Shown here piece after piece: positions 1 through 64,000 of a stretch of 64,000 bases of DNA. Below the pieces are notes generated by a model. It saw only the letters and a list, made by a program, of their open reading frames with translations, was not told where the DNA came from and did no database searches. The translations under genes and the position numbers were made by a program. Within the stretch, counting starts at the first letter, position 1. Each line of letters opens with the position of its first letter. Source of the DNA: Herpetosiphon geysericola (GTDB lineage: Bacteria > Chloroflexota > Chloroflexia > Chloroflexales > Herpetosiphonaceae); contig NZ_LGKP01000019.1 in assembly GCF_001306135.1 (NCBI RefSeq), positions 1-64,000 on the forward strand. Direction: 5' to 3'.

Positions 1-111
1 CGGATTCCGCAGATGCGGCGGCTGTTTGGGGCATCCACGACGCGACGACCGCACCAAGCATCCGCCGCCGTCGCGTGGTTCGCCGCATGGAATCGTGCAT
101 TGGAGGCTTAA
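1..111 (+). CDS. possible C-terminal end of an unidentified gene (partial)
   Basis: Frame 1 is open from the window edge for 36 codons and stops with TAA at 109-111, giving an Arg- and Ala-rich tail that ends WNRALEA. No family can be recognised from so little. The reverse strand also has a short open frame starting near 77 that reads like a basic, signal-like N-terminus running off the edge, so the strand is uncertain. The composition is more GC-rich than the following DNA, which starts the repeat mosaic, and this supports a gene boundary near 111. Confidence 0.35.
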   Translation, partial: RIPQMRRLFGASTTRRPHQASAAVAWFAAWNRALEA

Positions 112-365
112 GTTACCACCTATGGGGATCAGGGGTTAGGAGCAAGGGGTCGGCGTAAAGGCAGAAGGCAAAAGTCAAAATAGCCGCTGAAACCACGAAG
201 GGCGTGAAGAACGCGAAGTACATTTTAGCCACAGATTGCACAGATTGTTTTGATTATCTTCCCAATAGCTCAAAGCCTAGAGCCAACAACCCTGATCCCT
301 AATCTCCAACAACCGATCCCCATGCCCTATGTTCTATGCTCTCTGTTCTATGTTCTTTAACACAT
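112..365. repeat. intergenic mosaic of short degenerate repeats
   Basis: No gene is seen between 112 and 459. The stretch carries modules found all over the window: a gggatcaggggttag type, an aaggcagaaggcaaaagtc type, a ccacgaagg/cgcgaag type, the module agccacagattgcacagatt, and a ctatgttctatg type near 325-357. Bases 366-459 show nothing clear. Confidence 0.7.
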
Positions 366-459
366 GGCCAAAGGACATTTTGTCCCTTGACGTTGGACTA
401 GAATCCATTCAGCTATCGCGTTGCGACCAATGTCGCTTTGTAGAAATGGATGGATTCAC

Positions 460-1260
460 ATGGCAAAGCCAACGATTGTATTAATTCACGGTTTATTTGT
501 TACCAAACACTCATGGCAACCCTGGGTCGAACACTACCAAGCTAAAGGCTATACAGTCTTAGCTCCTGCTTGGCCAGGCCGCGATCATAGCGTAGCTGCA
601 TTGCAACAACGGGCCAATGACCCCGCCTTGGCACAGCACGATTTGCGCGAAAGTATCGATGTTCATGCGCAATTTGTGCAAAGCCTGCCCGAAAAACCAA
701 TTGTCATTGGCCACTCAATGGGCGGCCTGATTACCCAAATTCTGGCGAATCGCCAGTTGATCAGCGCTGGGGTGGCGATCGATTCTGCACCGCCGCAGGG
801 CGTGATTAGCACCAAATGGTCGTTTATCAAATCGGCCTTGCCGATGATCAACCCTTTGCGTTCAGCAAGCAAGCCCTACACGATGCCATTTGAGCATTTT
901 CAATATACGTTTGTTAATGGCATGCCTTTGGCTGAGCAACAGGCAATTTATCAAAGCCAAGTTGTGCCCGAGTCGCTCAAAAACTTGCGCCAATCGTTGA
1001 CCAGCGTGAGCAAGGTTGATTTCAAGGCCGATCATGCGCCGCTGCTTTTGATTGCTGGCGAAATCGACCAGATTATTCCTGCCTCGCTGAATTACAGCAA
1101 CTATCGTAAATATCGCCATAGCCGATCGTTGACCGATTTCAAGCAATTTGCTGGGCGCAACCACTACCTTGTGGGCCAGCCAAACTGGCAAGAAGTGGCC
1201 GATTATGTACTCAATTGGGTTGAAACTAAGGCTTTGGCGCAGCAAGCAGTTGCGCAATAA
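460..1260 (+). CDS. alpha/beta hydrolase
   Basis: A 266-residue alpha/beta hydrolase, probably a cytosolic esterase or lipase-like enzyme whose substrate cannot be told. The sequence shows the oxyanion-hole HG near residue 10, the nucleophile elbow GHSMGG with Ser86, an acid at Asp203 in the GEIDQIIP stretch, and a likely catalytic His235 in GRNHY. The frame opens further upstream at a TTG (421), but the ATG at 460 sits directly before the conserved first strand (KPTIVLIHG) and is the better start. No signal peptide is evident. A strong hairpin follows, so it is probably transcribed alone. Confidence 0.85.
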   Translation: MAKPTIVLIHGLFVTKHSWQPWVEHYQAKGYTVLAPAWPGRDHSVAALQQRANDPALAQHDLRESIDVHAQFVQSLPEKPIVIGHSMGGLITQILANRQLISAGVAIDSAPPQGVISTKWSFIKSALPMINPLRSASKPYTMPFEHFQYTFVNGMPLAEQQAIYQSQVVPESLKNLRQSLTSVSKVDFKADHAPLLLIAGEIDQIIPASLNYSNYRKYRHSRSLTDFKQFAGRNHYLVGQPNWQEVADYVLNWVETKALAQQAVAQ

Positions 1261-1266
1261 AAAGCA

Positions 1267-1304
1267 GCCAAGCATGGGTTGCTCGCAGCAAGCCCATGCT
1301 TGGC
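1267..1304 (+). terminator. hairpin terminator after the hydrolase gene
   Basis: Arms 1267-1283 and 1287-1304 pair over about 17 bp with one bulged base and a 3-nt loop. Only a weak A/T tail (catttaa) follows, so it is terminator-like rather than a textbook intrinsic terminator. Confidence 0.55.
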
Positions 1305-1398
1305 ATTTAAGCTGATTCTGCTGAAACGGAGTGTGGATCGCAGTCGAAAAGACATAATGGTGGTAAGCTAAGGGTTAATCAATCGAGATGAGGTTGCG

Positions 1399-2181
1399 AT
1401 GATTGAACAACGACCCTTAGCCGAACTTGCCAACGATCGTCGTTTTCCGCCTGATCCCCAATTTGGCTTGGTCTACGCCGCGCTGGCTGCTGGCAATTCG
1501 CAAGGCAGCTATTGGCATGCCGCAACGTGGAGCAGTTGTTGGGATCAAGCCAATAATGTGCTGTATTTGGCGGGCGATCGCGCGCTTGATCACGCTGAAT
1601 TTAATCAACACTGGCTGCAAACAGTCGTTCCAGCCATGCCAGCGCGCCATGTGATCAAATTGCGGTTGTTGCGCAATAGCCAGCTTGAATTGAGCGATTT
1701 GCTTAGCCCCTACCAAGCCCAACCAAGCAGCAGTTATTTCTTTCGCGATTACCAGCAAACACTTGCTAATAATCAATTGGCGAGCCAATTTGCGCTGCGC
1801 CAGCTCGATGCTGAACTCTTGCAACTGCCAAGTGCGCAGCCAATTATCCAAGAAATTAGCTGGATGTGGCCGAGCCTTGAGCGATTTTTAAGCAATGGCT
1901 TAGGCTTAGCAATCTGTGGTAAGCAAACCATTGTCGCTTGGTGCACCGCCGAATATCTGAGCGCTGACCGCTGTGGTTTAGGCATTGAAACTGTGGAAGC
2001 CTATCAAAAGCAAGGCCTCGGATTTCACTTAGCAACTGCTATGCTTGCTGCTTGTCGTCAGCGTGGGCTGCAAGCTCATTGGGAATGTTCGAGCAAAAAT
2101 CTTGCTTCGTATCGACTTGCCCAAAAGCTTGGCTTGCAGCAACAGCCTGGCTTAATTAGCTATGGCTTGGTTTGGCTCTAG
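1399..2181 (+). CDS. GNAT family N-acetyltransferase
   Basis: A 260-residue protein with a C-terminal GNAT fold. Around residues 190-250 it reads as a GNAT core: the acetyl-CoA-binding turn is represented by YQKQGLGFHLATAML, and it is followed by a strand (LQAHWECSSKN) and the typical ASYRLAQKLGL helix. The N-terminal 150 residues are diverged, as in the two-lobed GNAT_acetyltran type. The ATG follows GAGG with 5-nt spacing. Its TAG stop overlaps the stop of the convergent next gene in a shared CTAG. The substrate is unknown. Confidence 0.75.
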   Translation: MIEQRPLAELANDRRFPPDPQFGLVYAALAAGNSQGSYWHAATWSSCWDQANNVLYLAGDRALDHAEFNQHWLQTVVPAMPARHVIKLRLLRNSQLELSDLLSPYQAQPSSSYFFRDYQQTLANNQLASQFALRQLDAELLQLPSAQPIIQEISWMWPSLERFLSNGLGLAICGKQTIVAWCTAEYLSADRCGLGIETVEAYQKQGLGFHLATAMLAACRQRGLQAHWECSSKNLASYRLAQKLGLQQQPGLISYGLVWL

Positions 2182-2720
2182 CCAGCTTTTGGCAAGGCTT
2201 GCAACACGCTTGACCACTCTGGGTAGCGATAAATTGGGTTGGCAACATGGTGATAGACGACTTCGCCTGTGCGATTGATCGCGACCGTGCCGCCGAGCCG
2301 GCGCATTGAGCCAGAGCCATTCAACAACTCCATGCCGCCAACCAACAGCCGTGCTTGGCGAATCAGCACTTGTGGCGAGAGCACTTCAAACCACGAACCT
2401 TCGCCAATATCGAAATAATCGTACACTTGCAAGCTTTGGTCGATATAAATTGGGAAAGGAATTTTATACATCGAACGGAAACGCGACACTAATTCGGCGT
2501 TGCCCATCATCAGCACTGCAACCTGCCAACCAGCTTTTGCGAAATCAGCAGCATGATCGCGCAGCTTCAAGAGGGTTTGGCGGCAAATGCCACAGCCAAT
2601 ATTGCGCATAAAAAAGATCAAAACTGGTTTATCGTGCCAGAGTTGTTCAAACTCTACTCGTTCGCCTGTTTCATCTAAGATCCATAAATCAACCATTGAT
2701 GTTGTTGCTGTTGCTGTCAT
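2178..2720 (-). CDS. peroxiredoxin-like (PRXL2/AhpC-TSA_2) thioredoxin-fold protein, copy 1
   Basis: A 180-residue thioredoxin-fold protein with the redox motif GCGIC (Cys43 and Cys46) after the strand VLIFFMRN, as in the PRXL2-like AhpC/TSA family. These are thought to act as thiol reductases or peroxide-handling proteins, but the true substrate here is unknown. The C-terminus ends in a stretch HHVANPIYRYPEW that is almost identical in the next gene upstream, so the two arose by tandem duplication. The ATG at 2720 has AGGA nearby. The stop overlaps the convergent GNAT gene. Confidence 0.8.
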   Translation of the reverse strand: MTATATTSMVDLWILDETGERVEFEQLWHDKPVLIFFMRNIGCGICRQTLLKLRDHAADFAKAGWQVAVLMMGNAELVSRFRSMYKIPFPIYIDQSLQVYDYFDIGEGSWFEVLSPQVLIRQARLLVGGMELLNGSGSMRRLGGTVAINRTGEVVYHHVANPIYRYPEWSSVLQALPKAG

Positions 2721-2794
2721 AATCGTATCCTAGCGCTCCACATATTCACTATCTAACCCTACGTGTAGCAAGCGCTAAAAGGATGTATCCAGAA

Positions 2795-3349
2795 TTAAGC
2801 AGCAGGTTGTTGGGGCTGTTCCAACAGCTGCAAAACGTCTTCCCAAGGCGGGTAGCGATGAATTGGGTTGGCAACATGGTGAAAGGCAATTTCTGCTTGG
2901 GGATTGAGCAGCACGATTCCGCCAAGGCGGCGAATTGATTCGGCAGCAAGATTGACTGATGAAGGAATGCCTTTGAACGCTAGCAGCAGTTGGCGGGCTA
3001 AAACATGCGGTCCGGCGACCGTCCAGAGCGAGCCTTGGCCAATTTCAAAGGCCTCGTAAACCTGTTGCTTGGGGTCGGAATAGACGGCAAATGGCAGTTG
3101 GTTGAGCTGGCGAAAGCCCTTGGCCATTGCTGTATCGCCCATCGTAATAATTGCAATTTCGCAATCGGCGTTTGCAAAGCGCTGTTGGTAATCGCGCAAT
3201 CGAGCGAGCTGTTGGCGGCACAGGCCACAGCCAAGATGGCGCATCAGCATTAACAGCATTGAACGCTGCTGATAGCGTTGTAGCAAATCTACCTGCTGAT
3301 CGGTTTCATCAATGACCAACAAACTGCGCTCAATCGATTGTCCAAGCAT
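2795..3349 (-). CDS. peroxiredoxin-like (PRXL2/AhpC-TSA_2) thioredoxin-fold protein, copy 2
   Basis: A 184-residue paralogue of the gene at 2178-2720. It keeps the two-cysteine motif GCGLC (Cys41, Cys44) and the C-terminal signature HHVANPIHRYPPW. The two genes are in tandem on the same strand with 74 bp between them and are probably co-transcribed, this copy first. The cytosolic redox role is inferred from the family. The middle of the protein is clearly diverged from copy 1, so this is an old duplication, not a recent one. Confidence 0.8.
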   Translation of the reverse strand: MLGQSIERSLLVIDETDQQVDLLQRYQQRSMLLMLMRHLGCGLCRQQLARLRDYQQRFANADCEIAIITMGDTAMAKGFRQLNQLPFAVYSDPKQQVYEAFEIGQGSLWTVAGPHVLARQLLLAFKGIPSSVNLAAESIRRLGGIVLLNPQAEIAFHHVANPIHRYPPWEDVLQLLEQPQQPAA

Positions 3350-3429
3350 ACGCCACCCAATTCTTGCTAAAAAGAAAACTGCATCGACCTCTATTCGTTG
3401 AAACCGAGCAAGGTAGATGCAGGTTTGCT

Positions 3430-3714
3430 TTAGCTATTGGATGTTGATTCGTTGTGCAGCCGTTGTTCGGCGATTTTGCGCAGCCCGCTTGCAGCCCGCC
3501 AAATAACCACTACCAAAGCAATTGTAATCAGCAACCAGATGGCCCATATCACCAGACCATAATTACTTTGACCTGCGGTAAAAGCCAATAATGGCAAGAC
3601 ACACATTGTTGGCGAAAAAAGCATGGCTAAAGCGATCGAACGGCGTAATTTGCGCTCTTCGGGGCTTAAGTTGGCACGATTGAGCGAACGTGATTGCTGG
3701 TCTGACGGTTGCAT
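3430..3714 (-). CDS. small membrane protein, two predicted TM segments
   Basis: A 94-residue protein not recognised as a named family. A polar, basic N-terminus (about 30 residues) is followed by two hydrophobic segments, about 28-47 and 53-72, and a short basic tail, so it should be an inner-membrane hairpin with both ends inside. The frame extends upstream to 3831 but that would run into the preceding gene. The ATG at 3714 has AAGGA correctly placed and lies 14 bp after the stop of the large membrane protein gene, so the two are likely an operon. Confidence 0.6.
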   Translation of the reverse strand: MQPSDQQSRSLNRANLSPEERKLRRSIALAMLFSPTMCVLPLLAFTAGQSNYGLVIWAIWLLITIALVVVIWRAASGLRKIAEQRLHNESTSNS

Positions 3715-3728
3715 GCGCGTTCCTTGTA

Positions 3729-5243
3729 CTAATTGGTTGCAGGACAGCTCACTGGTTGGTTGCTTGCTTGCGCGGCTTGGGCAGTACGCTTGAAAATCAA
3801 GCTTTGTTGATCGGCGTAAAGCTCTTGCCACGCAGGATTGGTTTGTACAGCCCGCACCAGATCGTTGCCCAGCTCGCGATCTATTAAGATTGTATCAAGC
3901 GAATACTTGGCGAGGAGGCGTTCCCAATCCTTGCCAGCCATAATGCAGCTATATTCATTCCATTGCTCACGAGGGTAGAGCTCAACCCGTGGGTCGATAA
4001 AAACTGGCAGTTGCTCGCCTGCTTTCCAAATCAAATAGCTGCCATAGCCCATATCGTTAAAGTAGGCTTGGTTTGGCTGGTTGGCTTGCAGAAATTCGAC
4101 CGCCTGAATTGGGGTTGAACCACTGGCTAATTCGGCATGGGTCAGATTGCCCGTTGCGCCATTCAAGGCCTCAGGTAGCGGCAGCCAAATCCGAATGATC
4201 GGCTGCACGAGCAAGCCAATGACGGCACATGCAATGGCTAATACGGCCACTGCTTTGGGCGCAGCAGGATTGCGCTTGATCAATTTTAAACGGCCTCGTC
4301 GCACCAAAGCTTCGGCAATAATTGGCCCAGCGACCATGCCAAACCAAATTTGATAGTGAGCACCAGTTAATGTTAATAGGGCCAGCACGCTGATAATCAA
4401 CAAATCGGCGCTGCGCATCTTTTGCCAAATTACCAATAAGGTTACTACCGCAACCAGTAGCACTGCTAGCATTAATTGCGAAACAGGATTGCTGAGGGTT
4501 GTTAATGGCGATGCTTGCTCGCTCAGTACTGCTGGGCTAAACAGAGCAGTTAGCATGCTCCAGCCTTCAACCCAAACTCCCCAGCCGCGCGGATTGATCA
4601 AACTTGTTGCCAACATTACGCCGCTAGCAATCCATAATGCGCGCATCGTTGGGTAAATTGGGGCATCAGGGTGGTCGCGGCGACGATCAAGCATTGCGCC
4701 AAGTGCAGCTATGCCAACCAACAGTGGCCCAAGCGTGAACGAACTGTGGAGATTGACCCACAGGATTTCAATCAAGGGCAATGCCGATAAGGCTTTGATT
4801 GACCAACGTTCGGTAGCGACTTCGCTGATAATCACAAATGTTGCGGCGAAAAGCAGCCAAGCAAACATCTGTGGGCGTACCTGCCAGCTATCAAATGCCA
4901 CAATCACGCTGAAGAGAATTCCAAGCAATGCTGCGCGGCTATTGCCCTTGACGCGGCGCAAACAGTGCCAGAGGAGCAAGCCATAGCTGCTGATTAACAA
5001 GAGATTGCGCAGTTGTAAGTTTGCTACCAAATCGCCAAGCTGATAAAGCCACGAAAACACGACTTCCGCCAGCCAACTTTGATAGAAAAATGGCGTATTG
5101 GCTTGCGTGGCAGAAAAGATCCCATTCTGGGGAATAGTGCCAGTTTGGCGAATCAGATCGCCAATTTTAAGCTGCCACCAGAAATCCTCTGGAGTAACCA
5201 ACCATAAACTGCCGCCAGCCATCGCGAGGGCGAAAAAGAGCAA
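3729..5243 (-). CDS. polytopic membrane protein with C-terminal extracytoplasmic domain
   Basis: A membrane protein of about 504 residues with roughly ten hydrophobic segments followed by a soluble C-terminal domain (about 385-490) containing FNDMGYGSYLIWK and FIDPRVELYPREQW. This pattern recurs in uncharacterised bacterial membrane proteins related in layout to glycosyltransferase-C/oligosaccharyl types, but I cannot assign a reaction. The only conventional start codon after the upstream stop is a TTG at 5243. A strong AAAGGAG sits further upstream at about 5289-5295, six bases before an in-frame ATC at 5282, so translation may begin there. Confidence 0.7.
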   Translation of the reverse strand: MLFFALAMAGGSLWLVTPEDFWWQLKIGDLIRQTGTIPQNGIFSATQANTPFFYQSWLAEVVFSWLYQLGDLVANLQLRNLLLISSYGLLLWHCLRRVKGNSRAALLGILFSVIVAFDSWQVRPQMFAWLLFAATFVIISEVATERWSIKALSALPLIEILWVNLHSSFTLGPLLVGIAALGAMLDRRRDHPDAPIYPTMRALWIASGVMLATSLINPRGWGVWVEGWSMLTALFSPAVLSEQASPLTTLSNPVSQLMLAVLLVAVVTLLVIWQKMRSADLLIISVLALLTLTGAHYQIWFGMVAGPIIAEALVRRGRLKLIKRNPAAPKAVAVLAIACAVIGLLVQPIIRIWLPLPEALNGATGNLTHAELASGSTPIQAVEFLQANQPNQAYFNDMGYGSYLIWKAGEQLPVFIDPRVELYPREQWNEYSCIMAGKDWERLLAKYSLDTILIDRELGNDLVRAVQTNPAWQELYADQQSLIFKRTAQAAQASNQPVSCPATN

Positions 5244-5344
5244 TGGCCACCAATTGGGCGAAGACCAAGCTATGCGTCGGATAGGTTGCTCCTTTCTCTA
5301 AGGATGCTGAATGCTAGCTGGATTTTAGCATAGTTTGTTAAATG

Positions 5345-5377
5345 CCAAACACTGCTTGAAGCTCAAGCAGTGTTTGG
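5345..5377 (-). terminator. hairpin terminator downstream of the RG-repeat/coiled-coil operon
   Basis: A perfect 15-bp stem (5345-5359 with 5363-5377) and 3-nt loop lies just after the stop of the 86-residue gene on the minus strand. The 3' flank on that strand is catttaac, similar to the hairpin at 1267. Confidence 0.6.
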
Positions 5378-5398
5378 TGCTTTGGAATCAATGATGAA

Positions 5399-5659
5399 TT
5401 AAGCTTGGAGACTGGCTGCCAATTGCGCGAAGAGCACATCTTGACGTGCTAATTCAGCACGCAGTTGAATTTCGGCGTGGGCGGTTTGCAATGCACGTTC
5501 GCGGGCTTGACGGGCCAAATCTGGCTCATCACAGCGTTTTGCGAGCGCAATTCGTTCAAGCCAACGTTGCGATTCAGCGGCGTAGCGTTGTGCTTGACGC
5601 CGAGTGCGATCACGTTCAACTGCCAATTGGAGATAGGCCTGTTTAAGCTTGTTCATCAC
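5399..5659 (-). CDS. small coiled-coil protein (PspA-like stretch)
   Basis: An 86-residue, almost wholly helical, Arg/Ala/Gln-rich protein. The middle ([20 protein letters not shown]) resembles the repeat region of PspA/IM30 coiled coils, but the protein is far shorter than PspA (about 220 residues) and I treat that only as a resemblance. Its start (ATG at 5659 or 5656) overlaps the 3' end of the pseudouridine synthase gene by 14-17 bp in another frame, so translation is probably coupled to it. The function is unknown. Confidence 0.6.
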
Positions 5660-7049
5660 CGCTTGCCTTTTTTAACCGCCGAACGACGCGCATACGGCGT
5701 GCTGGTTGAGCTGATTGTTCAGCGCTTGGCGCTGGCGTAGGTGCTGGGTTATTGCGCGCAGTAATTGGCCCACGATCAGCAATATTTTCGCGGGGGGCTT
5801 GATCACGGCGTGGAGCTTGATCGCGGCGCGGCGCTGAGCGATCATCAAAGCCACGGCGGTCGTCACGGCCACGGTTATCAAAACCACGGCGATCATCGCG
5901 GCCACGGTTATCAAAACCACGGCGGTCGAACGAGCCTTGATTATTTGAGCGGCGGCCGCCACCAAAGGTATTTTTAGGTCGATCATCACCCCGATGGGCA
6001 CGATCAAGCGCTAAGCCGCGCTCGCCACGTGGGCGATCATCGAAAAATTCTTCTCGCCGATTGGTGCGATCGAAGCCACTTGCATCACGGCGTGGGCCGC
6101 GTTCGCCAAAGCCGCCGCCTTCACGACGAGGGCCGCGTTCGCCAAAGCCGCCACCTTCACGACGAGGGCCGCGCTCGCCAAAGCCGCCGCCTTCACGGCG
6201 AGGGCCGCGTTCGCCAAAACCACCACCTTCACGACGAGGGCCGCGCTCGCCAAAGCCGCCGCCTTCGCGACGAGGGCCGCGTTCGCCGAAACCGCCGCCT
6301 TCACGACGAGGGCCGCGTTCGCCGAAACCGCCACCTTCACGACGAGGGCCGCGTTCGCCAAAACCACCACCTTCATGGCGTGGGCCGCGTTCGCCGAAAC
6401 CACCACCTTCACGGCGTGGGCCACGGTCGCCAAAACCGCCGCCTTCACGGCGTGGGCCGCGTTCGCCAAAGCCGCCACCTTCACGACGAGGACCACGGTC
6501 GCCGAAATCGCCACCATCACGGCGTGGGCCGCGTTCGCCGAAATCGCCACCTTCGCGGCGAGGACCACGGTCGCCGAAGCCGCCGCCATCACGACGAGGA
6601 CCACGGTCGCTAAATCCACCTTCACGGCGAGGGCCACGGTCGCCGAAATCGCCACCTTCACGGCGTGGGCCACGGTCGCTAAAGCCGCCGCCATCACGGC
6701 GAGGGCCACGGTCACCAAAATCGCCACCATCGCGGCGAGGGCCACGGTCGCTAAAGCCGCCGCCATCACGACGAGGACCACGGTCGCTAAATCCACCTTC
6801 GCGGCGGGGGCCACGGTCGCCAAAATCGCCGCCTTCACGGCGCGGGCCACGGTCGCTAAATCCACCTTCACGGCGCGGGCCGCGTTCGCCAAAGCCACCT
6901 TCGCGGCGGGGGCCACGGTCGCCAGGGCTGCCACCATCACGGCGGGGGCCACGGTCGCTAAATCCACCTTCGCGGCGAGGTTCTGGGCGACGGCTTGGGC
7001 GATCTGAGTTAGCGCGTTCTTCTTCGATTGAGAAATCTTCAAATGACAT
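5643..7049 (-). other. possible internal translation start giving a tail-only RG-repeat protein (468 residues)
   Basis: Codon 293 of the pseudouridine synthase frame is an ATG (7049) preceded by AGGA with a 7-nt gap, a better ribosome-binding site than most in this window. The encoded segment begins [11 protein letters not shown], a typical acidic N-terminus, exactly where the enzyme domain and linker end and the repeats begin. This could be a relic of gene fusion or a true second start. Sequence alone cannot tell. Confidence 0.4.
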
Positions 7050-7925
7050 TGTATTTTCCTGTGAAGTAAAGTGAGGCGCTCGTTGTAAGCGCGGTTCAAC
7101 ATCAGCCCGACGTTCTACCAACTGTCCAGACCGATCAATGCGGCGCACTTGGCGGCGCTGTTTGCCACCCTCGGCGTTCTCTTGTGGGCGGACTGGAGTC
7201 CAAGCTTTGCTTTGCTTGCCGTGCATGCGCAAGCGATCGATTTCGGTTGGCGTTAATGCACGCCATTCACCTGGTTTTAATTCACCTAAACTGAGCGGGC
7301 CTTCGCGCAAGCGGATCAAGCGGCGTACTTCGAGGCCAAGGGCTTCGGCCACGCGGCGAATTTGGCGGTTGCGGCCTTCGTGAATAACCACCCGAACCCA
7401 TGTCCCATCGGGCGTTTCATTCAACATTTCGATCCAAGCGGGTGCGGTTTTGCCATCGTCGAGTTCAACCCCATTGCGCCATTCGCGCAACTGCTCGACT
7501 GATGGAGTCTGGTTCAACAAGGCCTGATATTCTTTTTCGACTTCAAACGATGGGTGGGTTAAACGAAAGGTCAAATCGCCATCATCGGTCATTAACAATA
7601 GCCCTTCGCTATCGTAATCGAGGCGACCTACAGGGAATAAACGATTGTGTGATTTAATCAAATCGGCGACTGTTTGGCGGCCTTCAGGGTCACTGAGCGT
7701 GGTCATGACGCTGCTTGGTTTGTTCAATAAGACGTAATGAAGCTCGGTTGGCGGGGTAATTCGTTCGCCATCAACTCGAATGTCATCTTTATCGGGGTCG
7801 ATCTGGGTTCCTAATTCGCGTTGAACGCGCCCATTAACCGATACGCGTCCAGCCAACATCAAATCTTCGCAAGCCCGACGTGAATCTACGCCGGCCCGCG
7901 CCAAAAACTTATGTAAACGTTCCAT
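5643..7925 (-). CDS. RluB/RsuA-type pseudouridine synthase with long RG-rich repeat tail
   Basis: A 760-residue protein, about three times the normal length of this family. Residues 1-60 form an S4 RNA-binding domain ([17 protein letters not shown]). Residues 62-240 form the RluB/RsuA pseudouridine synthase, with catalytic Asp103 in [12 protein letters not shown]; the family isomerises uridine in rRNA. From about 305 to 620 there are some 25 units of the form [12 protein letters not shown], then a second repeat type ([10 protein letters not shown]) and a basic C-terminus. RG-rich tails bind RNA in other proteins. The start at 7925 is chosen because the S4 domain begins there. An in-frame ATG at 7049 with AGGA could give a tail-only product. 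Confidence 0.85.
6085..7000 (-). repeat. coding minisatellite, about 25 units of mostly 36 bp
   Basis: Tandem degenerate units of 33-36 bp encode (D/E)RGPRR(D/E)GG(G)F(G/S). Units nearest the 3' end of the gene (about 6090-6420) are the most uniform; those toward 7000 vary more in length and in Asp/Glu. Because unit lengths are multiples of three, long spurious open frames appear on both strands. Confidence 0.9.
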
Positions 7926-8074
7926 TATTACTCCACAGGTCGTGGTTCTTACTGTTGGGGTCGTCAGTGCATGCTTGAATGATCGGGAGTACAGCGGACA
8001 TCCGAACGATAATACGTGCATCAAGCGACGAGGTTCTTCACAGTGGTAGTGCCTCCTAACGGCACCTTTGGGCC

Positions 8075-8105
8075 ATTATAACATAGCTTTGGGCAAAATA
8101 CGCAA
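8075..8105 (-). promoter_or_regulatory. candidate promoter for the pseudouridine synthase gene
   Basis: On the minus strand a perfect TATAAT (8075-8080) is preceded by TTGCGT (8100-8105) with a long 19-nt spacer. The predicted leader is about 140 nt and contains a small hairpin GTGCC/GGCAC around 8050-8066. Confidence 0.5.
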
Positions 8106-8130
8106 GTTTTTTGTTAAATGCTTAAAAGCA

Positions 8131-8175
8131 GCAACTGTTGGCCCAATCTCTAGCAGATTGCGCGCCAACAGTTGC
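8131..8175 (-). terminator. terminator of the LVIVD-repeat protein gene
   Basis: A 12-bp outer stem (8131-8142 with 8164-8175) and a 6-bp inner stem (8144-8149 with 8155-8160) form one long hairpin just after the stop at 8192. On the minus strand it is followed by TGCTTTTAAG and, further on, an A-rich stretch. Confidence 0.6.
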
Positions 8176-8191
8176 TTATCGAGCTAGGAAT

Positions 8192-10129
8192 TTAGTTTTT
8201 GCTTACAACAGGCAGAAAGAGTTGATGCTGTTCACGAATCACAAACATGCCACCACCATTGTAGCTCAACACCACAATTGACTCTGCATGCACTGCTGGC
8301 AGAATCCCCGAATCGCGGGCTAGCAGCAGATTGGCAACAATTTGTGGGTTGCTTGGCTGGCGAATATCGATTTGTTGAATGCCACCATCTACGCCAATAT
8401 AGAGCTGATCGTCTGCAACCACCACTCCATCAACCAAGCCACTTTCCACGCGGCTAACTGGGGTTGGCTGGGTCGCGTCGCTAATATCGACAATTTCGAG
8501 GCCTGCGGTGGTTGCTACAAAAGCGAGGTCATTCTGAATTGCCACATCCATTGCAAACCAGGTATCGACATATTGGCCGAGCATTTGAATATTATCTGGG
8601 TTGCGCACATCAAGAATCCGCAAGCCACCCTCGTTATCGGCCACATACAAGGTTTGATCAACCACTACAAGTTGAGCAACTTTGCTGGTGTAGAACTGGC
8701 TGTGTTCAACCGGATTATCCAAGTCAGTCAGATCAAAAATTCGCACGCTGCCACCAAAGCCTTGATCATTGATCGACTCGCCAACATAGACCATTGGGCC
8801 GTTGACCGCAATTGCCGCTGGCAAGCCAGCAGTTGCGAAGAAACTAACTTGAGTTGGTTCGGTTGGGTTGCTGACATCGATTACATAAATGCCATGGCTC
8901 CAATCGACCATATAGACCAACGAGCCTTGGACGGCAATATCGCTGACTGCATTGCGATCGGTGGTTAGGTCGAAACGTCCGACGACTGTTGGTTGGTTGG
9001 GGTTGCGCAAATCGACGATACACAAGCCGCGGCCCCAATCTGCAACGTAGGCATAATCGCCGACGACTTGCAAGGCCACATTTTCTTTACAACCTGGGGT
9101 TTCGGTGGTATCGATGCGCGTGGGCGCTTGGCGATTGCTCCAATCAAAGACATTGAGTTGACCAGAACGGGTCAGTACATAGCCACGTTGTTGTTTGGCA
9201 ATTAAGTTGGTCGGCCAGCCAAGAATCGTTTCGCTGCTGGCGGCGATTTCAGTTGGGGTAATTGGGTTGGTAATATCCCATGTATGCAAGGCATAATCCA
9301 GCCCAATCATGGCAAGGGTATTATCGCTTACTGCGAGTTGCAGGCCAGCAACAGCATCAGTTTGGTTGATGATGCTTGGGTTGCTCGCATCGCGAATATC
9401 AACCACCCGCAAGCCCAATTGGGTATTGACATAGGCAACATCGCTGGCAATTTCAATATCTAAAATATCGCCCAACGTGATAGAGCCTTTGAGGGTTGGA
9501 GTCATTGGCTCGCTCAAATCGAGAATATCGAGGCTATCAAAGCCTGAAAGCCACGATTGAATATTCAAAAATGCCTGATTGCCTTGAATCGTGACGTTGG
9601 CAATCCCATGTTTGTTGAGCTGATTGACCAGCTTTGGCTGACGCGGATTCGTGAGGTCAAAAACCTTCAAGCCATCATCAACTTGCACATAGACATAGTT
9701 TTGAGCGCTGAAAACCGCCATTGCCGATAGTTCGAGTTGATAAAAGCTAACCAAAGTTGGGGTGAGCGGCGTGGCTAATGAAAAGGTTGCTAAGCCATGC
9801 TCGCGGCCATAGCCCAAGGCTGCATACAAATACCCATCGCCAAGCGCTAAATCTTGCACCGTAGCTGGTAAGATGCTGCTTTGATGTTGCAGGCTTGGCT
9901 GATCAGGATTGCTAAGATCATAGGTGGCAATTCGGGGGCCGATGCCAATATAGGCTGCGTTGGCGGCAACGACCATGGTGGAGCTATCACCGCCAGTTTG
10001 ACCAGTAATTGCCAATTGGCTTGGGCTAGGCTGTGGGCTTTGGGCGGCCAGCGGAGTGGCGCGATGACTGGCGATAGCTCCAACGACAAACGTAAGGAGC
10101 AGGCTACAACGAAGCAAACGATGAACCAC
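8192..10129 (-). CDS. secreted LVIVD-repeat (beta-propeller-like) protein
   Basis: A 645-residue exported protein. It starts with a signal peptide (basic MVHRLLR, then a hydrophobic core to about residue 30). The rest is roughly a dozen repeats of 40-45 residues with the LVIVD signature, for example VVDIRDASNP, IVDLRNPNQP and VIDVSNPTEP, which fold as a beta-propeller-like surface domain. It ends LFLPVVSKN, like the short Leu-Pro tails seen on many Chloroflexota secreted proteins; I infer a sorting or anchoring role. The GTG at 10129 is chosen because GGAGG lies 5 nt before it; the longer TTG start would include that site. Confidence 0.85.
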   Translation of the reverse strand: MVHRLLRCSLLLTFVVGAIASHRATPLAAQSPQPSPSQLAITGQTGGDSSTMVVAANAAYIGIGPRIATYDLSNPDQPSLQHQSSILPATVQDLALGDGYLYAALGYGREHGLATFSLATPLTPTLVSFYQLELSAMAVFSAQNYVYVQVDDGLKVFDLTNPRQPKLVNQLNKHGIANVTIQGNQAFLNIQSWLSGFDSLDILDLSEPMTPTLKGSITLGDILDIEIASDVAYVNTQLGLRVVDIRDASNPSIINQTDAVAGLQLAVSDNTLAMIGLDYALHTWDITNPITPTEIAASSETILGWPTNLIAKQQRGYVLTRSGQLNVFDWSNRQAPTRIDTTETPGCKENVALQVVGDYAYVADWGRGLCIVDLRNPNQPTVVGRFDLTTDRNAVSDIAVQGSLVYMVDWSHGIYVIDVSNPTEPTQVSFFATAGLPAAIAVNGPMVYVGESINDQGFGGSVRIFDLTDLDNPVEHSQFYTSKVAQLVVVDQTLYVADNEGGLRILDVRNPDNIQMLGQYVDTWFAMDVAIQNDLAFVATTAGLEIVDISDATQPTPVSRVESGLVDGVVVADDQLYIGVDGGIQQIDIRQPSNPQIVANLLLARDSGILPAVHAESIVVLSYNGGGMFVIREQHQLFLPVVSKN

Positions 10130-10143
10130 TAGTACCTCCAAAG

Positions 10144-10164
10144 GCAGTATGTCCCGAATACTGC
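10144..10164. promoter_or_regulatory. inverted repeat in the LVIVD gene leader
   Basis: GCAGTAT (10144-10150) and ATACTGC (10158-10164) form a perfect 7-bp inverted repeat just upstream of the ribosome-binding site of the LVIVD gene. It could be an operator or an RNA hairpin. Apart from this and the two promoter candidates, nothing else is seen between 10130 and 10450. Confidence 0.35.
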
Positions 10165-10257
10165 ATCAAGAATCTGGGCCTGGTGTTGGCCATGATCAAC
10201 CTCCATTCCCCTCGTTGCTCCCAAAACTTGGGCAAATCGCAGGTATATCAATAAAAT

Positions 10258-10286
10258 TGCATATGCCTATACAGGAATAACGTCAA
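10258..10286 (-). promoter_or_regulatory. candidate promoter for the LVIVD protein gene
   Basis: On the minus strand TTGACG (10281-10286) and TATGCA (10258-10263) are separated by 17 nt. This would give a leader of about 120 nt. Confidence 0.4.
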
Positions 10287-10382
10287 TGATTGAAATAAGT
10301 TCCCATAGCTGTGATAGCAATGCTGATTTTCTGAAATGGAATGTTTGGCAAAGCCTCGAAATCCTTGCGCTATCGGCTGTAG

Positions 10383-10411
10383 TGGACAAGCGGCGAGGCC
10401 TAGAGTATGAT
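10383..10411 (+). promoter_or_regulatory. candidate promoter for the GNAT/lipoprotein pair
   Basis: TGGACA (10383-10388) and TATGAT (10406-10411) are spaced by 17 nt, each one base off consensus. A start near 10418 fits the ATG at 10451 and argues against the longer open frame from 10286. Confidence 0.55.
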
Positions 10412-10450
10412 GCGACCAACAGACGAGCTATCGAGCTTGGAGGGTCGCTG

Positions 10451-11527
10451 ATGTACGAAGAAGTTGCGCGGATTGCTCTGGGTGCAGGAACTGAGGCAGT
10501 CCTCTCGCGCATCCAACCGCTTGCTTCTGAATTTGCCCAACCGCTTGAGGAGCTTTATCACCGATGGGGTGAAGATCCGGCGGTGGCATGGCGTTGGTCA
10601 TTTGATATGCACCTGCGCCTGGTTGGGTTGCGCTTTAGCCAAGATGTGTGGTATTTGGCCCAAGTGCAGGGACGGCCTGTGAGCGCTATGCTGCTGTGTC
10701 GTTCAAAATTCTGTCCACAATTGGGTTCGATTCATCGGGTTTATACAGCTGAGCCGTATCGTCGCCGGGGCTTGGCTAGTAAGTTGTTGAAGTTGGCGAT
10801 TAACGATTTTGAGGCAAGTGGCGGTCAAGCGCTGATTATTAGCACTGAACATAATGATAGTGCAATGTCGTTTTATGAGCAGTATCATTTTGTGACGATT
10901 AATGAGAGCGAAAGTAGCCGCACAGGCAATCGCATTGCATGGCGCATTAGCGATGGCGATTCGCCCGAAAACTTCCTCAAGCATTTATTTGCGCCCAGTA
11001 CCGCTGTCTTTATGCGATCATCGGATCGGGCCGATGTGCCATTGTTATTGTCGTTGTTCAATGCGCCAGATAATCGGATTGTGCGTCATTACGGCTTGCA
11101 AATGCTTGGCGATGCCAATATTGGAGCCGACGATTTCTTTCCAGCTTTCGAGCAGCAAGAGGGCGATGTGGCGGTATTAACGGGCCTGACTGCAGCCAGC
11201 GGGGCGATTGTTGGCTGGGGCAGCATTATGCCACCAGTCTATCCATGGCCAAACCCCTATTACCAGCAACATCAGCTTTTGGTCGATTGCTATTTGGCAG
11301 CAGGTCATATCGAGCAAGCGCCAATCTTGTTGAATGAAATGCTGCGCCAATTACCAGCGAACCATTTTGCCAACCAGTTGATCGGGCATGTGCCGCTTGA
11401 TCATCCGGCGTTGCCTGCAGCCTACGAGCAAGCAGGTTTCGAGCGAGTTGGGTTTATTCCTAAGGCCTATATCGATCCGCGCAATAATCAAGGCACTGAT
11501 ATCGCGCTCTATCTCCGCGAGCGATAA
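10451..11527 (+). CDS. double GNAT-fold acetyltransferase
   Basis: A 358-residue protein with an N-terminal GNAT domain (about 60-180). It shows the acetyl-CoA-binding motif YRRRGLASKLLK and the following NDSAMSFYEQYHF. The C-terminal half (about 190-358) reads as a second, degenerate GNAT-like lobe ending PAAYEQAGFERVGFIPK. The substrate is unknown. The ATG at 10451 has GGAGG 7 nt upstream and lies just after a good promoter, so the upstream 55 codons of open frame are left out. The next gene starts 3 bp after its stop, so the two form an operon. Confidence 0.75.
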   Translation: MYEEVARIALGAGTEAVLSRIQPLASEFAQPLEELYHRWGEDPAVAWRWSFDMHLRLVGLRFSQDVWYLAQVQGRPVSAMLLCRSKFCPQLGSIHRVYTAEPYRRRGLASKLLKLAINDFEASGGQALIISTEHNDSAMSFYEQYHFVTINESESSRTGNRIAWRISDGDSPENFLKHLFAPSTAVFMRSSDRADVPLLLSLFNAPDNRIVRHYGLQMLGDANIGADDFFPAFEQQEGDVAVLTGLTAASGAIVGWGSIMPPVYPWPNPYYQQHQLLVDCYLAAGHIEQAPILLNEMLRQLPANHFANQLIGHVPLDHPALPAAYEQAGFERVGFIPKAYIDPRNNQGTDIALYLRER

Positions 11528-11530
11528 TGC

Positions 11531-12562
11531 ATGCGATTCATGATTTGTGTTCTTGTTTGTATTCTCTTGTCGAGTTGTGGGGCTGCTAGCTCGCCGACGG
11601 CCACGCCGCCAGCTGCCGCTGCTCCCACACTTGGCACTATTTCGCTGATTATCTCGCGCGGTGGCGATTTGTGGCGCTTCGATTTGCCCGCCAAACAGTG
11701 GACGCAATTAACCAGCGAAGCGCCCAACGCCTATTCAACCTTCCCCAGCATTGCCCCCGATGGCAAAAGCGTGGTCTATTCGTATCGGCCTCCTGTGCCA
11801 ACCCCAAGCGCAGAACAACCATTTGTGGTTCCAGTCAATCATGCCAACCAAATTTCGGTCACTGGTGGAGCTAGCAAAGCGTTGTTTGTGCCCGAGGCTG
11901 GCAAACGCGATGGCCAGCAAATTTATGATTCACTCGATACACCGGTTTGGTCGCCAGATGGCAAAACCTTGTATGGCGTGTATCAGACCTTGCGCTTTGA
12001 TAACGATGGAGTCTTTTTGCAATCTGGTAGCTCAATCGTCGCAATTGATGTTGCTAGCGGCACGCAACAAACCATCGTTATGACCGGAACCTTTCCTTCA
12101 ATTTCGCCAGATGGCAGGCAAATGGCGTTTGTTCGCACCCGCGATGGCATTTATCCAACGCTCTATCTCTACGATCTCCAAACCAAGCAAGAACGGGTGT
12201 TGTTCGACCAACCAGAATTGGTCAGTGCCTTGGAAGCGCCGATTTGGTCGCCAGATGGCAAAACGATTTATCTGGCTGCAAGCCCCTTGACGCTTGGTCA
12301 ACGCCAGCCGAGTTGGGTCGATTGGTTCGTCAAGCCCGCTGCGGCCCACGGTTTGGGCTGGCAAGTCTGGTCGGTCGATGTCGCATCTGGCCAAGGCAAA
12401 GCGGTCAATCGCGAAATCTTCGAAGATCCTCGGATTGTGCTCGATGGTTCGCTGTTGTATGTTTGGACGTTCTCCGGCCTTTGGCAGATGGATTTGGCGG
12501 GTAATCCACCAGTCTTAATCGAAGAACCAGGCGACATCGGCGGCATGACGCGGGTTCCGTAA
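11531..12562 (+). CDS. TolB-like beta-propeller lipoprotein
   Basis: A 343-residue exported lipoprotein. The N-terminus (MRFMICVLVCILLSSCG) is a lipoprotein signal with Cys16 as likely lipidation site, followed by a Pro/Ala/Thr-rich linker. The body has several PD40/TolB-type repeats (FPSIAPDGKSVVY, PVWSPDGKTLYG, PSISPDGRQMAF, PIWSPDGKTIYL), so a six-bladed propeller exposed on the outer face of the membrane is likely. It is co-transcribed with the preceding GNAT gene, although no functional link is obvious. The protein at 46777-47997 is a related design. Confidence 0.85.
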   Translation: MRFMICVLVCILLSSCGAASSPTATPPAAAAPTLGTISLIISRGGDLWRFDLPAKQWTQLTSEAPNAYSTFPSIAPDGKSVVYSYRPPVPTPSAEQPFVVPVNHANQISVTGGASKALFVPEAGKRDGQQIYDSLDTPVWSPDGKTLYGVYQTLRFDNDGVFLQSGSSIVAIDVASGTQQTIVMTGTFPSISPDGRQMAFVRTRDGIYPTLYLYDLQTKQERVLFDQPELVSALEAPIWSPDGKTIYLAASPLTLGQRQPSWVDWFVKPAAAHGLGWQVWSVDVASGQGKAVNREIFEDPRIVLDGSLLYVWTFSGLWQMDLAGNPPVLIEEPGDIGGMTRVP

Positions 12563-12969
12563 ACAGAACATAGAGCATAGAGCATAAAGCATAGGGGTCA
12601 GAGAGAGGGATGAAGGTCAAGTCAAAAGGCAGAAGTCAGAAGAGTAGAGAGCATAGAGCAAAGAACATAGAACAGAAAGTCAAAATTAACGCAGAGGCGC
12701 AGAGGGACAGATGGCTCTAGGCTATAAGGCTATCGGAACATGCTTCGGGTAATTCGTGGACAAATTTTTAACGCAGAGGCGCAGAGGGACAGATGGCTCT
12801 AGGCTATAAGGCTATGGGCTCTTGGGAAATAATCTGTGCCGATCTGTAGCTAAAAATGATGATTCGTGGAATCCGTGCAATTCGTGGCTCAAAAACGAAA
12901 CCTTCGCGATCTTCGCGTCCTTCGTGGTTTCCGTCCTTCGTGCGCTTCGTGCTCTTCGTGGATCAAACG
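12563..12969. repeat. intergenic repeat mosaic between convergent genes
   Basis: No gene is present. Modules appear in this order: catagagcat, gggatgaagg, aaaaggcagaagtcag, catagagcaaagaacat, ttaacgcagaggcgcagag (12686 and 12768), ggctctaggctataagg, attcgtgg, then runs of cttcgcgatc and ccttcgtgg. Two 48-bp copies, 12686-12733 and 12768-12815, are identical. Confidence 0.85.
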
Positions 12970-14040
12970 CTACCCCTTCGCTCCAGCTAAATTGAGCAAA
13001 ACCCCTTCGAGTGCCAATTGAGGGCTGACATTCTCGCGAATTTGAGTTACTGCATCGTTGATGCCTTTGAGCGTTTTATGAATTGCAGGCAAGGGCAGGC
13101 GAGCGAGCGCTTGCAAATCCTCAATCCGATCAATATTAATCAGGCCTTGCTCTGTGCCAGCGGCGGTCAACAGCACGTCGCGCCACCACACTTGCCATAA
13201 TTCGAGCATCGCAAACAGTTCATCGCGCTCGCGATTGGCTTTGCTCCAGCTTTCGGCCCATTTGAAGCGCTCGACCAACGGCTTACTTGGCAATTCGATC
13301 AAGCTCTCAAGTTGTTCGGCGCGGGCTTGCAAGAGGTCTGGCGATTGGGCGACCGTCGCGGCCCAGCCGATGCGGCCTGCGCTCCAAGCAGCCACAATCG
13401 CCGCATCGGCGGGCGCAATCTGCCAGCGTTCGATTAATGCTTGGGTCACTTGTTGGCGCGGCACTGGGCGCAATTTCAGCACATGGCAGCGCGAGGTTAT
13501 TGTTGGCAACAAATCGCCAGCGCTATTGGCAACCAAAATCAAGGTAGCAAATGGTGGTGGTTCTTCAAGGGTTTTGAGCAAGGCATTGGCTGCTTGTTCG
13601 GTCATGGTTTCAGCATCGTGCATAATAAAAACTCGCCGGCGCCCTTCGTATGGTCGCAGGGCAATATCGGCCTGCCATTCGCGCACGGTGTCAATGCCCA
13701 AGCGAGTTTTGACGCTTTCGCTGGCTTTTTGTTGGGCTGCTTGTTCGGCCAAGCCAACAATCCGTACATCGGGAAAATTACCTTTGGCGATGCGTTTGCA
13801 GGCGCGACATTCGCCGCAAACATCGCCATTGTTGTGCTCACAATTGAGCGCCTGGGCGATGTGTAAGGCCAAGGTTGCTTTGCCAATATTGGGCAAACCG
13901 GTGAGCAAATAGGCATGGCTGGCCGAATTACGGGCAATTGCCAAGCGCAATAATTCAATTGCCCACTCATTTCCGATGATATTCCATGCTCCCACCGCTG
14001 TACGCTCCAATCCATCCAACGAATGATCTCGTTTGGTCAT
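12970..14040 (-). CDS. holB: DNA polymerase III delta' subunit
   Basis: A 356-residue clamp-loader subunit that helps load the sliding clamp during replication. Visible features are the P-loop GLPNIGKA (48-55), the zinc-binding cysteines 67, 75, 78 and 81 in CEHNNGDVCGECRACK, a Walker B/sensor region (VFIMHDAETM) and the SRC arginine motif in PTITSRCHVLKL. Many delta' subunits have a degenerate P-loop, but this one looks intact. The ATG at 14040 precedes the first conserved stretch; the frame extends to 14253 but overlaps the divergent gene. The gene is single, with a 51-bp divergent spacer to the next GNAT gene. Confidence 0.9.
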   Translation of the reverse strand: MTKRDHSLDGLERTAVGAWNIIGNEWAIELLRLAIARNSASHAYLLTGLPNIGKATLALHIAQALNCEHNNGDVCGECRACKRIAKGNFPDVRIVGLAEQAAQQKASESVKTRLGIDTVREWQADIALRPYEGRRRVFIMHDAETMTEQAANALLKTLEEPPPFATLILVANSAGDLLPTITSRCHVLKLRPVPRQQVTQALIERWQIAPADAAIVAAWSAGRIGWAATVAQSPDLLQARAEQLESLIELPSKPLVERFKWAESWSKANRERDELFAMLELWQVWWRDVLLTAAGTEQGLINIDRIEDLQALARLPLPAIHKTLKGINDAVTQIRENVSPQLALEGVLLNLAGAKG

Positions 14041-14091
14041 GATACCAACAAAATAGCGTAGTACCAAATTAGCCGAATGTGAGGTAGATAG

Positions 14092-14976
14092 ATGCCAACG
14101 ATTAGCCGTATGCAACCAGCCCAGATTGACCAAGCAGCAGCGTTTATGGCCCAATTTCAGCACGAACCAAGTACCCACTTGGGGTTTGCTGGCGCGCAAG
14201 CCGACCAAATTGCCCAAACATGGCGTGAGCTTGAGTTTCCAATCGAACAACAATTTGCCTTAGCTAGCGCTGACGAACAATTGCAAGGCTTGATGGGCCT
14301 CGAACAAATTTCGGATACTGGGCGCGCGTTCTTATGGGGGCCAATTGCCTTGAGCGAGCAGCGCTTTGAGCTTGCAGATAGCTTGCTGGCTGAATTGTTG
14401 CCAGAGCTAAAGCCCCATGTCACGATGATTGATATGTTTTGCAATTTGCAAAATCAATTTGTGCGCGATTGGGCCGCGCGTCAGCAATTTTACCAGCGCA
14501 ATACCCACGCAATTCTTGCTTACAAACGTTCACAATTAACTGACCATGTAACCAAGAGTGATGTTGAAGCGTTGCCAGCAGAACTCCATGCAGCGTTTTG
14601 CGAATTGCATGATCAATTATTCCCCCAAACCTACTATAGCGGCAGCCAAATTCTCGAACGAATTAATCACGATCGCCAAGTATTTATTATACGTGAAGCT
14701 GGACAATTGTTGGGCTATATTTATACAGAACGCCAACCAGAATTTGCTGAAGCAGGGATTGAATTTGTTGGCGTTGCACCAATTGCTCGTGGCCGTGGCA
14801 TTGCTACCAAGATTATGCAGCATTGTTTGACATGGATTTTTAGTGCGCCTGAGATTCAGGAACTTGAATTAGTTGTTGACCAGGATAACCCAACTGCGCG
14901 CGGTTTATATGAGAAAGTTGGCTTTGGTTTATCTCATGAAATGATTAGTTTACGTCGCGATGTCGTAGCACAATAA
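14092..14976 (+). CDS. GNAT family acetyltransferase (two-lobed)
   Basis: A 294-residue protein. The C-terminal GNAT domain (about 150-290) has GIEFVGVAPIARGRGIATKI, which contains the R-G-x-G-I/A acetyl-CoA loop, and ends with PTARGLYEKVGFGL. The N-terminal half looks like a second, weaker GNAT lobe (MPTISRMQPAQIDQAAAF). The substrate cannot be inferred. The ATG has GAGG upstream. A textbook terminator follows, so it is probably monocistronic. Confidence 0.8.
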   Translation: MPTISRMQPAQIDQAAAFMAQFQHEPSTHLGFAGAQADQIAQTWRELEFPIEQQFALASADEQLQGLMGLEQISDTGRAFLWGPIALSEQRFELADSLLAELLPELKPHVTMIDMFCNLQNQFVRDWAARQQFYQRNTHAILAYKRSQLTDHVTKSDVEALPAELHAAFCELHDQLFPQTYYSGSQILERINHDRQVFIIREAGQLLGYIYTERQPEFAEAGIEFVGVAPIARGRGIATKIMQHCLTWIFSAPEIQELELVVDQDNPTARGLYEKVGFGLSHEMISLRRDVVAQ

Positions 14977-15000
14977 TTAAATAATCAAATATTAATAAGC

Positions 15001-15032
15001 AAAATAACGTGGTTTACCACGTTATTTTTATT
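15001..15032 (+). terminator. intrinsic terminator
   Basis: A perfect 12-bp stem (15001-15012 with 15017-15028), 4-nt loop, and an A/T-rich end with TTTT, 25 bp after the GNAT stop codon. Confidence 0.85.
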
Positions 15033-15159
15033 TTAAGCGCCACTTCTTGCTATTGAGCAGTTAAAGCTATATCAAACTGAGGATGTTAACACCACGGATG
15101 AATGTTAACGGAGCGAGCTATATACATAACGATCTATCAATTATTTTTATAACATGGGT

Positions 15160-15165
15160 TATAAT
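15160..15165 (+). promoter_or_regulatory. candidate -10 element (TATAAT)
   Basis: A perfect TATAAT lies about 75 bp before the start of the next gene, with no clear -35. Two GTTAAC palindromes (15085-15090 and 15104-15109), 19 bp apart, lie upstream and could be protein-binding sites. Confidence 0.45.
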
Positions 15166-15237
15166 ACAGCACGCATTGCGAGAAACATCCAAAATAACCT
15201 TGATTCTCCTTTCTCAACGATGCGTAGAGGAGTCTTT

Positions 15238-15768
15238 ATGGAACGCCGGATGTTGTTACATCATCCAACCAGCGACCAATGGTTGGTGATTGCGGCGACC
15301 GATTCGCAGGTTTGTACCGCCATATCAGAACCGCTCCACCCCGATCAGCTTGGTTTTCCCTTGGCTACGTTTCCATTGCACCCAGTTGCAGCACATGGTG
15401 AGCCTGTCGATTTAGCCGAATATGTGTGTATTCGCACCAATCGCGAGGAAAGTAGCGCCCACGAAATTGCTGATATGCTGAATAGCGCAATAATGCTGGA
15501 GCTTGATCACAAGGCGGCGCGCCTGGGGTTGGGCGAAGGCGATGCGCTTTTTGCCCAGCAGCCTCAACGCTATATTCAAGAGATTGAGCAATGGCTCAAC
15601 AATCCGCATTCAAATTTAAACCTCGAATTTTTGTTGATCGATCAAACCGAAACCCAAGCTCTTTTTCAAATTACCGATCCCACGACTCGCCAAGTTTGGC
15701 GCTTGACTCGCACCATGCCTAGTGCCGATGCCAAGCCCGATGGCGTTGGTTGGGGCTGGTCAGCCTAA
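15238..15768 (+). CDS. hypothetical protein
   Basis: A 176-residue soluble protein I do not recognise. It has no signal peptide or membrane segment and mixes strands and helices, with a helical middle (EIADMLNSAIMLELDHKAAR) and a closing Trp-Gly-Trp-Ser-Ala. Three possible starts exist (15154, 15220, 15238). The ATG at 15238 has AGAGGAG with 5-nt spacing, and the first lies inside the predicted promoter, so 15238 is chosen. It is flanked by a promoter candidate and a terminator and is probably a single-gene unit. Confidence 0.65.
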   Translation: MERRMLLHHPTSDQWLVIAATDSQVCTAISEPLHPDQLGFPLATFPLHPVAAHGEPVDLAEYVCIRTNREESSAHEIADMLNSAIMLELDHKAARLGLGEGDALFAQQPQRYIQEIEQWLNNPHSNLNLEFLLIDQTETQALFQITDPTTRQVWRLTRTMPSADAKPDGVGWGWSA

Positions 15769-15776
15769 TCTAAATC

Positions 15777-15815
15777 CCCCGTGGATCAGCGCTTGATCCA
15801 CGGGGATAATTTTTT
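15777..15815 (+). terminator. intrinsic terminator
   Basis: A 12-bp perfect GC-rich stem (15777-15788 with 15794-15805), a 5-nt loop and a T-run ending near 15815, 8 bp after the stop of the hypothetical gene. Confidence 0.85.
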
Positions 15816-15900
15816 AACCACGAAGAACGCGAAGTGCACGAAGGTTAAATTTTTTAGCCACAGATTGCACAGATTTGTGTGATTTCAATCGTAATTTAGC
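15813..15900. repeat. short intergenic repeat mosaic
   Basis: This reverse-oriented patch holds the aaccacgaagaacgcgaag and agccacagattgcacagatt modules between two convergent genes. Confidence 0.7.
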
Positions 15901-15922
15901 CTCTGAGCCGCTGATGGCTAGG

Positions 15923-16579
15923 TTATGGCTTTTGTCCATGATTATGAATTGGTTGAATCAGAAAAAGCCCCAAGCCGTTGAGCACGCTGGCGCAACCCAT
16001 GACTAGCGCGGTTGTTCCAGAGAGAGCTCCAGCGTACAAAGTATTAAACGAGGCGATGGTTAGCGAAGCAACGAGCCAACTAACCAGCATTGTTGGAATC
16101 CAATGCAGCGTGCGATAGCCAAATTTGCGTAAAACCACGGCTTGAACGCTGCTTATTGCCAAACATGTGATGGCCACTGAGATTAATTGCGGCTCTATCC
16201 AGTGCACGAAGGGGTTACTCGTATTAGACTTACGAAACATCGAAAAGAGTAGATAATCGATGCTCAACATATATTTCACAATAATCACTAAACAATATGC
16301 TCCAAGCGTTGCCCTAAACCAGTGTTTGAACAAATTCGGATCAATTGTTCGTTTTAAGATCCAAGCCTGCCCATAGCTCATGCTTCCAATAGCGATTAAT
16401 GTGAGGGCAATCATCAAACCCAACAGAAATAATTCGCCACCATCAGGATGATCTTGGTAAAAGTAGGGTATTACTAAAGCATACAGTGCTAGTGCTGGAA
16501 TATGCACGCCAATCCAATACAGCCATGTGACGACTGGAATTCGCAGCCGTTGTGATCGGGCATGGGCAACTTCATACAT
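15923..16579 (-). CDS. polytopic membrane protein of unknown function
   Basis: A 218-residue protein with about six hydrophobic segments (near 18-38, 50-68, 88-106, 130-150, 160-180, 188-206). No family motif is recognised. GAGG lies a few bases before the ATG at 16579. It is the last gene of a leftward run that includes MoxR and DUF58 genes, 50 bp after the GNAT gene, so it may or may not share their transcript. Confidence 0.6.
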   Translation of the reverse strand: MYEVAHARSQRLRIPVVTWLYWIGVHIPALALYALVIPYFYQDHPDGGELFLLGLMIALTLIAIGSMSYGQAWILKRTIDPNLFKHWFRATLGAYCLVIIVKYMLSIDYLLFSMFRKSNTSNPFVHWIEPQLISVAITCLAISSVQAVVLRKFGYRTLHWIPTMLVSWLVASLTIASFNTLYAGALSGTTALVMGCASVLNGLGLFLIQPIHNHGQKP

Positions 16580-16629
16580 GCTCGGCCTCTTTTCTTTCTC
16601 GAAGATTATTGGTTAATCTGCCAGCAATC

Positions 16630-17271
16630 TTAATTGGTTGGCAACGGTTTTTGCATCAAAATATTCGGAATTGTCACGCGATCGAGCCATTTTGGTGAGC
16701 GATAGACCGTGCGATAGCCTAAACGCTCGTATAGTTTCGCCGCTTGTTGGTTATCGACAATTACTTGTAATTGGGCACCAGCGACCTTGCGCGCGGCTAA
16801 TTGCTGCTCAACCGCTTGCATAATCGCCGCGCCATAGCCTTGGCCGCGCTGCTGGGCACGCACCACAATCCCATGAATGTAGGCATAGTCGGGGTTGAAT
16901 TTCGGCGGTGGCATCAGCATCGAGGCTGCAACCGTGCTCAATAGATGCAGCGTATGCTTCAGGCCAATCAATTGCACCGCCATGTTTAGCGTGCCGCGTG
17001 GTACTCGGTCAGGGGCTGGCTCGTTGGGAAATTGAATGCCTGCCATGCCGACAATTTCGCCTGCTTGATTGCGCACGACATAGCGCCCGCGCACCCCAGC
17101 AAAATTATTTGCATGCAAGGTGTAGCGCAACAAGGCTTGGCGTTGGCTATCGGCTCCACGCAACGAATCGGGCAATTCTGCATCATATAAATCGAGCAAT
17201 AGTTCGCCCAAAATCGCCAAATCGTTGGCGTTGGCTGGGCGTAATTCGACGGTTGGTCGATTGTGTGTCAT
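16630..17271 (-). CDS. GNAT family N-acetyltransferase
   Basis: A 213-residue GNAT enzyme. It contains YIHGIVVRAQQRGQGYGAAI, with the acetyl-CoA loop Q-R-G-Q-G-Y-G-A, and then AKLYERLGYRTVYRS. Its target is unknown. The ATG at 17271 is preceded by GGAG (6-nt gap), which lies inside the end of the DUF58 gene. The gap between the two genes is only 2 bp, so translation is coupled. Confidence 0.85.
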   Translation of the reverse strand: MTHNRPTVELRPANANDLAILGELLLDLYDAELPDSLRGADSQRQALLRYTLHANNFAGVRGRYVVRNQAGEIVGMAGIQFPNEPAPDRVPRGTLNMAVQLIGLKHTLHLLSTVAASMLMPPPKFNPDYAYIHGIVVRAQQRGQGYGAAIMQAVEQQLAARKVAGAQLQVIVDNQQAAKLYERLGYRTVYRSPKWLDRVTIPNILMQKPLPTN

Positions 17272-17273
17272 TG

Positions 17274-18533
17274 CTAACTCCGCCCCATGGCGCGAATCGC
17301 TGGCTCGGCCAAGGCGCGATCTAAGCCATCGCCAGCGTGAATTCGATACACTGGCACCCGTAGTTCGGCCAAGCGGGCAAAGGTTGGCTCAGGGTCGCGC
17401 CAGCCGCCAAACGATTTGCCATCGAGAAACATAATTGAAGCTCGTGCGCCCCGATAGACCAAGCGTTGTACCGCCGCCACCCAACGCTCATCAAGCGCCG
17501 CTGTGATGATCAACAATGAGGAATTGCGGCCAAAGCGTTGGCTTTCAGCGGCCAATAATTCGGCTAACGAGGTGTTGCTGGTGGCATGGAGCATCGCCAA
17601 TGGCTCCAAAATTTTATACAGCTGGCGTGCTTCGCGTTCAGGCAGAATAATTTCTCGTTGTGCCCCGTAGGTCAATAAGCCGACGCTGCGATTGAGCCGC
17701 AACAAATGGCGGGCCAACGAAGCCGCCAAGGTAATGCTATATTCCTCGGTCGTGTTGGGAATCGCAATTTTGCCTTGCAAGCTTTTGATAATCGCCGGAA
17801 TCGCTGCATCGGGCTGGCCATGGTGAAAACGCTCTTCCATATCCAAGATGATCCAAACATCTGCTGAGGGATCAAGCTCGAACTCTTTAACCATGAGCGC
17901 ACCAGTGCGCGCGGTCGAACGCCAGTGAATGCGGTTGAAGCTATCGCCTGGCACATATTGGCGCACGGTCGAAACATTCGGCGTAACGTGAAACGTGCGC
18001 GAACGCACATCTTGGCCGCCAATTAGCTCAGCGGTTGGCAGCTCGAATTTGGGCAAATCAACGGTTGCCGGATAGACCAACAGATCGTGGGTCAGATCGA
18101 CCATTTTGTGCAGTTGGAAGATCCCAAATGGATCGCCGCTGCGCACCGAGACTGGCCCCAAGCGCCATTTGCCGCGCAAGGTACAGGGCGTGCGCACCAT
18201 CCAACGCCGTTTCTCGCGGCCTGGAATATAGCTCACAAAGCCCGAGCCATGCGACGGCAAATCGGAGTGATCGCGCACTTCGACCCACAGCTTGGGCAAG
18301 GGCCAGGTATTGTAAATGGTAATTCGTTCGCGCACCGTTTCGCCAACTTGGGCGCGGGTGGTGCTTGATTCGCGCTCGATCTCCAGGCCTTCGAGGTTGC
18401 TCCACGCCCAAGCATAGGCAATCACCAACAACCCAAGCAGAGTGTAGGTCAAGTAATAAAAGAAGGGAATATTACTCGAAAGCCCAGTCAGAAACAGGAC
18501 GACGGCCAAGCTAAGGATGCCTAATGCCCGCAT
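17274..18533 (-). CDS. DUF58 domain membrane-anchored protein
   Basis: A 419-residue protein with two N-terminal membrane segments (about 5-22 and 26-44), then a large soluble part. The DUF58 signature is clear: VRQYVPGDSFNRIHWRSTAR, followed by a VWA-like domain (ADVWIILDMEERF). DUF58 proteins are regularly encoded next to MoxR ATPases and are thought to be their substrate or partner in assembling cell-surface complexes. Here it follows MoxR by 9 bp. The transglutaminase-like gene often found with such pairs is missing locally. Confidence 0.9.
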   Translation of the reverse strand: MRALGILSLAVVLFLTGLSSNIPFFYYLTYTLLGLLVIAYAWAWSNLEGLEIERESSTTRAQVGETVRERITIYNTWPLPKLWVEVRDHSDLPSHGSGFVSYIPGREKRRWMVRTPCTLRGKWRLGPVSVRSGDPFGIFQLHKMVDLTHDLLVYPATVDLPKFELPTAELIGGQDVRSRTFHVTPNVSTVRQYVPGDSFNRIHWRSTARTGALMVKEFELDPSADVWIILDMEERFHHGQPDAAIPAIIKSLQGKIAIPNTTEEYSITLAASLARHLLRLNRSVGLLTYGAQREIILPEREARQLYKILEPLAMLHATSNTSLAELLAAESQRFGRNSSLLIITAALDERWVAAVQRLVYRGARASIMFLDGKSFGGWRDPEPTFARLAELRVPVYRIHAGDGLDRALAEPAIRAMGRS

Positions 18534-18542
18534 ATGCTGCCC

Positions 18543-19526
18543 CTATTGTGCAACCGCTGGCTGCTGCCGCTCATATCGTCGCCCAGCGCGTGCGCCTGGT
18601 ACTGGCACTTGGCTCAAAATTTGTTGAATTAATTCGTCTGCATGAATGTTGCGAATCCGTGCTGCTGGGCTGATGATCATGCGATGCGCTAGCACAGGTT
18701 TGACCAAAACTTTAATATCATCGGGAATGACATAATCGCGGCCTTGCAAAGCCGCTAGAGCTTGGGCAGTGCGATAGAGCGCCAACGAACCACGCGGGCT
18801 AGCGCCGAGATACACATCGCTATTATTACGGGTGGCGGTAGTAATTGCCACAATATATTCTTTGATCTGCTCATCGACATAGACATCGCGAATTTCAGCT
18901 TGTAGCTGTTGCAATTCTTCAATCGTCACGACTTGCTCTAAAGCATCGATTGGGTGCGCTTTGCGTTGGCTCTCCAAGATCGCCAATTCATCGGCCTTGG
19001 CGGGATAGCCCAAGGTAATGCGCAGCAAAAAGCGGTCGAGTTGGGCCTCGGGCAAGGGAAACGTGCCTTCGTATTCGATTGGGTTTTGGGTGGCAAGCAC
19101 AATGAAGGGCTGGGGCAATGGGCGGGTGATGCCATCAACGGTCAATTGGCCTTCTTCCATGCTTTCGAGCAAGGCCGATTGGGTTTTGGGCGTAGCACGA
19201 TTAATTTCATCGGCTAGGACTAAGTTGGCGATAATTGGCCCAGGCCGAAACTCAAACTCACCCGATTTTTGATTGAAAATTGAAACCCCGCTGACATCGG
19301 TTGGCAAGAGATCGGGGGTGAACTGAATGCGCTTGAAGCTACAGCCAATGCTGCGGGCAATTGCCTTGGCAAGGGTGGTCTTGCCCACGCCTGGCACATC
19401 TTCCAAGAGCACATGGCCGCGACACAACAAGGCAATCAAGGTTAAATCCACCGCAGCACGTTTGCCGATGATCACCTTTTCGACGTTGGCCGCCAGCCGT
19501 TGCGCTATATCTTGCACATGTTTCAT
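18543..19526 (-). CDS. MoxR family AAA+ ATPase
   Basis: A 327-residue MoxR-type AAA+ chaperone ATPase. Visible motifs are Walker [14 protein letters not shown] near residue 45, Walker [21 protein letters not shown] near 106, sensor 1 [15 protein letters not shown], and the C-terminal lid with [12 protein letters not shown]. MoxR proteins act with VWA/DUF58 partners in protein maturation. The ATG at 19526 has GGAGG upstream. It sits between a double GNAT gene (30 bp upstream) and DUF58 (9 bp downstream). Confidence 0.93.
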
Positions 19527-19556
19527 TTCAAAATCCTCCCGAAAACAGAGCCAAGT

Positions 19557-20441
19557 TTATATCTCTTTGACTAAAACAGTTTGGCGTTCGCCGTTGCGCA
19601 TAAACCCAAACCACTCGTAGAGCCGCTGGGCATGTTGGTTGGTATTTTGGGTATTGAGCGAAAGCAACTGCACGCCATTTAAACTACACCAATCGACCAA
19701 TTCGGCCAACAGCCGCACCCCAATGCCTTTGCCTTGCAGTGCTGGATCGACCGCAATCCGCACGAGATGGGCCATAATGCCGCCATGATGCACAGTGGCA
19801 AAGGCATAGCCAACAATTGTATGGTTAAGTTCGGCCACGATGTAAAATGGCGCAACCGGAAAAACTCCAGCCAGAATTGTGCTACTTTTGACCCACTCGG
19901 CAGCAAAGGCCGCAGCGTCGATTTTGGCGATCATGGGCACGTCGGCAGGCGTTGCTGGGCGAATCCAGGCCCCAGTATTGCCCCAAGCAGGAATCTGCAT
20001 TGCGCGTTTTTCGTAGCCCACCACATCAAGTTGTTGCTGATAGCCTTCGTGCAAGACCCATGGCAAGAGCCAACTCGCATCGCGTTCGTCGCTCATCAGC
20101 AGCACGCGCTCAACGCCTCGGGCCTTGGCATAGCGTTCGGCAGCCTGCAAAAATGTTGTTACTGCTTCGGCGGGGCGCAACGAATGATGCACGATCAGCG
20201 CCCGAATCCAGGCAATGGGGCCAACTGCGTAGCCCATCAGCACGCAGCCCCACAATTTGCCGTTGTATTCCAAAACAATGCTAAGCTGATCGCTGAGGGT
20301 TAGGCCAAACTCATCGTGGGGAATCGAAAGCGAAGCCCATGGCGTTTGCTCAAGCAAACCCATGAGCGGTGCGAGATCGCTCTCAACTAGTGGCCGCATC
20401 GCCAAATCGTGAATGCTGGGAACGCGCCGAAACAAATGCAT
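19557..20441 (-). CDS. tandem GNAT acetyltransferase (two domains)
   Basis: A 294-residue protein with two GNAT-like lobes. The N-terminal one (about 12-150) lacks a clean acetyl-CoA loop. The C-terminal one (about 155-290) has LVRIAVDPALQGKGIGVRLL, with the Q-G-K-G-I-G motif, and NQHAQRLYEWFGF. The architecture parallels the two-lobed GNATs at 10451 and 14092. Its ATG is 3 bp from the DegV stop, so it is probably coupled to that gene. The substrate is unknown. Confidence 0.85.
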   Translation of the reverse strand: MHLFRRVPSIHDLAMRPLVESDLAPLMGLLEQTPWASLSIPHDEFGLTLSDQLSIVLEYNGKLWGCVLMGYAVGPIAWIRALIVHHSLRPAEAVTTFLQAAERYAKARGVERVLLMSDERDASWLLPWVLHEGYQQQLDVVGYEKRAMQIPAWGNTGAWIRPATPADVPMIAKIDAAAFAAEWVKSSTILAGVFPVAPFYIVAELNHTIVGYAFATVHHGGIMAHLVRIAVDPALQGKGIGVRLLAELVDWCSLNGVQLLSLNTQNTNQHAQRLYEWFGFMRNGERQTVLVKEI

Positions 20442-20444
20442 AAT

Positions 20445-21290
20445 TTAGGCTTCTTCTCGCAAGACCGAAATGCCCAACGCGCCCGGCCCGCCGTGCACAG
20501 CCAAAACTGGGCCAGCATCGGAGATCAACAAGGGAATGCCTGGGAAATGCTCGGCAACCTGTTTGGCAAAGGTTTCTGCTTCTGCTTGGACGTTGGTGTG
20601 CAAAATGCCCATGCGCCGAATTTTGGCCTTGCCCACAAAGTCTTTTGCTTGCTGAATCATCATGGTTAGCGAATCGGCGCGTGAGCGAGCGCGGCCAACC
20701 ATTTCAGCTTGGCCTTTGCGGTCAAGCCCCAAAATCGGGTAGATGCCCAAGAGCGAAGCTGCCATGGCGCCGATGCGGCCCAAACGACCGCTCAGCCGCA
20801 AATAGCGCACAGTTTCGAGCGAGGCCACGGTCATGATATTCGGAATTTGATGTTCGATTTGTGAAACGACCGCTGCCGCGCTGGCGCCGTTGGCCATGGC
20901 TTCGGCGGCTTCGAGCACCAATAAACCGGTGCCAAGCGCAAATTGGCGCGAATCGATGTTATAAATCATGCGGCCTTGAACCCGCGAAGCTGCTTGCATG
21001 GCGTTGGCATAGCTTTGGCTAAGCATCGAACCAACATGAATCACGATGATGTCATCGGCTGGGTGTTGACGAAAATAGTTAATAAACTGGCCTGCCGACG
21101 AAGGCGCAGTTGTCGGAATCACATCTTCATGAACTAAACGGCGATAAAACTCATCGAGTGAAACATCTTCGCTTTCGCGCAGATTGCCATCGACAAATTG
21201 AATGGTGAATGGAATTAATTCAATGCCATAGCGCTGAATAAGCTCCATTGGCAAGCTCGATGTAGAGGCGGTAACCAATGCAGTGGTCAT
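20445..21290 (-). CDS. DegV family fatty-acid-binding protein
   Basis: A 281-residue DegV protein; the family binds a fatty acid and, in Firmicutes, works with fatty acid kinase. N-terminal VTASTSSLPMELIQRYGIEL and the TTAPSSAGQFINYF segment match the ligand-binding lobe. The helical lobe includes LRLSGRLGRIGAMAASLLGI and YPILGLDRKGQ, and RMGILHTN follows. The ATG at 21290 is preferred to the open frame beginning at 21320. A TATAAT lies about 70 bp upstream, so this gene probably heads the six-gene leftward run. Confidence 0.88.
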   Translation of the reverse strand: MTTALVTASTSSLPMELIQRYGIELIPFTIQFVDGNLRESEDVSLDEFYRRLVHEDVIPTTAPSSAGQFINYFRQHPADDIIVIHVGSMLSQSYANAMQAASRVQGRMIYNIDSRQFALGTGLLVLEAAEAMANGASAAAVVSQIEHQIPNIMTVASLETVRYLRLSGRLGRIGAMAASLLGIYPILGLDRKGQAEMVGRARSRADSLTMMIQQAKDFVGKAKIRRMGILHTNVQAEAETFAKQVAEHFPGIPLLISDAGPVLAVHGGPGALGISVLREEA

Positions 21291-21358
21291 GTTGTTCAAT
21301 CCTCGGAGCCACACAGACACTCCAATGCAACCCTGCGGTGGAGCATAGATTAATAAGT

Positions 21359-21364
21359 ATTATA
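21359..21364 (-). promoter_or_regulatory. candidate -10 element for the DegV-GNAT-MoxR-DUF58 run
   Basis: A perfect TATAAT on the minus strand lies 69 bp upstream of the DegV start. The region 17 nt further up (TTTCGG) is only a weak -35. Confidence 0.5.
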
Positions 21365-21419
21365 GAGGTTTTTTGGTTTGCCCGAAAGTGCTACTTTGAT
21401 GAAGAGATGCTGAGGAAAT

Positions 21420-21453
21420 GGGCTTAACCAGCCACGTTTGGCCGATTAAGCCC
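21420..21453 (-). terminator. hairpin downstream of guanylate kinase gene
   Basis: An outer 8-bp stem (21420-21427 with 21446-21453) and an inner GCCA/TGGC stem are seen 10 bp after the gmk stop. No T-run follows, so this is a possible rather than proven terminator. Confidence 0.4.
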
Positions 21454-21463
21454 AATCGGGGTT

Positions 21464-22096
21464 TTAGAGTTTAATTCGGCGCGGACGAATGCGCGATTTT
21501 TCAGCCCGAATAATGGCTTGAATCATACTTGCTGCTTCGTCGGGCCGTGATTCGGGGTTCATCACCACATAATCAAATTCATCGACGCGGCCCATTTCTT
21601 CTTCGGCCAAGGCCATGCGGCGCTCTAAGCCTTCTGCCGATTCGGTGCGGCGCAGGCGCAGGCGGTTGGCCAATTCGGCGCTCGATGGTGGCACAATGAA
21701 GATCAACACAGCATCGGGCACTAATTTGCGCATGGTTGCAGCGCCCTGCACGTCGATCCGCAAAATTACATCTTTGCCACTGGCAAGCGCATCGCGTACC
21801 TGCGATTTGGGAATGCCCTTGTATTCGCCATAAACCACGGCATGCTCCAACAAATCGTTGTTGGCAATCATAGTTTCAAATTCATCTTTGGAGATAAAAT
21901 TATAATCAAAGCCCTCTACTTCGCCTGGGCGTTGGCCACGGCTGGTGGTGGTGACCACAAAATGAAAGGGCATGCCAAATTCGCGCATCCGCATCAACAC
22001 CGTATCTTTGCCAACCCCTGATGGGCCTGAAATAATCACGAGTAGCGGCACAGGAGCTTGGTTGTGCAAAATCGGGTTGAGTTCTGGGTGTGACAC
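21464..22096 (-). CDS. gmk: guanylate kinase
   Basis: A 210-residue guanylate kinase (GMP + ATP to GDP + ADP), cytosolic. It has the P-loop GPSGVGK (24-30), the GMP-binding TTTSRGQRPGEVEGFDYNF, and VILRIDVQGAATMRK. The start is a GTG at 22096 with AGGAGG 4 nt before it. It diverges from the NFACT gene, with an 83-bp spacer that includes the latter's promoter. Length and motifs are normal for the family. Confidence 0.95.
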   Translation of the reverse strand: MSHPELNPILHNQAPVPLLVIISGPSGVGKDTVLMRMREFGMPFHFVVTTTSRGQRPGEVEGFDYNFISKDEFETMIANNDLLEHAVVYGEYKGIPKSQVRDALASGKDVILRIDVQGAATMRKLVPDAVLIFIVPPSSAELANRLRLRRTESAEGLERRMALAEEEMGRVDEFDYVVMNPESRPDEAASMIQAIIRAEKSRIRPRRIKL

Positions 22097-22127
22097 AATA
22101 CCTCCTAAACTAAGGGTTGCTAAATTA

Positions 22128-22156
22128 TTGACGATCCGCCAATGCTTGAGTACGAT
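22128..22156 (+). promoter_or_regulatory. candidate promoter for the NFACT gene
   Basis: TTGACG (22128-22133) and TACGAT (22151-22156) are spaced by 17 nt, giving a predicted start about 17 nt before the ATG. Confidence 0.6.
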
Positions 22157-22179
22157 TGAGCCATGAAGGAGAATCGTCT

Positions 22180-23919
22180 ATGCACATTGATGCGCTTGTT
22201 GTAGCAGCGATTGTCGCTGAATTACAGATCTTGGTTGGCGGCAAAATTCAACAGGTGGTTTTGCCGAATCCCGATAGCGTGGGCTTTGAGGTCTATGCCG
22301 ATGGGCAGCGCCATCAGCTGTTGCTTTCGGCCAATGCCAAATTTGCCCGCCTGCATACCGTGCCGACCAAACTAACCCGTGACCCCAATGCCGATTCACC
22401 TTTGTTATTGTTGTTACGCAAATATGTTCGCGGCGGACGAATCACAAAGATCGAATCTGCGCCATTGGAACGGGTTATTTCGCTCAGTATAGCCAAGATG
22501 CCAATTCCTCGCAAGGAACTAGAGCCTGATGAGGATGACGACGATGAGGTGATGCTTACGCCGCGTTATAGTGAGTTGGTACTGGAAATTATCGGCCATT
22601 CATCAAATCTTATTTTGGTTGATGATAATGGCTTGGTTTTGGAAAGCATTCGCCACTATAACCCGCAGCGTTCGCAACGCCCAATTATGCCACGCAGTAT
22701 CTATGAAGCGCCGCCAAGCCAAGGCAAAAACGATCCACGCACGGCAACCGCCGCCGCGATTGCGGTTTTAGGCGGCGATTTAGCCAAAGCCTTGGTAACT
22801 GAATATAGTGGGGTTTCGCCACAAACCGGGCGCGAAATCGCTTGGCGAGCGGCTGGCGCAACCAACGTCGAAATTACGCCCGAGCTTGATTTTGAGCAGA
22901 TCGCTAAGCAGTTACGCGAATTGACCAGCCTCGCGACGATTGAGCCAACCTTGGCCCGCAACGCCGAAGGCACGCCAATTGGCATCGCCGCGTTTGCATT
23001 GCAGCACCAAGCCCATACCGAAGTCTACCCAAGCATGAACGAGGCTTTGGCAACCGCCTTTGCCGAGCTTGATCAAGTGACGGCGCACGCTCAACGCCGT
23101 GATGCCTTGCTCGAACGGGTGGCCGAAGCGCAGCGCCGCACTAAAACCAAGGCCGATCAATTGCGCACCCAATTGGCTCGCGTCGAACAACTTGAACAAT
23201 TGCGTTGGGAAGGCGAGATGATTTTTGGCTATATTTACGCAATTAAGCCAGGCCAAAGCGAATTATTACTTGACCAAGGCGTAATCACGCTTGACCCAAA
23301 ATTGTCTGCCGTAGAGAACGCTCAAGCCCGTTTTCGCGAGTACGACAAAGCCAAAGGTGCCTTGGAAGACGTGCCGCAGTTGTTGGAGCAAACCGAGGCC
23401 CAAGCAGAATATCTGCAACAAACCAGCGATTTACTGAGTTTGGCCGAGAGTTTTGCTGAAATCGAGCAATTTGAGCGCGAGTTGATTGCTGGTGGTTGGT
23501 TGCGCCAAACCATTGGCAAAGCCAAGAGCAAGCTCAATTCGAGCGTTGGCCGTGGCCCGTTGCGGGTGATTTCGCCCGATGGCTGGACGATTTTCGTGGG
23601 CCGTAGCGCCGATCAAAACGATGAAGTAACCTTCAAGCTTGGTCAGCCAGAGGATTATTGGTTGCATGCTCGCGAACGCACCGGCGGCCATGTGATTATC
23701 CGCATGCAAGCGGCGACTGTGCCGCCACGCACGCTCGAACAGGCGGCCCAACTGGCGGCCTACTATTCATCGGCCCGCAACGATGGCGCAGTTGAGGTTG
23801 ATATTTCGCTGCGCAAACATGTGCGCAAAATCAAAGGCGGCCCGCCAGGCTTGGTGCGCTACACCGCCGAACGCACGTTGCGGGTTGAGCCTAAGAAGAA
23901 CCCAGAGCGTAGAACATAA
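22180..23919 (+). CDS. NFACT family protein (Rqc2/RqcH, FbpA-like)
   Basis: A 579-residue NFACT protein. It has the N-terminal NFACT-N domain (MHIDALVVAAIVAEL, LLLLRKYVRGGRI, RYSELVLEIIGHSSN), the helix-hairpin-helix/coiled-coil middle (about 290-430) and the C-terminal NFACT-R domain (FVGRSADQNDEVTFKL, DYWLHARERTGGHVIIR). In bacteria the family (RqcH) binds split 50S subunits and adds alanine tails to stalled peptides; some were first named fibronectin-binding. The ATG at 22180 follows AAGGAG. Length and order are standard, so a role in ribosome rescue is likely. Confidence 0.9.
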   Translation: MHIDALVVAAIVAELQILVGGKIQQVVLPNPDSVGFEVYADGQRHQLLLSANAKFARLHTVPTKLTRDPNADSPLLLLLRKYVRGGRITKIESAPLERVISLSIAKMPIPRKELEPDEDDDDEVMLTPRYSELVLEIIGHSSNLILVDDNGLVLESIRHYNPQRSQRPIMPRSIYEAPPSQGKNDPRTATAAAIAVLGGDLAKALVTEYSGVSPQTGREIAWRAAGATNVEITPELDFEQIAKQLRELTSLATIEPTLARNAEGTPIGIAAFALQHQAHTEVYPSMNEALATAFAELDQVTAHAQRRDALLERVAEAQRRTKTKADQLRTQLARVEQLEQLRWEGEMIFGYIYAIKPGQSELLLDQGVITLDPKLSAVENAQARFREYDKAKGALEDVPQLLEQTEAQAEYLQQTSDLLSLAESFAEIEQFERELIAGGWLRQTIGKAKSKLNSSVGRGPLRVISPDGWTIFVGRSADQNDEVTFKLGQPEDYWLHARERTGGHVIIRMQAATVPPRTLEQAAQLAAYYSSARNDGAVEVDISLRKHVRKIKGGPPGLVRYTAERTLRVEPKKNPERRT

Positions 23920-23924
23920 GTAAA

Positions 23925-24190
23925 AGTATGAAGGATGAGGGATGAATTCAAAAGGCAGAAGGCAAAAATCAAAAATCAGAATCGGAATCGGAATCGGACT
24001 TTAACGCAGAGGCGCAAAGCAAGGGATGAGGGAGGAAATTTAACCGCGAAGGACACGAAGAACACGAATGGTTGAGTGTTGTGATATTTGAACGACGAAC
24101 CCATCTCAGTAAACCACTCAATCAACCTTCGCGATCTTCGCGGTTTCATTCTTCGTGCGCTTCGTGTCCTTCGTGGATCAAACGTGGCGA
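23925..24190. repeat. intergenic repeat mosaic between convergent genes
   Basis: Modules in order: gaaggatgagggatgaa, aaaggcagaaggcaaaaatc, a local tcggaatcggaatcgga triplet, ttaacgcagaggcgcaaag (24001), ccgcgaaggacacgaag, then cttcgcgatcttcgcgg and cttcgtgtccttcgtgg. No gene is present. Confidence 0.8.
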
Positions 24191-24194
24191 GGTG

Positions 24195-26879
24195 CTAAAT
24201 TACTCCACCAACTTTGTTTTGAGCATCGCGCGGCTTGCGCCAATAGATAATTTGCTTCCAAGCATCGGTTGGCTCATCGGCAAAAATCATCAGCAAATCG
24301 CCACGCTGTGCTGAATCTAAGGCCAAGGCAATGGCCTCACGCTCTTGGCGGTGGTATTGAATATTGCTCTCAGCAAAGCCAACCTCAAGCAAGCCCTCGC
24401 GAATGTAGCCAGGCATTTCGCCCTCTTTGCGTCCGCGCAAGCTGGTATCTTCTTTGATAATGATCTGATCGAACACCCCTGAGCCGAGCAAACGCCCAAT
24501 CTCGCGCGCATCAACTTCGCGCCGATCGCCAGGCACCGAAATGACGCAAATTGCTTTGCCTTCGCGGGGCAATTGACGCACCACATCAACCAAATTGCCA
24601 ACCGCCGCCGGATTATGCCCATAATCCAAAATCACGCGGAATGGATGCTCATCAAAAACGTTCAAACGGCCTGGGGTTTGGTAGAACGAAGTCGTGAAGG
24701 TGCGCAGGCCTTGGCGAATGTTTTCGATGCTAATGCCCAAGCTATAGGCCATCGCCGCTGCTGCCATCGCATTGGCCACATTAAATTTGGCTCGGCCTTC
24801 CAAAGTCGCCGGAATGAGGTGTGTCCACAAAAGCGGAATATGCCGACCTTTGTCGTAGAGCGTCACCATATCGCCGTTGACCCCTTTTTCGACCACAATC
24901 GCCCGTCCGCCGTTTTGCACTTGTTCGCGCACCAAGGGATTGGCGGGGTCAAAGCTGAAGTAGAAAGGTTTAGCACGGGTGCGTTTAATCATTTTGACTA
25001 CCAACGGATCATCTGCATTCAAAACGGCCCAGCCATCACGCTTGATTACTTCGATGATCAGCGATTTAACCTTGGCCATCTCTTCAAGCGTATCAATCCC
25101 ACGCAGGCCAAGGTGATCGGCGCTGATATTGAGAATTGCCCCAACATCAACCTCGTCGTAGCCCAAGCCTTCGCGCAAAATGCCGCCGCGGGCTGTTTCG
25201 AGCACTGCCGCATCAACAGTTGGGTCGCGCAGCACCATACGCGCCGATTTTGGTCCGGTCATATCGCCGCGCAACACGCGCTCGCCGTCGATATAAATCC
25301 CATCGGTGCTGGTCATGCCAACGTGGTAGCCCGCCATTTTGAGAATATGGGCGGTCATACGGGCGGTGGTAGTTTTGCCGTTGGTGCCAGTTAATGCAGC
25401 CAAGGGAATGCGGCTCGGCGTGCCTGCTGGAAACAGCATATCGATCACTGGGCCAGCAGCATCGCGCGGCGTGCCTTCAGATGGCGCAACGTGCATGCGA
25501 AAGCCTGGCGCTGCATTCACTTCAACAATCCCGCCGCCAACTTCGCTCACCGGACGGCTAATGTCGGGAATAATAAAATCGATCCCTGCCACATCTAAGC
25601 CCACAATTTTAGCAGCGCGAATCGCAATTTGGGCATTTTCATAATGAATCATATCGGTGCGATCGATCGCTGTGCCGCCAGTTGAAAGGTTGCCTGTTGA
25701 GCGCAAATAGAGCAATTGGCCTGTTTCAAGCACCGTTTCTAAGGTTACGCCAGCTTTTTCCATGCAGCGTTCTGCTTGATGATCAATTTCAAGCCGCGTC
25801 AACACATTTTCGTGGCCAACCCCGCGTCGTGGATCGCTATTGACGATCTCGACTAATTCCGCGACCGTGTGTTGACCATCGCCAACCACATGGCCCGGCA
25901 CGCGCTCTGAAACTGCGACAACCTCGCCATTAATCACCAATACTCGATGATCGCTGCCTGGCACTAATTCTTCAACAATCACATATGAACGATGCTCTTG
26001 GGCTTGGGCAAACGCGACTTCGACCTCGGCCTCAGTCGTTAGGCCAATCGATATTCCACGCCCATGTGAGGCATCCAAGGGCTTGACCACCAAGGGATAG
26101 CGCAAACGTCGCGCTGCTTCGATCGCACCCTCAGCTGAACGCACCACGCGTTGGCGGGGCACAGGCAAGCCAGCATCCTCAAGCAATTTATTGGTCAATT
26201 GCTTATCTTGGGCAACTTCGACCCCAATATGGCTGGTTTGCGAGGTGATGGTTGCTTGAATCCGTTTTTGATATTTGCCATGGCCAAATTGCACCAACGA
26301 GTGTTGATTGAGCCGCAACCATGGAATGCCGCGCTCCTCGGCGGCCTTGACCAACGAGGCTGTAGATGGGCCAAAGGCTAAGCGTACCGCCATGCGGGCC
26401 AGATCTTCCTTTTCGCGCACCAGATCGAAGTTGGCACGTTCAGCGGCGGGCATCGCTGAGGGCAATTCTGCTGGCAGCAAAAATTGAATTAAGCGCAGCG
26501 CCAAATTGGCGGCCTCGATCCCAACATCCTCTTGGCCATATTGAAAAATAACAAAATACTGCCCCTCTTGGCCAGTGCCACGGGTTTTGCCTTGGGTGAC
26601 ATAGGTTCCAGCCAAGCACTGTAATTCGAGCGCCAAATGCTCCATCACATGACCAAGCCATGTGCCATTGCGCAACCGCTCCACAAAGCCACCTGGGCGT
26701 CCCAACGAACAATGATGATCATCGAGACTTGGCACGAGCGCCAACAACCGATCAACAAAATCACCCAATACATCGGTTGGATAAGCCTCAAGTTCTTCCA
26801 AATCAACCGTCATGTTGATGGCGGGCTTATACAACCAATAATTCGGCCCACGATAGACGCGCGTGTCGAGAATTTTCAT
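24195..26879 (-). CDS. cphA: cyanophycin synthetase
   Basis: An 894-residue cyanophycin synthetase, which builds the storage polymer multi-L-arginyl-poly-L-aspartate from Asp, Arg and ATP in the cytoplasm. The N-terminal domain (MKILDTRVYRGPNYWLY, LEHLALELQCLAG) and the ATP-grasp domain (about 215-470, with LRYPLVVKPLDASHGRGISI) are followed by a Mur-ligase-like half with P-loop GTNGKTTTA near 495 and LDYGHNPAA near 755. The length is typical. The ATG at 26879 has GGAGG upstream; the frame extends to 26963 through promoter DNA. The matching cyanophycinase lies directly upstream. Confidence 0.95.
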   Translation of the reverse strand: MKILDTRVYRGPNYWLYKPAINMTVDLEELEAYPTDVLGDFVDRLLALVPSLDDHHCSLGRPGGFVERLRNGTWLGHVMEHLALELQCLAGTYVTQGKTRGTGQEGQYFVIFQYGQEDVGIEAANLALRLIQFLLPAELPSAMPAAERANFDLVREKEDLARMAVRLAFGPSTASLVKAAEERGIPWLRLNQHSLVQFGHGKYQKRIQATITSQTSHIGVEVAQDKQLTNKLLEDAGLPVPRQRVVRSAEGAIEAARRLRYPLVVKPLDASHGRGISIGLTTEAEVEVAFAQAQEHRSYVIVEELVPGSDHRVLVINGEVVAVSERVPGHVVGDGQHTVAELVEIVNSDPRRGVGHENVLTRLEIDHQAERCMEKAGVTLETVLETGQLLYLRSTGNLSTGGTAIDRTDMIHYENAQIAIRAAKIVGLDVAGIDFIIPDISRPVSEVGGGIVEVNAAPGFRMHVAPSEGTPRDAAGPVIDMLFPAGTPSRIPLAALTGTNGKTTTARMTAHILKMAGYHVGMTSTDGIYIDGERVLRGDMTGPKSARMVLRDPTVDAAVLETARGGILREGLGYDEVDVGAILNISADHLGLRGIDTLEEMAKVKSLIIEVIKRDGWAVLNADDPLVVKMIKRTRAKPFYFSFDPANPLVREQVQNGGRAIVVEKGVNGDMVTLYDKGRHIPLLWTHLIPATLEGRAKFNVANAMAAAAMAYSLGISIENIRQGLRTFTTSFYQTPGRLNVFDEHPFRVILDYGHNPAAVGNLVDVVRQLPREGKAICVISVPGDRREVDAREIGRLLGSGVFDQIIIKEDTSLRGRKEGEMPGYIREGLLEVGFAESNIQYHRQEREAIALALDSAQRGDLLMIFADEPTDAWKQIIYWRKPRDAQNKVGGVI

Positions 26880-26945
26880 CGGGAAACCTCCACAGAATAG
26901 TGGCAATGGGTAGGCTAGAATTTTGGGGAAATAGGGAAAGTGGGT

Positions 26946-26971
26946 GGCGCAGCGTTGAACCACGTTGCGCC
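26946..26971. promoter_or_regulatory. inverted repeat overlapping the cphA transcription start
   Basis: Arms 26946-26954 and 26963-26971 pair over 9 bp (one G-U) across an 8-nt loop, beginning 3 bp from the predicted -10. It could be an operator or a 5' RNA hairpin controlling cphA. Confidence 0.45.
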
Positions 26972-26973
26972 GT

Positions 26974-27001
26974 ATTGTACCACGAGCGGCTACCGCACCA
27001 A
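26974..27001 (-). promoter_or_regulatory. candidate promoter for cphA
   Basis: On the minus strand TTGGTG (26996-27001) and TACAAT (26974-26979) are spaced by 16 nt, immediately downstream of the cphB stop, so cphA can be expressed separately from cphB. Confidence 0.55.
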
Positions 27002-27004
27002 GGT

Positions 27005-27889
27005 TTAGACAATATCGCTATCGGCAGCTGGTTGCTCAAGCCGTGGAGCCACAGGCAAGGGTGGCATGACCACAGGCGGAATAACCTCACGTTTGATCAG
27101 ATCATACGACCAGCCACGGGTCAGCACATGCAATTTCACCCCAACGATGGCCTCTTTTTGGCCAACTTTCAGCTGGTGAATGTTGCTATAGGTAATGCCA
27201 GAGCCATCGACTACTGTCACTGAGCCTTCGCCAATCACCTGCATCAGATGATCGTCATCGATCTCGGCAGCAGTGTTTTCGTCGAGGCCCAACCCAATGA
27301 GATAAGGATTAAAGCTGACTGCTGCAATTAATCGCCCAAGCCGATGGCGTGCGCCAAAGTGTTGATCAAGTACGACACGATTGGTTAGCCCAAGGCCTGG
27401 GCCAAATTGGACCATGCCATAGCGTGGCACTAGCCCTTTAGCTCCATAGGCAATCATATGGGCGCTCATCGCCGACGCACCAGCACTGGTGCCCGCCACC
27501 GGAACCCCCCGCGCGTTAGCTCGCCGAATAGCAGTGGCAACTGGTGTGCCACCAAGCACCGCTGTAAGCTTCAATTGATTGCCGCCGGTCATGAAAATGC
27601 CCGTTGCTTGGGAAATAATTTCAAGCGCCTTGGGATCATTGGCGTTGATCCGTTCGCGCACTGGCAGCAGATCGACGCTGGCAACGCCTAAGTTGCCAAA
27701 GACCTCAAGGTATTCGCGGCCACCATCAGGCAGTTCCGAAGCGGTGGGAATAACCACGATGCGGGCATTGGTTCCACCTGCGAGGTCGAAGAAGCGGAAT
27801 AAAATTAACCGTCTGCGCTGCAAATCCATTGCACCGCCAATTGGCAGCAACGCGCCGCGAACGTGTCCATCTGGCACTGGCGAAGGCAT
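27005..27889 (-). CDS. cphB: cyanophycinase
   Basis: A 294-residue cyanophycinase, a serine peptidase of the S51 type that cuts cyanophycin to beta-Asp-Arg dipeptides. It has the nucleophile motif GTSAGASA with Ser135, GIFMTGGNQLKL near residue 97 and the strand ARIVVIPTASE. The intracellular location fits the lack of a signal peptide. The C-terminal 30 residues are Pro-rich (VIPPVVMPPLPVAP). It is on the same strand as, and directly upstream of, cphA, so synthesis and breakdown of the nitrogen store are encoded together. Confidence 0.93.
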   Translation of the reverse strand: MPSPVPDGHVRGALLPIGGAMDLQRRRLILFRFFDLAGGTNARIVVIPTASELPDGGREYLEVFGNLGVASVDLLPVRERINANDPKALEIISQATGIFMTGGNQLKLTAVLGGTPVATAIRRANARGVPVAGTSAGASAMSAHMIAYGAKGLVPRYGMVQFGPGLGLTNRVVLDQHFGARHRLGRLIAAVSFNPYLIGLGLDENTAAEIDDDHLMQVIGEGSVTVVDGSGITYSNIHQLKVGQKEAIVGVKLHVLTRGWSYDLIKREVIPPVVMPPLPVAPRLEQPAADSDIV

Positions 27890-27930
27890 ATCCGAGGTGT
27901 CCTTCCATGACTGGAGTAGCTTTAGGCTGC

Positions 27931-27959
27931 ATTATTACGGATAGCACTCCATTGTGCAA
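27931..27959 (-). promoter_or_regulatory. candidate promoter for cphB
   Basis: On the minus strand TTGCAC (27954-27959) and AATAAT (27931-27936) are 17 nt apart, about 42 bp before the cphB start. Confidence 0.5.
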
Positions 27960-28212
27960 ATGAAGGGGCTGGAGAGCAAAGAACAAAGAACATAGAGCAT
28001 AGATAGGGATTATGGCTACAGGCTCTTGGCTAGCCGAACGTTTTGCAGCCACGAAGGAGCGATGGCTATAGGCATCAGGCTTTTGGCTCTTAGGCATTTG
28101 TTTAAAATACCAAGACGTGTTCCAATAGCCCATAGCCCAATCCCTGATCCTCAGCCCCCAACACCTGACCCTTATGTTCTATGTTCTTTGCTCTATGTTC
28201 TTTTCCCCTCGT
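27960..28212. repeat. intergenic repeat mosaic
   Basis: Modules: agagcaaagaacaaagaacat, ggctacaggctcttggct, gccacgaaggagcg, ataggcatcaggcttttgg, a copy of ccaatagcccatagccc, cccctgatcct-type text and tatgttctatgttctttgct. No gene is seen between 27890 and 28214 apart from the cphB promoter. Confidence 0.75.
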
Positions 28213-28214
28213 TG

Positions 28215-28931
28215 CTAATCAAACGCTAGTTCATCGGGGGTGACGAAGAAATCAACAGCACCGCTGCCAATCTCATAGTAGGCTCCAATCACGGCAATTG
28301 TGCTAGCTGCTTCGTAGGCGGCCACCACCGGATTTTGGCGTAAAAGCGCTACTTGGGCGCGTACATGCTGGGTTACGGCCTCGCGCATGCGGGCTTTTTC
28401 GTCGCGAATTACTGGCAACCGCTGGCACACAGGCCGAATTTGGTCAATCAGGTAACGAATATTGGCCGATTCTTTGGCAATTTGCTCGTCGCTGGCAAGC
28501 GCTGCTTTCACTGCGCCACAGCCTTCATGGCCCATCACCACAATCAACTTGCACTTAAGATGCGAGATCGCATATTCAATGCTGCCTTGGGTTGCTTGAT
28601 CGACAATTTGGCCAGCTACCCGCACCACAAACAAATCGCCTAAATTACAGTCGAAAATCATCTGCGGTGGTACGCGGCTATCCGAGCAGCCAAGAATCAC
28701 CGAAAATGGGGTTTGGCTAATAATTTGCGAGCGGCGTTGATTGACGCTGACCACTGTGCGTTGGGTTTCGCCACTAAAAAAGCGTTCGTTGCCCAGTTTC
28801 AGTGCCTCGATTGCTGCCGCAGGTGTGTTGACCTCAGGGCTGCGTAGGTTGGCAATATCTTCCATTGAGGCCCGACCACGAATCGCATCAAGCAGTTGGC
28901 GATCCTTGTTTTCATCAGCAAAATCAGTCAT
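28215..28931 (-). CDS. beta-class carbonic anhydrase
   Basis: A 238-residue beta-carbonic anhydrase (CO2 to bicarbonate). The zinc and catalytic residues are in CSDSRVPP (Cys, Asp-Arg dyad, near residue 78) and HEGCGAV (His and Cys, near 132). Two adjacent ATGs occur; the second (28931) has AGGAG at normal spacing, while the first is too close. The N-terminal 40 residues are an acidic helical extension. No signal peptide is visible, so it is cytosolic. It may supply bicarbonate for anaplerosis together with PEP metabolism, an inference only. Confidence 0.92.
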   Translation of the reverse strand: MTDFADENKDRQLLDAIRGRASMEDIANLRSPEVNTPAAAIEALKLGNERFFSGETQRTVVSVNQRRSQIISQTPFSVILGCSDSRVPPQMIFDCNLGDLFVVRVAGQIVDQATQGSIEYAISHLKCKLIVVMGHEGCGAVKAALASDEQIAKESANIRYLIDQIRPVCQRLPVIRDEKARMREAVTQHVRAQVALLRQNPVVAAYEAASTIAVIGAYYEIGSGAVDFFVTPDELAFD

Positions 28932-28954
28932 CATGCTCCTTGTAAATTTGATTC

Positions 28955-29113
28955 ATGAAGTTCTACGAAGCACCACGAAGGCTTGAAACCGCGAAGGTTC
29001 AGTTTTAGCCATAGATTGCCCGAATGATTATTTTTCGCCACAGATTGCACAGATTAGCTTGATTGGGTTTGCCATAGCCAATAGCCAACAGCCTAACTCC
29101 TAAACCCTGACCC
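28955..29113. repeat. short intergenic repeat mosaic
   Basis: Modules: gaagcaccacgaagg, accgcgaagg, tagccatagattgcccg, gccacagattgcacagatt, ccatagccaatagccaa and cccctagcccc, between two genes on the minus strand. Confidence 0.7.
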
Positions 29114-29452
29114 CTAGCCCCCAGTGTAAACCGTTTCTGTTGGTGGATAGCAAATAACTTCGAGCACATTATCATTGGGATCGCGCAAATAAAAGCCTTT
29201 GGTTCCATCGCGATGGCGATCGATCGGCTGCTTGTGCTGGGCTGCAAGGGCATTCAGCTGGGTTTCATCAACGCGCACTGCTACATGCGGCGGGTGTTGA
29301 TAAGCCATGACCAAGGCTAATTTGCCTTGACCAATGCGCAAAAAAGCCCATGTGTCGTCAGCATATAAGACCTGTGCTCCACATTGCTCAACATACCACG
29401 CAGTTGATTCAGCAATATTGTTGACAACAACCGCGACATGATCCATTTCCAT
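29114..29452 (-). CDS. glyoxalase/bleomycin-resistance fold (VOC) protein
   Basis: A 112-residue single vicinal-oxygen-chelate domain. The first half starts MDHVAVVVNNIAESTAWYVE and the second ends GFYLRDPNDNVLEVICYPP, whose final Glu is the usual metal ligand; His4 is the likely first ligand. VOC proteins include lyases, dioxygenases and resistance proteins, so the reaction is unknown. The start is the ATG at 29452 (GGAG, 7-nt gap), right after the stop of the glycosyltransferase gene, so the two are probably co-transcribed. Confidence 0.8.
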   Translation of the reverse strand: MEMDHVAVVVNNIAESTAWYVEQCGAQVLYADDTWAFLRIGQGKLALVMAYQHPPHVAVRVDETQLNALAAQHKQPIDRHRDGTKGFYLRDPNDNVLEVICYPPTETVYTGG

Positions 29453-29466
29453 GCGCAAGCTCCTAG

Positions 29467-30636
29467 TTAAAGTAAGGCCTGATAGTGTTGTTGTAGTTGC
29501 AGGCCAATTGCGCGCCAATCATAGCGATCGGCAATTAACTGGCGGCCTGCGTCACCAAGTTGTGCACCCAACTCTGGGTTTTGCAAGATGCGGACAAGCG
29601 CTGCGGCAAAATCTGCTGGGCGCTCGGCAAATAGGGCATGTTCTTCAGGTTTAAGTGGCAAGCCTTCCGCAGCAAGCGCAGTTGTTACCAACGGCAAGCC
29701 AGCCGCCAAGCCTTCGAGAATTTTAATCCGCACGCCGCTGCCCCAGAAAATTGGCGCGGCCACCACCCGACTTTGGCGATAAACTGCGCGCAAATCATCG
29801 ATTGTGCCTGGCACTGCAATTGTAGCACTCGCCATTTGTTGAATTTCCGGCGTTGGGCTGCGGCCTGCCAGCATTAAGCGGGCTTCAGGCATTTGGGCTT
29901 GAACCAATGGCCAAACCTCGCGCGCCAGCCACAAAGCACCTTCAACATTCGGTGGATGAAAATAATTGCCGACAAAGAGCACTTGTTGCGGCGCTTGCTG
30001 CTGCCGACACAATGGCCATTCAGCAAAATCAACCCCAGAAGGCACGGTCACGATGTTTAATTTGGGCTGCCAACGAGCCAAGGTTTGTTGATCGGTTTCG
30101 CTCAAGGTTACGAGCAAATCGCAATGGCGCAAGGCGCGCTGCTCATACAACCACAAACTGAGCAAACCTGCTAAGCGGCGGGCACGCAACGGCCAGCTTT
30201 TTTCGCGTTGCAAACGTCGCCATTGGGCCACAAACCCAACTTGGTGCACGGTACAAATAGTTGCCTGCACGCCCAAACGGCGCGCAAATGGCGCATATTG
30301 GGCCATTGTCGTGCCCTCAAGTTGCAGCAACTTTGGGGCTGCTTGCTGCCAGCGTTGCTGCAAATAATCCAGCATCGGCTGCGAAAACTCCAAATCAACC
30401 GCTGGCGGGTCGAGGTTGCGCCGCGTTGGCTTAGTTGGCGCAAACGCCCGCAGATCGCGGCACCATTGCGGCAATGGCCCCCAATCGATGGCTTCAGGTT
30501 GCTTGGTTAAACAATAACTATCAACGGTATAATACTGACTTAGTTGACGTAAGGCATTTAAACTATGGGTTTTCGCGCCAGCATGGGCTGGATACAGCGG
30601 GGTTGGGGTCAAAATACTGAGGCTTGCAGGTTGCAT
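29467..30636 (-). CDS. glycosyltransferase, family 4-like (GT-B)
   Basis: A 389-residue GT-B fold glycosyltransferase. The N-terminus has TPTPLYPAHAGAKTHSLNALRQL, shown here by its start TPTPLYP. The C-terminal Rossmann half contains QQVLFVGNYFHPPNVEGA, then IAVPGTIDDLRAVY and IFWGSGVRIKILEGLAAGLP, the sugar-nucleotide-binding E-x7-E-like region. It probably makes a surface polysaccharide or glycolipid. The ATG at 30636 is chosen. The open frame runs to 30732, but those codons lie in repeat DNA and give a spurious Cys/Leu-rich leader. Confidence 0.85.
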   Translation of the reverse strand: MQPASLSILTPTPLYPAHAGAKTHSLNALRQLSQYYTVDSYCLTKQPEAIDWGPLPQWCRDLRAFAPTKPTRRNLDPPAVDLEFSQPMLDYLQQRWQQAAPKLLQLEGTTMAQYAPFARRLGVQATICTVHQVGFVAQWRRLQREKSWPLRARRLAGLLSLWLYEQRALRHCDLLVTLSETDQQTLARWQPKLNIVTVPSGVDFAEWPLCRQQQAPQQVLFVGNYFHPPNVEGALWLAREVWPLVQAQMPEARLMLAGRSPTPEIQQMASATIAVPGTIDDLRAVYRQSRVVAAPIFWGSGVRIKILEGLAAGLPLVTTALAAEGLPLKPEEHALFAERPADFAAALVRILQNPELGAQLGDAGRQLIADRYDWRAIGLQLQQHYQALL

Positions 30637-30669
30637 CAATCGGCCTACCGAAGCTAAAGAACCATTAGC

Positions 30670-31240
30670 CTCAGTATAGCAGACGAACAGAGAACAAAGA
30701 GCAAAGAGCATAGAACATAGGGGGCAAGTCAAAAGTCAGAAGTCAGAAGTCAAAATAGGGATAAGGGGTCAGGATTCAGGGGTCAGGGTTTAACACACAG
30801 AGATTTGGCTCTAGGCTATGGGCTGGCACAAGCATAATCCTAAGAATCTGTGCCAATCTGTGGCTAAAAACCTTCGCGGTTCCGATACTTTGTGTCCTTC
30901 GTGGAGCATGCTTAACGCAGAGGCGCAGAGGAACGATGGCTTTTGGCTATGGGCTAGCGGAACAATTTTCTCATACTATATTCAATCCTAATGCCAAAAG
31001 CCTATCGCCTATAGCCAATAGCCCAATTCTCAACAATCTGTGGCAAAATAGGGATTAGGGTTTGGATGATTGGCGACGAGCTATTAGCCAGCACAAGCTA
31101 CCGATCTCTAGCCCCTGAATCCCGATCCCTTTCTCAACATCTGTGGCAAAATTATGGGCTAGTACGCGCGAGTGAAACCCAACCCCTGAACTCGGTCGCC
31201 TCGCTCTGAACCCTAACCCCTGATGCCTGAATCCTAATCA
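30670..31240. repeat. long intergenic repeat mosaic between divergent genes
   Basis: About 570 bp made almost entirely of the mosaic modules: agagaacaaagagcaaagagc, aaaagtcagaagtcagaagtc, gggataaggggtcagg, ctctaggctatgggct, aatctgtgccaatctgtggc, tttgtgtccttcgtgg, ttaacgcagaggcgcagag (30912), then reversed pieces (cctatagccaatagccc) and cccctgaac-type text. No gene or clear promoter is visible. Confidence 0.85.
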
Positions 31241-31254
31241 AAAAAGGAGTGAGC

Positions 31255-31965
31255 ATGACGATTGCATTTTTAACGGCCCAATGGGCCAATCTTGGCTTGA
31301 TCTCGTATGCCGTGCCAGATCAACTTTTGCTGCCCTATTTGCCACATGGCTTAGATATTGATCGGCGTTATGGCTCGGCGTTTGTTAGTTTGGTGGTGTT
31401 TGATTTTCTGCAAACCAAGGTTTTAGGCGTGGCTTGGCCCGGCTTTCGCAATTTTGCCGAAATGAATTTGCGCTTTTATGTGCGCCGTGGCCAGCAACGC
31501 GGCGTAGTGTTTGTGCGCGAAATCGTGCCTCAATGGCTGGTTGCCAGTTTAGCCAATGTGCTCTACAACGAGCCGTATGTGGCCGCACCTTTGCAAAGCC
31601 AAACCCAACACAGCGCAGGCCAAATCACGGTTGAGCATACTTTATATTGGCAAGGCCAAACCAATTTGGTCAAACTGACCGCCAGCAATCAGCTCTATCA
31701 CCCTGATGCCGCAAGTACTGAACATTTTTTCAAAGAGCACGAATGGGGCTTTGGGCGCAGGCGCAATCGTAAGCCGATTGTCTATCGGGTTGAGCACCCT
31801 GAGTGGGATGTGTATCCCGTGGAGCGTTACCAACTGCACTTCAATTGGGGCGCGATCTACGGCCCGCAGTGGGCATGGCTCGCCAACGAAACGCCCTATT
31901 CAGTTGTTTTGGCCAAAGGCTCTGCGGTTAAGGTATTTCCCCATCAAAAGTTGCCCAACCCATAG
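31255..31965 (+). CDS. DUF2071 (YqjF-like) protein
   Basis: A 236-residue DUF2071 protein. The family hallmark is the early VPDQLLLPYLPHGLDID, then SLVVFDFLQTKVLG and FAEMNLRFYVRRGQQRGVVF, a fold related to acetoacetate decarboxylase, with no known reaction. The ATG at 31255 has AAAGGAG 5 nt upstream; the GTG at 31249 overlaps that site and is rejected. It stands alone between two repeat blocks. Confidence 0.85.
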   Translation: MTIAFLTAQWANLGLISYAVPDQLLLPYLPHGLDIDRRYGSAFVSLVVFDFLQTKVLGVAWPGFRNFAEMNLRFYVRRGQQRGVVFVREIVPQWLVASLANVLYNEPYVAAPLQSQTQHSAGQITVEHTLYWQGQTNLVKLTASNQLYHPDAASTEHFFKEHEWGFGRRRNRKPIVYRVEHPEWDVYPVERYQLHFNWGAIYGPQWAWLANETPYSVVLAKGSAVKVFPHQKLPNP

Positions 31966-32308
31966 AACATAGAGCAAAGAGCTACGAAATTATGAAGGAT
32001 GAAGGATGAGGGATGAAGCACGATTATTCGGGCAATTTTTGTCTAAATAATGATCATTTGTGCTAATTTGTGGCGAACACAGCCTTCGCGGTCTTCGTGG
32101 TTTCAGTCCTTTGTGCACTTCGTGTCCTTCATGGATAAGCATTTAACGCAGAGGCGCAGAGCCACGAAAGGATGTAAGGATGAGGGATGAAGTTAAAAGC
32201 CTCATCCTACGAATCTGTGCCAATCTGTGGCTAAAAACCTTCACGGTCTTCGCAGTTCCGATCCTTCGTGGATCAAAATATGTTCTAGGCTCTATGTTCT
32301 ATGCTCTT
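31966..32308. repeat. intergenic repeat mosaic between convergent genes
   Basis: Modules in the usual order: catagagcaaagagc, gaaggatgaaggatgaggg, ttcgggcaatttt, gcggtcttcgtggtttc, cttcgtgtccttcatgg, ttaacgcagaggcgcagag (32143), gatgagggatgaag, aatctgtgccaatctgtgg, cttcgcagttccg and ctatgttctatgctctt. No gene is seen. Confidence 0.8.
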
Positions 32309-33289
32309 CTAGCCTACTCGCAGCACAATTTTGCCTACATGCTGGCTCGATTCTAGCAAACGATGGGCGGCGCTGGCTTCGGCCAAATCAAAGACCGCTT
32401 CAATCACTGGGGTAAATGTGCCATCTGCAAAACGGGGCAATACATCCTGAAGCATTTGCTGGGTCAGCGCAGCTTTGGCGGCAATTGGGCGTGCGCGCAA
32501 GGTCGTGCCACACACCGTCAAGCGTTTGAGCATTAGCGTGCGTAGATCAAGCTCGGTTTGCGCCCCGCCCATGGTTGCAATAATCACCAAGCGCCCGCCA
32601 ACTCGCAAGCTCGCTAAGTTAGCGTTGAAATAGCTGCCTCCCAGCATATCCAGCACCACGTCAACGCCTTGGTGATCGGTCAGTTCTTGCAGGCGTTCAG
32701 GCCAATTTTCAGTGCGATAATTGATACCGGCAACTGCACCCAACTCGCGGCAACGCTCAATTTTTTGCTCCGAGCCAGCAGTGATGATCACTTCAGCGCC
32801 ACGCCAACCTGCCAGTTGAATCGCTGCCGTGCCAATGCCTGAGCTACCGCCATGAACCAACAAGCGTTCGCCAGCGCTTAACCGACCCCAGTTAAACAAG
32901 TTGTCATAAGCAGTCATCCAGACTTCGGGAATAGCAGCAGCTTGTTCGTAGCTCAAGCTATCGGGAATTGGCATTGCCAACGCTGCTGGAATCACGACTT
33001 GTTGGGCATAGCCGCCGCCTGGCAATAAGGCGCAAATCCGCGTACCTAGTGCTGGCGCGGTAACTCCTGCGCCATGGTCAATCACTTCGCCAGCAATTTC
33101 TAGCCCCAAAATCTCCGAAGCTCCCGCTGGTGCTGGGTACATCCCACGGCGTTGCAAAATATCGGCGCGGTTGACGGCAGTTGCATGCACCCGAATCAAC
33201 AATTCGCCAGCTTGCGGTTGCAAATCGGCAACTTCGGCCAATTGCAAAACTTCAGCATCGCCCGGGTGGTCAAATATAATTGCTTGCAT
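32309..33289 (-). CDS. quinone oxidoreductase (zinc-independent MDR family, PIG3-like)
   Basis: A 326-residue medium-chain reductase of the NADPH:quinone oxidoreductase type. It has the N-terminal GroES-like domain (NRADILQRRGMYPAP) and the Rossmann motif LLVHGGSSGIGTAAIQLA near 145, with PEVWMTAYDNLF before it. The catalytic-zinc ligands of alcohol dehydrogenases are absent, which fits the quinone reductase/PIG3 branch. The ATG at 33289 has GAGG upstream. An intrinsic terminator separates it from the thioesterase gene, so it has its own control. Confidence 0.9.
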   Translation of the reverse strand: MQAIIFDHPGDAEVLQLAEVADLQPQAGELLIRVHATAVNRADILQRRGMYPAPAGASEILGLEIAGEVIDHGAGVTAPALGTRICALLPGGGYAQQVVIPAALAMPIPDSLSYEQAAAIPEVWMTAYDNLFNWGRLSAGERLLVHGGSSGIGTAAIQLAGWRGAEVIITAGSEQKIERCRELGAVAGINYRTENWPERLQELTDHQGVDVVLDMLGGSYFNANLASLRVGGRLVIIATMGGAQTELDLRTLMLKRLTVCGTTLRARPIAAKAALTQQMLQDVLPRFADGTFTPVIEAVFDLAEASAAHRLLESSQHVGKIVLRVG

Positions 33290-33307
33290 AATGCACCTCA
33301 TCAAATC

Positions 33308-33340
33308 AAAAAACGTGTTGAGCACCTAGCCCAACACGTT
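33308..33340 (-). terminator. intrinsic terminator
   Basis: A perfect 9-bp stem (33312-33320 with 33332-33340), 11-nt loop, and six T on the minus strand (33308-33313) form a good terminator after the thioesterase gene. Confidence 0.8.
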
Positions 33341-33355
33341 AGCAACAATCCCAAT

Positions 33356-33862
33356 TTAGAACGTCAGCGGATCAGCGGGAATCGGCGCATCGTTGGCTTT
33401 GAGCCGTTCGCTAATCAAGGCTTTGATCTTCGCGCCATGCTCCCAATCGGCCTGTTCGGTTGGGGTTTCGACCAACAAACGCGGAATCGCGGTCGGTCGG
33501 CCATCAATCCCGACCGAAACCATCGAATAAAAGCCAGTTGTGCACCAGCGGCGTTCGCCAGAAATTGGGTCTTCGGCCCAGGCATCGATCCGCACAATCA
33601 GCGAGGTTGTACCGGTGTAAATCACCTTAGCCAGCATATCAACCAAATCGCCATGATGAATTGGCGTGCGAAAATCGATTCGTTCGGTCGAAGCGGTGAC
33701 GACTTGTTGGCGGCAAAAGCGAATCGCGGCAATTGCCGCCGCACGGTCCATCATCGCCAAGACTTCACCACCAAACATCGTGCCATGGTTATTGGTCTGG
33801 CCGGGCAGCACAATATCCGACATGCGAATCAGCGGCGTGCGCCGAATTGGGCGTTCGTTCAC
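33356..33862 (-). CDS. acyl-CoA thioesterase, hotdog fold
   Basis: A 168-residue single-hotdog acyl-CoA thioesterase of the YciA/BACH type, cleaving acyl-CoA to free acid and CoA. The signature is TNNHGTMFGGEVLAMMDRAA, with the conserved Asn-His-Gly and the Gly-Gly-x-Leu-Met-Asp helix. The start is a GTG at 33862 whose last bases overlap the TGA of the upstream ABA4-like gene, so it is translationally coupled. The open frame continues to 33955 inside that gene and is not used. Confidence 0.88.
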   Translation of the reverse strand: MNERPIRRTPLIRMSDIVLPGQTNNHGTMFGGEVLAMMDRAAAIAAIRFCRQQVVTASTERIDFRTPIHHGDLVDMLAKVIYTGTTSLIVRIDAWAEDPISGERRWCTTGFYSMVSVGIDGRPTAIPRLLVETPTEQADWEHGAKIKALISERLKANDAPIPADPLTF

Positions 33863-34323
33863 GCTGCACCCCGCACGCGCAACAGCACTTGATAATAGGC
33901 CAAGCCCAAAGGCCCGCTCATTAATGTGCAAATTAGGGCTGGCACAATCAGCCAATGTGGAATATTTTTCTCTTGAGCATCGCGCAAAATTGCCCGCCCA
34001 ACGAAGAAATCAAAGATTAAATAATGCGTCCAGCCAGCAAATGTGCCCTTGGGACCGCCCTCTTGAAACAATTTGCCAATTGAATCGAGGGTTGGATTGA
34101 GCATGGTGCTAAAACTAAAGCCTTTGCCATCGTTTTCAGCCAGTGCGCCACCCAACATGGCTGCGTAGAGACCGCCCATCCCGATAAAAAAGCGATCGTC
34201 GTTGATCACCCGTTGTGTCCAGCGTGAACGTGGTGCGCCGATCATCAACAGCCAACCTGGGATAACCGCGAGGTTTGCGAGGCTAAACAGGCGATCCAAC
34301 CACGGTGAACGAGGTGTTTGCAT
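33859..34323 (-). CDS. ABA4-like (DUF4281) membrane protein
   Basis: A 154-residue membrane protein with about four hydrophobic segments. It starts with the typical SLANLAVIPGWLLMI and contains GTFAGWTHYLIFDFFVGR and IPHWLIVPALI, the DUF4281 pattern. The plant member ABA4 is needed for neoxanthin formation; bacterial members are uncharacterised. It lies between a UbiA-type prenyltransferase (9 bp upstream) and a thioesterase (overlapping), which suggests a polyprenyl, lipid or carotenoid setting, by inference. AGGAG lies 6 nt before the ATG at 34323. Confidence 0.8.
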   Translation of the reverse strand: MQTPRSPWLDRLFSLANLAVIPGWLLMIGAPRSRWTQRVINDDRFFIGMGGLYAAMLGGALAENDGKGFSFSTMLNPTLDSIGKLFQEGGPKGTFAGWTHYLIFDFFVGRAILRDAQEKNIPHWLIVPALICTLMSGPLGLAYYQVLLRVRGAA

Positions 34324-34332
34324 AACCAACTC

Positions 34333-35265
34333 CTATTGGCGAAAGATATACATAATTGTCACAACCGTTATGCCCCAAAGCACAATATCGGCTAACATGG
34401 GCAAATCTTTAAGCAACAATTCTTCAGGGCTACCACCTTCGTCTTTTTTATAGACCAAATAGAGGTAGCGGAAAATGCCATAAATCACAAATGGCACGGT
34501 GATCAACATCAATGGAAAAGGACTGGTCGGTACGTGGGGATTGGTTGGGTTAAGCGTATACAAAATATAGGCAATCAAGGTGCTGGCGGTAATCAGCGAA
34601 ATCATTTCTTGCAGCAGCTCGGTTGAATATTCTTCGAGCACACGGCGATGGCTGCCAGCGCCACTTTCGAGCAAAACCAACTCGTGACGGCGTTTGGCCA
34701 GCGCCAGAAACAACGACAATAGCCCAGTACAAATCAACAACCAGGGCGAAATATCAATGCGCAACACTACCGCGCCCGAAACTGTGCGAAAGACAAAGCC
34801 TGCGGCAATGATAAACACATCGAGAATCACCACATGCTTGAGCCGAAACGAATAGGCTAATTGCATCACGACATAGACGGCCAGAATAATTGACACCCCA
34901 CGGCTGAGCATATAGGCCAAAGGCAAGCCAATGCCCAAAAAGATCAGCGTCGCAATAATCGCGCTGCTTGGGGCAAGATGGCCACTCGCCAGCGGGCGAT
35001 AGCGCTTTTTTGGATGATCGCGATCTTTTTCAATATCAACCAGATCGTTGATGAGATAAACTGAGCTAGCGATTAAACACCACAAGCCAAAGGTTGCGAG
35101 CACTCGTAATAGGCTTTGGGGGTTGGTCAAGAGCATATCGTTGGCAAAGATTAAGCCTGCAAACACAAAAATATTCTTGACCCACTGTTTGGGCCGCATT
35201 GTTAAAAGCAGATATTTGGGCATTTTTGCGAGTTGCGGTTGGGCTATTTTATAGGGCTGTTGCAT
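34333..35265 (-). CDS. UbiA-superfamily decaprenyl-phosphate phosphoribosyltransferase-like protein
   Basis: A 310-residue integral membrane protein, about eight or nine TM segments, of the UbiA superfamily. It has LLTMRPKQWVKNIFVFAGL and the first Asp motif NDLVDIEKDRDHPKKRYRPL near residue 70, typical of decaprenyl-phosphate 5-phosphoribosyltransferases. In actinobacteria that enzyme starts the arabinose donor pathway. Other bacteria use relatives for unknown polyprenyl-phospho sugars, so the product here is uncertain. The ATG at 35265 lies 13 nt from GGAG; a later ATG (35223) is also possible. It heads the operon with ABA4-like and thioesterase genes. Confidence 0.85.
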   Translation of the reverse strand: MQQPYKIAQPQLAKMPKYLLLTMRPKQWVKNIFVFAGLIFANDMLLTNPQSLLRVLATFGLWCLIASSVYLINDLVDIEKDRDHPKKRYRPLASGHLAPSSAIIATLIFLGIGLPLAYMLSRGVSIILAVYVVMQLAYSFRLKHVVILDVFIIAAGFVFRTVSGAVVLRIDISPWLLICTGLLSLFLALAKRRHELVLLESGAGSHRRVLEEYSTELLQEMISLITASTLIAYILYTLNPTNPHVPTSPFPLMLITVPFVIYGIFRYLYLVYKKDEGGSPEELLLKDLPMLADIVLWGITVVTIMYIFRQ

Positions 35266-35354
35266 ACAAATTACTCTACTCCTTGAGCTTGACGAATCGC
35301 TTTCGCCTAGCGTTGATCATTCTACCTACCCATTGCATGGGCGTCAAACGTTAC

Positions 35355-35570
35355 TATGAGGGATCGGGGGCTGGTTGTTGGGGGTCGGGAGCTAATTTGT
35401 GAATGCATTGATTAGCGCATTAATCCAATGACCGATCCCCGAGCCCCAGCTACCAATCCCCCGCTAGCAAATTCTGAATGGGTTGATTGGCGCATTAATC
35501 CAATGATTAATTCAATGACCGATCCCCAATCCCCAACTACCAACAACCAGTTCACAAATTCAGGGCTATA
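35355..35570. repeat. intergenic repeats with a local duplicated segment
   Basis: This is a mosaic of the ccgatccccgagcccc type plus a local repeat: gcgcattaatccaatga occurs near 35409-35432 and again near 35484-35507. No gene lies between 35266 and 35797; the rest holds the promoter and leader of the next gene. Confidence 0.7.
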
Positions 35571-35585
35571 CAGACAGCCATGATA

Positions 35586-35594
35586 TGGTATACT
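35586..35594 (+). promoter_or_regulatory. candidate extended -10 promoter for the NYN-TrpF-Trm112 operon
   Basis: TGGTATACT has the TGn extension and a near-perfect -10 (TATACT, 35589-35594). No good -35 is seen, as is usual for extended -10 promoters. The leader would be about 200 nt with no evident open frame. Confidence 0.5.
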
Positions 35595-35797
35595 AGCCGC
35601 GTTGAGTATCCCATGAGAGGCGATGCCGCCCACGCAATACATCATTCCAACTGGTTTGATGTCGTCACATATCAAATTGTATTTGTCTAATTGTTGGTAG
35701 TTTTAAGCGGTAATGGGTGACCGTACTCGATCACTCGCCAGAAATTTAATGGCATGCCAAGAAACAAAGAACTACCCAGGAGCACATTGGAATCCCT

Positions 35798-38065
35798 ATG
35801 AACAAACCCAAGCAGGATGTTGCGGTTTTTATCGACTTCGAGAACATTTATGTTTCAGTTCGAGAGAAGTTCGACGCTACCCCCAATTTCGAAGCCTTGA
35901 TGGAACGCTGCGAAGACTATGGCCGTGTTGTTGTAGCCCGCGCTTACGCCGATTGGTATCGTTACCCACGCATTACCAGCGCCTTATTTGCCAATAATAT
36001 TGAGCCGATGTATGTGCCAACCTACTATTACGATAAGGACGAAGGCCGCATGGGCCGTCCTATCAAAAATAGTGTTGATATGCACATGTGTATCGATGCC
36101 ATGCGCACGCTCTACACTCGCACCAACATCGGAGCCTATATTTTTATCACTGGCGACCGCGATTTTATCGCTTTGGTCAACTGTGTGCGCCAAGAAGGCA
36201 AAGATGTGATTATCGTTGGGATTGGCGGGGCTGCTTCGAGCCACCTTGCTCAAAGCGCCGATGAATTTTTGTTCTACGAGCAAATCGTCGATATTCGCCC
36301 AATGGGTGGCCGCCGCAACGAACGCCACGATCGCAGCGAAAAAACCTTCGAGCGCGTTGAGCGCCCAGAACGGGTTGAGCGCAACGACCGAGCAGAACGC
36401 AGCAATGAGCGCAACGACCGTAGTAGCGAGCGTAGCGAACGCAATGGCCGCGATGACCGCCGTCGCGATCGGAGCGAACGCCCAGAGAAACAAAGCGAGC
36501 CACATTTCGAACGGCTTGATTCGCGATCTGAAAAATCAGAGCCACGCAGCGAAAAGCCAGTTGAAAAACCAGCAGAAATTGTCGTGCGCCCAGCTCCTAG
36601 CGCTGTGCCAGTCGTGGCAACAACCCCAAGCAATCCCGATGCAGCGATCTACGATAAGTTGGTTGAGGCCTTGCACTTAGCCCGCAAACGCGGCTATGTT
36701 ACCTCGTTTGGCTCGCTCAAAGTTCTGATGAAAGAGTTGATGCCCAACTTCAAGGAAAGCCGCTATCGCGATGTTCAGGGCAAACCATTCACCAAATTTA
36801 CCGATTTTGTGCGCGAAGCCGAACGCCTTGGCAAGATTCAAATCTTCACCAGTGGCACGGTCAACGAAGTCTTCTTGCCCGATGAAGATCCCTACAAGCT
36901 CTCACAATTTGCCGAAGACCTCCCATCGGTTGAAGCAGAACGCGAGCTGGAACAAGAGCTTGAATTGCAAGCAGAAGCGATTGCGCCAATTACAATCGAA
37001 ACGATTGGGATTGCCGACGAGCCAATGGAATTGGGTGAAGGCGAAGAAGCAGTTGCCAGCAGCGATCGTGGCGATCGTAATGGCCGCCGCCGTCGCCGCC
37101 GTGGCAGCAGCCGCAGCGAGCAACCAAGCACCGATATTGTGCCCGATGAGTTGAGCGAAACAGTCTTGGTGCCAGCTCAAACCGAAGGCTTTAGCTTTGG
37201 CGAGCGCGAATGGCAGTTGTTCTATCAAGTGATGGGTGTCTACAGCGAGCCAGTGCCGTTCGCCGATATCTTCAACGATTTGCGCGAAATGCGCAACACC
37301 GCAGAACTTGAACTGACCAATAATGCCTTGAAGGAATTGATCAAGCAAGCGATTAATGAAGGCAAAGTGCAACGCTCAAATCGCGGAGCCAAAGCCCACT
37401 ATCGACTTGTGCTCAATCCAGAACAGCATGATCCTGCTGGCACAAGCTTTGAGCCAAGCGATATTGCCGAATTTGATGATGGCCCAAGTTTGCCCGATTT
37501 GGTTGACGAAGAACCACGTTTGTTGCCAGCCATGATCGGTGGTCAGGCGATTGCGATTGACGACGATTACACTGCGCCAGTCGACGAAGTGGCTTTGCCC
37601 GAAAGCTTTGAAGAGCAGCCATTGCCCGATAACGATGCAGATTATTCGTTTGCTGAGCCAATCAATTATGAAGCTCCCGTGGGCGCTGCGCCCAATGCGG
37701 CAATCAAACCACGTAAGCCAAGCCGCCGCCGCAAGTCGATTGTGCCGCTGAGCGTGGCCGAAGCGATTGCTGCCAATAACCAGGCTGAGCCAGTTGCCGA
37801 GCCAGTGGTTGAAGCTGTGGCCGAGCCAGTGGTTGAAGTAATCAGCGAGCCTGTGGCTGAGCCAGTTGCCGAGCCTGTGGCTGAAAAGCCCAAGAAACGT
37901 GGTGGCAAGCGCAAAGCCGCTGAGCCAGCAGAAGTTGTCGAAGAAAAACCCAAGAAAACCACCCGCCGCAAAAAAGCTGAGCCAGTCGCTGAAGCGCCAG
38001 CTCCTGCTGAGCCAGCCAAGCCCCGCCGTCGCAAAAAAGTCACGCCTAGCGAAAGCGGAGAGTAA
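35798..38065 (+). CDS. NYN-domain (PIN-like) putative RNase with OST-HTH/LOTUS domain
   Basis: A 755-residue protein. Residues 1-168 are a NYN/LabA domain (FIDFENIYVSVREKF, IFITGDRDFIALV), a PIN-like nuclease fold whose acidic residues (Asp13, the TGDRDF aspartates) would bind metal and cut RNA. About 175-260 is a highly charged Arg/Glu/Asp/Asn linker. About 280-365 reads as an OST-HTH/LOTUS domain (LKVLMKELMPNFKESRYRD). About 464-540 is a second winged-helix-like segment. From about 590 there are Pro-Val-Ala-Glu repeats and a very basic Arg/Lys tail. It is probably an RNA-processing protein. TrpF follows after 2 bp. Confidence 0.82.
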   Translation: MNKPKQDVAVFIDFENIYVSVREKFDATPNFEALMERCEDYGRVVVARAYADWYRYPRITSALFANNIEPMYVPTYYYDKDEGRMGRPIKNSVDMHMCIDAMRTLYTRTNIGAYIFITGDRDFIALVNCVRQEGKDVIIVGIGGAASSHLAQSADEFLFYEQIVDIRPMGGRRNERHDRSEKTFERVERPERVERNDRAERSNERNDRSSERSERNGRDDRRRDRSERPEKQSEPHFERLDSRSEKSEPRSEKPVEKPAEIVVRPAPSAVPVVATTPSNPDAAIYDKLVEALHLARKRGYVTSFGSLKVLMKELMPNFKESRYRDVQGKPFTKFTDFVREAERLGKIQIFTSGTVNEVFLPDEDPYKLSQFAEDLPSVEAERELEQELELQAEAIAPITIETIGIADEPMELGEGEEAVASSDRGDRNGRRRRRRGSSRSEQPSTDIVPDELSETVLVPAQTEGFSFGEREWQLFYQVMGVYSEPVPFADIFNDLREMRNTAELELTNNALKELIKQAINEGKVQRSNRGAKAHYRLVLNPEQHDPAGTSFEPSDIAEFDDGPSLPDLVDEEPRLLPAMIGGQAIAIDDDYTAPVDEVALPESFEEQPLPDNDADYSFAEPINYEAPVGAAPNAAIKPRKPSRRRKSIVPLSVAEAIAANNQAEPVAEPVVEAVAEPVVEVISEPVAEPVAEPVAEKPKKRGGKRKAAEPAEVVEEKPKKTTRRKKAEPVAEAPAPAEPAKPRRRKKVTPSESGE

Positions 38066-38067
38066 CC

Positions 38068-38739
38068 GTGAGTTGGCCGCATCAGGCAATTAAAATCTGT
38101 GGTGTGCGTAGTGTTGAGGCCGCTGTTACAGCGGCTTCGGCAGGCGCAGACCTCATTGGCATGATCTTCGCGCCAAGCAAACGCCAAATTGAGCTACGCT
38201 TGGCGCAAGAAATTGCTCAAGCAGTACGCGCCACTGAAACTGATTGTCAGTTGGTCGGCGTATTTGCCAATGCGCCTGCAAGCGAGATTCATGCAGTTGC
38301 CCAAGCAGTTGGCCTTGATGTGGTGCAGCTAAGCGGCGATGAACCAATTGCCCTCAGCGAGCACATTGAGCTGCCATTGCTGAAAGCTGTGCGTTTAACC
38401 AATCAAAATAACGAGCAAGCATGGTATGATATAGCCCAAGGCCAGCAGCGAATTCGCTTGGTGGTCGATGCCCATGTGCCAGGCTCCTACGGTGGGTCTG
38501 GTGTATTAGCCGATTGGGAAGCAGCGCGGCGATTGGCCCAAACAACGCCATTATTGCTCGCTGGTGGGCTTGAACCAACCAATGTCGCCCAAGCGATTCA
38601 AGCAGTTGAACCATGGGGCGTTGATGTAAGCAGCGGCATCGAAACCGCTGGCATTAAAGATCTCACCAAAATACTTCAATTTGTGAAAACCGCGCAGCAA
38701 GCCTTGAATGCGCTGCGTGTTGCTAGGAGGAATTCATGA
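38068..38739 (+). CDS. trpF: phosphoribosylanthranilate isomerase
   Basis: A 223-residue TrpF, third step of tryptophan synthesis (PRA to CdRP), a TIM barrel. The first strand IKICGVR has the catalytic Cys. Others are GADLIGMIFAPSKRQI, VDVVQLSGDEP in related form (DVVQLSGDEP), the catalytic Asp in RLVVDAHVPGSYGGSG and the phosphate loops LLAGGLEPTNV and GVDVSSGIE. The GTG start at 38068 follows a GGAGAG. No other trp gene is near. The gene sits between the NYN and Trm112-like genes in one tight operon. Confidence 0.93.
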   Translation: MSWPHQAIKICGVRSVEAAVTAASAGADLIGMIFAPSKRQIELRLAQEIAQAVRATETDCQLVGVFANAPASEIHAVAQAVGLDVVQLSGDEPIALSEHIELPLLKAVRLTNQNNEQAWYDIAQGQQRIRLVVDAHVPGSYGGSGVLADWEAARRLAQTTPLLLAGGLEPTNVAQAIQAVEPWGVDVSSGIETAGIKDLTKILQFVKTAQQALNALRVARRNS

Positions 38740-39095
38740 AATTTGGTAAATTGTTGCGCTTCGGTATCATCGCTGGTGCAGGGGCCTTGGTTTATCGGGT
38801 TTATAAACAATATAAGGCTGATCAAGCATTTGAGTTGGCTCCGGTCAGCAATTTGGCTTCAAACACCACTGCTGTCAGCGCTGGCAACAGCAAACGGTCA
38901 ATTAGCCCAGAGTTGCTCGAAATTTTGGCTTGCCCAGTCGATAAAAAGCCAGTTGAATTGTACAGCGATGCCAATGGCAAAGAATGGTTGCTCAATCCAC
39001 GGAATGGCTACCGCTACCCAATTGAAGATGGGATTCCAATTATGTTGATCGATGAAGGCGAAAAGCATAAAGATACCAGCCTGATTCGGGCCTAA
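38736..39095 (+). CDS. membrane-anchored Trm112-like protein
   Basis: A 119-residue protein. One N-terminal membrane segment (about 7-22, FGIIAGAGALVYRVYK) is followed by a linker and a C-terminal Trm112/YcaR-like domain (SPELLEILACPVDKKPVEL, NGYRYPIEDGIPIMLIDEG). Such domains are short zinc-ribbon-derived modules that bind partner enzymes, and the membrane anchor is unusual. Only one cysteine remains, so zinc binding is unlikely. The ATG overlaps the TGA of trpF, and AGGAGG is just upstream, so it is translationally coupled. A terminator follows. Confidence 0.8.
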   Translation: MKFGKLLRFGIIAGAGALVYRVYKQYKADQAFELAPVSNLASNTTAVSAGNSKRSISPELLEILACPVDKKPVELYSDANGKEWLLNPRNGYRYPIEDGIPIMLIDEGEKHKDTSLIRA

Positions 39096-39121
39096 TTTTC
39101 CAGCGTGGAACCCTATTACGG

Positions 39122-39147
39122 AAGGGAAGCCCTCCGGGCTTCCTTTT
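39122..39147 (+). terminator. intrinsic terminator of the NYN-trpF-Trm112 operon
   Basis: A GGAAGCCC/GGGCTTCC stem (39125-39132 with 39136-39143), extended by A-T pairs, a 3-nt loop and TTTT. Confidence 0.85.
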
Positions 39148-39169
39148 GTTGTTACTTGGAGTCTGCATC

Positions 39170-39886
39170 ATGCCAAACCTCGCTGAACTTTCTACCTTCT
39201 TGCAAACCATTCTAGAGACCGAGTACTTTCCAAGTGAAGAACGGGGTACGATCTATATTTCGTCAGTGCGGCCAATTCGCCGCATGGGCTTTGCGCTCGA
39301 TCCATGGCCAACCTTGCCATCATGGCTCGAACACGAGGATCTTGATGCGATCTTTTTGCATCGTCCGCAACAACTCGATCGTGATACAGTGCCACCAACC
39401 CGTGGGGTGTTATATGCAGGTGCACCCTTTGACGAACGCTTGACGATTGGCTTTGTGCCACGTTTGGCCGAGGTCTTGGGGTTGCGCGGGCGCTCGCCCA
39501 TGGCCGATAAAAGTGGCCGCCCTTTGGGCATGGTCGGCGATTTGCCCAAGCCGGTAACGCCTGCCGAATGGCGACGCTTGGTGATGGATATGTACGGCGG
39601 GGTTGATGAGGTTTGGGAAAATAACGTGCAGTCGATCCGTAAGGTAGCGATTGTTAATCAAATTACCCCAACTCTCGTGCAAGAGGCTGCCAATCGCGGC
39701 GCGCAAGCCTTCCTCACGCCAATTTTGCGCGAATCGTCCCAAGCGAGCTGCCGCGCTAATAACATCGCTGCATTTAGCACCGGCATCAAACGCGCTGAAC
39801 ACTGGGGTTTGCGCACCCTCGCAGGTATGATCCGCGAACGTTGGGCTGGTGTGCGCACCGCCATCTTCGAAGATCGTGGTCAGTAG
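39170..39886 (+). CDS. degenerate NIF3-like (DUF34) protein
   Basis: A 238-residue protein resembling the NIF3/DUF34 family, which are dinuclear metal proteins of unclear function. The usual HHP motif appears as LHRP, the later Asp is kept (APFDERL), and the C-terminal GHxxxE reads GIKRAEHWGL, so several metal ligands seem to be lost. The N-terminus (FLQTILETEYFPSEERG) fits the family. The ATG at 39170 is used. The frame opens earlier at 39146, inside the terminator region. The family call is moderate. Confidence 0.6.
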   Translation: MPNLAELSTFLQTILETEYFPSEERGTIYISSVRPIRRMGFALDPWPTLPSWLEHEDLDAIFLHRPQQLDRDTVPPTRGVLYAGAPFDERLTIGFVPRLAEVLGLRGRSPMADKSGRPLGMVGDLPKPVTPAEWRRLVMDMYGGVDEVWENNVQSIRKVAIVNQITPTLVQEAANRGAQAFLTPILRESSQASCRANNIAAFSTGIKRAEHWGLRTLAGMIRERWAGVRTAIFEDRGQ

Positions 39887-40464
39887 TAATTGGGGATCGG
39901 TTGTTGGGGATCGGGATCGGTAACCGCGAAGGTATAGTTTAACGCAGAGGCGCAGAGAAAATAAGGCTTTTGGCTGGGGATCAGTTATGTACCCGATCCC
40001 CAGCCACTCACATCTGCTACCTTACTGAATCAACCACGAAGATCGCGTAGCACAATTTTTTAGCCACGAATTGTACGAATTATTATTTTAGCCACAGATT
40101 GGCACAGATTAGCCAGATTATGCTTCTATGCCTCGCGGCTTTTTTGATTTTTGATTTCTGCCTTTTGATTTCATCCTTCATCCCTCATCCTTCATCCTTC
40201 ATCCTTTCGTGGCTCTACGCCTCTGCGTTAAATTACTCCACGAATTCCACGGATAGCGATTTTTCGCCACAGATTGGCACAGATTGTTGTGATTATTTGT
40301 TCCGCTAGCCAAAAGCCAACAGCCCATAATCCTATTTCTTCGTGCTCTTCGTGGTTAAAACAGCTTTTGCCTTCTGCCTTTTGATTTCATCCCTCATCCT
40401 TCATCCTTTCGTAGCTCTGCGCCACTGGGTTAAACTCCTGACCCCTAGTCCCTGACCTCAACTC
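39887..40464. repeat. long intergenic repeat mosaic between convergent genes
   Basis: A first, forward-oriented part has gggatcggttgttgggg text and ttaacgcagaggcgcagag (39939). From about 40040 the modules are mostly reversed: ttagccacagattggcacag, catccttcatccctcatcc, ctctacgcctctgcgttaaa (about 40213), cgtgctcttcgtgg, ttctgccttttgattt. This looks like two mosaic arrays meeting head to head. No gene is present. Confidence 0.85.
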
Positions 40465-41076
40465 CTACCGCAACAACCCCAATACTTGCTGAATTTCTGG
40501 ATACTCGCTAAACGCTTGTAAATCGGCGCGGGCCTGTTGCATCAATGGCTGGGGATCGTTGCCGTTACGTTGCGCACTCAGTGCATCGCTAATCGTTAAT
40601 TCTGCATCGCTGAGGGCATGGCGGAACGGGCTGCGTTGGCTGCGCGCCATTGGCAACAAATGTTGGATCATCTGGGCTGCTTGTTGCAGGCTTGAAGATG
40701 TTTGGCCTGTGTGCTGATTGACCGTAATCGTGCCTGTATTAACTCCGGTTACCACGCCGTAAACCGAACTGTTATTGAGATTCACCGTGCCTGTATTTTG
40801 CACAGGCGCTTGCTGGCGATAATGTTCAAGCACAGTTTGTAACGAGGCTCCGCGAGCTGGATCGCTTTGGTTGCTATGCCCTCGTTGGCCCAGCACCAAA
40901 TTAATTTGTTCGAGCATGGCTTGGGTTTGGCTAATTTGGGCTTGGGTTTCCGGCGGAACGCTACCAGCGCCCCATTGGCCAGCCTGCTGAGCTAAAATGC
41001 TCAAATTTTTGCGATGCTGCGCGCGTAAATCGTATAAGCTTTGGGTGCTCATTTGCTCTAACATCGAAAGTTGCAT
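40465..41076 (-). CDS. small partner protein of the NACHT/FGE-fold ATPase
   Basis: A 203-residue protein of unknown family. Residues 1-75 are helical (MQLSMLEQMSTQSLYDLRAQ...). About 95-125 is a polar, strand-like segment with NTG repeats (QNTGTVNLNNSSVYGVV, GVNTGTITVNQHTG). About 130-203 is helical again. The NTG segment resembles the QVYGSSVMTNLGHVWINQV stretch in the next gene upstream, and both follow a helical N-terminus, so the two may interact. The ATG at 41076 has GGAG and lies 10 bp after the stop of the NACHT gene; the two are an operon. Confidence 0.7.
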   Translation of the reverse strand: MQLSMLEQMSTQSLYDLRAQHRKNLSILAQQAGQWGAGSVPPETQAQISQTQAMLEQINLVLGQRGHSNQSDPARGASLQTVLEHYRQQAPVQNTGTVNLNNSSVYGVVTGVNTGTITVNQHTGQTSSSLQQAAQMIQHLLPMARSQRSPFRHALSDAELTISDALSAQRNGNDPQPLMQQARADLQAFSEYPEIQQVLGLLR

Positions 41077-41086
41077 ATGAAGCTCC

Positions 41087-43960
41087 TTATTCTGCGTGGC
41101 CAATAATTAAGCGCACACCAATGTTGGGGCCATGGCTAAACGGGCGATGATGCAGCCGCGAACGGCAACGGGCAAAATAGCGATTATGAAACCACGAGCC
41201 ACCGCGCACCGCCACCACCACATCACGATGTTGCAAGCGCCGATTGCGAGTTATTTGCGGGTCAAGCTCAGGGTCGCGATTGACGCTATTTGTCCATTCG
41301 CAGACATTGCCCGCCAAATCCATCGGCCCATCGCTCCACGTGCCATAGGGAAACATGCCAACTGGCGTTGGTTGCTCAAGCTCGCTTTCGCTGGTGTTGG
41401 CATGATCATTGCGCCATTCATCGCCCCATGGATATTCGCGGTTCGTATGTTGGCTGGCTGCTAGTTGCCATTCGGCCTCGCTGGGCAAGCGTACCACCAA
41501 ATTGTGGCCAAGCGCATCAAGCTGAGGGCGCAGTTGTTGGGTTAGCCACGTACAAAAGGCATTCGCTTCATACCAATTGATGCCGACGATTGGCTGGTTT
41601 GGGTGATTAAAGCGTTCGTTATGCCATAAATCGGGCAAGCGGCGCGGCGCGGCCCATGGCGGCAATCCATGCAACCACGAAGGGTCGCCGCGTCGCCAGT
41701 GACGGGCATCGTCGTGTTGCCACCATTGATCATCCAAGTAGCCACGGGCCGCAATAAATTGGCTATATTCAAGGTTGGTCAACAAATAGCGGCTCATCCA
41801 AAAGCGCTCAACGCTATAAGTTTGGGGCCGCGCATGGGGATCTTCAATCTCAACGCTGCCTGGATTAATGCACACAACTCGCTCGGTGAGCGCGATCAAG
41901 GCTCCATCTTCGCCAATAAAACGCGTGTCGCCAATTGCGCCCAACACTAAGGCCGCGCGCATGCGGGTTGGAAAGGCAATGCGTGGTGGTGCCCAACGCC
42001 GCACGCCGCGACTGCTGCCGCTCAGGCCGCCAATATTTTTGAGATGATTAATTGCTTGTTGCCAGAGATTGCGCCGTCCAGCGCTTGCGACTTTGGCCTT
42101 GCCAATTGCCAAGAGCAAATGCGAGCCTTGCACCTGTTCATCGGGCATGCCACCAAGCAAATCTTGAATGACCCCAAAAATGAAGCTTTGTTTTTGAATG
42201 TAGGGCGCAAAATTGGCCATGTAATGCAAGCAAACCCGCCAATGCTCGCTGCCAGAGCGTTCGATACATTCATCGTGGCGCTCTTGATTGAGCAAATACA
42301 TGCCAGCCAAAAATTGCTGAAACAAGCGATGAGCAAAATCATAATGCGGATTATCTTGTTGATTGTTGCTGGCCTCTTGCAACAAGCCATTGCTATTGAT
42401 CAGGCGCAAGGTTGCATTGCCCACTGCCTGCGAGAGCATATGAATTTGATTGGGATGCGGATACCGATCGCTGTAATAGCGCTGCACGACGGTGTTAATT
42501 TGCTGCAAGCTGAGCAGCGCTTTGCCCTGAATTTCCTCTTGGCTATGGGCATAATAGCCCAACAACGCCACCAAATCGTAAAGATCTTCGAGCGAAACCG
42601 CGATTGCTTCGGGCGCACGGCGTTTGAGCAATTCGTCGATACAAATATGCAATAACTTGCCTTCGCTCTCAGGTAAATCGGTATGCACCATATTGACATG
42701 CACCGTCAGCGCCAGCAGCAACGGCGTGCGCGTTAGTTCATGCAACATTCCCGATTTCATCAGCTCGGCGTGCAGTTTGGCGTGTTTTTTGCGAATGCTC
42801 ACAATATCGGCGTGCGAGGCATGCAAGCGGCCCAATTCGCTATAGTAATTGGTGATATAGACGTGTTGAGCCGTTAGATCAAACGGCATCAATTGAATTG
42901 TTGGCCAATCGTAGAGCTGGCGCGAGGGAAACGGCGGCGGCAGCGGATGCTCATAATCAAAAACCCGACAGGTAACGATAATCCGACTTTTGTGAAACAT
43001 GCGCTGAGCATGCTCAATACAGCGCTTGACTGCGGCCAGATGTTCGGGCTGCACTTCATCGAGGCCATCGAGTAGCAACAAGCCATTGCCGTTGATCAAC
43101 AATTCCTCGATGGCATCTTGCAGGCGTTGTTGGCGCTCGACCTCGACCCGCTGAAAGCCAACATCACTGTTGATGGAGCGTTGGCCGAAGCGTCCAGCCA
43201 ATTGCAGCTCGGTCACGACTTCCCAAAATGCGTCGGCGGTTTGTTGCTCTGGGTTAGCTGGCGGTTGAACATGTTTGAGCCGCACGCGCACTGGCACAAG
43301 TTTGGTATGCATCCAACCTTGGCTATGCAAAAACTCAGCTTTGCCAGGGTCGAGCAGGGCCGCCGCTTGGGCCGAGGCCAAATACGAAACCACGGTAGTT
43401 TTGCCGCCGCCTGGCACGCCCAAAATCACAGCTTTTTGGTGTTGAATTTGGTTGAGCGCCTTGAGAATTGAATCTTGCAGCTGAGGGCGCGGCTGCGGGC
43501 TACCCAACAGCAACGATTGCAACAAGGCATCGCCAGCAATCGGCCCATAAAAATCTGCTTGCAGCATGGTAAAAACCCGTTGCAGCGACATGCGCTCTTG
43601 ATCGCTATCCTGCACATCGGTGCCAAGCACCAAGCGATCGGCGTTGCCTTGAATTTGAGCCAAATAGTGCAAAATTAATTGATCGGTGCGTTCGCCAGTG
43701 CTCAGCGGCGCATTAAACACCTGATTGATCCAAACGTGACCAAGGTTGGTCATAACGCTGGAACCATACACTTGGCCTTGGCTAGCAGCAGGGGCTGGCG
43801 GTTCGGCAACGATTGCAGCTTGTTGGGCGATTTGGCTCAGTTGCTGTTGATGTTGGCCAATCATTTGATCGAGCGCTTCGATCAGATCTTGGTCGTTCTC
43901 TTGGGCGCGGCGAGCTTGGAGGTTGATAATTTTCTGACGGATTCGCTCAACATCGTGCAT
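41087..43960 (-). CDS. NACHT ATPase with C-terminal FGE-fold (SUMF1-like) domain lacking catalytic cysteines
   Basis: A 957-residue STAND-type protein. N-terminal helical region (1-60) and strand-like spacer; NACHT with Walker A GVPGGGKTT (181-189) and Walker B LLLLDGLDEV (294-303); a helical middle (about 430-650); and from about 690 an FGE/SUMF1 domain (VRLPSEAEWQLAA, YPWGDEW, MDLAGNVCEWT, VRGGSWF, IGVRL). The two cysteines that make formylglycine-generating enzymes active are replaced (His925 and Ala930), so this domain probably senses or binds a ligand. NACHT proteins often act in bacterial antiphage defence; that role here is inferred. The ATG at 43960 is chosen from context. Confidence 0.85.
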   Translation of the reverse strand: MHDVERIRQKIINLQARRAQENDQDLIEALDQMIGQHQQQLSQIAQQAAIVAEPPAPAASQGQVYGSSVMTNLGHVWINQVFNAPLSTGERTDQLILHYLAQIQGNADRLVLGTDVQDSDQERMSLQRVFTMLQADFYGPIAGDALLQSLLLGSPQPRPQLQDSILKALNQIQHQKAVILGVPGGGKTTVVSYLASAQAAALLDPGKAEFLHSQGWMHTKLVPVRVRLKHVQPPANPEQQTADAFWEVVTELQLAGRFGQRSINSDVGFQRVEVERQQRLQDAIEELLINGNGLLLLDGLDEVQPEHLAAVKRCIEHAQRMFHKSRIIVTCRVFDYEHPLPPPFPSRQLYDWPTIQLMPFDLTAQHVYITNYYSELGRLHASHADIVSIRKKHAKLHAELMKSGMLHELTRTPLLLALTVHVNMVHTDLPESEGKLLHICIDELLKRRAPEAIAVSLEDLYDLVALLGYYAHSQEEIQGKALLSLQQINTVVQRYYSDRYPHPNQIHMLSQAVGNATLRLINSNGLLQEASNNQQDNPHYDFAHRLFQQFLAGMYLLNQERHDECIERSGSEHWRVCLHYMANFAPYIQKQSFIFGVIQDLLGGMPDEQVQGSHLLLAIGKAKVASAGRRNLWQQAINHLKNIGGLSGSSRGVRRWAPPRIAFPTRMRAALVLGAIGDTRFIGEDGALIALTERVVCINPGSVEIEDPHARPQTYSVERFWMSRYLLTNLEYSQFIAARGYLDDQWWQHDDARHWRRGDPSWLHGLPPWAAPRRLPDLWHNERFNHPNQPIVGINWYEANAFCTWLTQQLRPQLDALGHNLVVRLPSEAEWQLAASQHTNREYPWGDEWRNDHANTSESELEQPTPVGMFPYGTWSDGPMDLAGNVCEWTNSVNRDPELDPQITRNRRLQHRDVVVAVRGGSWFHNRYFARCRSRLHHRPFSHGPNIGVRLIIGHAE

Positions 43961-44024
43961 AGGCCGCCTCAATGGATTACAAAAAAATACCACACACTGT
44001 AGTATGGCATAAAATCACTAAAAC

Positions 44025-44042
44025 GGGGGATGGATATCCCCC
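44025..44042 (-). terminator. terminator of the era operon
   Basis: A perfect 7-bp stem (44025-44031 with 44036-44042), 4-nt loop, followed on the minus strand by GTTTTAGTGATTTT. It lies about 34 bp after the era stop and separates era from the NACHT gene. Confidence 0.65.
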
Positions 44043-44075
44043 GCCATTTGTCCATAAAGAGTTAGCCTATTGGGG

Positions 44076-45539
44076 TTAATCCCTGTAATATTTGACGTCG
44101 TAGCCAAGCCAGCGCAGCTCATTGGGCTTTTGGCGCCAATTTTCGCGCACCTTGATCCAAAGGTCGAGATAAATTTGGCGACCAATTGAGCGCTCGATTT
44201 CAAAGCGTGAGGTTGCGCCGATTTTGCGCAGCATCGAGCCACCAGCTCCAATGATAATGCCTTTTTGCGAATCTTTTTCGACCGAGATGTTGGCCCGAAT
44301 GTAAATCACTTTGCCGCGATCTTCCCATTCTTCAACTTCAACCGCAACCGAGTGCGGAATTTCTTCCTCGGTGTTGAGCATAACCTTTTCGCGAATCATT
44401 TCGGCGACCAAGGTGCGCTCGGAAACATCGGAAAGTTGATCTTCTGGGTACAGACGATGGCCGACTGGCAGTCGCTTGACGATTTCTGCGAGCAAGGTTT
44501 CCATGCCAAGTTTATCGCGGGCTGAAACGGCAACTTCCATTTCCCATGGCGCGAGGTCGCGATATTCTTGCAAATGTTTATCGGCTTCGTCGGTGGCATC
44601 GACTTTGTTGAGCACCAAAATATGTGGCTTGCGTGAGAGCAAGACCATTTGGGCAATTTCGCGATCCATGCGGTTGGGTGGCACAGTAATATCGACCATA
44701 AAGCAGATCACATCGGCGTTTGGCACTGCTTTTTTGGCCACATCGACCATAAAATTGCCAAGCTTATGACGTGGCTTGTGAATCCCCGGCGTATCAACGA
44801 AAATAATCTGGGCATCGGGGCCGTTGAGAATGCCACGCACTGGCACGCGCGTGGTTTGGGGTTTCGGCGAAACAATCGAGACTTTTTGGCCAAGATAGGC
44901 ATTCAACAAGGTCGATTTGCCGACGTTCGGTTTGCCGACCAAGGCCACGAAGCCACTGTGAACTTCCTGATCGGTTGGCAGCAAGGGCTTGGGCAAGTTG
45001 GGTTTGACTGGCAGATGATGCACAACCGGCCCATCTTCGTCGTCGTCAACCTCGGCAGCGGCCTGCGGCGCAGCCTTGACTTCTGGTTGCTCGTCGTCAG
45101 ATTCATCGTCCTCGTCGAACTCAGCGTCGCCATCTTCGTCGAAAGCTACCAACCATGGGTTGAGCGCTTCAAGCCGATCGTTTAGGCCAAACTCAATCAT
45201 AGCTTGGATTTCGATGCCCAAAGCGCGGCCTTTGCGATCGAGGTCAACAATCGCCTCGTAAGGCAGTTCCTCGCTGGTGGCGACTTCGTGCTGGCCAAAG
45301 CTCAAGGTTAATTGATGATTCTCTTCGTTGTAGTGCAGCTCTTCGAAGCCTTGGGCATATTGCAAAAAGCTTTTTTTCGGTGCTGAAGCCAATTGCAACT
45401 GCACGCCAACGATCTGCCTAGCAGCATCTAATAAAAAGACCCCTGGAATTTCCAGCTGGCTCGCATCATCGCCTTCGTTAATATCGGTAAAGTAGGCATA
45501 TAAAGCCCGTGCATCAGCATCAAAAGTAAGTTCTAACAT
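44076..45539 (-). CDS. era: GTPase Era with unusual N-terminal extension
   Basis: A 487-residue Era; normal Era is about 300. The C-terminal 295 residues are typical: G1 GKPNVGKST (202-210), G3 DTPG (249-252), G4 NKVD (311-314), and a KH domain with GAGG (431-434), for 16S rRNA maturation and 30S assembly. The N-terminal 130 residues look like two copies of a small beta domain resembling DUF2283 (DARALYAYFTDINEG and VDLDRKGRALGIEIQ), followed by a very acidic linker (about 134-170). The fusion is continuous in one frame. It follows the DUF4230 gene by 29 bp. Confidence 0.9.
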   Translation of the reverse strand: MLELTFDADARALYAYFTDINEGDDASQLEIPGVFLLDAARQIVGVQLQLASAPKKSFLQYAQGFEELHYNEENHQLTLSFGQHEVATSEELPYEAIVDLDRKGRALGIEIQAMIEFGLNDRLEALNPWLVAFDEDGDAEFDEDDESDDEQPEVKAAPQAAAEVDDDEDGPVVHHLPVKPNLPKPLLPTDQEVHSGFVALVGKPNVGKSTLLNAYLGQKVSIVSPKPQTTRVPVRGILNGPDAQIIFVDTPGIHKPRHKLGNFMVDVAKKAVPNADVICFMVDITVPPNRMDREIAQMVLLSRKPHILVLNKVDATDEADKHLQEYRDLAPWEMEVAVSARDKLGMETLLAEIVKRLPVGHRLYPEDQLSDVSERTLVAEMIREKVMLNTEEEIPHSVAVEVEEWEDRGKVIYIRANISVEKDSQKGIIIGAGGSMLRKIGATSRFEIERSIGRQIYLDLWIKVRENWRQKPNELRWLGYDVKYYRD

Positions 45540-45568
45540 AGCTCCATCAAATTCTAGTGTTAATCACT

Positions 45569-46387
45569 TTAAGGGTTAATTGGAACCGCAGTTCCGGAAA
45601 GACTACCGCCGCTGCTGGTTGGCGTTGGCGCAAGGTTTGGTTGAGGCACAACGCTTGGTTGGGCGGTGTTATTGGTCGGGACACTGGCTGGCGCGGTTGG
45701 CTCAAGCGCGTTTGGCTGTTGGGGCGCCGTTTGATTGGCGCTGCCAGCACAATCGCCAACTTTGCTCACATTCACTGTCACATTGGTATAGTCGAGCGAA
45801 TACAATAAATCGCTGACATTTTTTTGCGCTTCGATTGCAGCGCGATCAAGCACGCCATTTTCACAAGCACTCTGAATAATCGATTGTTCAGCAAAACTGC
45901 GGGCATTACTTTCTAAATTAACATCACCCCGACTTAGCCAACCACGCTCACGATCATAGACTCGCGTGGCTTCATTATCTAAGCGCGAGTAGATGATGCG
46001 GGTTGGTGGCAAGGTAATTTTAATCGATTTGCCGTCGATCACAATTTGATCATCGCGCAACTCGCTCATATCAATCCCAAGCCCAACCTCGCCGCGTGCT
46101 TGCAGCAAAATCCGATCGCCATAGAGCAACTCTTGGAAGAAGTTGCCTTCATTGCGCGACTCAATCACTTGATCAGCCTGATAGGAAAAGGTGATCCACT
46201 CGTTACGAGCACGTAATTGCTGCACAATCGCTGGGCCTTGGGCATTGTTGACAGTTTGTGGCTTGTTAAACCACATGCCAATTGGGTCAAAAAGGCCAGT
46301 TATCGAAAGCACAACCATAATTCCAAGTGCTCCGATGAGCAGAAAAAACAAACTACTTATACAACCAGAATTCCGTTGACGGTACAT
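45569..46387 (-). CDS. DUF4230 membrane-anchored protein
   Basis: A 272-residue protein. It has a short basic N-terminus, a membrane segment (about 10-32, ISSLFFLLIGALGIMVVLS) and an extracytoplasmic DUF4230 domain (about 60-205, including EVGLGIDMSELRDDQI and IKITLPPTRIIYSRLDN). The last 60 residues are Pro/Thr/Asn-rich and likely unstructured. The role is unknown. AAGGAGG stands 6 nt before the ATG at 46387, so the earlier open frame from 46459 is not used. It is upstream of era and probably shares its transcript. Confidence 0.82.
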   Translation of the reverse strand: MYRQRNSGCISSLFFLLIGALGIMVVLSITGLFDPIGMWFNKPQTVNNAQGPAIVQQLRARNEWITFSYQADQVIESRNEGNFFQELLYGDRILLQARGEVGLGIDMSELRDDQIVIDGKSIKITLPPTRIIYSRLDNEATRVYDRERGWLSRGDVNLESNARSFAEQSIIQSACENGVLDRAAIEAQKNVSDLLYSLDYTNVTVNVSKVGDCAGSANQTAPQQPNALEPTAPASVPTNNTAQPSVVPQPNLAPTPTSSGGSLSGTAVPINP

Positions 46388-46511
46388 TTGGAGCCTCCTT
46401 TGGCGAAGCTCAATCATAGGTACTTGGTAGTATAGCCGAAAAATGCTGGCGTGGTGCATTTTCTGCTATAGCCTAGGGCGTAGGGCGATGCTATTTGTGT
46501 TAGGAGTTTGT

Positions 46512-46730
46512 ATGAGCGACCAATTATTTAAAGATGCTGATGACTTTGAGCGTACCTATGTTGGCGATCAAGCATCCGACGCTACGGTTGTGCCGCCGGT
46601 TGCACCAAACCCAGCCTTTGAAAATGGGGTGATGCCAACGCCGCCGCTATATATTGATCGCGATGGTTTGCAGGCTGCACCGCTGCCCCTCGATGAGCCG
46701 AATCCAAACGAACGACGTGAGGATGATTAA
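46512..46730 (+). CDS. small acidic hypothetical protein
   Basis: A 72-residue, acidic, Pro-rich protein (MSDQLFKDADDFERTYVGDQ at its start) with no membrane segment or recognised motif; likely disordered. Support comes from TAGGAG with 5-nt spacing before the ATG and an intrinsic terminator right after the stop. It diverges from the DUF4230 gene. The open frame from 46443 has a hydrophobic start but no ribosome-binding site. Confidence 0.6.
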   Translation: MSDQLFKDADDFERTYVGDQASDATVVPPVAPNPAFENGVMPTPPLYIDRDGLQAAPLPLDEPNPNERREDD

Positions 46731-46737
46731 ATGCAAT

Positions 46738-46771
46738 TGCCACGCTCAACACTTGAGCGTGGCAGTATTTT
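46738..46771 (+). terminator. intrinsic terminator
   Basis: A perfect 12-bp stem (46738-46749 with 46753-46764), loop CAC, and TTTTT at 46767-46771. It sits between two convergent genes and could stop transcription in both directions. Confidence 0.85.
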
Positions 46772-46776
46772 TGGAT

Positions 46777-47997
46777 TTATTGATCAAGCGCGATGGCCCA
46801 TTGCATATTGGCGCCGCTTAGTGCCAAATCGGCTATCGGGCTGCCATTGCTGGGAATCCATTGCAATTGCGTTTCGGCCATCATTGAAGGCACGATCACT
46901 GCGCCACTGCCGTCAGGCGCCCACAAGACGCTGCCAACCGTTTGGCTATCTTGACGCAGTGGCATGATGCTCCCATCCACGCCAATTTGGCTGAGGGTCA
47001 GCGGAGCCGAGATTTCCATTGGATCGTTGCTATCGATTGTGCCAACAAAGCCTAGATGGCTGCCATCTGGCTGCATGAAAACACTTGAAACTGGCTGGAA
47101 TGGCGCAACATTATCGCCATCGATCAACGCCTTAGATTCGCCTGTGCTGGGGTTGATATGCCACCAACCAGTTGGGAATATGCCAAATGTTTCGTTCGTG
47201 ACGTTAATTGCACTACCATCTGGCTCCCAGCTCACATGGCAACATGGATAATTGCCATTGATCGTAATCGTTAATGGCGCAGAGCTGGCCAAATCAAACA
47301 AGACTAAATTGCCACCCTCTGGCACAAATCCCGCTGTCGCCAAGATTTTGCTGCCATCGGGCGACCAACTATTAGGGCCATATAACACCGAATAAGCGTA
47401 AATATCGGCTAGGGCTGCATCTGCGTTGCTGGTGTGGGGCTGAAGCATGGTTTGCTTACGGTCGATCAGGCTGAGCACTTGCAAACCGCCCCAGCTAAAG
47501 GCAATCGAGCTGCCATCGGGCGACCAACGCGGCGTATTGAGTTGATCACGATGAAACACATTGGTATCTGCCTGGGGATCGATAGTTGGCCCATCGACTA
47601 AAATCTCGCGATTTTGGCCCAAGGCATCAACCAAAATCAAATCGTTGTTGGCGATGTAGGCAATTTGGCCAAGGCTGCTGATCTGATAATCGAAGACCCC
47701 ATTTTGTTCGTTGGTAATTGGCGTAAGCGTCTTGCCATCAGTTTCGAGGCGCACAATCTGCACGCCATTTGGTTGTGACGAGAGCGCATACAAGGGCTGA
47801 GGCAATACTTGGCTGCTCACTGCTGGGCTTGGTTGCAGCGTGGCTGCAAGCGTTGGAACACTGGTTGCAGCAGGCAGTGCGCTTGGCTCGGCTGCAATCA
47901 CATTGGCGCTTGGTTGTGGTTGGCTGGTGGGGCTGGTGGCACTGCTACAGCCAACCAAGCCCAATACTAACCAAGCTAACCCTCGACGATAACGCAT
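46777..47997 (-). CDS. TolB-like beta-propeller lipoprotein
   Basis: A 406-residue lipoprotein. The signal MRYRRGLAWLVLGLVGCSS places the lipidated Cys at 17, followed by a Ser/Thr/Pro/Ala-rich linker (about 20-65) and a propeller with TolB/PD40 blades (PRWSPDGSSIAFSWG, NSWSPDGSKILATAG, VSWEPDGSAINV, LWAPDGSGAVIV). It is probably exposed on the cell surface; the ligand is unknown. It is a design relative of the lipoprotein at 11531-12562. The ATG at 47997 has AGGAG 7 nt upstream; the frame runs further to 48045 through promoter DNA. Confidence 0.85.
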   Translation of the reverse strand: MRYRRGLAWLVLGLVGCSSATSPTSQPQPSANVIAAEPSALPAATSVPTLAATLQPSPAVSSQVLPQPLYALSSQPNGVQIVRLETDGKTLTPITNEQNGVFDYQISSLGQIAYIANNDLILVDALGQNREILVDGPTIDPQADTNVFHRDQLNTPRWSPDGSSIAFSWGGLQVLSLIDRKQTMLQPHTSNADAALADIYAYSVLYGPNSWSPDGSKILATAGFVPEGGNLVLFDLASSAPLTITINGNYPCCHVSWEPDGSAINVTNETFGIFPTGWWHINPSTGESKALIDGDNVAPFQPVSSVFMQPDGSHLGFVGTIDSNDPMEISAPLTLSQIGVDGSIMPLRQDSQTVGSVLWAPDGSGAVIVPSMMAETQLQWIPSNGSPIADLALSGANMQWAIALDQ

Positions 47998-48035
47998 CAC
48001 ATCACTCCTATATCTTCTAAAATTCAGCGAATCTG

Positions 48036-48065
48036 ATGCTATCAAAGGTGCTTAAGGCTTGTCAA
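48036..48065 (-). promoter_or_regulatory. candidate promoter for the propeller lipoprotein gene
   Basis: On the minus strand a perfect TTGACA (48060-48065) and TAGCAT (48036-48041) are spaced by 18 nt. A CTTAAGGCT/AGCCTTTAAG inverted repeat (48051-48059 with 48068-48077) overlaps the -35 and could be an operator or the terminator of the preceding glycosyltransferase gene. Confidence 0.5.
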
Positions 48066-48114
48066 TCAGCCTTTAAGTGCTGGCAACCTTCGAGGTAGGC
48101 CGCAAAAGACGTGA

Positions 48115-49065
48115 TTATTTGAATTTACGCAGCCGCACCAGCCAACCAACTGGGTAGCCAAGCATTTTAGCCAGATCGCCAACTAGGCGAATAATTGGCG
48201 GTAAACTGAGGGTTTTGAGCCGACGGTCGAATGTCCAGCCTTTGGTTGCCAGCCACAAGCGGCGATAGGGTTTGCGAGTGTAGCCAGCAAGGCCGAGGCC
48301 CAACAAAGCGCCAAGCCACGGGCGTTGGGGCAGGTTGCGGAGCAAAACTAACAAACCAAGGTAAGTTGCATAACGAATCGCATGGCGCAAGGGCCAGAGG
48401 TTGGCAACGCCATCGCCACGGGCATAGAAGAAATATTGGCGAAAGAGCGCGCGTAAACTTGAGCGCGGCTGAAAATGCACAACTGCATCAAGCACCGCTG
48501 TGCTGCGAAAACCCGCCGCAATGGCAGCTTGATCAAACACCAAATCTTCGCAGTGGTCGAGCCATTCAGGATAGCCGCCGACAGTCTCCCACACAACTTT
48601 GCGAAACGCCACCGATTGGCCAGCAGCCAAAAATCGATTGGGATCAACTTCTGCGGCCAGCGGATAGTTGGTTGCACCAATTGCGGTTTCGAGGTCGCTG
48701 CGCGGCGCTGCTTGATAAAAGCCCGCCACTAAATCTGCTTGATCTGCTTCGAGCGGCGCGATAATCCGTTCGAGCCATTCGCGATCGAGCGCTAAGCCTG
48801 CATCGGTCGAGGCGATTAAGTGGCCTTGGGCATGCCTAATTGCATTATTACGGCCAGAAGAGATATTAAACCCGCCATGGACGAGCCGTATTGGTGCGCC
48901 GCGATCGATATAGGTTTGCACAATGGCAGCGGTGGCATCGGTCGAGCCACAATCATTGACCACAATCTCATCTGGCTGGCGGCTTTGGGCCAACATCGAA
49001 TCGAGCAAAGCGGCAATGGTATCGGCTTCGTTTTTGACGGTGCAAATGAGCGATAGTTGGGTCAT
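48115..49065 (-). CDS. glycosyltransferase family 2 (membrane-associated)
   Basis: A 316-residue GT-A glycosyltransferase. It begins LSLICTVKNEADTIAALLDS and has EIVVNDCGSTDATAAI and a DxD-like DAGLALDREW in the nucleotide-sugar site; GYPEWLDHCEDLVF contains the acceptor-side Glu-Asp. The C-terminal 100 residues are hydrophobic and basic, with one or two likely membrane segments (about 232-265). It probably builds surface glycans. It follows the histidine kinase gene by 6 bp on the same strand, so it is likely co-transcribed. Confidence 0.87.
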   Translation of the reverse strand: MTQLSLICTVKNEADTIAALLDSMLAQSRQPDEIVVNDCGSTDATAAIVQTYIDRGAPIRLVHGGFNISSGRNNAIRHAQGHLIASTDAGLALDREWLERIIAPLEADQADLVAGFYQAAPRSDLETAIGATNYPLAAEVDPNRFLAAGQSVAFRKVVWETVGGYPEWLDHCEDLVFDQAAIAAGFRSTAVLDAVVHFQPRSSLRALFRQYFFYARGDGVANLWPLRHAIRYATYLGLLVLLRNLPQRPWLGALLGLGLAGYTRKPYRRLWLATKGWTFDRRLKTLSLPPIIRLVGDLAKMLGYPVGWLVRLRKFK

Positions 49066-49071
49066 GCTGGC

Positions 49072-50979
49072 TCAATCATCTAATTCATCAGGGCTAAATT
49101 TAATCAGTGCGCGAGTCCATTCGGTTTCGCGTTTGAACTCAAAGCTGCCGCCAAGGTCGGTGTTAACCAAGGTTTCGATAATGCCAAGCCCCAGCCCAGT
49201 GCTGACGCGGCGCTTAACTGGTTCCGGTCTGGTCGGGCCATCGTCGCGCACTTGTACCCAAGCGTGTTCTGCTTCCAGCCAGCCATCGATGCCAATAATG
49301 CCGCCCTCGGCGCTAAGGCCGTGATCAAGCGCATTATGTACCAATTCGTTGATTACGATCGCGAGAACTGTCGCAGCTCGCGCATTGACCAACACCGAAT
49401 CGCCAGTGATCAAGAATTCAACCGGCGTTTCGGTGGGTAGGCTCATCTGAATATTTTCGGCAATTTGCTTGGCAATATCTTGGACGGTGGTTTGGCCTTC
49501 GCCGTCGTGGCTCAGCAAATTGTGCACAGCTGCAATCGCATGGATGCGGCGCACACTATCATCAAGCGCCTGCCGACCCTCAGTTTCATTGTTCAAACGG
49601 CGAGCCTGCATTTGTAGCAAGGCCGAGATCGTTTGCAAATTGTTGCGCACGCGGTGATGAATTTCTTGCAGCAAAGTCGATTTGATCGTCAGATTGCGCT
49701 GGGTTTCTTCATACAAGCGGGCATTTTCGATCGCAATTGCGCCTTCATCGGCAAACGTGGTGAGCAACTGCACCTGTTCATATTCGATGTGGCGCGGCGC
49801 ATAACTATAAAAACACAAGGCCCCGATAATTCGATTGCCCGTGCGCATCGGCAGCGCAAACAACGAATGAAAGCCCTCGCGATAGGCAATCGCCTGCACG
49901 CCCGACCAACGCTCGTCGGTGTAGGCATTGGGCACTGCGATCGCCCGATGCTCACGAATCACTTGCACGATCATATCTTCGACGCCGGAGGTGCGGCCAG
50001 GCCCATACGAAGCCAACATTTTAACTTTGTTATTTGGGCGCACCTGGAAAATATCGGTGCGATCAACATCGGCAATTTTGACAGCTTGCTCCACAATTAA
50101 ATGCAGCAAATTATCAACATCTAAGGTTGAAGCCAAGGCCGCCGTTACTCGCTGCAAGGTGGTTAATTCACGAATTTTTTGGTGCAAACGAGCATCGGTT
50201 TGTTGATACATTTGGGCATTGGCAATCGAAAGCGCAATTTCGCCAGCCACTACTTCGAGATATGAGGTTTGCTCTTGCGAAAACTCATGCGGATCACGAT
50301 TTTGCACCGTAATCACGCCTTGCAGGGTTTCGATATGGTGGCGCTCGCTGGCAAATAAAATCACAGGAACCGCCAGCAGTGAGCGGAATTGCCATTCTTC
50401 GAGCAGCGGCTCAAGCTGGTAGCGCGGCTCGTTGCGCACATCGAAAATCGCCACTGGCTTGCCCAATTCGCCAGCCCAACCAGTTACCCCAACCCCAATT
50501 TCAACCTCGACCGTACCAATCGCCTTGGGATTCAGCCCACGGGTCGCGACCAAACGTAGCATGCGCCGATGCTGATCGAAAAGATAAATCGAACAAACAT
50601 CGACCCGCATCACATCGCTAACCGTATCGACCACGGTTTGCAGCGAGGCATCAATATCGAGGGTTGAGTTGGCGGCGCTAATAATTCGATGCAAGCCATC
50701 GAGCTGTTGCACGCGGCGCATCAAGTGGTTTTGCCAATGGCGGGTGCGCTGTTCCTCGCGGGCGGCAGCATAGCCAAGCAACAAATCAGTTACCACCGCG
50801 CTAGGATCAAGCCGGGCTTGGGTAGCGGCCTCGATGCCAAGTTTGGTCAACATTTGAGGATCAGCGTTTTGGCTTTGCCACGTTGCGCCAAACGCCCGCA
50901 ACTCTTGGGCTTGAGCCACAGCATTATCATTTTGCAAAATCGCGAGAATTGCCGCATTTGGAGCGTCTGTATCGATCAT
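49072..50979 (-). CDS. GAF-domain sensor histidine kinase (HisKA_2 type)
   Basis: A 635-residue cytosolic sensor kinase with no membrane segment. After about 100 helical residues come a GAF domain (about 105-245, DASLQTVVDTVSDVMRVDVC) and a second GAF domain (about 275-420). The kinase core is of the HisKA_2 type, with the phosphoacceptor His in EIHHRVRNNLQTIS near 443 and ATP-binding N box VINELVHNALDHG near 545 and G box GLGLGIIETLV. No response regulator gene is adjacent. It is followed by GT2 after 6 bp. Confidence 0.9.
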   Translation of the reverse strand: MIDTDAPNAAILAILQNDNAVAQAQELRAFGATWQSQNADPQMLTKLGIEAATQARLDPSAVVTDLLLGYAAAREEQRTRHWQNHLMRRVQQLDGLHRIISAANSTLDIDASLQTVVDTVSDVMRVDVCSIYLFDQHRRMLRLVATRGLNPKAIGTVEVEIGVGVTGWAGELGKPVAIFDVRNEPRYQLEPLLEEWQFRSLLAVPVILFASERHHIETLQGVITVQNRDPHEFSQEQTSYLEVVAGEIALSIANAQMYQQTDARLHQKIRELTTLQRVTAALASTLDVDNLLHLIVEQAVKIADVDRTDIFQVRPNNKVKMLASYGPGRTSGVEDMIVQVIREHRAIAVPNAYTDERWSGVQAIAYREGFHSLFALPMRTGNRIIGALCFYSYAPRHIEYEQVQLLTTFADEGAIAIENARLYEETQRNLTIKSTLLQEIHHRVRNNLQTISALLQMQARRLNNETEGRQALDDSVRRIHAIAAVHNLLSHDGEGQTTVQDIAKQIAENIQMSLPTETPVEFLITGDSVLVNARAATVLAIVINELVHNALDHGLSAEGGIIGIDGWLEAEHAWVQVRDDGPTRPEPVKRRVSTGLGLGIIETLVNTDLGGSFEFKRETEWTRALIKFSPDELDD

Positions 50980-51126
50980 AACCAGCGTGCCTCATTGCAG
51001 TCGTTGTGCCGAATGAGTGTAGAGCAATTGTCGGCTTTTTGCAAGAAAACACCGGATTGCAGCAGAATCAAAAGCCCCTCGCCCGCGTTCAATTGGAGAG
51101 CGATTGGGGTTAGGGAACCCAGCTAA

Positions 51127-51855
51127 TCATTCCTTATTCTGCAAGGCTGCCAGCATTTTGCGGCACATCGCGGTAACTAGGGCAATTTCACTAGGGCTTG
51201 GGGTTGCGCGCGCCAGCAAATCGCGCACGGTGCGCACGGCACTTGCTTGTTGGCCAGCAGTTCGCGAGAATTTCAGCTGGCTCAACAATTGATCAAGCAA
51301 GTTGAGCAATAGTTCGTGGGCTGCTTGGTCGGCTAATTCAACCTTGGGCAAGGCTTCTGCTGAAGTTGCCAAGCCGCGCAGCGTATACAACGCCAACAGC
51401 ACAGCATCGGCCAAATTCAACGATGGATAGCTAGGATCGACCGGAATACTGATTAATTGGCTGCATTGCTCAAGCGCTGCGTTATCGAGGCCGCGATCTT
51501 CACGGCCAAACACCAACGCCACTGGTGCGCTCGCCGCCAAGGCGGCTAAAGTTGGGGCGAATTCGGGCAAACTAACGGCGCGTCGTTCGCCACGAGTGCG
51601 GCCACTAAACCCCACCACATATGGAATATTGGCTAATGCCGCGCCAAGGCTGGCATAGGTTTCAATTTGCTCAACCAATTGGCTACTGCGATGCGCCATG
51701 TCATCGAGCCGTTCGATTGAGTAGGCGACTGGCTGAACTAAGCGCAAGCGTTGAAACCCAGTGTTGAGCAAGGCCCGCACTGTTGAGCCAATATTGACCT
51801 CGCGCTGAGGTTCGTGCAAAACTGTTATCACGTTGGAAAAAATCGTTGAACTCAC
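51127..51855 (-). CDS. SpoU/TrmJ-type RNA 2'-O-methyltransferase
   Basis: A 242-residue SPOUT methyltransferase, TrmJ-like, which methylates ribose 2'-OH in tRNA. It has the N-terminal EVNIGSTVRALLNTGFQRLR and the knot motifs ALVFGREDRGLDNAALEQC and IPVDPSYPSLNLADAVLLAL that form the SAM site. The C-terminal helix is a TrmJ-like extension. The start is a GTG at 51855 with AGAGG nearby. It is a single gene. Confidence 0.9.
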   Translation of the reverse strand: MSSTIFSNVITVLHEPQREVNIGSTVRALLNTGFQRLRLVQPVAYSIERLDDMAHRSSQLVEQIETYASLGAALANIPYVVGFSGRTRGERRAVSLPEFAPTLAALAASAPVALVFGREDRGLDNAALEQCSQLISIPVDPSYPSLNLADAVLLALYTLRGLATSAEALPKVELADQAAHELLLNLLDQLLSQLKFSRTAGQQASAVRTVRDLLARATPSPSEIALVTAMCRKMLAALQNKE

Positions 51856-51897
51856 GGCAAATCCTCTGAAACAAAGCCGCTTGCTATCATAGCACCG

Positions 51898-52290
51898 ATA
51901 TAGAAGGATGAAGGATGAAAGTCAGAAGGCAAAAATCAAAAGTCAAAAAGAGAAGGGATGAGGGATGAAGGATGAAGAACATAGAGCATAAAGTGCGAGA
52001 GGATGTGGCTATTGGCTCTTGGCTATGGGAACAAGAATTAAACAAATCTGTGGAATCTGTGGCGAAAAACTTAATTTATAGAGTGCACTTTTAACGCAGA
52101 GGCGCAGAGCATGTGAGGTTATTGGCTTGTATATCTTAGCTATTGGAATAATAATCTGTGGAATCTGTGGCGAAAATAATCATTCGTGCAATTCGTGGAA
52201 TTCGTGGCCAAAAAATCGTGCTTCGCGATCTTCGCGATCTTCGCGGTTTCAACCCTTCGTGTCCTTCGTGTCCTTCGTAGATCAACATCG
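51898..52290. repeat. intergenic repeat mosaic between divergent genes, canonical module order
   Basis: This gives the clearest full order: gaaggatgaaggatgaa, aagtcagaaggcaaaaatc, gatgagggatgaagg, catagagcataaag, ggctattggctcttggctat, aatctgtggaatctgtgg, ttaacgcagaggcgcagag (52091), a second aatctgtgg pair, aattcgtgg pair, cttcgcgat runs, ccttcgtgt runs. Bases 52291-52390 hold the next gene's start region only. Confidence 0.85.
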
Positions 52291-52390
52291 ATAACCTCAG
52301 ACAACTTTCAGTTTCTTATCATTGAGATAATTCAGTCGCCTGTGCAATGATGGCGAGCAAAGCCTTTTCAGAGAGTGTGTGGAGATTTTG

Positions 52391-52981
52391 ATGCGTAGCC
52401 TTCAGCGAACGATCAACCTGAGTGTTGGATTGTTGCTCATCCTTGCCGCCTGTGGCCGAACCAGCAATCAGCCAGCTGCATCGCCAGTGCAGCGTGGCCA
52501 AGTAGTTGTCGTCCATACAGCTACCGCTATTGTACCCAGCCCGACCGTGGCGAAAAAATTTGTGTTTGATACTCAACTAGCGATAAGCATTGCGACTGAG
52601 CTTGCGCTATCACCAACATCCCAGCCGCCAATCCTGACATTTCCGCCATCGCCAACATCACCACCTGTACAATCAGAGAAAATCACTGGAGATTGTGAAC
52701 CTTGGCGCAATTTTATACCAAGCAATTGTTGGTTTAGTGACCGTAGAAAGATAATTGTTCAAGCCGGATCGAGTTTTGATCGGCAGCAAGGCAGAATTCA
52801 GGTTTTATATGCTGGACGTGCTAATTATGATACACCTGAGCGATTTGGTTCAATCAAAATTTATGCAGTTGATTATCCAATTGTTGATCTGTATACAAAT
52901 ACAACCCACCTATTATTCAACCTCGAAACGCGCCAGTGGCTTGATGTGGATGGCACGCCACTGCCAACCGCAACCCCCTAA
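52391..52981 (+). CDS. lipoprotein of unknown function
   Basis: A 196-residue lipoprotein. The signal is MRSLQRTINLSVGLLLILAACG, given here by its end LLLILAACG with the lipidated Cys at about residue 17; a Pro/Thr/Ser-rich linker (about 20-90) follows, then a small beta-rich domain (about 95-196). No domain is recognised. The ATG at 52391 has GGAG 6 nt upstream. It lies alone between two repeat blocks. Confidence 0.7.
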   Translation: MRSLQRTINLSVGLLLILAACGRTSNQPAASPVQRGQVVVVHTATAIVPSPTVAKKFVFDTQLAISIATELALSPTSQPPILTFPPSPTSPPVQSEKITGDCEPWRNFIPSNCWFSDRRKIIVQAGSSFDRQQGRIQVLYAGRANYDTPERFGSIKIYAVDYPIVDLYTNTTHLLFNLETRQWLDVDGTPLPTATP

Positions 52982-53510
52982 GCAAGGATGAGGGATGAAG
53001 AACAAATCAAAAGTCAGAAGTCAAAAATCAAAAGGAATGAAGGTTAGGCTTTGGGCTAGCAAAAACAGAATCAAAACAATCTGTGGAATCTGTGGCTAAA
53101 AATGGTCTTCGCGATCTTCGCGATCTTCGTGGTTTCGATCCTTCGTGCTGTTCGTGGGTCATTTATTAACGCAGAGGCGCAGAGGAAATATGGCTATAGG
53201 CTATTAGGAACAAGAATCAAACAAATCTGGGTAATCTGTGGCGAAAAAAGCTTCGTGTAATTCGTGGCTAAAAACGTTGTTCTCGATCTTCGTGGGCCAT
53301 TTCTTAACGCAGAGGCGCAGAGGGATGAGGCTATCGGCTGTAGGCTATGGGCTGTGGGAAGCATAATTAGGGAAATCTGTGGGAATCTGTGGCTAAAAAT
53401 TCGTGCTTCGCGATCTTCGTGATCTTCGCGGTTAAAACATGTTGTGTCCTTCGTGGATATTTCATCCTTCATCCCTCATCCTTCATAATTTCATCGTTTG
53501 TTGTCATCCC
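52982..53510. repeat. long intergenic repeat mosaic, two arrays in tandem
   Basis: The modules run twice in the same order: catalogue aaaagtcagaagtcaaaaa, ggctttgggctagc, aatctgtggaatctgtgg, cttcgcgatcttcgcgatc, ttaacgcagaggcgcagag (53166), then again ggctataggctattag, aatctgtggc, ttaacgcagaggcgcagag (53304), aatctgtgggaatctgtgg, cttcgcgatc, ccttcgtgg and catccctcatcc. No gene is seen before the PEP carboxykinase leader (53511-53638). Confidence 0.85.
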
Positions 53511-53638
53511 TCTGTCTTAGGTTGTGAAGTTTTTCCTTAAGTTTGAAGGTGGGCTGGTATTCTATAGACAGGTTCGCGATGGCGTGCAGGGGGTTCAATG
53601 AAAACCCGACATCGCGAAGCATTGGAGGAATCAGTATT

Positions 53639-55468
53639 ATGAACGCACCAGCCTATGTACGCAATCAAGAACTTAAACGTTGGGTCGAAGAAATGGTTGC
53701 CTTGTGCAAGCCCGACGATGTGTATTGGTGTGATGGTTCTGACGAAGAATATGCAGTGATGTGTGGGCGCTTGGTTGAGTCTGGAACCTTTATTCCATTG
53801 AATCCCGAAAAACGCCCTAATAGCTTTTTGGCTCGCTCTAATCCTTCCGACGTGGCTCGCGTCGAAGATCGCACCTTTATTTGTAGCTTGAGCAAAGGTG
53901 ATGCAGGCCCAACCAATAACTGGATGCATCCCAAGGAAATGAAGGAAAAACTGACCGGTTTGTTCGATGGCTCAATGCGCGGCCGCACCATGTACGTTGT
54001 GCCATTCAGCATGGGGCCACTTGGCTCGCCCATCGCCCACATTGGGGTTGAATTGACCGACTCGCCCTATGTCGTGGTCAATATGAAAATTATGACCCGC
54101 ATGAGTAGCGATGTTTATGCTGTACTGGGCGAAACTGGCCAGTTTATTCCTTGTTTGCACTCGGTTGGTGCACCACTCCAACCTGGCCAAGCCGATGTTT
54201 CGTGGCCGTGTAACGAAAAAGAAAAATATATCGTGCACTTCCCAGAAGAACGCTCGATTTGGTCGTATGGTAGTGGTTATGGTGGCAATGCTTTGCTTGG
54301 CAAGAAATGTTTCGCTCTGCGGATTGCCTCGAACATGGCTCGCGACGAAGGTTGGTTGGCTGAACATATGTTGGTACTTGGGGTTGAATCGCCAGTTGGT
54401 GAAAAAACCTATGTGGCTGCTGCCTTCCCCAGCGCTTGTGGCAAAACCAACTTTGCAATGTTGATTCCGCCAACCGCAATGGATGGCTGGAAGGTGACCA
54501 CGGTTGGCGATGATATTGCTTGGATCAAGCCTGGCAAAGATGGCAAACTGTATGCAATCAATCCAGAAAGCGGTTATTTTGGTGTAGCACCTGGCACATC
54601 TGAGGCAACGAATCCCAATGCGATGGCTGCCTTGAGCAAAAATACAATCTTTACCAACGTGGCGCTCACGCCAGATGGCGATATTTGGTGGGAAGGCATG
54701 ACCAAAACCCCACCAGCCAAGGCTATCGACTGGACTGGCCAAGAATGGACACCAGATTGTGGCCGCAAAGCAGCTCACGCCAATGCGCGCTTTACTGCTC
54801 CAGCCAGCCAGTGCCCAAGTATCGACCCAGCGTGGGAAGACCCCCAAGGTGTGCCGATTGAAGCCTTTATCTTTGGTGGTCGCCGTAGCACCTTGATGCC
54901 ATTGGTTTATCAAGCCTTCAACTGGACGTATGGCGTATATCAAGCAGCAACGATGGGCTCGGAAACCACGGCTGCAGCAATGTCGGCAGTTGGCGAAGTT
55001 CGTCGCGACCCAATGGCAATGCTTCCATTCGTGGGCTACCATATGGCCGATTACTTCAACCACTGGTTGCAGTTTGGGCGCACCATTCCAAACCCACCAC
55101 GGATCTTCAGTGTCAACTGGTTCCGTAAGGATAAAAATGGCAAGTTCCTGTGGCCTGGCTTTGGCGAAAATATGCGGGTGCTCAAGTGGGTGGTCGAGCG
55201 TGCTCATGGCCACGCAGTTGCCATCGAAAGTCCAATTGGCTGGATGCCACGCTACCAAGATTTGGATTGGAGTGGTTTAGATTTCAACGAAGACCAATTC
55301 CACGAGTTGATGTCGGTTGATCGCGACGACTGGAATAAGGAAATTCTTTCACACGAAGAATTGTTCATCAAACTTTACGACCGCTTGCCCAAAGAATTTC
55401 TCTCGATTCGCGAGCTGATTCTTTCGAGCTTGTGGCGGTCACCTGAACACTGGGAAGCGTTCGAGTAG
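53639..55468 (+). CDS. pckG: phosphoenolpyruvate carboxykinase (GTP)
   Basis: A 609-residue GTP-type PEP carboxykinase, which interconverts oxaloacetate + GTP and PEP + GDP + CO2. Key motifs are the P-loop [13 protein letters not shown] (about 262-274, with the active Cys), the metal site in [11 protein letters not shown] and the GTP-specific C-terminal [13 protein letters not shown]. The length matches the family. The ATG at 53639 follows GGAGGA; the frame opens earlier at 53543 without support. It is a stand-alone gene ended by a good terminator. Confidence 0.95.
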
Positions 55469-55504
55469 CGTTGGCTTGATCAGCCATAATCCTTAATCGT
55501 CAAA

Positions 55505-55541
55505 GGCGGTTGCAAGGTTACTTGCAGCCGCCCTTGTTTTT
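55505..55541 (+). terminator. intrinsic terminator of pckG
   Basis: A 12-bp stem with one G-U pair (55505-55516 with 55521-55532), loop GTTA, then TTGTTTTTG, 36 bp after the stop. Confidence 0.85.
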
Positions 55542-55544
55542 GTT

Positions 55545-55808
55545 GAGGGGTCAGTTGTCGGGAGCTAGGGGCCAGACAACCGCGAAATTTGATCCACGAA
55601 GGAGTGGAACCGCGAAGCACGCGAAGATCGCGAAGGCTAAGTTTTTCGCTACAGATTAGCACAGATTTTTTGGATTCAGGTTCTGCTGCTCGATAGCCTT
55701 CATAATTCATCCCTCATCCTTCGGTTCTCTGCGCCTCTGCGTTAAACCTCGCCCCTGAATCCTGACCCCTCGCTCATCATCCTTCCTCCCTCATAATTCA
55801 TCCTTCGG
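55545..55808. repeat. intergenic repeat mosaic between convergent genes, mostly reversed
   Basis: Modules: aggggtcagttgtcggg, ccacgaaggagtggaaccg, cgcgaagatcgcgaagg, cagattagcacagatt, catccctcatcctt, ctctgcgcctctgcgttaa (55727-55745), cccctgaatcctgacccct. No gene is present. Confidence 0.8.
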
Positions 55809-55809
55809 C

Positions 55810-56862
55810 TTACTCCTCGTCTGTCCAGCCTTGGTTTTGCAGGGTGCTGCGCAGGGCTTTGGTCAGAGTTTCGATTTGCTTGAGCACCAGCCGCACTTTG
55901 AATGGTGCGTTTTCATCGCTTTCGAGCCATTTGCTAAAATCGCCCTCGTGAACTGCGCGCGAAATACGGTCGGTTTCATCGACCATTTGGTCGAGCGAAC
56001 GAATGCGGAAGACGCGCGATTTATTTTTCTTGGCTTCTGCTTCCTCAACCACAGCGAAGAATTGATCGTGCTCTTGTTGAATGCGATCGTCTTCATCATC
56101 CCAAATATCTGAATCGTTGTCGTCGAGGCCAACGCTTTCGGTTGAGCCACGGCTCAAGCGCCCACCGCTTTGCTCAACTTCGCCAATTCGTTCGGTGCGT
56201 AGCTCCAAACCGCCTTCCAAGGCATCGAGTGCTGCTTCTACCGAAAGCTCTGGGTTGGCGGTCAAATAGGCGGCCAAGCCACTGATTTGGGCTGCCGACA
56301 TACCTTCATCGGCGGCATAACGGGCTAGCTCAACTTGGCGGCGTTCGTTGGGCAAGCGCCGAATATGCTGCGCTTGAGTTACATTCAAATCGCCATTGCG
56401 CAGCAACGCTTGCACTTCTTCGGGCAAATCGAGCAGGCTCAAATAGCGGCGCACCGAGCGCCCAACCAAGCCCACCCGCTTGCCAACTTCCTCATCGAGG
56501 TCGCCGTTGACGCCAACTTCGCTCAGTTGGTCGCGCAACCGTTTGAAGGCCACAGCTTTTTCTAAATCGTTCAGATCCAAGCGCGCGACGTTTTCAGCCA
56601 ATTGCTGGGTTAAGCGGTCGGATTCTTGTAGATCGAGCTTGATGCAGGGCACGCGTTCGTAGCCCAACGAGGTAATTGCCGCCAAGCGCCGCCCGCCATA
56701 GACCACCCGATAGCGATCGCCGCCAATGCCAATTACGCCCAAGGGTTGCAACAGACCTTGTTCGCTAATCGTGGCTGCCAGCGCGGCAATATCGCCCTGA
56801 TCTTGGCGAATCCCGCTCGGATCGGCTTCTAGTTGATCTAAGCTTAAATAGAGTAATTGCAT
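55810..56862 (-). CDS. ParB/Spo0J-like DNA-binding protein (no adjacent parA)
   Basis: A 350-residue ParB-family protein. Residues 1-85 form the ParB N domain, with the CTP-binding box as YGGRRLAA (canonical GERRxxA) and TQQLAENVARLDL. About 110-190 is the HTH (VGLVGRSVRRYLSLLDLPEEV). Residues about 220-275 are an acidic Asp/Glu-rich insert, and the C-terminal 70 may dimerise. No parA lies beside it and I see no parS-like palindrome. It could be a chromosome segregation factor, nucleoid occlusion-type, or transcription regulator. The ATG has GAGG upstream. Confidence 0.82.
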   Translation of the reverse strand: MQLLYLSLDQLEADPSGIRQDQGDIAALAATISEQGLLQPLGVIGIGGDRYRVVYGGRRLAAITSLGYERVPCIKLDLQESDRLTQQLAENVARLDLNDLEKAVAFKRLRDQLSEVGVNGDLDEEVGKRVGLVGRSVRRYLSLLDLPEEVQALLRNGDLNVTQAQHIRRLPNERRQVELARYAADEGMSAAQISGLAAYLTANPELSVEAALDALEGGLELRTERIGEVEQSGGRLSRGSTESVGLDDNDSDIWDDEDDRIQQEHDQFFAVVEEAEAKKNKSRVFRIRSLDQMVDETDRISRAVHEGDFSKWLESDENAPFKVRLVLKQIETLTKALRSTLQNQGWTDEE

Positions 56863-56900
56863 AAATTTGGAGCCTCGTGTTGATTTGGCAAAACACCGTG

Positions 56901-56906
56901 ATTATA
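56901..56906 (-). promoter_or_regulatory. candidate -10 element for the ParB-like gene
   Basis: A perfect TATAAT on the minus strand lies 39 bp before the ATG. A CTGTTTGAACAG palindrome just upstream may be an operator; the best -35 (TTCAAA, 56921-56926) is at a short 14-nt spacing. Confidence 0.4.
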
Positions 56907-56936
56907 GCACACCTATTCTGTTTGAACAGTCAGCAA

Positions 56937-56965
56937 TTGCATGCTGATTTGGCATGTGCTAGAAT
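56937..56965 (+). promoter_or_regulatory. candidate promoter for the TetR-glycosyltransferase operon
   Basis: TTGCAT (56937-56942) and TAGAAT (56960-56965) are spaced by 17 nt. Downstream, 56970-56990 has AACAA...TTGTT arms, a possible site for the TetR protein to control itself. Confidence 0.5.
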
Positions 56966-57012
56966 AAATAACAAATTATCAAATATTGTTAGTTTGTTAG
57001 TAGAGGCAATGT

Positions 57013-57711
57013 ATGCCAATCAATGAAGATTCAAATCTGCGTGAGCAGCAGATTTTAGCTGCCGCTGGGGCGTTATTAATCCGTCAGGGCTACGATAAAA
57101 CCACCATGAGCGATGTTGCAACCGAAGCGGGCATTAGTCGCGGCATGGTTTATTTGGCCTTTGCGACCAAAGAGCAATTATTTGATCAAGTTTTGGCCCA
57201 AGCGATTCAAGCCTATATCGCTACTTGGCAACAGTTAATTGCGGAAAATCGCTATGGCGGCACGATTGGCGGAGTTTATCGAGCTGTCTTACACGCGCTC
57301 AAATCGCAGCCGATTATGGCGGCCTTGATGAAACGTGATCGGCGGGTGTTGGGCCGTTATGTGCAACAAGCAGCTAGCGGCATGCCTGCGTTGGCGGGGC
57401 AATCGTTGTGGTTGCGAGCCTTGGGAGAATTGCAGGCAGCAGGGGCAATCCGAGCCGAGCTTGATCTGCAAGTAATTGCCCATATTCTCGATTTGCTGGC
57501 ATTTGGCTTAATGCATGGCGATAGTTTGGCTGACTCAGCTGCCAGCCCGCCATTTGAGCACGTGTTGCCAACCATTGCACTTATGCTTGATCGCTTATTA
57601 TTGCCAGACGATGGTGGCAATTTAGCGGCTGGAGCGGCGATTATTCAAGCTTTGGCGGCTAACCTCCAAGCACCCAGTGCTAGCCCAATCCCCAACGTGG
57701 TGCAAGCATGA
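57013..57711 (+). CDS. TetR/AcrR family transcriptional regulator
   Basis: A 232-residue TetR-type repressor. The N-terminal HTH (about 10-57) is typical: REQQILAAAGALLIRQGYDK, TTMSDVATEAGISRGMVYLAF, each within normal limits for the family. The C-terminal 175 residues are helical and would bind an unknown effector. Its TGA overlaps the ATG of the glycosyltransferase gene (ATGA), so it probably regulates the operon it heads. Confidence 0.92.
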   Translation: MPINEDSNLREQQILAAAGALLIRQGYDKTTMSDVATEAGISRGMVYLAFATKEQLFDQVLAQAIQAYIATWQQLIAENRYGGTIGGVYRAVLHALKSQPIMAALMKRDRRVLGRYVQQAASGMPALAGQSLWLRALGELQAAGAIRAELDLQVIAHILDLLAFGLMHGDSLADSAASPPFEHVLPTIALMLDRLLLPDDGGNLAAGAAIIQALAANLQAPSASPIPNVVQA

Positions 57712-58961
57712 GAGTATTGATTACAACTTTTGGTACACGTGGCGATATTCAGCCGTTTGTGGCCTTGGCTCAAGGTTTGGCGGCGGCAGGCCATAGCGTG
57801 GCAATTGCTGCCCCTGAAGGCGTTCGTTATTTTATCGAGAGCTATAATATCAACCTGATTGCCTTTGAAAATAGCTTGTTGGAGTTGACCCATGCAGCCT
57901 TGGAGCATGCCAGCAGTCTGCGCGATGGCATCCGCATTGGTCGCCAGATGCGGCCTGCAATTCGGCAAATGATGGATGAGGAACTGGCGGCGGCTCGTAG
58001 CTTTGAGCCAGAACTGTTAATCTATCATCCAAAATGTCTTGGTAGCTTATCGGTTGCCGAATTGTTGCAGATTCCGGCGGTGCTGGCCTTACCAATTCCA
58101 TTTTATACTCCGACCAAGGCCTTTGCTGTACCGTTTATGCCTGTTTTTTCGCTAGGTGCTTGGGCTAATCGCGCTAGTTACTTGGTCAATCGGCTTTCGT
58201 CGTTAATGTTTGCCACGACGATCAACGATTTTCGGCGCAAGAACTTGGGCATAACTGCGATCAGTCGGTTTGCCAACCCTTTGCTGCGTGATAATGGTCA
58301 CCCTGTGCCTATTTTATATCCCTATAGTCGGCATGTTTTGCCAGTGCCCAGCGATTTTCCAGCGCATGTGCATGTGACTGGCTATTGGTTTTTAGATCGT
58401 CAAGCAGCTTGGCAAGCTTCGACGGAGCTTAGCCAGTTTTTGCAAGCAGGCACTGCGCCGATTTATCTTGGCTTTGGCAGCATGCGCGGTCAACATCAAA
58501 CCGAGCGAGTGGCGTTAATTCAAGCCGCCTTGCATCAGCTTGGCCTACGCGGAATTTTGGCCAGTGGTTGGGGTGGCCTGGAAAAACAATCATCATCCTC
58601 AAATGTATTTATTTTGGATGAAGCACCCCATGATTGGCTCTTGCCCCAAGTTGCGGCAGTCGTCCATCATGGCGGTTCGGGCACGGTTGCCGCCGCTGCG
58701 CGTGCTGGTAAACCCCAAGTTATCTGCCCATTTCTGGGCGATCAGCCATTTTGGGGGCAGGTGATTGCACGGCGGGGCGTTGGGGCTGCGCCAATCAACC
58801 AAAAACGCCTGACCAGCGAACGCTTGGTTGTGGCATTGCGAACAGTGCTTGAGCAACCAAGCATCCAAACCCATGCCGCCGAACTTGGCCAACACATTCG
58901 CAGCGAGGATGGGGTTGCTCAAGCGATTAACACTCTCGAATCAATTCATGCTACGGCTTAG
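57708..58961 (+). CDS. UGT-type glycosyltransferase (GT1/GT28-like)
   Basis: A 417-residue GT-B glycosyltransferase. It begins MRVLITTFGTRGDIQPFVAL, the N-terminal motif of sterol and macrolide glucosyltransferases, and ends with the donor site HHGGSGTVAAAARAGKPQ and PFLGDQPFWGQ. Such enzymes add a sugar to a small hydrophobic acceptor. The gene faces a CrtI-like desaturase and overlaps its 3' end by 11 bp, so carotenoid glucosylation is an attractive but unproven role. Sterol-like or polyketide acceptors are alternatives. It is coupled to the TetR gene. Confidence 0.88.
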   Translation: MRVLITTFGTRGDIQPFVALAQGLAAAGHSVAIAAPEGVRYFIESYNINLIAFENSLLELTHAALEHASSLRDGIRIGRQMRPAIRQMMDEELAAARSFEPELLIYHPKCLGSLSVAELLQIPAVLALPIPFYTPTKAFAVPFMPVFSLGAWANRASYLVNRLSSLMFATTINDFRRKNLGITAISRFANPLLRDNGHPVPILYPYSRHVLPVPSDFPAHVHVTGYWFLDRQAAWQASTELSQFLQAGTAPIYLGFGSMRGQHQTERVALIQAALHQLGLRGILASGWGGLEKQSSSSNVFILDEAPHDWLLPQVAAVVHHGGSGTVAAAARAGKPQVICPFLGDQPFWGQVIARRGVGAAPINQKRLTSERLVVALRTVLEQPSIQTHAAELGQHIRSEDGVAQAINTLESIHATA

Positions 58962-60438
58962 CAATGCCAATCAAATCATCGACGATTTTGGCGCTCGATA
59001 GCACGCCGGGCAAGCCTGCGCCTGGGTGCGTGCCAGCGCCGACAAAATACAGATTGGGAATTTCTTCCGAGCGGTTGTGCGGACGGAACCAAGCCGATTG
59101 GGTCAGAATTGGCTCGACCGAGAAGGCACTGCCTTGATAGCTGTTCAGGGTTTCGGCAAAGTGCAACGGTGTAATCATATGCTCGCTGACGATGTGCTTG
59201 GATAAATTGGGCAGGTAGCGATCCTCTAAAAAGTTCATAATCCGATCGCGATAGGGCTTGGCTGCCTGTCGCCAATCGGTGCCCGAACCTAAGTGCGGCA
59301 CTGGCGAGAGCACATAAAACGCTTCGCAGCCTTCAGGGGCCAACGATGGATCGGTCAAGGTTGGCATATGCAAATAGAGCGAGAAATCATCGGCCAGCTG
59401 CTTTTTGCTGAAAATATCATCAAGCAATGGCTGGTAGCGTGGCCCCAAAATAATATCGTGATGGGCAAGTTTTGGCCCATCTTGGCCACGATATTGACGA
59501 TCGGTGCCAAAATAAATCACCACCAGCGACATTGAATAGCGCATGCGGGCCAATTTGCGGTCGGTATATTTTTTGCGCAGGCTGCTCGGCAAGAGGTTTT
59601 GGTAGGCCCAAGCAACTTCGCTATTACACACCACCGCATCGGCTTTGATTTCGCTGCCATCGCGCAGGCGCACGCCCGTGGCTTTGCCGTTGTAGGTCGT
59701 AATTTCGGCCACATCGCGATTGAGTTCGATTTTGCCGCCCAAATCTTCGAATAATTTGACCAAGGCCTGAACCAACGCTCCGGTGCCACCTTTGGCAAAC
59801 CATACGCCCCATTTGCGTTCGAGAAAGTTGATTAGGGTGTAGATGCTGGTTGTTTGGAAGGGATTGCCGCCGACCAATAGCGGGTGAAAGCTCAACACTT
59901 GGCGCAAACGCTCATCTTGCACAAATTTGGAAACGAAGCCATAAACCGTGCGATACGATTCGAGTTTGACCATATCGGGCACAATTTTGAGCATATCGGT
60001 TAATTTCAAAAAAGGCTGATCGGCTAATTCGGTGAAGCCTTTGTTGAAAATCTGCTCGGCGCGGCGCACAAATTCCAAATAGCCATCAACATCGCCAGGA
60101 TTCCATTCGCGAATTTGGCGCACCATGCTTGGCAAATCGTCGGAATAATCAAAATGGCTTTGATCATGAAAAAAGATGCGGTAAAACGGACTGACTGGCA
60201 TCATCGTGATATAATCTTCGGTTTTGCGGCCCGCCAAGGTAAATAAATCGTCAATCATAAATGGTGCGGTGATGACGGTTGGCCCGCCATCAAATTTAAA
60301 GCCATCTTGTTCGTAAACATAGGCGCGCCCGCCTGGCTTATCGCGCTTCTCGACAATCGTTACCTCGTGGCCTTTGGCCTGTAACCGAATAGCTGCGCCC
60401 AAACCGCCAAACCCACTGCCAATCACAACAATTCGCAT
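58951..60438 (-). CDS. CrtI-type phytoene desaturase/carotenoid oxidoreductase
   Basis: A 495-residue FAD-binding carotenoid desaturase family protein. The N-terminus VVIGSGFGGLGAAIRLQAKG is the dinucleotide fold, and GGRAYVYEQDGFKFDGGPTV follows. The C-terminus NLYFVGAGTHPGAGLPGVLS is the classic CrtI signature. It may convert phytoene to lycopene or a related step such as C-3,4 desaturation; the exact reaction cannot be read. The ATG at 60438 is chosen just before the Rossmann strand. The gene is convergent with the glycosyltransferase gene. Confidence 0.92.
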   Translation of the reverse strand: MRIVVIGSGFGGLGAAIRLQAKGHEVTIVEKRDKPGGRAYVYEQDGFKFDGGPTVITAPFMIDDLFTLAGRKTEDYITMMPVSPFYRIFFHDQSHFDYSDDLPSMVRQIREWNPGDVDGYLEFVRRAEQIFNKGFTELADQPFLKLTDMLKIVPDMVKLESYRTVYGFVSKFVQDERLRQVLSFHPLLVGGNPFQTTSIYTLINFLERKWGVWFAKGGTGALVQALVKLFEDLGGKIELNRDVAEITTYNGKATGVRLRDGSEIKADAVVCNSEVAWAYQNLLPSSLRKKYTDRKLARMRYSMSLVVIYFGTDRQYRGQDGPKLAHHDIILGPRYQPLLDDIFSKKQLADDFSLYLHMPTLTDPSLAPEGCEAFYVLSPVPHLGSGTDWRQAAKPYRDRIMNFLEDRYLPNLSKHIVSEHMITPLHFAETLNSYQGSAFSVEPILTQSAWFRPHNRSEEIPNLYFVGAGTHPGAGLPGVLSSAKIVDDLIGIAKP

Positions 60439-60560
60439 GGAAAATTTCCTCAAACAACCAAAAAAAACGGTATCATGCACGCTAATAAGCGCATTCTATG
60501 CCATGCTACGCGGATACTCGTGCGCTGGATGGTTGTGGAGGCCATGAAAGGGGAATTTTT

Positions 60561-61346
60561 GTGCTTGATCTTGAACAAATTGATGATGTAGGAACGTTAC
60601 TCAGCGCTGGACGCGAGGCTGCTCAGCACGGCGATAAAACTGCGGCCCGCAATGCGTTGCGCAAAGCCAATCGGCTTGCGCCGAATGATGTTCATGTGTT
60701 GCTTGCCTTGGCCGAGGTGGTCGGCACCTTTAACGAGCGGCGTTTATTGCTTGAGCAAGCCTTGAAGCTAGAACCAGAAAATATTGCTGCTCAAGGTGCT
60801 TTGGCGGCGCTCAAAAGTGGCGCGGCCAATCCGCATCCAGCGGTGAATCTGCCGCCGATCGACCCAACGCCGTTGATGGCTCCCACCAGCGAGACGCTCT
60901 ATTGCTATCGCCACCCGACGGTCGAAACTGGCTTACGCTGTATTCAATGTGCCCGGCCAATTTGCTCGAAATGTAGCGAACGCACACCAGTTGGCTTTAT
61001 TTGCCCTGAATGTCGTAAAGAACGCCGTTCGCCAATTTACCAAGTTGAACCGCTTGATGCAGTTAAGGCTGGGGCAATTAGCTTGGTGCTTGGTGGGGTT
61101 GGGGCCTATATTTGTAGCTTTTTTGGGATATTTCTCTTCTTGTTTATGGGCGCTGTGATTGGCGAGTTGATTATGCGGGTGATCGATTGGGCCACCCGTA
61201 AACGCGGTTTGGTTATGCAGATTGCTGCTGCTGGCTCGTTTGCCGTCGGAGCAATTTTAGCTGCGGTTTTTTGGGTTGGATTCACAATTGGCCTGATTCT
61301 CTTTTTGGGGATTGGGGTCAGTACAATTGTGGCACGTTTGCGCTAG
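60561..61346 (+). CDS. TPR/zinc-ribbon membrane protein
   Basis: A 261-residue protein in three parts. About 1-85 is a TPR-like helical region (GREAAQHGDKTAARNALRKA). About 115-160 is a B-box-like zinc-binding segment with CYRHPTVETGLRCIQCARPI, continuing with CSKC and CPEC. The C-terminal 90 residues have about three TM segments. The B-box-like motif occurs in other bacterial membrane proteins, including rhomboid-type ones, but no protease motif is here. The GTG at 60561 has AAAGGGG 7 nt upstream and is preferred to the ATG at 60498. Its TAG overlaps the next gene's stop in CTAG. Confidence 0.75.
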   Translation: MLDLEQIDDVGTLLSAGREAAQHGDKTAARNALRKANRLAPNDVHVLLALAEVVGTFNERRLLLEQALKLEPENIAAQGALAALKSGAANPHPAVNLPPIDPTPLMAPTSETLYCYRHPTVETGLRCIQCARPICSKCSERTPVGFICPECRKERRSPIYQVEPLDAVKAGAISLVLGGVGAYICSFFGIFLFLFMGAVIGELIMRVIDWATRKRGLVMQIAAAGSFAVGAILAAVFWVGFTIGLILFLGIGVSTIVARLR

Positions 61347-62113
61347 GGAAACCATTTTTGATTGAGCTTGGCGATCCAGCCCTCGGCGTGGAGTTGGCCA
61401 AGCTCACGGTTAATTTGATTGTGCAATTCGTAGGCGGTGATTGGCATCGCCAGCACAAATGGCTCGTAGCTGAGGCTGGCAAGGGTGCGAGTTTGTTGAC
61501 GATTATTAGTTTCTAGGGCCGTTAAATTGCTAATAATTGCACCATCAGCAAAACCGCGCACCACCTGATCTGCGGCGGCGATTTCGGTATAGGGGCTATT
61601 GGCGATGCGTTGCGAGCTGAACAATTGGCGGGCTAGGCTCTCGCCTGGAGAGCCAAGTTGCACCGCAATCAAGCCGCTTAATTGGCTTTGCTGGGTGATT
61701 GGATTGGTATTACTGACCAATAATTGTTGACCGCCATCGAGGTAGGCTTGGCTATAACGGGCGCGCCACGCCTCAGCTGGATTCTGAATAATGCCCGCTG
61801 CAATCAGATCAACTTGATTGGGATTGGCTGGATCGATTGCCGGAAACAAGCCATCGTAGCCAATTTGTCGCCACTCAACCTGCAAATCCAGCCGCCGCGC
61901 CAATTCTTCAACCAGATCGACATCGTAGCCGATTGGCGTTTGACCATCCAATTGGGCAAATGGTAGAAAGCCGAAATCGGTGCCAACTACCAAAACCCCA
62001 CGTGCCTTGGCCCGTTGCCACACCGGATCATCAGCGCCGCCTTGGCTGCGGGTTGCTAGCCAAGCATAGCCCAATAGAATACAAATTGCCAGAATATCGA
62101 ACAAACGGCGCAT
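61343..62113 (-). CDS. solute-binding protein, amino-acid type (SBP_bac_3)
   Basis: A 256-residue extracytoplasmic binding protein. It has an N-terminal membrane anchor or uncleaved signal (about 4-22), then the SBP family 3 fold: RGVLVVGTDFGFLPFAQLDG, PIGYDVDLVEELARRL, and a second lobe near GLIAVQLGSPGESLAR. It probably binds an amino acid, but no permease or ATPase genes are adjacent, so it may be a sensor or work with a distant transporter. The ATG at 62113 lies 7 bp after the MutS-like stop, so the two form an operon. Confidence 0.8.
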   Translation of the reverse strand: MRRLFDILAICILLGYAWLATRSQGGADDPVWQRAKARGVLVVGTDFGFLPFAQLDGQTPIGYDVDLVEELARRLDLQVEWRQIGYDGLFPAIDPANPNQVDLIAAGIIQNPAEAWRARYSQAYLDGGQQLLVSNTNPITQQSQLSGLIAVQLGSPGESLARQLFSSQRIANSPYTEIAAADQVVRGFADGAIISNLTALETNNRQQTRTLASLSYEPFVLAMPITAYELHNQINRELGQLHAEGWIAKLNQKWFP

Positions 62114-62120
62114 GCGAAAC

Positions 62121-63977
62121 CTACTCGCTAGTGGCGGCACTCAGTGGCACGTCCTGATCAACTAAGCCTACGATTTCCATTAATTTGAGCGCGTTGGTGC
62201 TTGGCGCTAAACCAGCCCGCAATTGATAATCAAAGGTCATACTTGGGCCATTCTCGCCGCGCTCAAAGTGCTCGGTGAGATACCACGGTTGGCTGATGGC
62301 AGCAATATCGGGAGCGGTTGCCAGCGATAAATCGTGAGTTGAAACCGCGCCAATTGCGCTCAAGCCAATCAAGCGGGCAATGATATGGCGCGCAGCAACG
62401 GTTCGCTCGCGGGTGTTGGTGCCATGCAAAATTTCATCCAACAAAAACAAGGCTTTTTGGCCAGCAGCCCGCGCTTGCTCAACCTCGTTCAAGACCATTT
62501 TGAGCCGCAGCAGTTCGGCCATATAGTAGGAAACGCCTTGCTCAAGCGAGTCATTGATCCGCATGCTGGTGGCCAAGCGCAGGACTGGCAGGTACAACTT
62601 GCTGGCACAGACGACGCTTCCAGTTTGGGCTAGCACAATATTCAGGCCGATGGCGCGCATCAAGGTGCTTTTGCCAGCCATATTTGAGCCAGTGATCAAA
62701 AATAGCGTGCCTGCTGGCCCGATGCTCAAATCGTTGGCCACAGCTTTATCTGGGCGCAACAATGGATGGGCCATGCCAGTTGCGACAACCTGATCGTTGG
62801 TCAGAATTTGGGCTTGGCTCCAGCTTGGATGGTCGGCCTGCAAGGTGGCGAGCGCTGCCAAGGATTCAACCTCGCCCAAGGTTGTGAGCCAGTTGCGAGC
62901 TTGGCCGCGCACGTCGCGTTGCCAGCGCTCCAACAACCAGCCAATGTGAATATTCCACAGGCTAAAGCCTTGCAGCACAATATAAAAATAGCTAAATCGC
63001 TGATCGGCGAGGCTCAGCAAGCGACTTAAACGGGCCATTTGCTGATCGGCGCGCACGCCGTTGGCAGTTAATTGGCTTTGAGCTTGGCGCAACAATTCTG
63101 CTTGAAATTGTGGCTCGTTGATGGCCCGAAACAGCGCACCAAAACCAGCAAAGCCTTTTCGCCGCGCACTAACCGCCATAATCACCTGATTGGCCCACAA
63201 GCCTAAGCCGTTGCTCACGATGATATTGAAAATAAATAAAATCAACCAATAGGGCACATTCGTCCAGCCAGCCAAATAGGCGACCAAGCCAGCAATTGGC
63301 CCAATTGGCAACAAACGGGCCAGCCAAACCACCCACATGCGGCTGAGCACGCGAGCTGGCTGTTCTGTCCAAAGCAAAAATTGCTCAAAATCTTGGCGTT
63401 CGGCGCTGACAAGATGCGCCGCCACGTGTAATTCTTCGCGAAATTGCACGTTTTGGGCTAGCTCAGCAAGCGCCTGTTGGCGCGCTTTAATTGTGTTTGG
63501 TTGCGCAGGCGCCAAAAGCCAAGTGAGCAGCGTATCCAAGCCCAAGGCAGTGGGCAAATGACCAAGCAAATGCAGCAACGAAGCTCGCCCAACCAAATCT
63601 AAATCGTTAGCGTAGGAATCGGCTGGAATCGCAAGGCTTGGCTCGCGCAAGGGCAAATTAGCCCAATCGCGCTCTAAGCGTAGCACCCCAAATTGATTTA
63701 ATTGATACAGCGCTTCAGTGCGTTGGCGTTGTTCTTCAACGCTATTATGCTGAATCAACACCCAACCAAAGCCAATCAACAACGCTGCCGCTACACCAAA
63801 CCACCACGGGGCGTTGGCAAAGCCAAAAATCACTGCAAACAAGGCAGCCCCAAATAAGAGCAAACGCAAATTAGCAAAGCGATCTGAGCGTTGGCGGAGT
63901 TGGGTTAATGCTGTTTGATAGCTAGCGCTGCGTTGGCGATAGATTTCGATGGGGGTGGCCTGATTTGAGCTTGACAT
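62121..63977 (-). CDS. membrane-anchored MutS-like ATPase
   Basis: A 618-residue MutS-family ATPase lacking the DNA mismatch-recognition domain. It has two hydrophobic segments near 40-80 and further ones near 210-255. The clamp-like helical middle precedes a typical MutS ATPase: Walker A GSNMAGKSTLMRAIG (about 440), then LLDEILHGTN as Walker B and a conserved THD. Proteins like this are common in bacteria and their function is unknown; a role outside mismatch repair is likely. The ATG at 63977 has AGGAAG upstream. The SBP gene follows by 7 bp. Confidence 0.82.
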   Translation of the reverse strand: MSSSNQATPIEIYRQRSASYQTALTQLRQRSDRFANLRLLLFGAALFAVIFGFANAPWWFGVAAALLIGFGWVLIQHNSVEEQRQRTEALYQLNQFGVLRLERDWANLPLREPSLAIPADSYANDLDLVGRASLLHLLGHLPTALGLDTLLTWLLAPAQPNTIKARQQALAELAQNVQFREELHVAAHLVSAERQDFEQFLLWTEQPARVLSRMWVVWLARLLPIGPIAGLVAYLAGWTNVPYWLILFIFNIIVSNGLGLWANQVIMAVSARRKGFAGFGALFRAINEPQFQAELLRQAQSQLTANGVRADQQMARLSRLLSLADQRFSYFYIVLQGFSLWNIHIGWLLERWQRDVRGQARNWLTTLGEVESLAALATLQADHPSWSQAQILTNDQVVATGMAHPLLRPDKAVANDLSIGPAGTLFLITGSNMAGKSTLMRAIGLNIVLAQTGSVVCASKLYLPVLRLATSMRINDSLEQGVSYYMAELLRLKMVLNEVEQARAAGQKALFLLDEILHGTNTRERTVAARHIIARLIGLSAIGAVSTHDLSLATAPDIAAISQPWYLTEHFERGENGPSMTFDYQLRAGLAPSTNALKLMEIVGLVDQDVPLSAATSE

Positions 63978-64000
63978 GTATCTTCCTGCGGCATTCAATC

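Follow-up and report, generated by a model that had tools for sequence, protein, structure and literature searches.

A near-invariant NACHT-FGE receptor gene and its small partner in Herpetosiphon: a possible NLR-type receptor-adaptor pair

In a two-gene locus of Herpetosiphon geysericola, a NACHT-FGE protein and a small partner appear to be the receptor and the adaptor of an NLR-type signalling pathway, a reading that we consider moderately probable. The pair is possibly a beta-amyloid-like relay to caspase or CHAT proteases. The locus lies in the window analysed here, a stretch of 64,000 nucleotides (contig NZ_LGKP01000019.1, positions 1 to 64,000), and the case is built from sequence: domains, linkage, conservation and motif sharing.

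Herpetosiphon is a filamentous gliding bacterium. Bacterial relatives of NLRs, the immune sensors of animals, have been studied mostly as mobile, fast-evolving phage sensors, and several animal NLRs monitor an invariant signal. The receptor described here holds a fixed, syntenic place and is more strongly constrained than the Era GTPase next to it, which suggests that among bacterial NLRs, too, some watch for a signal that does not vary. Through the shared motif and the helical hairpin described below, the proposed path from receptor to adaptor and on to a caspase-like protease becomes concrete enough to test in multicellular bacteria, and within Herpetosiphon the variable accessory paralogues provide a built-in comparison for the invariant core copy.

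The receptor and its partner

The receptor gene (41087..43960, minus strand; 957 aa from the ATG) is defined by its ORF, by Pfam and by AlphaFold2, and the partner gene (40465..41076, minus strand; 203 aa from the ATG) by its ORF and by conservation. The two ORFs of the initial annotation hold in strand and coordinates (43960 to 41087 and 41076 to 40465), and we take both to be real genes because they are conserved in five other species; named relatives of the receptor are found in H. giganteus, H. llansteffanensis and H. aurantiacus. The partner gene begins ten bases past the receptor stop. Because its Shine-Dalgarno sequence (AAGGAG, 41083..41088, minus strand) overlaps the receptor stop codon (41089-41087), translation of the two genes is probably coupled.

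The receptor opens with a helical hairpin predicted by AlphaFold2 (residues 2-49; 43814..43957, minus strand), with helices at 2-20 and 24-49 and a block pLDDT of about 90 over residues 11-40. Residues 49-86 are predicted to be disordered (pLDDT under 50) and include a degenerate copy of a motif shared with the partner (residues 60-82, SQGQVYGSSVMTNLGHVWINQVF; 43715..43783, minus strand). The NACHT NTPase domain follows (residues 161-345; 42926..43480, minus strand). Its Pfam match is sub-threshold only (0.0023), and it is recognized also by its Walker motifs and by fold. Both Walker motifs, A (GVPGGGKTT, 181-189) and B (LLLLDGLDE, 294-302), are intact, as had been read from the sequence at the outset. 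The helical middle region (residues 346-690; 41891..42925, minus strand; AlphaFold2) is the most constrained part of the protein, with dN/dS of 0.009-0.016. The FGE / C-type-lectin-like domain, assigned by Pfam and fold, completes the receptor (residues 695-957; 41090..41878, minus strand), and residues 695-952 match FGE-sulfatase PF03781 (E=2.1e-38). Structure prediction of each protein singly had been proposed as a check; in a fold search, the predicted NACHT region resembles NLRC4, NLRP3 and NOD2 (Z about 21-25), and the C-terminus resembles ToxD, EgtB, human FGE and a Treponema denticola variable protein.

The initial annotation had placed His925 and Ala930 at the positions of the FGE catalytic cysteines (C336/C341 in human FGE), and the alignment confirms this. 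The loss is nevertheless no distinctive trait of this receptor: the catalytic pair occurs in 0 of 30 aligned NACHT-FGE proteins. Because none of these homologues has the pair, the domain is best read as a binding fold; it would be non-catalytic in the FGE sense, and the sensor role first suggested for it is plausible. It could instead be an enzyme, oxidase or sulfoxide-synthase-like, with the partner as carrier or substrate, and its similarity in fold and sequence to EgtB, PvdO and FGE fits that idea. We regard it as very improbable in view of the missing cysteines and of the description of STAND-linked FGS/FGE domains as proposed ligand-binding modules (PMC8195603).

The partner begins with a mobile helical hairpin domain (residues 9-72; 40861..41052, minus strand), delimited by AlphaFold2 (helices 11-35 and 42-64), by profile A3 and by fusions. 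Its central segment, residues 92-126, is predicted by AlphaFold2 to be disordered and holds the partner's own copy of the shared motif (residues 93-123; 40708..40800, minus strand), within which the NTG repeats noticed earlier (NTGTVNLNNSSVYGVVTGVNTGTITVNQ) are real. A predicted four-helix bundle, shared with the C-termini of some caspase proteins, ends the protein (residues 128-203; 40468..40695, minus strand; AlphaFold2).

Searches of the partner against Pfam, NCBIfam, PADLOC and PDB sequences returned coiled-coil-like noise only, and its hairpin family has no Pfam match. The fold search yielded matches to a hairpin of generic type (ribosomal L29-like, Z about 8-9) and to four-helix bundles (Z up to 11), which are too generic to inform and were set aside as clues to identity. 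A Bell-type effector was also rejected, the highest 19-residue hydropathy being only 0.43 and located in the motif. A search for relatives in phages or plasmids found no match for the partner.

The shared motif and the hairpin in other proteins

Related receptors bear the motif G-x-N-x-G-T-I near the N-terminus; in the accessory Herpetosiphon paralogues the protein begins with it. The resemblance first noticed between the receptor N-terminus and the NTG segment of the partner is above chance. Compared directly with the partner, receptor residues 60-80 are matched by 21/2000 shuffles, and a profile made from receptor N-termini alone detects the partner motif at residues 96-117 with 17.3 bits and 0/1000 shuffles (shuffle maximum 4.2); since shuffling does not keep the local composition, these and the shuffle figures below are guides rather than exact probabilities. 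The same profile detects caspases adjoining STAND genes, with 14.5 bits at one locus (L080) and 14.3 bits at another (L178), the latter being the caspase beside the H. aurantiacus plasmid receptors. It also finds two proteins with an N-terminal hydrophobic helix, which we read as Bell-like (14.8 and 16.5 bits), and it is negative on Era, NYN, the CHAT protein discussed below and an unrelated caspase. This selectivity favours the receptor-adaptor reading and strengthens the idea, present in the initial annotation, that the two proteins might pair through this segment. The relatives L052 and L093 possess a hydrophobic helix, unlike the partner itself.

In the reverse direction, a profile of the effector-side motif detects 9/30 NACHT-FGE N-termini above all 9000 shuffles, again in favour of a receptor and its adaptor, and does not recognize the window receptor itself. 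When the window receptor is scored with a leave-out profile (its own orthologue group excluded), 30/3000 shuffles do as well, compared with 1/3000 for the orthologue in genome G007 and 0/3000 for that in G008; the degenerate motif does align with clearer copies in two relatives' orthologues, that of G008 included. The weakness of the receptor's own motif (1% of shuffles) counts against the receptor-adaptor reading. It also leaves some room for a convergent Gly/Asn-rich beta linker with no pairing role, since the motif is short and of low complexity and other such linkers exist, for example in the CHAT protein. We think convergence unlikely, because G-x-N-x-G-T-I stands above all shuffles in receptors and neighbouring effectors and is absent from the controls, and because receptor and effector genes lying side by side both carry it.

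One such locus is on H. aurantiacus plasmid CP000876.1 (L178:2687-13250), where three tandem NACHT-FGE genes with the motif at their N-termini lie beside a C14 caspase with the same motif; it offers a clean receptor-effector set for experiments. This sharing, together with the predicted disorder of the motif in both window proteins, again speaks for a receptor and its adaptor.

The initial annotation had found no known effector domain and proposed that the output might be new. The first part stands: the named EADs and effector domains (EAD1/2/7/8, bDLD3, TIR, caspase) have no Pfam match in the receptor, the partner or the hairpin family. The second part is weakened by the relatives. Within the class, partner-type hairpins recur at the C-terminus of CHAT proteins and also with TIR, FHA, NB-ARC and NACHT-like ATPases, and the motif plus helical bundle of the partner forms the C-terminus of some C14 caspase proteins. 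These fusions favour the receptor-adaptor reading. With the same parts attached in relatives to caspase, CHAT and TIR enzymes, it seems likelier that the adaptor hands on to a protease of a known class than that the output is new.

In Herpetosiphon, the best candidate for that protease is a core CHAT-linker-hairpin protein, put forward on two grounds, its hairpin and its co-occurrence. It is present in 7/7 genomes of the family that are at least 90% complete (six Herpetosiphon and G008), which supports a receptor with an adaptor. On the other side, it was not detected in G007 (genome 76% complete) and lacks the shared motif by the receptor-only profile, and both points weaken that reading. Any link to the partner would run through the hairpin, since the motif is missing. 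Where the surroundings were read, the gene (L137:5181-6740) and its orthologues (L190-L194) adjoin a mobA-like gene, yet identity to the copy of the window species spans 46 to 93%, as though alleles had been exchanged. Another core protein, of zinc-ribbon/FHA type (L136:5584-7347 and orthologues, also in G008 as L142), has two weak copies of the hairpin domain.

Conservation of the locus

The pair is syntenic in 6/6 Herpetosiphon genomes, with the same neighbours on both sides, allowing for contig ends. In one other genus of the family, the receptor (46% identity) and the partner (35-39%) are close neighbours, separated by a single ORF. Co-occurrence in other genomes, proposed earlier as a check, is thus found, and this linkage favours the receptor-adaptor reading; in G008, the gene adjoining the receptor is not the partner, which weakens it. 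Receptor identity among Herpetosiphon genomes is 95.6-99.2%. Its dN/dS is 0.018-0.032, compared with 0.053-0.081 for the adjacent Era-type GTPase, and this constraint, too, favours a receptor with its adaptor. Within the receptor, dN/dS is 0.030-0.046 for the FGE domain and about 0.03 for the last 53 residues. The receptor gene belongs to the core set, is inherited vertically and hardly varies.

The flanking genes encode Era, DUF4230, glycosyltransferase, NIF3, Trm112, PRAI, NYN and UbiA proteins, a housekeeping neighbourhood. The sole PADLOC matches on the flanks are generic GTPase matches to Era. For the pair itself, PADLOC-DB returned ZorA for the receptor (E=0.07) and JetC for the partner (E=0.0009, 15 bits), which we read as coiled-coil noise. 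Neither a second copy of the FGE tail nor a template-repeat-like sequence was found in the genome, and diversification of this receptor by a diversity-generating retroelement (DGR) is rejected on the missing template together with the low dN/dS of the tail. The sole RVT_1 match found in the genome sits on another contig. It is a partial match in a 791-aa protein (L100; G000:C21, about 40.2 kb).

The suggestion that the pair might lie in a defence island thus fails, with housekeeping flanks and no meaningful PADLOC model match, and an antiphage-type sensor is disfavoured by a near-invariance unlike that of typical anti-phage sensors. An anti-phage NACHT pair, with an FGE domain that recognizes a protein of the phage and a partner acting as toxic effector or as adaptor, would have precedent: bacterial NACHT and Avs proteins act against phage, and STAND-FGS systems are predicted conflict systems (PMC8195603, PMC10907252). 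The accessory paralogues also fit, being variable in the genus and partly plasmid-borne; nine of them, taken from Herpetosiphon genomes, are only 56-85% identical window by window, with the minimum near the FGE end, and three lie on CP000876.1. The core copy, however, is syntenic and near-invariant among housekeeping genes and has neither a DGR template nor a useful PADLOC match, and we consider an anti-phage role improbable for it. Because of this synteny, low dN/dS, flanking context and lack of a diversity-generating template, the locus looks like a conserved alarm relay and not like the usual, rapidly evolving gene of phage defence.

The same low dN/dS, below that of Era, and the fixed place among housekeeping genes would also suit a housekeeping STAND protein that regulates growth, gliding, predation or development, with the partner as a scaffold and no cell death; the FGE fold does have structural roles, as in PorK/GldK. 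Since the motif and hairpin elsewhere accompany caspase, CHAT and TIR enzymes, we rate such a housekeeping regulator, too, as unlikely.

Proposed relay and relation to known systems

For the receptor-adaptor reading, which we prefer, we infer ligand binding, oligomerization and recruitment of partner and protease as follows. The FGE domain would hold or sense a ligand. With ligand and ATP, the NACHT module would oligomerize, as NLRC4 or NLRP3 does, and the clustered N-terminal motifs, disordered in the monomer, might then come together as beta structure, perhaps of amyloid type, and draw in the partner by way of the partner's own motif. In an ASC-like role, the partner would display its hairpin and its bundle for an effector protease. 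What follows would probably be regulated proteolysis, after which cells of the filament might die or become arrested. The near-invariance of receptor and sensor domain makes it probable that the ligand, too, is conserved, be it a signal of self, of stress or of microbes in general, and not a phage protein that changes fast.

In its fullest form, the proposal is that Herpetosiphon has a core, non-mobile, near-invariant NLR-type pathway of receptor, motif-hairpin adaptor and unlinked CHAT protease, built on an undescribed Chloroflexia beta-motif family and a new hairpin domain, and serving as an inflammasome-like relay for a conserved internal or general signal. We offer it tentatively, as a possibility that more probably fails in some part than holds throughout. 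The logic is that of ASC-type adaptors of animal inflammasomes, in which an NLR-type receptor acts through a small bridging adaptor on a caspase-type protease; the domains are not homologous and the likeness is an analogy only.

STAND-FGE systems and NLR amyloid motifs are already published. The STAND NTPase-FGS conflict systems described by Kaur et al. 2021 (PMC8195603) likewise combine a NACHT/STAND NTPase with a C-terminal FGS domain and a small N-terminal adaptor region, and an adjacent gene repeats the adaptor element, as the shared motif does in the window, where the receptor copy is weak. The window element differs in being a short motif, in a core and invariant copy, without a DGR; in those systems, the DGR link is frequent and not obligatory (PMC8195603). 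DGR-diversified antigen sensors (PMC10907252) also fuse NACHT or nSTAND1 to an FGE/C-type-lectin domain, whereas the window copy lacks a variable repeat, a template repeat and a hypervariable tail.

Published NLR-associated bacterial amyloid motifs (BASS; Dyrka et al. 2020, as presented in PMC7889193, PMC8086366 and PMC9815663) form amyloid and are reported mainly from Actinomycetes, Cyanobacteria and Archaea. There, as in the window, a short beta-prone motif occurs both N-terminally in the receptor and in the protein encoded next to it; the difference is that the window partner lacks a Bell domain or hydrophobic helix, that its motif is central, and that the strict PP core is absent. On inspection, the window motifs GVNTGTI and TNLGHV do not contain this core, NxGxQxGxN, which belongs to the RHIM / PP / BASS3 motif (PMC9815663). 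Three elements are new here: the motif of Chloroflexia, the adaptor with its hairpin, and a core copy that is invariant. The novelty of the motif is provisional, as the literature comparison drew mainly on openly readable papers. In the openly readable literature, no link between Herpetosiphon and NACHT proteins was found beyond a metacaspase survey.

Two further observations concern mobile elements. In sister families, the ORFs as read place reverse transcriptases next to NACHT-FGE genes; those at L057, L059 and L034 probably belong to diversity-generating retroelements. Regions near both ends of contig G000:C8 (L022 and L023) carry identical genes with transposases, possibly reflecting a circular element or an assembly duplication.
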